From a virus, in IMG/VR virus record IMGVR_UViG_3300030419_004779, positions 5,693-31,447 of that record: 25,755 nt of DNA; one strand, written 5' to 3'. Made by a program: the position numbers and the translations under genes. Every line of letters begins with the position of its first letter. The stretch's first letter is position 1. This document shows, piece after piece, positions 1-25,755 of the stretch. The notes under the pieces are model-generated. The model was not told where the DNA came from. It ran no database searches and saw nothing but the letters and a program-made list of their open reading frames with translations.

Positions 1-3000
1 CTTATGGAAAGATTGTTGCATCATCATTTAGTGAGTGTTTCTATAAAGAAATTGATAGAGTAAACATTCCAGTAAATCTTGAATACGGTAATATTACAGA
101 ATCTCTTGTTTTAAAACAATATAATGCAATTAATGGTACAAGAATTGATAGACTTGATTTTGATTTAGAATCAGATGGAATTCCTATTTTTGCAAAGACT
201 TTTAATCCTCAAGATGCTTCAACTCTTAATCTTTCTACAGGACAGTTTACTATAGAGAATCATTGGTTCAGAACTGGTGAAGCATTAACTTATACTCCTA
301 AGTCTACTTATGTTGGAGTTGGATCAACTGCAATGACTTATGGAATTGGTCATCCTCTTCCTTCAGTTGTGTATGCTATTAGAGAAGATGATGATAACTT
401 TAAACTTGCAACAACCAGAAGTAATGCAATGGCTGGAACAAGTGTTTCCTTTGGATCATCTGGAGAGGGAAATAATCATGAACTTGCTATGGTTAAGAGC
501 AGTGAAAAAGCACTTATTACCATTGATAATTTAGCACAATATCCATTACTTTATACACCTTTAGTGCATACATTGTCTGGAAATGCTGGAGGACAAATTG
601 GTACAGCATCTACAATATTTGCACTAAGTGGAATATCTACGATAGGTCCAGAAGATATTTTGAGAATAGATGATGAGTATATGAAGGTTACAAGTGTTGG
701 TTTAGGAACAACTGCTATTGGACCAATAACTGGTGTAGGAAATTCAACACTAATTCAAGTTGATAGAGGATTTGTAGGATCATCTGCTACTGCACATACC
801 GATGATACTACTGTTAGACTCTATAAAGGTTCTTATAATATTATTGGTAGTAAAATTTACTTTACAGCACCACCAAGAGGAAATCCACAACTTCCATTAG
901 TTGATATTAGTAATATACCATCTGCAAAATCTGACTTTGCTGGAAGAGTATTTTTAAGAAATGATTATACAAGTAATCAAATATATGATGATATTTCTGG
1001 TCAATTTACAGGTATAGGTAGAACATTTGATCTTACCGTTGGTGGAGCAAATACTGCTGGAATTGGAACTACTGGTGGTAATGGTATTGTATTCATAAAC
1101 AGTGTTTTCCAAACACCAACAACTGTAAATAATCCACTTAATAACTATAAACTTGATGATGTTGGAAGGACAGGCATAACAAGTATTACCTTTAGTGGTA
1201 TTACTACTACTAATTCAGATGGTAGTAGAGGAAACCAGTTCCTATCAGAATCTGATGTAAATCTAAATCAAGTTCCAAGAGGTGGACTTATTGTTTCATT
1301 AGGTTCTTCTGGTGGAATAGGATATGCACCACTTATTGGGGCAGAAGTGATGCCTATACTTAATGCTTCAGGTGCAATCAGTGATATTGTTGGTATTGGG
1401 ACTACTTTAGGTCCTGTATCCAGATCACCTCTTTCTATTAGCACTGCATCTTATAACAATGTTACAGGCATCTTGAGTGTTACTACAACAAGAGATCATG
1501 GTTTTGTACTTGGAATTACAGATGATGTTGAAATGGTTGGGCTTCATTTTGCTTGTGATAGTGCACATTCTGGTGTAACTACAACTATCTTCCCAGATGC
1601 TAGTAATAATTACCCCTTCCATATTACTGGTATATCGTCTGCAAACACGTTTAGTGCTAAAGTAGGGGTATCTACCATAGTACACAATTACGTGGGTCAG
1701 GGGACGGTAATGTCGTGGCACGGCGACTTATCATTTGGTTCTGGGTATAATGATATTGTTTCCGTATCAATAGGGGTTACTGATAAAGGATATGATCATA
1801 AATTTGTAAGTGCTGCAACAAATGCTATTACTGGATCTAGTGGTCCATGGACACCTACAAATGCAGTTTATGAATCACATACTGGTAAATTAACTTTAAC
1901 TATTCCTAGTCATGGAAGAACCAGTGGTAACATTCAGATTGTTCAAGAGTCTCTGAAATTTACTTGCGATAGAGATAATCATCAAACTTATCATTATTAT
2001 CCAAGATCTACTGACCCTGCTGGTGGTGCATCGAATTTATCACTCACTAAGATTGATAATGATACTATTTCTGTTATTGTTGGTGCTGCAAGTAGTGGTA
2101 AAAATGCATCCATATCAGCACATCCAGTAGGAATTAACACACATATCTTCAGAGGTGCTACATCTAATGGAATTAGAAGATTAAGTGGTACTCCTGGTGA
2201 TCTTACTGCAACTAATGCTGTTTATACTCCTGCAACAGGAATAATGACAGTTACGACTGCTACTCATAGTTTATCTGCAGAAACCACTAAAAATGTAACT
2301 GATGCTGTTTATACTCCTGCAACAGGAATAATGACAGTTACTTCTTCATCACATGGATTTAGTAATGGTAATTTCATTAAGTTTGAAGATAGTTCACTAA
2401 CATTTAAGTGTAGTAAAGATGGATTTGTTACTGACCACACATATCCAAGATCAACAGATCCAATTTATAATAAGTGGGTAGCAATTTCTAATGTTACCAC
2501 TCATACATTTGAAGTCCAAGTTGGTACTGCAGTTACTGATGGAAACTTTACTCATACATGGGCTGGTGGTACTGCATCTAATGCTATTAAGAAAGCAAAT
2601 AGTTGGATTGGTATTGCTACAGGATCTATGTCGTTTACATGTGCTCAAGATTCTCATCAGTCTGTTCACACATATCCTAGAATAACTGATTCAGCACATT
2701 GGGATAGTGTTAATGTAACGGGAATAGAATCTGTACCTAATAGCACAACATTTACTATAAATGTTGGTAAATCCACTAATGGAAGTGGTGGTGCTTTAAC
2801 CTTTAATATTGATAATGCTGGAACGGATTATAAGAATCCTGAAATATATGTTTCTTCACCTAGCTATGAGAATTTAGAAGTTAATGGAATATCAAGATTA
2901 TCTGGTGGTACTGATACTGGAACAGGTCTTTTACTTGATGTCTCAGTTAGTGGAACATCAACTTCAGGAATTGGATCTGAAGTATATAATGTAGATTCTT

Positions 3001-4673
3001 TCGTCATTGCTAGAAATGGATATAATTTCCGACGAGGTGATATAATTGAACCTATTGGATTAGTAACACATAGAAATTTAATATCTGCAATAGAACGTTT
3101 CCAATTGAGTGTTGATGAGGTTTATTCTGATTCATTTGGTGCTTGGCAATTTGGTGAACTTGATTATATTGATACTATTGAAAATTATCAAGATGGTGCA
3201 AGAACAAGATTCCCATTATATTACAATAATGAATTACTGAGTTTTGAGAAACAGGAAGGAAGTGATGTAGAACTTCAAAATTGTTTATTGATCTTTATGA
3301 ATGGAATTCTTCAAGATCCTGGTGAGGCATATGTATTTGAAGGTGGAACTTCATTCTCCTTCCTTAAAGCACCAAGAGTTGAAGATAAAGTTGATGTCTT
3401 CTTCTACAGAGGCACAAGAGGAGATGATGATGAATTAATTACTGATATCCATGAAACTATAAAGAGAGGAGATATAGTACAAGCATTACAAAATAATGCT
3501 ATTACTGGTGTTGGTACTGAAGGTACAACATCTCAGGACAAGAGAACCGTCTTCGATTTATCATATTCCGATAAATTTGAAACCAATCTATATGGTGGTG
3601 CTGGAATAGATGAGATTAATTATAAACCACTTGCTTGGACGAAACAAAAAATTGATAAGCAAATTAATGGTGAAATGGTATCTAAAGCAAGAGATTCCAT
3701 TGAACCATTAGTATTCCCTACAGCAAAAATAATTGGTAATGTTGCAACTGGGGATAGTGAGATATTTGTTGAAGATGCAGACCTATTTGATTATGATGAT
3801 GCTTCAGATTTTGCCGGATTAGTTGTTTCTGGTGATAGTCCAGTTTCAGCTGCAATAACTGCTATTGTATCTGCTGCTGGTACTATCTCATCACTTGATA
3901 TTGTTAGTGCTGGTTCTGGATATGTTGGGGCAACAACTGATATTTGGATTTCTGCTCCATATGGTGTCGGTATTGGAACAACTGTGAGAGAAAAATATGC
4001 AGTTGCCGGAGTTTCAACTTTTGCAGAAGCAACTGCTACTATCACTAATGGTTCAATTACTGCTGCTACTCTTACGAATATAGGTTTAGGTTATTCTCAG
4101 ACAACTCCTCCTCAAGTATTAGTACCATTCCCGAATCCAACATATGAACTTGTTTCATCTATTGATATTATTCAAGGATTCTCAGGAATTGTAACTGGAA
4201 TAACTACAACAACAGTTGGAGTTTCTACTTTAGGATTTGAATTCTACTTGAGTAAAGATACCACTGGATGGACTGGACTTGCAGCAGGGAATCCAATTTA
4301 TATTTTTGATACTACTGTAGGTCATGGTGGAACATCTATTGATAGATCTGGAAGTGATGCTGCTGTAGTTGGTATAGGGACTACTTTCTTAGATAATATT
4401 TACATTATAGATTCTCAATCTACTTCCGATAAAACAGGTATTATTACCTGCTTAATGGCAAGTAATCCAGTTGGAATTGCCACTACAATGGGTACTTCTG
4501 AAATAGGTAAGTTCTCTTGGGGAAGACTGGGTGGAATATCTAGAGATTCTTCACCGATCTCTATAGGAATTACTGGATTTACCGTTAATTCTGGATTAAC
4601 AACGTTCCCAACAATTCAAAGAAGGAATGCTGGTATAAGAAGTACTGGTGCACTTCCTAAAAAAGTTGATTAA
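1..4673 (+). CDS. Large tail/baseplate structural protein in the T4 gp7 position (5' end outside window)
   Basis: The reading frame is open from base 3 without a stop, so the gene begins upstream and the ATG at 333 is internal. At least 1556 residues are visible. It lies directly before gp8, the place T4 gives to baseplate wedge initiator gp7 (1032 aa). I cannot match it to gp7 by motif, so that assignment is positional inference. The protein is rich in Gly, Thr, Ser and Ile, as expected of beta-structured virion proteins. Bases about 1440-2775 encode tandem modules, each opening with an AVYTPATG-type strand and carrying a Cys...His...YPRSTDP motif. Gly-Tyr repeats of the type also seen in gp14 lie near 2805-2862, 3897-3970 and 4075-4130. 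Bases about 3180-3430 encode a globular block including the motif LLIFMNGILQDPG. No transmembrane or signal segment is visible in the part present. Virion structural role is fairly sure; exact baseplate role is not. Confidence 0.75.
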   Translation, partial: YGKIVASSFSECFYKEIDRVNIPVNLEYGNITESLVLKQYNAINGTRIDRLDFDLESDGIPIFAKTFNPQDASTLNLSTGQFTIENHWFRTGEALTYTPKSTYVGVGSTAMTYGIGHPLPSVVYAIREDDDNFKLATTRSNAMAGTSVSFGSSGEGNNHELAMVKSSEKALITIDNLAQYPLLYTPLVHTLSGNAGGQIGTASTIFALSGISTIGPEDILRIDDEYMKVTSVGLGTTAIGPITGVGNSTLIQVDRGFVGSSATAHTDDTTVRLYKGSYNIIGSKIYFTAPPRGNPQLPLVDISNIPSAKSDFAGRVFLRNDYTSNQIYDDISGQFTGIGRTFDLTVGGANTAGIGTTGGNGIVFINSVFQTPTTVNNPLNNYKLDDVGRTGITSITFSGITTTNSDGSRGNQFLSESDVNLNQVPRGGLIVSLGSSGGIGYAPLIGAEVMPILNASGAISDIVGIGTTLGPVSRSPLSISTASYNNVTGILSVTTTRDHGFVLGITDDVEMVGLHFACDSAHSGVTTTIFPDASNNYPFHITGISSANTFSAKVGVSTIVHNYVGQGTVMSWHGDLSFGSGYNDIVSVSIGVTDKGYDHKFVSAATNAITGSSGPWTPTNAVYESHTGKLTLTIPSHGRTSGNIQIVQESLKFTCDRDNHQTYHYYPRSTDPAGGASNLSLTKIDNDTISVIVGAASSGKNASISAHPVGINTHIFRGATSNGIRRLSGTPGDLTATNAVYTPATGIMTVTTATHSLSAETTKNVTDAVYTPATGIMTVTSSSHGFSNGNFIKFEDSSLTFKCSKDGFVTDHTYPRSTDPIYNKWVAISNVTTHTFEVQVGTAVTDGNFTHTWAGGTASNAIKKANSWIGIATGSMSFTCAQDSHQSVHTYPRITDSAHWDSVNVTGIESVPNSTTFTINVGKSTNGSGGALTFNIDNAGTDYKNPEIYVSSPSYENLEVNGISRLSGGTDTGTGLLLDVSVSGTSTSGIGSEVYNVDSFVIARNGYNFRRGDIIEPIGLVTHRNLISAIERFQLSVDEVYSDSFGAWQFGELDYIDTIENYQDGARTRFPLYYNNELLSFEKQEGSDVELQNCLLIFMNGILQDPGEAYVFEGGTSFSFLKAPRVEDKVDVFFYRGTRGDDDELITDIHETIKRGDIVQALQNNAITGVGTEGTTSQDKRTVFDLSYSDKFETNLYGGAGIDEINYKPLAWTKQKIDKQINGEMVSKARDSIEPLVFPTAKIIGNVATGDSEIFVEDADLFDYDDASDFAGLVVSGDSPVSAAITAIVSAAGTISSLDIVSAGSGYVGATTDIWISAPYGVGIGTTVREKYAVAGVSTFAEATATITNGSITAATLTNIGLGYSQTTPPQVLVPFPNPTYELVSSIDIIQGFSGIVTGITTTTVGVSTLGFEFYLSKDTTGWTGLAAGNPIYIFDTTVGHGGTSIDRSGSDAAVVGIGTTFLDNIYIIDSQSTSDKTGIITCLMASNPVGIATTMGTSEIGKFSWGRLGGISRDSSPISIGITGFTVNSGLTTFPTIQRRNAGIRSTGALPKKVD
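1440..2775 (+). repeat. Tandem Cys/His/YPR repeat modules within the large baseplate protein
   Basis: Inside the first gene, a beta-strand opener of the form (T)NAVYxxxTGxLTVTxxxHG recurs near 1446, 1857, 2211 and 2298. It is followed by a 20-residue block with Phe-x-Cys, then one or two His, then Tyr-Pro-Arg. Clear copies of this block are at 1959-2018, 2403-2462 and 2634-2693, and a decayed copy lacking YPR is at 1548-1607. The module starting at 2211 is cut short after about 29 codons. These repeats look like serial small beta domains. I know no assigned function for them, although similar blocks occur in marine T4-like structural proteins as far as I recall. Confidence 0.7.
2211..2341 (+). 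repeat. 40-bp exact direct repeat, 87-bp period, in frame
   Basis: Bases 2215-2254 and 2302-2341 are identical over 40 bases. The match extends three more bases upstream beyond a single A/G mismatch. The offset of 87 bases is 29 codons, so the frame is kept. Both copies encode the strand AVYTPATGIMTVT that opens a YPR module. Conservation of synonymous positions indicates a recent duplication or slippage event that created a partial module. Confidence 0.9.
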
Positions 4674-4692
4674 ATTATAATTCTATAACCTT

Positions 4693-4700
4693 TATAAATA
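4693..4700 (+). promoter_or_regulatory. T4-type late promoter for gp8
   Basis: The sequence is TATAAATA, the exact consensus -10 element read by the T4-type late sigma factor gp55 with sliding-clamp activation. It sits in the 44-base gap between the large baseplate gene and gp8, ending 17 bases before the gp8 ATG. It shares the 14-mer TATAAATATCTAAA with the promoter at 14007. Transcription would start a few bases downstream, leaving a leader of only about 10 bases, and no Shine-Dalgarno sequence is visible. Confidence 0.85.
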
Positions 4701-4717
4701 TCTAAAAAACTATTAAT

Positions 4718-6274
4718 ATGCCAGCCGTCGTAACAGATCAATTCAGAATATCAAATGCAGGCAATTTTGTAGATTCTGTACTAGATACCAATAACTCTTA
4801 TTATGTCTTTTTAGGACTTCCGAATCCTGCAGTTCCTGTGTCTGGTTTTGGTAGAACTACAAGCGATAGTAGATGGGATAGTAATACACCATCTCCAACT
4901 GATAATCTCCAGTATAGTTCTCACTACAAGAACACTGCAATGTTTGGGAGAAAAGTTAGTAGTGCCAATATTAGAAGACTTATTAGAAAAGTCTCTTGGA
5001 CTACTAATACTCGATATGACATGTATAGGCATGATTATAGTATTTCAAATCCTGCACCAAATTCTGAATTAAGTAGATTATATGATAGTAATTATTATGT
5101 GATTAATAGTGATTATAAAGTTTATATCTGCATACATAATGGCTCTTCTGGAAGTAATCTAAAAGGTAATTTATCTAAAGATGAACCTACATTTTCAGAT
5201 TTAGAACCATCTGCAGCAGGAACAAGTGGAGATGGATATATTTGGAAATATCTATTTACTGTTTCTCCAAATGATATTATAAAATTTGATTCAACAGATT
5301 ATGTTGTAGTTCCAAATGAATGGGAAACATCTACAGACACTCAAATTCAGAATGTTAGGGAAGCTGGTGATTCTGATGTTAATTTGAATCAAATTAAAAC
5401 AGTTTATATTGCAGATGCTGGACAGGATTATTCGGATGGAGTTGTTAGTATTCTTGGGGATGGTACTGGAGCATCAGTATCCATTACTACTAATGATAAG
5501 GGTGCAATAACTGATGCAGTAATTACTGCTGGTGGTAGTGGGTATACATATGGAATAGTTGATTTAAAGACACTTCAACCAAAAGGTGGAAGTCTTCCAA
5601 ATCCAGCTAAGTTAATACCAATTATCCCACCATCAAGAGGGCATGGATATAATATTTACACTGAATTGGGAACTGATAAGGTATTAGTTTATGCTAGATT
5701 TGATGATTCTACTAAAGATTTTCCAGTAGACACTAAATTCTGTCAAGTTGGTATTGTAAAAAATCCAACTACATCTAGTTCTACTACTACAATTTTTACA
5801 GGGAGTGAATATTCTTCTCTCTATGCAATTAAACTTGATTCAGTAGGTTCCACTCCAACTGTTGGTGTTGCAATGACACAAGCAACTGCTTCAGGGGGAG
5901 TAGCACAAGGATATGTCGCATCATACGATAGTCAAACTCAAGTATTAAAATACTTCCAAGATCGTTCTTCATATTTTTCAAATGAAAAGGATCAGACTGA
6001 TGCTACTGATGTGAGTACTGTTTCTAATGTATTAGCATTTGAATCCTCATCTGCCCCTATTGCACCATTTACAGGTTCAGTAGATGAAGCATTTTCTGGA
6101 ATAAAAACTACTATAGATTCTAAAGAAATAAATTTAGGAGTAACCTTTACAGATGGACTTGCTGATCCAGAGATAAATAAAAAGACGGGTGATGTTATCT
6201 ACATTGATAATAGACCTCTTGTAGAAAGAGATTCTCGACAAAAAGAAGACGTTAAAATTATCCTGGAATTTTAA
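4718..6274 (+). CDS. 8: Baseplate wedge protein gp8
   Basis: This is the baseplate wedge subunit that, in T4, assembles with gp6, gp7, gp10, gp11, gp53 and gp25 into the baseplate wedges. The C-terminal stretch GDVIYIDNRPLVERD, ending in ILEF, aligns with the T4 gp8 end (GEMIYMENRPPI...ILFTF). The central GDGYIWKYLFTVSP and DYVVVPNEWE aligns with T4 GDGYVWEYLFEIPP and EYIVVPWPEE. At 518 residues it is much longer than T4 gp8 (334). Part of the excess is an inserted Gly-Tyr repeat block at residues about 225-290 (ADAGQDYSDG, TAGGSGYTYG). The start MPAVVTDQFRI at 4718 follows a late promoter closely; no ribosome binding site is evident. The stop is 6 bases from the next start, so the two genes are probably co-transcribed. 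Confidence 0.93.
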   Translation: MPAVVTDQFRISNAGNFVDSVLDTNNSYYVFLGLPNPAVPVSGFGRTTSDSRWDSNTPSPTDNLQYSSHYKNTAMFGRKVSSANIRRLIRKVSWTTNTRYDMYRHDYSISNPAPNSELSRLYDSNYYVINSDYKVYICIHNGSSGSNLKGNLSKDEPTFSDLEPSAAGTSGDGYIWKYLFTVSPNDIIKFDSTDYVVVPNEWETSTDTQIQNVREAGDSDVNLNQIKTVYIADAGQDYSDGVVSILGDGTGASVSITTNDKGAITDAVITAGGSGYTYGIVDLKTLQPKGGSLPNPAKLIPIIPPSRGHGYNIYTELGTDKVLVYARFDDSTKDFPVDTKFCQVGIVKNPTTSSSTTTIFTGSEYSSLYAIKLDSVGSTPTVGVAMTQATASGGVAQGYVASYDSQTQVLKYFQDRSSYFSNEKDQTDATDVSTVSNVLAFESSSAPIAPFTGSVDEAFSGIKTTIDSKEINLGVTFTDGLADPEINKKTGDVIYIDNRPLVERDSRQKEDVKIILEF

Positions 6275-6280
6275 AGAAAG

Positions 6281-9200
6281 ATGGCACAAAAAACAAATTT
6301 AAATATTAATCCATATTATGATGATTTTTCTTCAGATAAGAATTTTTATAAAGTATTATTTAAACCAGGATTTCCAGTTCAGGCAAGAGAATTAACAGGT
6401 TTACAATCTCTTTTACAAAATCAAGTAGAATCATTTGGTAATCATATATTTAAAGAAGGATCTGTAGTTAGTCCTGGTAATTTTACATATGACGGACAAT
6501 TTTATGCTGTAAAACTTAATCCTACTCAATCAGGAATTGATATATCTTTATATATTAATGAGTTTATAGGTAAAACTATAACAGGATCGGAATCAGGAAC
6601 AACAGCAAAAATTCAGAAAGTTGTTCTTACTTCAGAAAGCTCTGAAGTTGAATATTTAACAATATATGTTAAATATCTAGATTCTGATGATAATTTAGAA
6701 TTTAATCAATTCCAAGATGGGGAATTATTAAGCACAGACGAGAATGTAACTTATGGTAATACCACAATTACTGCAGGAACTTCTTTTGCATCTTTAATTA
6801 CTAGTGGTGCGACTGCTATTGGTTCAGCAGCATATATTGGAAATGCTGTTTATTTTGTTAGGGGTTATTTTGTAAATGTTACGCCACAAACTTTAATTTT
6901 AGATTATTATACAAATACTCCTTCATATAGGGTTGGATTCCAGGTTGATGAGTTAATTATTACCGCAAAAGATGATCCATCTTTATATGATAATGCTAAA
7001 GGATTTACTAATTATGCTGCACCTGGTGCTGATCGATTTAAAATTTCTTTATCTTTAACTAAAAAACCATTATCTGATACCAATGATACTAATTTTATTG
7101 AACTTTTAAGAGTTAAGGACGGAAAACTTAAGAAACTTAATGTAAAAACTCAATATAATGAAATTAGGGATTGGATTGCAGGAAGAACTTATGATGAATC
7201 TGGTGATTATGCTGTAAGACAATTTGATATTTCTGTACATAATTCACTAAATGATAGATTGGGTAATAATGGTATATTTTTTGCTGGTGAAAAAACAGAA
7301 GAGAAAAATGAACCTTCTGATGATTTAATGTGTGTTAAAGTATCTCCAGGATTAGCATATGTTAGGGGATATGAAGTTCCTAAGTCTGGTACTACACTTC
7401 TTGATGTTGAGAAACCAAGAGATACTGCTAATGTAGAAAATATGCAAATTCCCTTTGATATGGGGAATACATTGAGGATTAATAATGTATATGGAGTAGC
7501 ACAACATAAAAAAACAATATCTTTATATAATAGGAAAAGAGGAGATAGTGCAGCTCAAATAGGTGATGCACGGGTATATTCTTGTGATCTTGCTGATGGA
7601 TCATATGTTGATGATACCACTCAATGGAATTTAAGATTATATGATATTCAGACATATACAAAATTGACTTTAAATGCGACTGTAAGTGCTAGTGATATTC
7701 CAGCTACTGCTTTTATACAAGGTAAGAGTAGTGGTGCTAGTGGATATGCTACTGCTGCTGGTAGTGGTGGTTCTGTTGTTATGGTAAGACAAACTTCAGG
7801 AACCTTTGCTAAAGGGGAACCAATACTTGTTAATGGGATAGATTTTTCACGGACTATTAAAGAATTTATTGCTTATGGCACACAAAATATTAAATCAGTA
7901 GGTCAAACCAAGTCTGGTGATTATCCTGATTTTGCAGCAGATACAGTACTTGAGAAATTTAGATTACCTGGTCAAATTAGTCAACTTACTATTCCACCGA
8001 CATTAACTACTGGTGGTACATTTATTTGTACTTCTACTGGAAGCCAATTTGTTGGATTAAGAACAGATACAATTCTTTCATACCAAAGACCTGGATTTAG
8101 CACAGAGACATATAATAGAATAACTGCAGTTGCATCGGATGGATTATCGATTACATTAGGTCCAATAACTTCTGGTGCTGGTGCTGGTGTCACTGGTGTT
8201 TATGATGGTCAAATAATGGCTGGATTAACAACATCAACAATAGTTACTCCATCTGCTATGGCACCTTTAATAAGGGGTAGTGGAAAATTCTATGCACAAT
8301 TACCAGATTCAAATATTTCTTCTGTAGATCTTTATACCTCTCAATTTACAGTTACAGAGCAATTAACTAATCAATCAATAAGTGGTGGATCTCTGACATT
8401 TGATCTTTCAGATGTAACTGGAATATCAAGTGCTGTTTTCTCTACATATGATCAGGATAGATATTCTGTACATTATTCAGATGGAAATCAAGGTGCTGTT
8501 ACAAGTGATACATTTAGTCTTGATGGTGATGAAGTAACTATTACTGGATTAGAATCGGGTTCTATAACTGGTGTTACTGTTAATACAACCCTTTCTAAGT
8601 ATGGAGTTCAGAGTAAGATAAAGCAATATAATAGAAGTCAAACAGTTGATATAATACGTTCTAAGTATTCACAATCAGGAGTTGGTGTTAATACTTCTAT
8701 TGCCGATGGATTGAATTTTAATGAGTTTTATGGATTAAGAGTTCAAGATGAAGAAATTTGTCTAAATTATCCAGATGTAGCAAAGGTATTAAAAGTATAT
8801 GAATCTTTAAATTCTGGAGATGCTACATTAGATCAACTCCAATTTAGTGCATCTGCGAGTGTTCATACAAATGCTATAATTGGTGAAAATCTAACAGGTG
8901 CTACAAGCAATGCGATTGCAAGAGTTGTTTCTTCACCTTCCGCAAATAATTTAAAAATTGTTTATCTAACGGATGATAGACTTACTGTTGGAGAATCAGT
9001 AACATTTGAAGAATCTACTATAACTACTGATATTGAAACAATTACTTTAGGAAGTTATAAAGATATTACAAATTCATTTACTTTAGATAAAGGACAAAAA
9101 GATGAATATTATGATTATTCTAGGCTTGTTAGAAAGAAAAATACACAAGATCCTTCTAGAAGATTAAAAGTAGTATTAGATTATTATTCAGTACCTGCTA

Positions 9201-12200
9201 CTGATAATGGTGATGTGTTTACTGTTTTGAGTTATGATAAAGAAAGATTTGCACATGATATTCCAAGAATTGGTGTTGCTAAAGTAAGAGCATCAGATAC
9301 ATTTGATTTTAGACCTAGAGTATCAGAATTTGATCCAGCAGCTGCTACTGCATCACCATTTGATTTTAGTTCTAGAAGTCTTAATGATGTACCAAAATTA
9401 CTTATGGCTTCAGGTGAAGGATCTATTGTAGGATATGATTTCTATCTACCAAGAATTGATAAGATATATTTAAATACGAAAGGTGAATTTATTATTGAAA
9501 AAGGCATATCATCAAAATTCCCTAAAGCACCTATTAAAAATGATGCTTTGATGGAATTAGGAACAGTTAATCTTCCACCATATCTCTATAATCCACAAAA
9601 CGCTAGTGTAAGTTTGGTTGATAATAAGAGATATACAATGAGAGATATTGGATTTATTGAGGATAGAGTTGATAATTTAGAAAGAGTAACATCATTATCA
9701 ATACTTGAAGTATCTACCCAGACACTTCAAATACAAGATATTGAGGGAAGAAATAGATTTAAGAGTGGATTTTTTGTTGATGACTTTAAAAATTATGCTT
9801 TAATTAATAGGGGATTATCTGCAATTCAGATTAATCCAGTTTCAGAGGAATTAGTACCTATTGTTACTAGAAATTCTCTTGAATCATATCTTGCAACTCG
9901 TGATGAAATAACTGATCAAAGATATGATGGTAATGATGATTATACCCTATTGGATCCTAATGTTCAAAAAACTGGTGATGCAGTAACTCTAAAATATGAT
10001 GAAATTGATTGGATTGAACAACCATATGCAACTAATACAGAAAATGTTAACCCATTTAATGTTGTTGTTTATAATGGAAGTGTTCAATTAAGTCCGGCAT
10101 TTGATACATGGGTTAGAACAATTCAGCTTCCAGATAGGACAATTAATGTTACGAATAGTACTAATAGAACTCGCGTACAAAATCTTACAAGTAGTCTGAA
10201 TTTGAATTTGGGGGATATAGAAATTGAAGGTGAAACTATAATTAATAGATCTAGTGTTCCAGATCCTCATAGAAATGGAACTACAGTAAGAACTGTAACC
10301 CAAAATACAAGATGGGGAAATAGTAGTAGTGTAAGCGATACTGATACTTCAACAAGTACTAATGTCGATACAATGCGATTTGATGATATTAATACTAGGA
10401 ATCAACTTATATCATCAGCAAATGAGACATTTATGAGGTCTAGAAATACAGAATTTACTGCATCAAACCTCAAGCCTTCTACAAGATTCTATCAATTTAT
10501 TGATGGAAGTAGTGGATTAGATTTTATTCCTAAATTAATTGAGATAGCAAATAGTTCTACTTTAGATACTTATGGTACAGAGAATGGTATATTTGAAGTT
10601 GGAGAAGAAGTACGTGGATATGATTCAAATTCAAATAGACTTATTTCATTTAGAGTTTGTACTTCCAACCATAAGTTTGGATCATTTAATAATCCATCAT
10701 CTATATTTAATATAAATCCATATGTTAGAACAGAATCTATACCTGATAATTATAGTCAAGATTCTAAGGTTTTAAATGTTGATACAACATCATTATCAAC
10801 TGAAGCTCAAGGTTTATATAATGGTTATATTCTTAAGGGAATGAAACTTGTTGGACAAACAAGTGGAGCTGTTGCATGGGTTAAAGATTTAAGATTAGTT
10901 TCTGATAATTATGGAGATTTAATTGGATCATTCTATATAAGAGATCCATTTGGGACTAATCCTATACCTTCATTAAGATTGCAGACAGGAACAAAAACAT
11001 TTAAGATAACTTCAAGTTCTACAAATGATTCTGGAACTCCTGGAAGTAATTCAGTTTCTTTTGCAACTGCTAATTATAATTCTCAAGGAACTGTAAATCA
11101 GTGGGAGAATGAAGTAACAAATACAACGAATATTTTAACTACTACAACTACAACTAATCTAACAACGAATGCATCAGCTTCTGTTCGAATTGGAATAGTT
11201 GATACTCATATAAATGAAGTTGCTTATTATGATCCATTAGCACAAACGTTTATAGTTGGAGGAAATGTTGAAGCACCATCAGATATTGATTTGAGTGATG
11301 ATGTTAATGGAGTATTTTTAACTTCTGTTGATTTATATTTTGCTAAAGTAGATGCTGAGAATGCTCCATTAAGAGTTCAAATAAGAACAGTTGAATTTGG
11401 AACTCCTACTTTGACAGTTATAGGAAAAACTGTTACTTTAAGACCAAGATCTGTTGATTCATTTGGTAATGTTACAGATACAATAAAAACATCAACAGAT
11501 GGAAGTGTTCCAACAAAAATTACCTTCCCTGAGCCAATTTGGTTAGCACCTAGTCAAGAATATGCAATTGTAGTTATTTCAGCAAATAGTGATTCTTATG
11601 AATTATGGACTGCTACAATGGGTGAAAAAACTGTAGGTACTCAAACACTGCCAGATGTTGAAAGTGTTAGATATACACAACAGTTTGCTCTTGGTAGTTT
11701 ATTTAAATCTCAAAATGGATCTATTTGGACACCAACCCAAATGCAAGATCTTAAATTTAAACTTTATAAGGCACAGTTTACTGCTACAACAGGAACTGCA
11801 TTCTTCTATAATCCAACCTTAAGTAGAAGTAATGGTTATGTTCCTAAGTTACCTGATAATCCTATAAGAACTATACCAAAGACTGCTACTCTTGGAATTA
11901 CTACTATTCCTTCTACTGAAAGTGCAATCACTACATTAGGTGTTGGTAGAAAGATATCTGGTTCTGCTGGTAAAGGTGGTTCTGCTGTTGTTGTTGGACA
12001 AGGAGCTTCTGTAATTGATTGTGGTACCATTACAAATGGTGGAAGTAATTACTTAACAGATGCTAATGTAGAAACTTATGCTATTACTGGTAATGGTTCT
12101 GGATTAAGATTAAATATTACTGCTACTAGTGGGGTAATTGGTGTAGCAACATTTGCATCTATTGATAATCCAGGTGGACATGGTTATAAAGTTGGTGATG

Positions 12201-13810
12201 TTGTTGGTATTACAACAAATACAGTTGGTACTTCACCAGGACAAGGTAAAGATGCAAGAATTACTATTGCTTCAGTATCAGGTGATGTAGATACATTATA
12301 TCTCTCTGGAATTCAAGGAGAGGTAGGTACCGAAGGTAGTGGTAAAGAATTTGCTGTGGGATTGGGATTAACTTATTATAATGATGCTGGAACATTAGTT
12401 TCATTAGCATCTACTAATATAAGAACTTCTACCGCAGATGGTGGAGTACGATCTGGAAATTATATGAAGGTGGATCACTTCAATCATAATATGTACTCTA
12501 GTACTAATAAAGTATTATTAAGTGATATTGAGTCTTCTGTCGTACCAACTACTTTGTCTGCATCATTAAACTTGCAGGAGGTTACTTCAATTAGTGTTGG
12601 AAGTACTTCTAATTTTGGAACCTTTGAGGGTGTGGATGTAAGTTCATCAAATCCAGGATATGTAAAGATTGGAGATGAAATTATCAAATATGATGCTATA
12701 GGTTCTGGAACTCTTACAATTGATACTTCTGGTAGAGGAGTTGATGCAACAGTTGTACAGTCCCATAATGTTAATACTTTAGTATATAAGTATGAACTTA
12801 ATGGAGTTTCTTTAAGGAGAATAAACAGAGTCAAAGCTCATGATATTAAAGAACCAATAACTTCTGATAGTTATTATATTGAAATAGATAGATCAGATAC
12901 TGATTATGGAATTGATAGAAGTGTTGATGGAACTCCTACTGGAATGCCACAACTTTCATTTACAATTGATGAATCTGTAGGTGGTTCAAATGCTAGGGCA
13001 TCAGAAAATATTTCTTACAGTGCAGTAGTTCCTACGTATGATATTCTTACTCCTGGATCGACTACTAACGTAACAGCTACTATTAGAACTATTAGTGGTA
13101 CTAGTATTGATGGTACTGAAGCATCATTTAATGATCTTGGATTTGAACCAATTGGAATTAATGTATTGAATAATTTTAATACAACAAGACTTGTATGTTC
13201 TGAAGTGAATGAAAATGAGTATCTAAGTACATTACCAAGAAGGAAATCTCTTACTACAGGAATAACATTAAATTCTAGTGATTCCAATCTTTCTCCAAGC
13301 ATAAATCTCAATAGAGCGTTTACAGAATTTATAACTAATCGTTTGGATAATCCAGTTGAAGATTATGCAAACGATAGAAGGGTTAATTCAATTTTTGATA
13401 ATTCTCATGCTGCTACATATGTATCTAATACTGTAAGATTAGCAAATCCAGCTTCATCTATTAAAGTACTTTTATCTGCTTATAGAGATTCTTCGGCAGA
13501 CTTTAGAGTTCTTTATAATTTAGTAAGAGCAGATTCTGATTCAATTGAACAATCATTTACATTATTCCCTGGTTATGATAATTTATCATATACTGATGAA
13601 AGTGGTTTTGTTGTTACTGATGAATCTAAGAATAGTGGTTTACCAGATAATTTTGTTCCTGCTAGTTTAACTAACCAATTCTTAGATTATGAATTTACTG
13701 CAGATAACCTTGATTTATTTGTTGGATATACAATTAAAATTGTAATGTCTGGTACCAATCAGGCACTTCCTCCAAGGATTAAAGATTTGAGAACAATAGC
13801 AGTAAGATGA
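6281..13810 (+). CDS. Giant DUF4815-like baseplate/tail structural protein (2509 aa)
   Basis: The N-terminus (residues 8-62: INPYYDDF, NFYKVLFKPGFPVQARELT, LLQNQVESFGNHIFKEGSVV) is the signature I associate with DUF4815 proteins of T4-like marine phages, where homologues are annotated as structural or gp10-like baseplate proteins. It occupies the slot after gp8 where T4 has gp9 and gp10. Residues about 1645-1830 form another conserved block (DPLAQTFIV, FLTSVDLYF, PIWLAPSQEYAIVV). The C-terminus ends PPRIKDLRTIAVR. Between them lie beta-repeat modules: GxxxxGxxSGxxAxV motifs near residues 97-115, about 480, 870 and 1525, and Gly-Tyr repeats near residues 1915-1980. It is unusually long for one polypeptide. 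No break or frameshift is seen. It starts 6 bases after gp8 and overlaps the next gene by 4 bases (ATGA). Virion role is confident; exact T4 equivalence is not. Confidence 0.85.
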   Translation: MAQKTNLNINPYYDDFSSDKNFYKVLFKPGFPVQARELTGLQSLLQNQVESFGNHIFKEGSVVSPGNFTYDGQFYAVKLNPTQSGIDISLYINEFIGKTITGSESGTTAKIQKVVLTSESSEVEYLTIYVKYLDSDDNLEFNQFQDGELLSTDENVTYGNTTITAGTSFASLITSGATAIGSAAYIGNAVYFVRGYFVNVTPQTLILDYYTNTPSYRVGFQVDELIITAKDDPSLYDNAKGFTNYAAPGADRFKISLSLTKKPLSDTNDTNFIELLRVKDGKLKKLNVKTQYNEIRDWIAGRTYDESGDYAVRQFDISVHNSLNDRLGNNGIFFAGEKTEEKNEPSDDLMCVKVSPGLAYVRGYEVPKSGTTLLDVEKPRDTANVENMQIPFDMGNTLRINNVYGVAQHKKTISLYNRKRGDSAAQIGDARVYSCDLADGSYVDDTTQWNLRLYDIQTYTKLTLNATVSASDIPATAFIQGKSSGASGYATAAGSGGSVVMVRQTSGTFAKGEPILVNGIDFSRTIKEFIAYGTQNIKSVGQTKSGDYPDFAADTVLEKFRLPGQISQLTIPPTLTTGGTFICTSTGSQFVGLRTDTILSYQRPGFSTETYNRITAVASDGLSITLGPITSGAGAGVTGVYDGQIMAGLTTSTIVTPSAMAPLIRGSGKFYAQLPDSNISSVDLYTSQFTVTEQLTNQSISGGSLTFDLSDVTGISSAVFSTYDQDRYSVHYSDGNQGAVTSDTFSLDGDEVTITGLESGSITGVTVNTTLSKYGVQSKIKQYNRSQTVDIIRSKYSQSGVGVNTSIADGLNFNEFYGLRVQDEEICLNYPDVAKVLKVYESLNSGDATLDQLQFSASASVHTNAIIGENLTGATSNAIARVVSSPSANNLKIVYLTDDRLTVGESVTFEESTITTDIETITLGSYKDITNSFTLDKGQKDEYYDYSRLVRKKNTQDPSRRLKVVLDYYSVPATDNGDVFTVLSYDKERFAHDIPRIGVAKVRASDTFDFRPRVSEFDPAAATASPFDFSSRSLNDVPKLLMASGEGSIVGYDFYLPRIDKIYLNTKGEFIIEKGISSKFPKAPIKNDALMELGTVNLPPYLYNPQNASVSLVDNKRYTMRDIGFIEDRVDNLERVTSLSILEVSTQTLQIQDIEGRNRFKSGFFVDDFKNYALINRGLSAIQINPVSEELVPIVTRNSLESYLATRDEITDQRYDGNDDYTLLDPNVQKTGDAVTLKYDEIDWIEQPYATNTENVNPFNVVVYNGSVQLSPAFDTWVRTIQLPDRTINVTNSTNRTRVQNLTSSLNLNLGDIEIEGETIINRSSVPDPHRNGTTVRTVTQNTRWGNSSSVSDTDTSTSTNVDTMRFDDINTRNQLISSANETFMRSRNTEFTASNLKPSTRFYQFIDGSSGLDFIPKLIEIANSSTLDTYGTENGIFEVGEEVRGYDSNSNRLISFRVCTSNHKFGSFNNPSSIFNINPYVRTESIPDNYSQDSKVLNVDTTSLSTEAQGLYNGYILKGMKLVGQTSGAVAWVKDLRLVSDNYGDLIGSFYIRDPFGTNPIPSLRLQTGTKTFKITSSSTNDSGTPGSNSVSFATANYNSQGTVNQWENEVTNTTNILTTTTTTNLTTNASASVRIGIVDTHINEVAYYDPLAQTFIVGGNVEAPSDIDLSDDVNGVFLTSVDLYFAKVDAENAPLRVQIRTVEFGTPTLTVIGKTVTLRPRSVDSFGNVTDTIKTSTDGSVPTKITFPEPIWLAPSQEYAIVVISANSDSYELWTATMGEKTVGTQTLPDVESVRYTQQFALGSLFKSQNGSIWTPTQMQDLKFKLYKAQFTATTGTAFFYNPTLSRSNGYVPKLPDNPIRTIPKTATLGITTIPSTESAITTLGVGRKISGSAGKGGSAVVVGQGASVIDCGTITNGGSNYLTDANVETYAITGNGSGLRLNITATSGVIGVATFASIDNPGGHGYKVGDVVGITTNTVGTSPGQGKDARITIASVSGDVDTLYLSGIQGEVGTEGSGKEFAVGLGLTYYNDAGTLVSLASTNIRTSTADGGVRSGNYMKVDHFNHNMYSSTNKVLLSDIESSVVPTTLSASLNLQEVTSISVGSTSNFGTFEGVDVSSSNPGYVKIGDEIIKYDAIGSGTLTIDTSGRGVDATVVQSHNVNTLVYKYELNGVSLRRINRVKAHDIKEPITSDSYYIEIDRSDTDYGIDRSVDGTPTGMPQLSFTIDESVGGSNARASENISYSAVVPTYDILTPGSTTNVTATIRTISGTSIDGTEASFNDLGFEPIGINVLNNFNTTRLVCSEVNENEYLSTLPRRKSLTTGITLNSSDSNLSPSINLNRAFTEFITNRLDNPVEDYANDRRVNSIFDNSHAATYVSNTVRLANPASSIKVLLSAYRDSSADFRVLYNLVRADSDSIEQSFTLFPGYDNLSYTDESGFVVTDESKNSGLPDNFVPASLTNQFLDYEFTADNLDLFVGYTIKIVMSGTNQALPPRIKDLRTIAVR

Positions 13811-14019
13811 TTAAAGTTGAAGGATATCAAAATTTATATCGTGATGAAACAAGTGGTGCCATAATCAATACTGATTCCATGGCATATAACCAGTATGTTA
13901 ATTCATTAAATCATAGAGATTCTCAAAAAAAGGAACTCGATAAAATGAAAAAAGATATTGATGAAATTAAATCTCTTCTGAAAAATTTAGCAATGAATTC
14001 TCATAATATAAATATCTAA
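13807..14019 (+). CDS. Small coiled-coil protein (70 aa), function unknown
   Basis: This 70-residue protein begins MIKVEGYQNLYRDETSGAII and ends in a charged helix, residues about 37-62, with Lys/Glu/Asp and hydrophobic residues in a heptad-like pattern (ELDKMKKDIDEIKSLLKNL), predicting a short coiled coil. The ATG overlaps the stop of the giant baseplate gene as ATGA, the classic arrangement for translational coupling, so the two are probably made in proportion. The 3' end carries a late promoter for the next gene. I recall similar small proteins at this place in marine T4-like phages but know no function. A small oligomerising linker or assembly factor of the baseplate is a guess. Confidence 0.8.
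   Translation: MIKVEGYQNLYRDETSGAIINTDSMAYNQYVNSLNHRDSQKKELDKMKKDIDEIKSLLKNLAMNSHNINI
14007..14014 (+). promoter_or_regulatory. T4-type late promoter for the 113-aa gene through gp17
   Basis: Exact TATAAATA, lying within the last codons of the 70-aa gene and ending 26 bases before the next ATG at 14041. It is followed by TCTAAA, as at the gp8 promoter. It probably drives the downstream chain of closely spaced genes, since no further exact consensus occurs in a gene border until 20407. Confidence 0.85.
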
Positions 14020-14040
14020 AGATAATAATCTATTTGACTA

Positions 14041-14382
14041 ATGGCAGTATATGTATCCAACATCACGATTGAACAGGGATATGATTTTGATACCTCTTTT
14101 CAATTGGAGGATACCAGGACAAATCAACCTTTAGTATTAGTTGGTGCCGCAATATCAACTTCTGCAATGATGAGAAAAACTTATACAAGTTCTAGTAAAG
14201 TTAGTTTTGCATCGTCAATTACAAATCCAGAAACTGGAATTATCTCTATAACAATGACAGCGGCAAAAACTCTTGGATTAAAACCAGGAAGATATGTATA
14301 TGATGTAAAAATTGTAAATGCTGGGAAAGAATACAAAGCCGTTGAAGGATCAGCATTAGTAAGAGCCGGGGTAACGAGGTAA
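14041..14382 (+). CDS. Small beta-sandwich virion protein (113 aa)
   Basis: A 113-residue protein starting MAVYVSNITIEQGYDFDTSF. The pattern (IEQGxDFDxxF, residues 9-20; SITNPETGIISITMTA, about 60-75; LKPGRYVYDVKI, about 80-91; a final EGSALVRAGVTR) fits a small immunoglobulin-like beta domain found beside tail and baseplate genes of many phages, including BppU-N-like proteins. That family link is from memory and is an inference. It is the first gene after a late promoter and overlaps the next gene as TAATG (stop 14380-14382, start 14382). It may form a baseplate or fibre adaptor. There is no catalytic motif and no signal or membrane segment. Confidence 0.75.
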   Translation: MAVYVSNITIEQGYDFDTSFQLEDTRTNQPLVLVGAAISTSAMMRKTYTSSSKVSFASSITNPETGIISITMTAAKTLGLKPGRYVYDVKIVNAGKEYKAVEGSALVRAGVTR

Positions 14383-15206
14383 TGCCAACCATAAACGATA
14401 GAATTGGATCACAAAATGTAATTCGTGTATTATCCAACGCTTCTGCACCACCAACAAGAATAGTTAATCTCCAGGATATTGATTCTTCTCGAAAAAATAT
14501 CGATGGACAACTTCTAGTTTGGAATTTGTCTGATGAAAAATTCTATATGACGAATGAGCTTGATTCAACAACGCTCATGGTTGCAGGTATTACTACATTT
14601 TCCAATACTACAGCATCTACGTCATTATCTAATGGAGCTTTAATTGTTAATGGTGGTGTCGGAATTGCTGGTAATTTAAACATAGGTGGTGATGCAACAG
14701 TTGTTGGTGTTGTAACATTTTCTAAGGACCTTGATATTAATGCTGCTATTGACGTTCTAAGTGGAATAAAAGTTACTGGTATTACTACATTAAATGGATT
14801 ACTTGATATCAATTCTGGTGCTGATGTTGTTGGTGTTACCACATTCGGTTCGCTTGTAGATGTTAATAATAGGATTGATGTAGTTGGTGGTGCTAACATA
14901 GATCAATTAAATGTTACTGGTGTTTCTAGCTTTGTTGGGGTAGGTACATTTAGTAGTGATTTACATGTTGGTGGTAATCTAAGTGTTGCTGGAACTGTTA
15001 CATCCGAAGATGTTGTTAACATAGATTCACTCGGTATTGTTACCGCAAGACATGGATTTAGAGCAACTGCTGGAGGAATTCATATACAAGCTGGTATTGC
15101 AACCTTTGCTGGAGCAGCTTCTTTTGCTGGAATAGTTACAACAACATCTGATGTATATACAACTGGTACATTTACTGCAGGTTTAATTGATGGAGGTACA
15201 TATTAA
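14382..15206 (+). CDS. Repeat fibre-like virion protein before gp13 (fibritin/wac position)
   Basis: A 274-residue protein with a distinct N-terminal head (residues 1-60: RIGSQNVIRVLSNASAPPTR, SSRKNIDGQLLVWNL) followed by about ten short strands of the type VxGITTF or VVGVVTFSKDL, roughly every 20 residues, up to the end (TAGLIDGGTY). This regularity suggests a beta-helix or triple-beta-spiral fibre, probably trimeric. T4 places the whisker protein fibritin (wac) immediately before gp13, but T4 fibritin is a coiled coil and no homology is visible, so functional equivalence is only positional. It overlaps both neighbours as TAATG, coupling it to the 113-aa protein and to gp13. It could be a collar whisker, a short tail fibre or a decoration. 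No enzymatic motif is seen. Confidence 0.75.
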   Translation: MPTINDRIGSQNVIRVLSNASAPPTRIVNLQDIDSSRKNIDGQLLVWNLSDEKFYMTNELDSTTLMVAGITTFSNTTASTSLSNGALIVNGGVGIAGNLNIGGDATVVGVVTFSKDLDINAAIDVLSGIKVTGITTLNGLLDINSGADVVGVTTFGSLVDVNNRIDVVGGANIDQLNVTGVSSFVGVGTFSSDLHVGGNLSVAGTVTSEDVVNIDSLGIVTARHGFRATAGGIHIQAGIATFAGAASFAGIVTTTSDVYTTGTFTAGLIDGGTY

Positions 15207-16063
15207 TGGCAAAACCAGCAAGTAGACAGGAATTAATTGATTATACTTTAAGAAAATTAGGAGAGCCTGTAGTCGAAATTAATGTAGATGATGATCAAAT
15301 AGATGATTTAGTTGATGATGCACTTCAATATTTTCAAGAGCGTCATTTTGACGGTGTTGAGAGAATGTATTTGAAATATAAATTAACAGATGATGATATT
15401 AATAGAGGAAAAGCAACAAATGAATCTGGAAGTACAAATACATTAGGAATTACAACAACATCAGGCATTTCCACTACTGTAAGTGGTATGTCTACTATGA
15501 CAAATTATTTCTATGAGAATTCTAATTTTATACAGGTTCCTGATTCTGTTATTGGAATAGAAAAGGTTTTTAGGTTTGATAGCAGCACTATATCGGATGG
15601 AATGTTTAATATAAAATATCAATTATTTTTGAATGATATGTATCAGTTCAATTCTATTGATTTACTTCAGTATTCTATGGTAAAAACTTATTTGGAGGAT
15701 ATTGAATTTATATTAACTACAGATAAGCAGATTAGATTTAATAAAAGACAAGGTAGAATGTATCTTGATATAGATTGGGGTTCAGAAACTAAAGATACCT
15801 TTTTAATTATTGATTGTTATAGAATTTTAGATCCTAATACATTTACGGGAGTTTATAATGATAGTTTTCTTAAAAAATATTTAACTGCACTTATAAAACG
15901 ACAATGGGGTCAAAATTTACTCAAATTTAGGGGAACTAAACTTCCTGGTGGAGTAGAACTTAATGGTCGAGAGTTATATGAAGATGCTGAGAGAGATTTG
16001 GAAGATATTAAACAAAGGATGTCTTTAGAATATGAATTGCCACCATATGACTTTATTGGATAA
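15206..16063 (+). CDS. 13: Neck protein gp13
   Basis: Head completion protein that, with gp14, caps the filled head and forms the connector for the tail. The N-terminus (residues 7-57: RQELIDYTLRKLGEP, INVDDDQIDDLVDDALQYF, ERHFDGVERMYLKYK) is the characteristic gp13 start in T4-like marine phages and resembles the helical N-terminus of T4 gp13. At 285 residues it is close to T4 gp13 (309). Residues 70-95 are a Thr/Ser/Gly-rich spacer. The remainder is conserved-looking, ending YELPPYDFIG. It starts as TAATG on the stop of the fibre-like gene, and its stop is 2 bases before gp14. Order gp13-gp14-gp15 supports the call. Confidence 0.92.
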   Translation: MAKPASRQELIDYTLRKLGEPVVEINVDDDQIDDLVDDALQYFQERHFDGVERMYLKYKLTDDDINRGKATNESGSTNTLGITTTSGISTTVSGMSTMTNYFYENSNFIQVPDSVIGIEKVFRFDSSTISDGMFNIKYQLFLNDMYQFNSIDLLQYSMVKTYLEDIEFILTTDKQIRFNKRQGRMYLDIDWGSETKDTFLIIDCYRILDPNTFTGVYNDSFLKKYLTALIKRQWGQNLLKFRGTKLPGGVELNGRELYEDAERDLEDIKQRMSLEYELPPYDFIG

Positions 16064-16065
16064 TT

Positions 16066-17496
16066 ATGGCATTAAATTCATATTTTCTACAAGGATCTAC
16101 TGGTGAACAAAATCTTGTTCAGGATTTAATTAATGAACAGATAAAGATTTATGGTGTTGAAGTATATTATCTTCCTAGGAAAATATTCACTACTGATAAT
16201 ATCATAAAAGAAATTCAATCATCTAAATTTGATGATAGTTTTCTTATAGAAATGTATATTAATAATTATGAGGGATATGCCCCAGATTATGATGTAATGA
16301 CCAAATTTGGATTACAATTGAAAAATGAGGTAAGTCTTACTGTTTCTAGAGAAAGATTTGAAGACTTTATTGCACCATTTTTGGAGGGTATGTCATCTGG
16401 TATTAGGGAAGGAAGAATTACTGGATATAGTTTTGGTGATTTAATTAGTAGGCCAAAAGAAGGAGATTTGATCTATTTTCCTCTTGGTGAGAGATTATTT
16501 GAAATTAAAAGGGTAGAAGCAGAAAAACCATTCTATCAATTAGGAAAACTTTATACCTATGATTTAAGTTGTGAACTCTTTGAATATGAAAATGAACTTA
16601 TTGATACTAGTATTGATGAGGTGGATGAGACAGTTGCAGATGAAGGGTATATAACAACTGTTAATTTAGTTGGTCTTGGAATAACTGCCACTGCTGTTAC
16701 TGGAATATCAAGTGGTGGAGTTACTGAAATTTTCTTGAATAATGATGGATCAGGATTTACATCAGCCCCTACAATTTCTTTCTCAGCAGCACCAGCTGGA
16801 GGACATGATGCTCATGGTGTTGCTATTACTACTGAACGAGCCAATGTTACTTCTATCTATAGGATAGAAATGACAAATACTGGTGCTGGATATACTGTTG
16901 CTCCAACAATTTCAATTAGTGGTGGTGGAGGAACTGGAGCTGCTGCAACTTGTTCTATTTCAACCACATTTGGTGTACAGTCGGTTACTGTAGCTGCAGG
17001 TTCTACTGGATATTCTTCTACCCCACTTTCAACAGTTACTGCTCCTCCTACTGGAATCAATACTGCAGTAATAAGTCCAGTATTGGAATCTGTTTCTGGT
17101 GGTGGAATTAGTACTGTCAGAATAATAAATGCTGGTATTGGATATACTGTTGCACCAACACTTGTATTCAGTACTCCACAATCTGGTCTTGGAACATTCT
17201 ACTATGGTGAAGTTGTTACTGGTCAAAGTTCTGGTATTACTGCAGTAGTTAGAAACTTCCGTAAGGATACAGATGTGAGTACAATTGATCCACCAACTAC
17301 ACTACAAGTATCCCTAAATACAGGTAAGTTCTATGACGGTGAAATAGTAGTTGGAGCATTATCTACTGCTACATATCTTGTTAAGAATCATGATCTTGAT
17401 AGTTTTGACCAAGCATTTGACTCAAATGAAGACATTGAGACGGAAGCAGACAATATACTAGACTTTAGTGAAGGAAATCCATTCGGAGATTATTAA
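16066..17496 (+). CDS. 14: Neck protein gp14 with inserted beta-repeat domain
   Basis: Neck/head completion partner of gp13. Residues 1-205 form the gp14 core (GVEVYYLPRKI, residues 30-40; FDDSFLIEMYINNYEG, 55-70; KFGLQLKNEVSLTVSRERFED, 80-100; PKEGDLIYFPLGERLFEI, 130-147). T4 gp14 is 256 residues; this one is 476. The excess is residues about 215-440: four Gly-Tyr repeats (SGFTSAPTISF, AGYTVAPTISI, TGYSSTPLSTV, IGYTVAPTLVF) and two GExVxG modules (380-397 and 425-440). The protein then ends with an acidic tail DIETEADNILDFSEGNPFGDY, which looks like a genuine neck-protein terminus, so the repeats are probably an insertion rather than an appended domain. The stop overlaps gp15 as TAATG. The core call is strong; the insert's function is unknown. 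Confidence 0.92.
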   Translation: MALNSYFLQGSTGEQNLVQDLINEQIKIYGVEVYYLPRKIFTTDNIIKEIQSSKFDDSFLIEMYINNYEGYAPDYDVMTKFGLQLKNEVSLTVSRERFEDFIAPFLEGMSSGIREGRITGYSFGDLISRPKEGDLIYFPLGERLFEIKRVEAEKPFYQLGKLYTYDLSCELFEYENELIDTSIDEVDETVADEGYITTVNLVGLGITATAVTGISSGGVTEIFLNNDGSGFTSAPTISFSAAPAGGHDAHGVAITTERANVTSIYRIEMTNTGAGYTVAPTISISGGGGTGAAATCSISTTFGVQSVTVAAGSTGYSSTPLSTVTAPPTGINTAVISPVLESVSGGGISTVRIINAGIGYTVAPTLVFSTPQSGLGTFYYGEVVTGQSSGITAVVRNFRKDTDVSTIDPPTTLQVSLNTGKFYDGEIVVGALSTATYLVKNHDLDSFDQAFDSNEDIETEADNILDFSEGNPFGDY

Positions 17497-18299
17497 TGTT
17501 AGGAACATATTTTTACCACGAAATTATAAGAAGAACAATTATTTCCTTTGGTACGTTGTTTAATAGTATTAATATTAAGCATAAGAAAGCTGATGGTACA
17601 ATTCTTGATGATATTAAGGTAGGTCTTTCTTATGGACCTCAACAAAAATATTTGGCAAAGATACAAGAGCAAGCAAATTTAACAAAAGCAGTTGCTATTA
17701 CTCTACCAAGAATGTCTTTTGAAATGAATAATATTCAGTATGATCCAACAAGAAAAACTGGAGTTACTCAGACTTTTAAAGCGAAGGATACTACTGATGA
17801 AAAAATGAAAAAGGTGTATATGCCTGTTCCTTATAATATTGGATTTGAATTAAATATTTTTAGTAAATTGAATGATGATGCATTACAGATTATTGAACAA
17901 ATAATGCCTTATTTTCAACCGTCATTTACATTAACTGTTGATTTAGTAGATGCGATTGGAGAAAAAAGAGATATTCCTGTTATATTGGATAATATATCTT
18001 TCCAAGATGATTATGAGGGAAGTTTTGAAGTAAGAAGGGCACTTATATATACATTGCAATTTACTGCAAAGACATATCTATTTGGTCCAGTTGCTAAGAC
18101 AACTGATGGATTAATTAGGAAAGTTATTGTTGATGAACATACAGGAACAAATACTGCTACTGCTAAACGTGAGATGAGATACACTGTTGTACCAGATCCA
18201 ATTACTGCTGGTCCTGATGATGACTTCGGGTTTACTGATTCTTGGGAAGATTTGGGTGATGGTAAGGATTATAGTCCAACTAGACAAGAGGATATTTAG
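17496..18299 (+). CDS. 15: Tail terminator / sheath stabiliser gp15
   Basis: Hexameric protein that ends the tail tube and sheath and joins the tail to the neck. It aligns along its length with T4 gp15 (272 aa; here 267). Matches are the start MLGTYFYHEIIRRTI; LPRMSFEMNNIQYDP near residue 70 (T4 LPRINLHLVDFSY); the strongly conserved DALQIIEQIMPYFQPSFT near residue 130 (T4 DMFQIVEQILPYFQPHFN); and GLIRKVIVDEH near residue 205 (T4 GLIRTTYTDFH). It starts as TAATG on gp14 and ends 6 bases before gp16. The C-terminus (TDSWEDLGDGKDYSPTR) is acidic and probably flexible. No anomaly is seen. Confidence 0.95.
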   Translation: MLGTYFYHEIIRRTIISFGTLFNSINIKHKKADGTILDDIKVGLSYGPQQKYLAKIQEQANLTKAVAITLPRMSFEMNNIQYDPTRKTGVTQTFKAKDTTDEKMKKVYMPVPYNIGFELNIFSKLNDDALQIIEQIMPYFQPSFTLTVDLVDAIGEKRDIPVILDNISFQDDYEGSFEVRRALIYTLQFTAKTYLFGPVAKTTDGLIRKVIVDEHTGTNTATAKREMRYTVVPDPITAGPDDDFGFTDSWEDLGDGKDYSPTRQEDI

Positions 18300-18305
18300 T
18301 GAGGT

Positions 18306-18737
18306 ATGAAAAATAATTATGCTAGTATTGATAAAGCACTTAACATTGATAGTGATATTGTTGAGGTAGATAAAAAGAGCTCTGAAATAGAAGTTGCACC
18401 AGAAAAATCAAATGGTGAAATTCAAAAGGACTATGAGTATACTCGTGCAAATTTATATTCATTAATTGAAAAGGGGCAAGAAACTCTTAATGGTATAATG
18501 GAACTTGCAGGAGAAAGTGCAAGTCCAAGAGCATATGAAGTTGCTGGACAGATTATCAAATCAGTTGCTGATACGACTGATAAATTAATGGATCTTCAGA
18601 AGAAAGTAAAAGAAGTTGATGAAGAGAATTCGAAAGGTCCAAGTCAAGTTACAAATAATGCATTATTTGTAGGTTCAACATCTGAACTCTCTAAAATGTT
18701 AAAACAGGGATTTTTAGATAATACTCCTAGTAAGTAA
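18306..18737 (+). CDS. 16: Terminase small subunit gp16
   Basis: Regulatory subunit of the DNA packaging motor; T4 gp16 forms rings that recognise DNA and stimulate the gp17 ATPase. The central helical region (residues 38-107: DYEYTRANLYSLIEKGQETL, ASPRAYEVAGQIIKSVAD, TDKLMDLQKKVKEV) and the terminal NNALFVGSTSELSKMLKQG align with T4 gp16 (DYGVVRRNMHF, DSPRHMEVFATLMGQM, NATVFMGSPTELMDEIG). Length is 143 residues against 164 in T4. The first 37 residues are acidic and variable. The start is fixed because a TGA lies in frame 6 bases upstream (18300-18302). GAGG at 18301-18304 ends one base from the ATG, unusually close for a ribosome binding site, so coupling to gp15 may matter. gp17 follows after 7 bases. 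Confidence 0.93.
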   Translation: MKNNYASIDKALNIDSDIVEVDKKSSEIEVAPEKSNGEIQKDYEYTRANLYSLIEKGQETLNGIMELAGESASPRAYEVAGQIIKSVADTTDKLMDLQKKVKEVDEENSKGPSQVTNNALFVGSTSELSKMLKQGFLDNTPSK

Positions 18738-18744
18738 TTGAATT

Positions 18745-20394
18745 ATGTCTGATGATGTTTATCTAGGTAATCCGAACCTAAAAAAAGCAAATACTCCTAT
18801 TGAATTCAGTGAGGAACAAATCATTGAATTCATGAAATGTAAGAATGATCCAGTTTATTTTGCTAAAAATTATATTAAAATTGTTTCTCTAGATGAAGGA
18901 TTAACTCAATTTGATCCCTATGATTTTCAAGAACAATTAATTCGAAATTTTCATGGGAACAGATTTAATATTTGTAAGATGCCACGACAGACTGGTAAAT
19001 CCACTACTGTGGTTGCATATTTATTACATTATGCTGTTTTTAATGATAGTATTAATATAGGTATTCTAGCAAACAAGGCAGCAACTGCTAGAGAACTTCT
19101 TGGTAGATTGCAAACTGCTTATGAAAATTTGCCAAGATGGATGCAACAGGGTATTATATCTTGGAATAAAGGTTCATTGGAGTTAGAAAATGGCAGTAAG
19201 ATATTGGCAGCTTCTACATCTGCGAGTGCTGTCCGAGGCATGTCGTTCAATATCCTCTTCCTCGATGAATTCGCCTTCGTCCCTAATCACGTCGCTGACT
19301 CCTTCTTTGCATCTGTTTATCCTACTATTACTTCTGGTAAGAACACAAAAGTAATTATAGTTTCAACTCCACACGGTATGAATCATTTCTATCGTATGTG
19401 GCATGATGCTGAACGCAGCAAAAATGAGTATATTCCAACTGAAGTTCATTGGAGTCAAGTTCCTGGTAGGGATGAGATATGGAAAGAACAAACCATTGCT
19501 AATACTTCAGAACAACAGTTTAAAGTTGAATTTGAGTGTGAATTTTTAGGTTCTGTTAATACTTTAATAAGTCCGGCAAAACTTAGAAATCTTGTATATG
19601 AAGAACCTAAAAAGAGAAATGCAGGACTTGATATCTATGAGAGTCCAAAAGAAGAACATAATTATATTATTAGTGTTGATGTAGCACGAGGTTTAGGTAA
19701 TGACTATTCTGCATTTATAGTTTTTGATACTACAGAATTTCCTTATAGAGTAGTTGCAAAATATCGGAATAATGAAATTAAACCAATGTTATTCCCAAAT
19801 ATTATACTTGATGTTGCGAAGGGATATAACAATGCTTATGTTTTAGTGGAAGTAAATGATATAGGAGATCAGGTTGCAAGTATTCTTCAATATGATCTTG
19901 AATATGAAAATATTTTAATGGCATCTATGAGAGGTAGAAATGGTCAGATTGTTGGTCAGGGATTTTCTGGTAAGAAAACTCAACTTGGTGTAAGAATGAC
20001 GGCAGCGGTCAAAAAGTTGGGTTGTTCTAATCTAAAAACTCTTTTAGAGGATGATAAATTACTTACTGTTGATTATGATATTATTTCAGAATTAACAACT
20101 TTTGCACAAAAACATAATTCATTTGAGGCAGAAGAAGGATGTAATGATGATTTAGCTATGTGTTTGGTAATTTTTGCTTGGCTTGTACAGCAAGATTATT
20201 TTAAAGAAATGACGGATAATGATGTCCGTAAAAGAATTTATGAGGAGCAGAAAAATCAAATAGAACAAGATATGGCACCATTTGGATTTGTTTCAGATGG
20301 GTTTGAAGATATAGAAAGTTTTACTGATGATGATGGGGATAGATGGCATGTAGATGAGTATGGAGATAGATCTTATATGTGGGATTACATGTAA
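18745..20394 (+). CDS. 17: Terminase large subunit gp17 (ATPase-nuclease)
   Basis: Packaging motor that docks on portal gp20, hydrolyses ATP to pump DNA and cuts the concatemer. Residues 80-87 are the Walker A motif PRQTGKST (Lys85). Residues 170-175 are Walker B ILFLDE with Asp174 and catalytic Glu175. Residues 207-211, STPHG, are the coupling motif III. The RNase H-like nuclease has three acidic sites: Asp312 in SVDVARG, Glu369 in LVEVND and Asp468/469 in CNDDLAM, matching the T4 triad Asp401/Glu458/Asp542. It has 549 residues against 610 in T4, the difference being mainly a shorter N-terminus and linkers. All key residues are present, so it should be active. The acidic C-terminal tail (residues about 505-549) lies after the nuclease. 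Codons 163-187, over Walker B, use C-ending codons unlike the rest of the gene. Confidence 0.97.
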   Translation: MSDDVYLGNPNLKKANTPIEFSEEQIIEFMKCKNDPVYFAKNYIKIVSLDEGLTQFDPYDFQEQLIRNFHGNRFNICKMPRQTGKSTTVVAYLLHYAVFNDSINIGILANKAATARELLGRLQTAYENLPRWMQQGIISWNKGSLELENGSKILAASTSASAVRGMSFNILFLDEFAFVPNHVADSFFASVYPTITSGKNTKVIIVSTPHGMNHFYRMWHDAERSKNEYIPTEVHWSQVPGRDEIWKEQTIANTSEQQFKVEFECEFLGSVNTLISPAKLRNLVYEEPKKRNAGLDIYESPKEEHNYIISVDVARGLGNDYSAFIVFDTTEFPYRVVAKYRNNEIKPMLFPNIILDVAKGYNNAYVLVEVNDIGDQVASILQYDLEYENILMASMRGRNGQIVGQGFSGKKTQLGVRMTAAVKKLGCSNLKTLLEDDKLLTVDYDIISELTTFAQKHNSFEAEEGCNDDLAMCLVIFAWLVQQDYFKEMTDNDVRKRIYEEQKNQIEQDMAPFGFVSDGFEDIESFTDDDGDRWHVDEYGDRSYMWDYM

Positions 20395-20400
20395 GAGCCA

Positions 20401-20431
20401 CTAATTTATAAATATTTCTAGAATAAATTAG
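20401..20431. repeat. Perfect 9-bp inverted repeat around the gp18 late promoter
   Basis: CTAATTTAT at 20401-20409 and ATAAATTAG at 20423-20431 are perfect reverse complements separated by 13 bases. The left arm overlaps the first three bases of the TATAAATA element (20407-20414), and the right arm would fall in the early transcribed leader. It could be an operator-like site, a cruciform, or an mRNA hairpin at the end of the gp17 transcript. It is AT-only apart from one C/G pair, and there is no T tract, so it is not a standard terminator. Confidence 0.6.
20407..20414 (+). promoter_or_regulatory. T4-type late promoter for gp18
   Basis: Exact TATAAATA in the 57-base gap between gp17 and gp18, ending 37 bases before the gp18 ATG at 20452. 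A separate late promoter for the sheath fits the need for very large amounts of gp18 and gp19. Confidence 0.87.
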
Positions 20432-20437
20432 GATTGC

Positions 20438-20445
20438 GAGGGGAA
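20438..20445 (+). promoter_or_regulatory. Strong ribosome binding site deciding the gp18 start
   Basis: GAGGGGAA lies 6 bases before the ATG at 20452 and is the clearest Shine-Dalgarno sequence in the window. It excludes the upstream TTG at 20434 as start, because that codon lies partly before the binding site, and T4 gp18 likewise begins with only a few residues before SPGI. Confidence 0.8.
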
Positions 20446-20451
20446 TTTAAG

Positions 20452-22629
20452 ATGCCGCTAAATTTAGCATCTCCTGGGATTGTAGTAAGGGAAGTTGATT
20501 TGACATCTGGGAGAATCGATCCCACTTCCGACAGCATAGGAGGAATAGTCGCACCTTTTGCTAAAGGTCCTGTAGAATTACCAACAACAGTTGAGAATGA
20601 GAACGATTTATTAGATACTTTTGGAAAATCTTATGATACAGATAAGCATTTCGAGCATTGGCTAGTTGCTTCATCTTATTTGGCGTATGGAGGAGATCTG
20701 AGAGTTGTACGAGCAGACGATGATGATCTAAAGAATTCAGTTAATACTGGTGCAACTGCAATTAAGATTAAGAGTACTGAACATTATGAGAATCTTGGAT
20801 ATGATGAGAATATTATTAGCAATGTAGTAACTATTGCTAAAAATCCAGGATCTTGGGCCAATGGAATTAGAGTAGGTGTTATTGATTCCAAATGCGACCA
20901 GATTGTAACAGTTGCTTCTGCTACCAATTTTGTAGTTGGTGCCGGACTTACCCAAACTATGGTAGGTAAGGTTAATGTTTCAGCAGGAACAACATCTGCA
21001 TTTGATGGATACCTAAAAGGAATTATATGCAATATAAGTGGAACCAATATTGGAGTTAAAGTCCTTTCTCATGTTTCTGCTGCAGGAACTGAAACTGCTG
21101 TAGATTATCAGCCAGGTGGCGCATATCAATTTGATACTACCAATAATGTAACTGTTAGAACTAATGCTGGTATTTCAACAGCTACAACTAGTGTTAGTGG
21201 AAGTTTAGATTATTTCGATCAACAGAAACTTGCAACTGCAACTGCAACTGTTGGTGGTGCAACAACAACTACTACTGTTAACTGGAATAACCTTGCAGAA
21301 CGTCCAGGTACTTCAGATTATGCTTCCGCAAGAGGATCAAGATTTGATGAAGTTCATGTTGTTGTAATTGATGGAGATGGAAAAGTTACTGGAAATGCAG
21401 GAACAATTCTTGAGAAGCATTTAAGTCTTTCTAAAGCAAAGGATGCTGAATTCTCTGCAGGTTCTCCTTCTTATTGGAGAAAATATCTGAAGAGTAATTC
21501 AGATTATATCTTCGGTGGAAGTGGTCCAGCTGGACTTACAACTGGTGGATTTGCTGCTGGTGGATTTACTCAGACAACTGATAATACATGGGATCAGGAT
21601 GCTGAAGGTATTATCTTTGGTGGAACAGGAACACAGAATTATACTTTCCAAGGTGGAGTTAATTATGATGGAACAAATGATCTTACGGCATCTGGAGCAT
21701 TAAGTGCATCTGTTTCTAAATTATCCACTGGATATAAACTTTTTGAAAGTGATAATTATGCTGTAGATTTCTTAATCATGGGATCTGCAAATTATACACA
21801 AGCAAGCGCACAAGCACTTGCTGAACAGTTAATTGCTGTTGCTGATCTTAGAAAAGATTCATTAGCATTTATCTCTCCAAATAGAACTGCATTCTTAACA
21901 GATTCATCTGTTGGATCTGTAACTATTAATAGTGATGAAACAATTACTACTAATGTACTTGCTTTCTATGCATCAATGTCGTCTTCGTCTTATGCAGTAT
22001 TTGATAGTGGATATAAGTACATGTATGATAGGTTCAATAACACATTCCGTTATGTTCCTTTAAATGGAGATATTGCTGGTTGTTGTGCAAGAACTGATTC
22101 TAATAGTTTCCCTTGGTATTCACCAGCAGGAACACAAAGAGGTGCAATTTTAAATGCAGTCAAGTTAGCATACAATCCTACTAAAGCTCAAAGAGATAAA
22201 CTGTATTCCGCAAGAATTAACCCAGTTATTTTCTCTGCTGGTTCTGGAATTGTTCTCTTTGGAGATAAAACTGGACTTGCTAAGGCATCTGCATTTGATA
22301 GAATTAACGTTCGCAGATTGTTTATTTTCCTTGAGAATGCAATTGAATCTGCTGCTAAAGATCAACTCTTTGAATTCAACGATGAAATTACAAGAACTGG
22401 TTTCATAAATATCGTTGATCCTTTCCTTCGTGATGTTCAAGCAAAGAGAGGAATTCAAGATTATGTTCTTGTTTGTGATGAGACAAATAACACTGCTGCA
22501 ATTATTGATAATAATGAATTCATTGCAGATATATACATTAAGCCTGCAAGGTCGATTAACTTCATCGGTCTTACATTTGTCGCCACTAGAACTGGCGTTT
22601 CATTCGAAGAAGTTATCGGTAACGTTTAA
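20452..22629 (+). CDS. 18: Contractile tail sheath protein gp18
   Basis: Sheath subunit that polymerises around the gp19 tube and contracts during injection. The start MPLNLASPGIVVREVDLT corresponds to T4 MTLLSPGIELKE. LLDTFGKSYD, near residue 53, and YLAYGGDLRVVRADDDD, near residue 78, match T4 LVNTFGQP and FLQYGNDLRVVRA. The conserved C-terminal sheath core runs from about residue 500 to the end (PGTQRG, FDRINVRRLFIFLENAIE, FIGLTFVATRTGVSFEEVIG). At 725 residues it is longer than T4 gp18 (659), the excess being in variable surface domains at residues about 130-450. The first and last roughly 20-30 codons are richer in C-ending codons than the middle. It has its own late promoter and strong ribosome binding site, and gp19 follows after 19 bases. 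Confidence 0.96.
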   Translation: MPLNLASPGIVVREVDLTSGRIDPTSDSIGGIVAPFAKGPVELPTTVENENDLLDTFGKSYDTDKHFEHWLVASSYLAYGGDLRVVRADDDDLKNSVNTGATAIKIKSTEHYENLGYDENIISNVVTIAKNPGSWANGIRVGVIDSKCDQIVTVASATNFVVGAGLTQTMVGKVNVSAGTTSAFDGYLKGIICNISGTNIGVKVLSHVSAAGTETAVDYQPGGAYQFDTTNNVTVRTNAGISTATTSVSGSLDYFDQQKLATATATVGGATTTTTVNWNNLAERPGTSDYASARGSRFDEVHVVVIDGDGKVTGNAGTILEKHLSLSKAKDAEFSAGSPSYWRKYLKSNSDYIFGGSGPAGLTTGGFAAGGFTQTTDNTWDQDAEGIIFGGTGTQNYTFQGGVNYDGTNDLTASGALSASVSKLSTGYKLFESDNYAVDFLIMGSANYTQASAQALAEQLIAVADLRKDSLAFISPNRTAFLTDSSVGSVTINSDETITTNVLAFYASMSSSSYAVFDSGYKYMYDRFNNTFRYVPLNGDIAGCCARTDSNSFPWYSPAGTQRGAILNAVKLAYNPTKAQRDKLYSARINPVIFSAGSGIVLFGDKTGLAKASAFDRINVRRLFIFLENAIESAAKDQLFEFNDEITRTGFINIVDPFLRDVQAKRGIQDYVLVCDETNNTAAIIDNNEFIADIYIKPARSINFIGLTFVATRTGVSFEEVIGNV

Positions 22630-22648
22630 TTAAGAGGTTTAACAAAAA

Positions 22649-23260
22649 ATGCCAACACGCAATACTCCAGATCTAAGAACGATCAGTGGGTTTAAAAATA
22701 AACTCACAGGTGGTGGTACACGCCCTAATCTGTTTGAAGTTGTATTAAATTTTCCGACAATCGTTACACAACCTGATGCAGAAAAAACAAGATTTCTTGT
22801 TAAGGCAGCTGCTCTTCCAGCCTCTACAATTGCTCCAGTAGAAGTACCGTTTAGAGGTCGTATTTTTAAAATTGCTGGTGATAGAACCTTTGAAACATGG
22901 ACTGTTACCGTTATTAATGATACTGATTTCGAAATTCGTAATGCTTTTGAAGAATGGATGAATGTAGTTAACCAATTAGACAATGCAACTGGTTTAACGA
23001 ATCCTGATGAATATATGCAAGATGCATTAGTTCATCAATTAGATCGTAGTGCAGGAGAAGGTATACTTACTGCAGCACAAACTTCTATTTTAAGATCTTA
23101 TCAATTCCGTGATATATTCCCAACGAATATTTCTGCAATTGATTTAAGTTATGAATCAACTGATGCTATAGAAGAATTTACTGTGGAATTCCAAGTTCAG
23201 TGGTGGGAAGCTATTAAAGGTGGTGCGTCCGTTGCCTCTAATACTTCTGATATCAGTTAA
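22649..23260 (+). CDS. 19: Tail tube protein gp19
   Basis: Subunit of the inner tail tube through which DNA passes. Residues 25-31 (RPNLFEV) match T4 ARPNLFQV. VKAAALPASTIAPVEVPFRG near residue 51, IAGDRTFETWTVTVINDTDF near residue 74, IFPTNISAIDLSYES near residue 155 and VEFQVQWWEA near the end match T4 KATALPAGIVEKIPVGF, VAGDRTFDDWTVTVMND, LWPTNVGELQLDWDS and LALDYWE. The protein is 203 residues against 163 in T4, with a longer N-terminus (residues 1-24), extra residues around 115-145 and a Ser/Gly tail. AAGAGG at 22632-22637 is a plausible ribosome binding site, 11 bases before the ATG. It is probably co-transcribed with gp18. A weak hairpin lies at 22686-22707 within the first codons. Confidence 0.96.
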   Translation: MPTRNTPDLRTISGFKNKLTGGGTRPNLFEVVLNFPTIVTQPDAEKTRFLVKAAALPASTIAPVEVPFRGRIFKIAGDRTFETWTVTVINDTDFEIRNAFEEWMNVVNQLDNATGLTNPDEYMQDALVHQLDRSAGEGILTAAQTSILRSYQFRDIFPTNISAIDLSYESTDAIEEFTVEFQVQWWEAIKGGASVASNTSDIS

Positions 23261-23270
23261 TAGATCTAGC

Positions 23271-23278
23271 CTAAATAG
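23271..23278 (+). promoter_or_regulatory. Possible degenerate late promoter for gp20
   Basis: CTAAATAG sits in the 43-base gap between gp19 and gp20, 25 bases before the gp20 ATG. It keeps TAAATA but lacks the full TATAAATA register, so it is only a candidate. gp20 could equally be read from the gp18 promoter. Confidence 0.3.
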
Positions 23279-23303
23279 TTAAAAGACGAATTTAAATTAT
23301 AAT

Positions 23304-24941
23304 ATGGCACGACTTTTTGGCTTTTCTATTGGTAAAGAAAAGAAATCATCTTCAATAGTATCCCCCGTTCCTCAGAATAATGAGGACGGGGTTGATAATT
23401 ATATTGCTAGTTCCTTTTATGGTTCTTATGTTGATACTGAAGGTGTTTTTAGAACTGAATTTGATTTAATAAAAAGATATCGTGAAATGGCACTTCATCC
23501 AGAGGCAGATGGTGCTATTGAAGATGTTATAAATGAAGCAATCGTAAGTGATCTATATGATTCACCGATTGAGATTGAACTTTCAAATTTAAATGCTAGT
23601 GATAAATTAAAGAAAATAATTAGAGAAGAATTTAAGAATATTAAAGAGATATTAGATTTTGATTCAAAATCTCATGAAATTTTTAGAAATTGGTATATAG
23701 ATGGAAGAATATATTATTTAAAAGTTATTGATACTAAGAGACCTCAAGATGGAATTCAGGATCTAAGATATATTGATCCTATGAAGATAAGGTTTGTTAG
23801 ACAGGAGAAGAAGAAAAATAAAAATGATTATATGAATATAAAATCAAATAGTGAAGGTGATGTTACAAAAGTAATGTCTCCTGAAATTGATGAATATTTC
23901 ATTTACACACCAAAATCTAGTTATCCCACAGGAACTATAGCAAATAGTGGTGCTGATAAAGGGGTTAAAATTGCAAAAGATTCTATTTCCTATGTTACTT
24001 CTGGTCTTGTAGATAGAAATAAAGGTACTGTTCTTTCATATCTTCATAAAGCAATTAAAGCACTTAATCAATTAAGAATGATTGAAGATAGTCTTGTGAT
24101 TTATAGATTATCAAGAGCACCAGAAAGAAGAATTTTCTATATTGATGTTGGTAATCTTCCAAAGATTAAGGCAGAACAATACCTTAAAGAGGTAATGAGT
24201 CGTTATAGAAATAAATTGGTATATGATGCAAATACTGGTGAAATTCGTGATGATAGGAAATTCATGTCTATGATGGAAGATTTCTGGTTACCACGTAGAG
24301 AAGGTGGTAGAGGAACAGAAATTACAACACTTCCTGGCGGACAAAATCTTGGAGAACTTTCTGATATTGAATATTTCCAGAAGAAACTCTATAGGGCATT
24401 AGGTGTTCCTGAATCTAGAATTGCATCAGATGGTGGATTTAATTTGGGACGTTCATCAGAAATACTACGTGATGAATTAAAATTCTCTAAATTTGTAGGT
24501 CGTTTAAGAAAAAGATTTGCAAATCTCTTTACTGATATGTTGAAGACCCAGCTTATTTTAAAGAATGTTGTAAGTTTAGAAGATTGGGAAACAATTCGTG
24601 AACACATACAATATGACTTCCTATATGATAATCAATTTTCCGAATTGAAGGAAACTGAAATGATGAATGAGAGATTAGGAACTCTTGCTACAGTTGAACC
24701 ATATATTGGTAGATACTTCTCTAATGAATGGGTTCGTAGAAAAGTTCTTCGTCAAACTGATGCCGAGATGGTTGAAATGGATGAACAAATTGAACAAGAA
24801 ATTGCAGATGGTATTATTCCTGATCCTGCAATGATAGATCCCATTACTGGAGAACCATTACCACCAGAGGGTACAATGGATGCACCAAATGCAATCACTA
24901 ATGGGGAATTTGCACAAGATACTAAAAAGGCAGAGCTATAA
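23304..24941 (+). CDS. 20: Portal vertex protein gp20
   Basis: Dodecameric portal that nucleates head assembly and is the docking site for terminase gp17 and neck gp13. Recognised by ALHPEADGAIEDVINEAIVSD (residues 63-83), YIDPMKIRFVRQEKK (about 155-170), a central block HKAIKALNQLRMIEDSLVIY followed by RLSRAPERRIFYIDVG (about 248-286), DFWLPRREGG (about 328-337) and LPGGQNLGELSDIEYFQKKL (about 343-362), regions commonly used as marker sequences for T4-like cyanophages. It has 545 residues against 524 in T4. The C-terminus is acidic and Pro-rich and ends DTKKAEL. Codons 20-30 encode a strong RNA hairpin (23363-23391). The stop codon is overlapped by the late promoter for the head-core genes. 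The call is certain. Confidence 0.97.
   Translation: MARLFGFSIGKEKKSSSIVSPVPQNNEDGVDNYIASSFYGSYVDTEGVFRTEFDLIKRYREMALHPEADGAIEDVINEAIVSDLYDSPIEIELSNLNASDKLKKIIREEFKNIKEILDFDSKSHEIFRNWYIDGRIYYLKVIDTKRPQDGIQDLRYIDPMKIRFVRQEKKKNKNDYMNIKSNSEGDVTKVMSPEIDEYFIYTPKSSYPTGTIANSGADKGVKIAKDSISYVTSGLVDRNKGTVLSYLHKAIKALNQLRMIEDSLVIYRLSRAPERRIFYIDVGNLPKIKAEQYLKEVMSRYRNKLVYDANTGEIRDDRKFMSMMEDFWLPRREGGRGTEITTLPGGQNLGELSDIEYFQKKLYRALGVPESRIASDGGFNLGRSSEILRDELKFSKFVGRLRKRFANLFTDMLKTQLILKNVVSLEDWETIREHIQYDFLYDNQFSELKETEMMNERLGTLATVEPYIGRYFSNEWVRRKVLRQTDAEMVEMDEQIEQEIADGIIPDPAMIDPITGEPLPPEGTMDAPNAITNGEFAQDTKKAEL
23363..23391 (+). other. GC-rich RNA hairpin inside the 5' end of gp20
   Basis: CCCCG (23363-23367) pairs with CGGGG (23387-23391), and TCCTCA (23369-23374) pairs with TGAGGA (23381-23386). 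This gives 11 perfect base pairs with one bulged T (23368) and a 6-base loop GAATAA. It begins 59 bases after the gp20 start. In this AT-rich DNA an 11-bp stem with 8 GC pairs is conspicuous. There is no following T tract, so it is not a typical intrinsic terminator. It may affect translation or RNA processing of gp20. Confidence 0.65.
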
Positions 24942-24944
24942 ATA
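24937..24944 (+). promoter_or_regulatory. T4-type late promoter for the head-core operon
   Basis: Exact TATAAATA, overlapping the gp20 stop codon (24939-24941) and ending 24 bases before the ATG of the gp67-like gene. It would allow the core proteins and protease to be made independently of the portal, which is needed only in 12 copies per head. Confidence 0.85.
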
Positions 24945-24968
24945 GAAGATAGGATTATATTAATTTTT

Positions 24969-25136
24969 ATGGAAGAACTTGTAAACTTGATAGCCACTGA
25001 TTCATCAGCATCTGATGTTAGTGACCAAATTAAGGATATTTTGTATACAAAGGCTGCTGATAAGATTGAAAAATCTCGATCTACAGTTGCTGCTTCTATG
25101 TTTGTTGAACCAGAAACAACCGAGGATTCCGAATAA
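24969..25136 (+). CDS. 67: Prohead core protein gp67-like (55 aa)
   Basis: A 55-residue open frame starting MEELVNLIATDSSASD and ending EPETTEDSE. It lies exactly between gp20 and gp21, where T4 encodes prohead core protein gp67 (80 aa). As in T4 gp67, which starts MEGLIEAIKSND and ends in a long acidic run, the N-terminus is MExLxxxI, the middle is an Ala/Lys/Ile helix (DQIKDILYTKAADKIEKSR), and the C-terminus is acidic, though much shorter. The likely role is a scaffold core component that is cleaved and expelled when gp21 matures the head. It follows a late promoter by 24 bases. AGGA at 24951-24954 is a weak, distant ribosome binding candidate. The stop overlaps the next start as TAATG. 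Confidence 0.8.
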   Translation: MEELVNLIATDSSASDVSDQIKDILYTKAADKIEKSRSTVAASMFVEPETTEDSE

Positions 25137-25684
25137 TGTCACATCAACCAGTAGGAGCAGGTGTATCCTTTGCTGTTGCTACAGCGTCAGCAAGATCAGG
25201 TATTATAACTCACTATACTGATACTGTTAGAGTTCATGCTGTAACAGGAAATGCTCATGTTGCAGTTGGAGCAGATCCAGGAGCAGATAATACATCTTAT
25301 TATGTTCCAGCAGGAGGAACTGCAACATTAAACATAGGCAGACCAAAATCACAATTAGTTGTTGGTGTAACAACTGGTACTACAACAATTGTTGATTTAC
25401 CAGATGGATCTGGATGTCCATTTGAAGTTGGGGATAAAGTTCAATTAACAGGAATTTCTCCAGCTGGTATTAATGGTGGTAGTAGTGGAATTGCATTAAC
25501 TGTTACTAGTATTAGTGATGGTACAGTTAGGACTAATCCCAGACTTATTCTTGCTCATAATACTGCAGCTCAAGGTGCAGTCACTGATGGGGAAGGTGAA
25601 TTAAGAGATATGATTCAAGTAGCAGCAAAAGGACCTGGTGGAACTTTATATGTTCAACAAGTACAGATTACAGGAGACGCATAA
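25136..25684 (+). CDS. Unrecognised 182-aa protein in the head-core operon
   Basis: It starts MSHQPVGAGVSFAVATASAR and is rich in Gly, Ala, Val and Thr with almost no long helices apparent, suggesting an all-beta fold. Residues about 30-65 (VRVHAVTGNAHVAVG, SYYVPAGGTATLNIG) resemble a short beta motif seen in assorted phage virion proteins. Residues about 80-130 contain a second beta region (CPFEVGDKVQLTGISPAG). It sits between gp67 and gp21, where T4 has gp68, but it does not look like the charged helical gp68. It is joined by TAATG overlaps to both neighbours, so it is likely produced with the prohead genes. A capsid decoration or head-assembly protein is plausible by context; I do not recognise the family. 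Confidence 0.82.
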   Translation: MSHQPVGAGVSFAVATASARSGIITHYTDTVRVHAVTGNAHVAVGADPGADNTSYYVPAGGTATLNIGRPKSQLVVGVTTGTTTIVDLPDGSGCPFEVGDKVQLTGISPAGINGGSSGIALTVTSISDGTVRTNPRLILAHNTAAQGAVTDGEGELRDMIQVAAKGPGGTLYVQQVQITGDA

Positions 25685-25755
25685 TGAAACTCATTACGGA
25701 AGAAATTTCAAGCGTTAAATTTATCACCGAAGGAAAAGGTGCTAAAAAGAAAATG
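25684..25755 (+). CDS. 21: Prohead protease gp21 (N-terminal fragment, runs off window)
   Basis: Only 24 codons are visible (MKLITEEISSVKFITEGKGA and a basic end). The start overlaps the preceding stop as TAATG. The MKLIxEE start and the position after portal gp20 and gp67 match prohead core protease gp21 of T4-like marine phages. This serine-type maturation protease cleaves scaffold and capsid proteins. The catalytic part lies beyond the window, so the call rests on synteny and the first residues. Confidence 0.75.
   Translation, partial: MKLITEEISSVKFITEGKGAKKKM

Follow-up and report, generated by a model that had tools for sequence, protein, structure and literature searches.

A recombining block around the Walker B motif of the terminase gene probably circulates among marine T4-like cyanophages

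Why does an AT-rich phage carry a short run of codons ending in C in an essential gene? The stretch of DNA analysed here (the window; 25,755 nucleotides, positions 5,693 to 31,447 of the 31,447-bp virus record IMGVR_UViG_3300030419_004779) raises this question at gp17 (18745..20394, + strand), which encodes the 549-aa terminase large subunit (TerL) of a T4-like cyanophage, with matches to phrog_2 (E 2.6e-78) and to the Pfam families Terminase_6N (E 4.4e-22) and Terminase_6C (E 1.5e-14), and with a nucleotide identity of 77–81% to gp17 of P-SSM2, S-SKS1 and S-SM2. A preliminary description had reported that 16 of the 25 codons 163–187 (19231..19305, +) end in C and that this island covers the catalytic LDE site, and had proposed either a former intron or intein site or a small recombination tract. 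The count was confirmed: C-ending codons make up 4–7% elsewhere, and the 16 observed compare with 2.3 expected for the encoded residues at the codon usage of the window (z = 9.9); 500 simulations of all window genes reached at most 8.0. The position was borne out as well, as the motif ILFLDE (codons 170–175; 19252..19269, +), which from general knowledge of TerL ATPases we take to be Walker B, lies inside the island. The second-highest C-ending peak in the 25.7 kb falls at the 3' end of gp18 (22549–22623, z 5.7), and a weaker one in the first gene of the window (3339–3413, z 5.1).

Codon-by-codon comparison of the window with 80 IMG/VR loci and 8 phage genomes, 89 sequences with the window counted, divided them into 58 whose island has 10–16 codons ending in C and 31 in which it has 0–8. 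Vertical conservation of the same codons in all relatives, the pattern that the preliminary description had set against its own proposal, was thus not found, 31 of the 89 being AT-rich. The surrounding sequence exists in two amino-acid versions, A (GMSFNILFLDEFAFVPN) and B (GGSYNVIFLDEFAFIPN), each with a C-rich form (Ac, Bc) and an AT-rich form (At, Bt); after removal of near-copies the set held 40 Ac, 10 Bc, 18 At and 9 Bt sequences.

The C-ending island proved to be the centre of a larger unit. Low synonymous divergence and near-identical runs between diverged pairs delimit a shared block of about 180 bp, gp17 codons ~146–205 (19180..19359, +), which spans Walker B up to the C-motif. The original tract was therefore correctly centred but too narrow, since a left arm (codons 149–163; 19189..19233, +) and a right arm (codons 187–200; 19303..19344, +), neither of them C-rich, also belong to it. 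In C-type relatives the synonymous conservation of these arms even exceeds that of the island: AAT, ATA, AGT and GTC are each found in 40 of 40 Ac sequences in the left arm, as are TTT, TCT, TAT and ATT in the right arm, which has the lowest synonymous divergence in gp17. Across the block, synonymous divergence among Ac sequences (n = 40) is 0.18–0.8 of the gene mean, with the minimum of 0.18 from codon 186, and among Bc sequences (n = 10) the minimum is likewise 0.18, in the comparison window starting at codon 181; outside the block the ratio averages 1.00 (sd 0.10 for Ac, 0.10–0.14 overall). The At and Bt sequences show no comparable dip over the block, their minima being 0.62 and 0.70.

Most of these counts come from metagenome contigs, and isolates were added as a check against chimeric assembly because metagenome assemblies could fake block sharing. 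Among 21 distinct C-type genes (20 isolates and the window) the synonymous ratio in the block is 0.35–0.81, as against 1.00 (sd 0.08) elsewhere, and mean identity is 0.82–0.90 in the block versus 0.69–0.75 outside it. At the right arm the ratio is 0.18 in Ac contigs and 0.35 in C-type isolates. Two contigs carry frame-shifting deletions over Walker B (L466:3942-3948 and L491:1882-1915) and several others end inside the block; together these are probably assembly breaks at shared sequence.

Among the genes gp14–gp20 the dip is specific to this part of gp17. Elsewhere in the gene, windows with equal amino-acid conservation, including Walker A, have synonymous ratios of 0.99 in isolates and 0.84 in contigs, compared with block means of 0.58 and 0.51, respectively. 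None of the genes gp14–gp20 dips as low as gp17, the lowest ratios in one and the same mixed set being 0.68–0.80 for gp14, gp15, gp16, gp18, gp19 and gp20 and 0.55 for gp17. A megablast search with the 25 kb returned 153 records and, among the matches listed, most cyanophage records match gp17 only. A search of one limited collection of papers found none on this gp17 block.

How similar two phages are within the block does not depend on how similar their gp17 genes are elsewhere. Among 2875 contig pairs at most 85% identical outside, 468 have a longest near-identical run of at least 60 bp, 425 of them with its centre in gp17 codons 140–220. Phages of ~76% identity elsewhere have stretches of 170–190 bp in common with one mismatch; the pairs L078/L011 and L055/L025 are examples, with 1 mismatch in 168 nt of block and 75–76% identity elsewhere (triplet test for L055/L025, permutation p < 0.0004). 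In isolate pairs at most 80% identical, 128 of the 154 exact runs of at least 32 bp fall in the 20-codon bins covering codons 140–199. Across two backbone clades of contigs, distances in the block correlate with those in the rest of gp17 at r 0.11 only, inter-clade distances equalling intra-clade ones; the correlation is 0.3–0.5 over most of the first 235 codons and 0.66–0.78 from codon 235 onward. The ATPase half of gp17 is thus mosaic, and the block is its extreme. In isolates r is 0.35 for the block, 0.42–0.43 in the two windows that overlap its core, and 0.62–0.90 in windows clear of the core.

Single exchange events can be read directly. Outside the block the sister phages S-CAM9 and S-PRM1 share 93% identity; inside it they differ at codons 165, 169, 172, 175, 179, 180 and 183. 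At six of these sites, with silent changes, S-CAM9 agrees with S-SCSM1, to which it is 73% identical elsewhere (permutation p < 0.00015), and around the core it agrees with S-PRM1, so that the arms are unchanged and the core (codons 165–183) is swapped. This micro-conversion and the tally of synonymous sub-haplotypes identify the island as the exchangeable core of the block. For the window itself, a triplet gives 12/17 donor-like sites in the block (p 0.003, but permutation p 0.23), and permutation p for window triplets is 0.15–0.23; the test is weak here because the whole ATPase half is mosaic. Taken together, block identity between diverged genomes is far above that in the rest of gp17, and relationships inside the block depart from those outside it in correlations and triplets alike. 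Cyanophages of different genera share and swap the block while the rest of their gp17 has drifted apart. Of the two proposals in the preliminary description, the recombination tract is accordingly supported, by the sharing, by the gene-independent similarity and by micro-conversions readable in isolates, and it is larger and far more widespread than one genome had shown.

Co-infecting tailed phages are known for mosaic intragenic recombination, in which patches pass between diverged homologues with breakpoints in conserved sequence. We suggest that the gp17 block probably circulates in this manner among marine T4-like cyanophages, by short homologous recombination with the C-ending island as its core. 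During co-infection, the near-identical arms (codons 149–163 and 187–200) would let otherwise diverged gp17 genes pair, and patches of ~55–190 bp would be swapped with the protein unchanged, so that the ~180-bp block would be passed on by mini gene conversion. The C-rich version appears typical of the Synechococcus-phage gene pool and comprises at least three synonymous sub-haplotypes, and the AT-rich phage of the window carries a C-rich copy that has probably not been smoothed to its own codon usage. Recombination during co-infection would be the route, by which the window's copy, too, was presumably acquired. As in mosaic phage recombination generally, patches of the gp17 block pass between diverged homologues; unlike general mosaicism, the exchange recurs at one block of ~180 bp across genera, with mostly silent differences in the core.

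Recombination alone does not account for everything. It leaves unexplained the low diversity in the arms itself, as distinct from how that diversity is structured, and the identity of the right-arm codons between C-types A and B; a constraint on the DNA could add to recombination in the arms. We considered whether a specific agent keeps the block circulating, either a nuclease with its target in the Walker B DNA or a packaging or replication site acting in cis. Such an agent is possible but on the whole doubtful; if it exists, a small drive-like or functional DNA element is hidden in an essential gene of many cyanophages.

The first form of this idea is that the exchange is due to a site-specific nuclease, a homing endonuclease or that of an intein, which cuts the block or DNA next to it, with the silent sub-haplotypes as resistant targets. 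A recurrent break would yield just such a sharp, position-specific block, and homing elements do invade gp17 in these phages. An HNH-like homing endonuclease gene abuts the start of gp17 in 10 of 10 contigs in which it was found (L508–L517, e.g., L508:1474-1959, +), and matches PHROG 'homing endonuclease' (E 2.9e-8 for L475/L508) and, under the Pfam cut-off, an I-TevI-type DNA-binding stretch (E 6.6e-5); it had no match in isolate phages. In L410 (5399-8022) a split intein of the AceL/GOS-TerL type sits at codon 264/265, and its two halves enclose a GIY-YIG endonuclease gene. Its Int-N junction reads FE followed by CLDGNTSIEILDENNTIQKISMENLYKRL and its Int-C junction SNGIISHN followed by CEFLGS, and Int-C matches the engineered CatC (6dsl; E 1.3e-51), which was built from AceL- and GOS-TerL inteins (PMC11766414). 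In more distant relatives inteins or other insertions occur at Walker A (~codon 83) and at codon 207/208, and in Campylobacter phage IBB_35 intein pieces together with a MobE-like gene interrupt TerL close to Walker B.

None of these elements, however, lies inside the block in the loci searched. No insertion was found in codons 148–204 in any of 249 cyanophage-like loci covering codons 140 and 212, or in the isolates fetched, and two intein-junction patterns placed inside the block had zero matches in IMG/VR. Two degenerate junction patterns did match, but at natural Asn residues, and served only to enlarge the sample; an Rfam search of six loci that were interrupted or otherwise odd detected no intron. 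The former intron or intein site proposed in the preliminary description thus finds no counterpart among cyanophage-like loci, the distant IBB_35 alone being interrupted nearby. The HNH gene also travels without the block: its copies are 97–100% identical at the DNA level in phages whose gp17 codons 41–186 differ by ~20–35%, and near-identical copies adjoin both A- and B-type blocks with diverged codons 41–146, from which it follows that the spread of this gene did not carry the block. We therefore reject it as the driver. The split intein is ruled out by its position outside the block, and codons 241–300, which flank its site, are not homogenised. Finally, divergence is least in two arms and not at one point. 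A nuclease thus appears unlikely, although, were it the cause, homing would be aimed at an essential catalytic motif, with silent recoding as the only escape. A 75-aa zinc-finger ORF named 'endonuclease VII' lies 3' of gp17 in most relatives (L391:1280-1585; phrog_4723, E 1e-33), with no Pfam nuclease domain found; it was rejected as a driver, being present irrespective of block type and absent from the window and from L001.

These observations set the block apart from the nearest known systems. In the T4 model, homing endonucleases bring about local conversion by phage essential genes, with nuclease genes at the exchange boundaries (PMC10448857). The gp17 block resembles this in its local homogenisation of an essential gene, with homing genes adjoining gp17 in some relatives, but it has no linked nuclease gene, and the HNH gene moves separately. 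Among mycobacteriophage TerL inteins one, TerL1-e, is inserted in Walker B (PMC5050341). The functional motif is the same, but the cyanophage block contains no insertion and the mycobacteriophage cases belong to other terminase families. The atypical split intein AceL-TerL/GOS-TerL (PMC11766414) is present in the gp17 of the L410 cyanophage, but outside the block.

In its second form, the specific agent would be the block itself, a cis-acting DNA element such as a packaging or replication signal with silent sites under selection. Both arms are indeed near-invariant at synonymous codons, including the less common choices ATA, AGT and TTG, and the A and B C-types have much of the right arm in common. 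Still, AT-type relatives lack any such constraint in the block, and the variable sites are linked in sub-haplotypes that move from one backbone to another, a pattern not expected from constraint alone; we consider this explanation rather improbable.

Preference for accurate or fast C-ending codons at a catalytic motif is very unlikely as the cause. Each of the four divergence groups does have its highest C-ending excess at Walker B, if only a weak one in the most distant group, and three of them have another maximum at the C-motif; part of the C-richness is for this reason older than these exchanges. Codon choice thus contributes to the C-richness, but Walker A has no C-ending excess, and invariant residues of the block have TTT, TAT and ATA as fixed codons. 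Codon choice explains neither these nor the lost tree-like structure, and would not make block similarity independent of the rest of gp17. Constraint by RNA secondary structure is more improbable still, the RNAalifold consensus that pairs the two arms in Ac-type sequences being no better than control windows (codon-permutation z -0.43 for Ac, +0.16 for Bc).

Three further candidates were discarded. In-register ORFs of an antisense gene over the block are broken by stops in 9 of 40 Ac sequences and in 13 of 21 C-type genes. A second copy that might serve as donor was absent from the window's 31-kb record, and each of 137 phage records showed a single place only. GC-biased conversion would suit the GC3 peak of the core but not the T-ending right arm, where divergence is least.

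Phage classification makes wide use of terL; where the gene holds a block exchanged between genera, short amplicons can be misleading, reads can be recruited wrongly and metagenome contigs can break. The gene also offers a precise place to study what determines recombination frequency in diverged phages, since Walker A is just as conserved but lacks this kind of exchange.

Some gp17 loci are of separate interest. Interruptions at Walker A (~codon 83) were found in L135, L306, L280, L284, L229, L221 and L246; L284 has a second interruption at codon 207/208 with an intein-like start (VVS followed by C), and L221 a second at 264/265. L516 (340-2992) carries an insertion at codon 264/265 together with the upstream HNH gene. 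The TerL of IBB_35 (L090), annotated only as a misc_feature, has an intein in Walker A, and the intein pieces near Walker B flank the MobE-like gene. Two neighbouring genes in the record of S-SRM01 (L086, MW015081.1) seem to carry each other's names, 'tail sheath' and 'terminase large subunit'.
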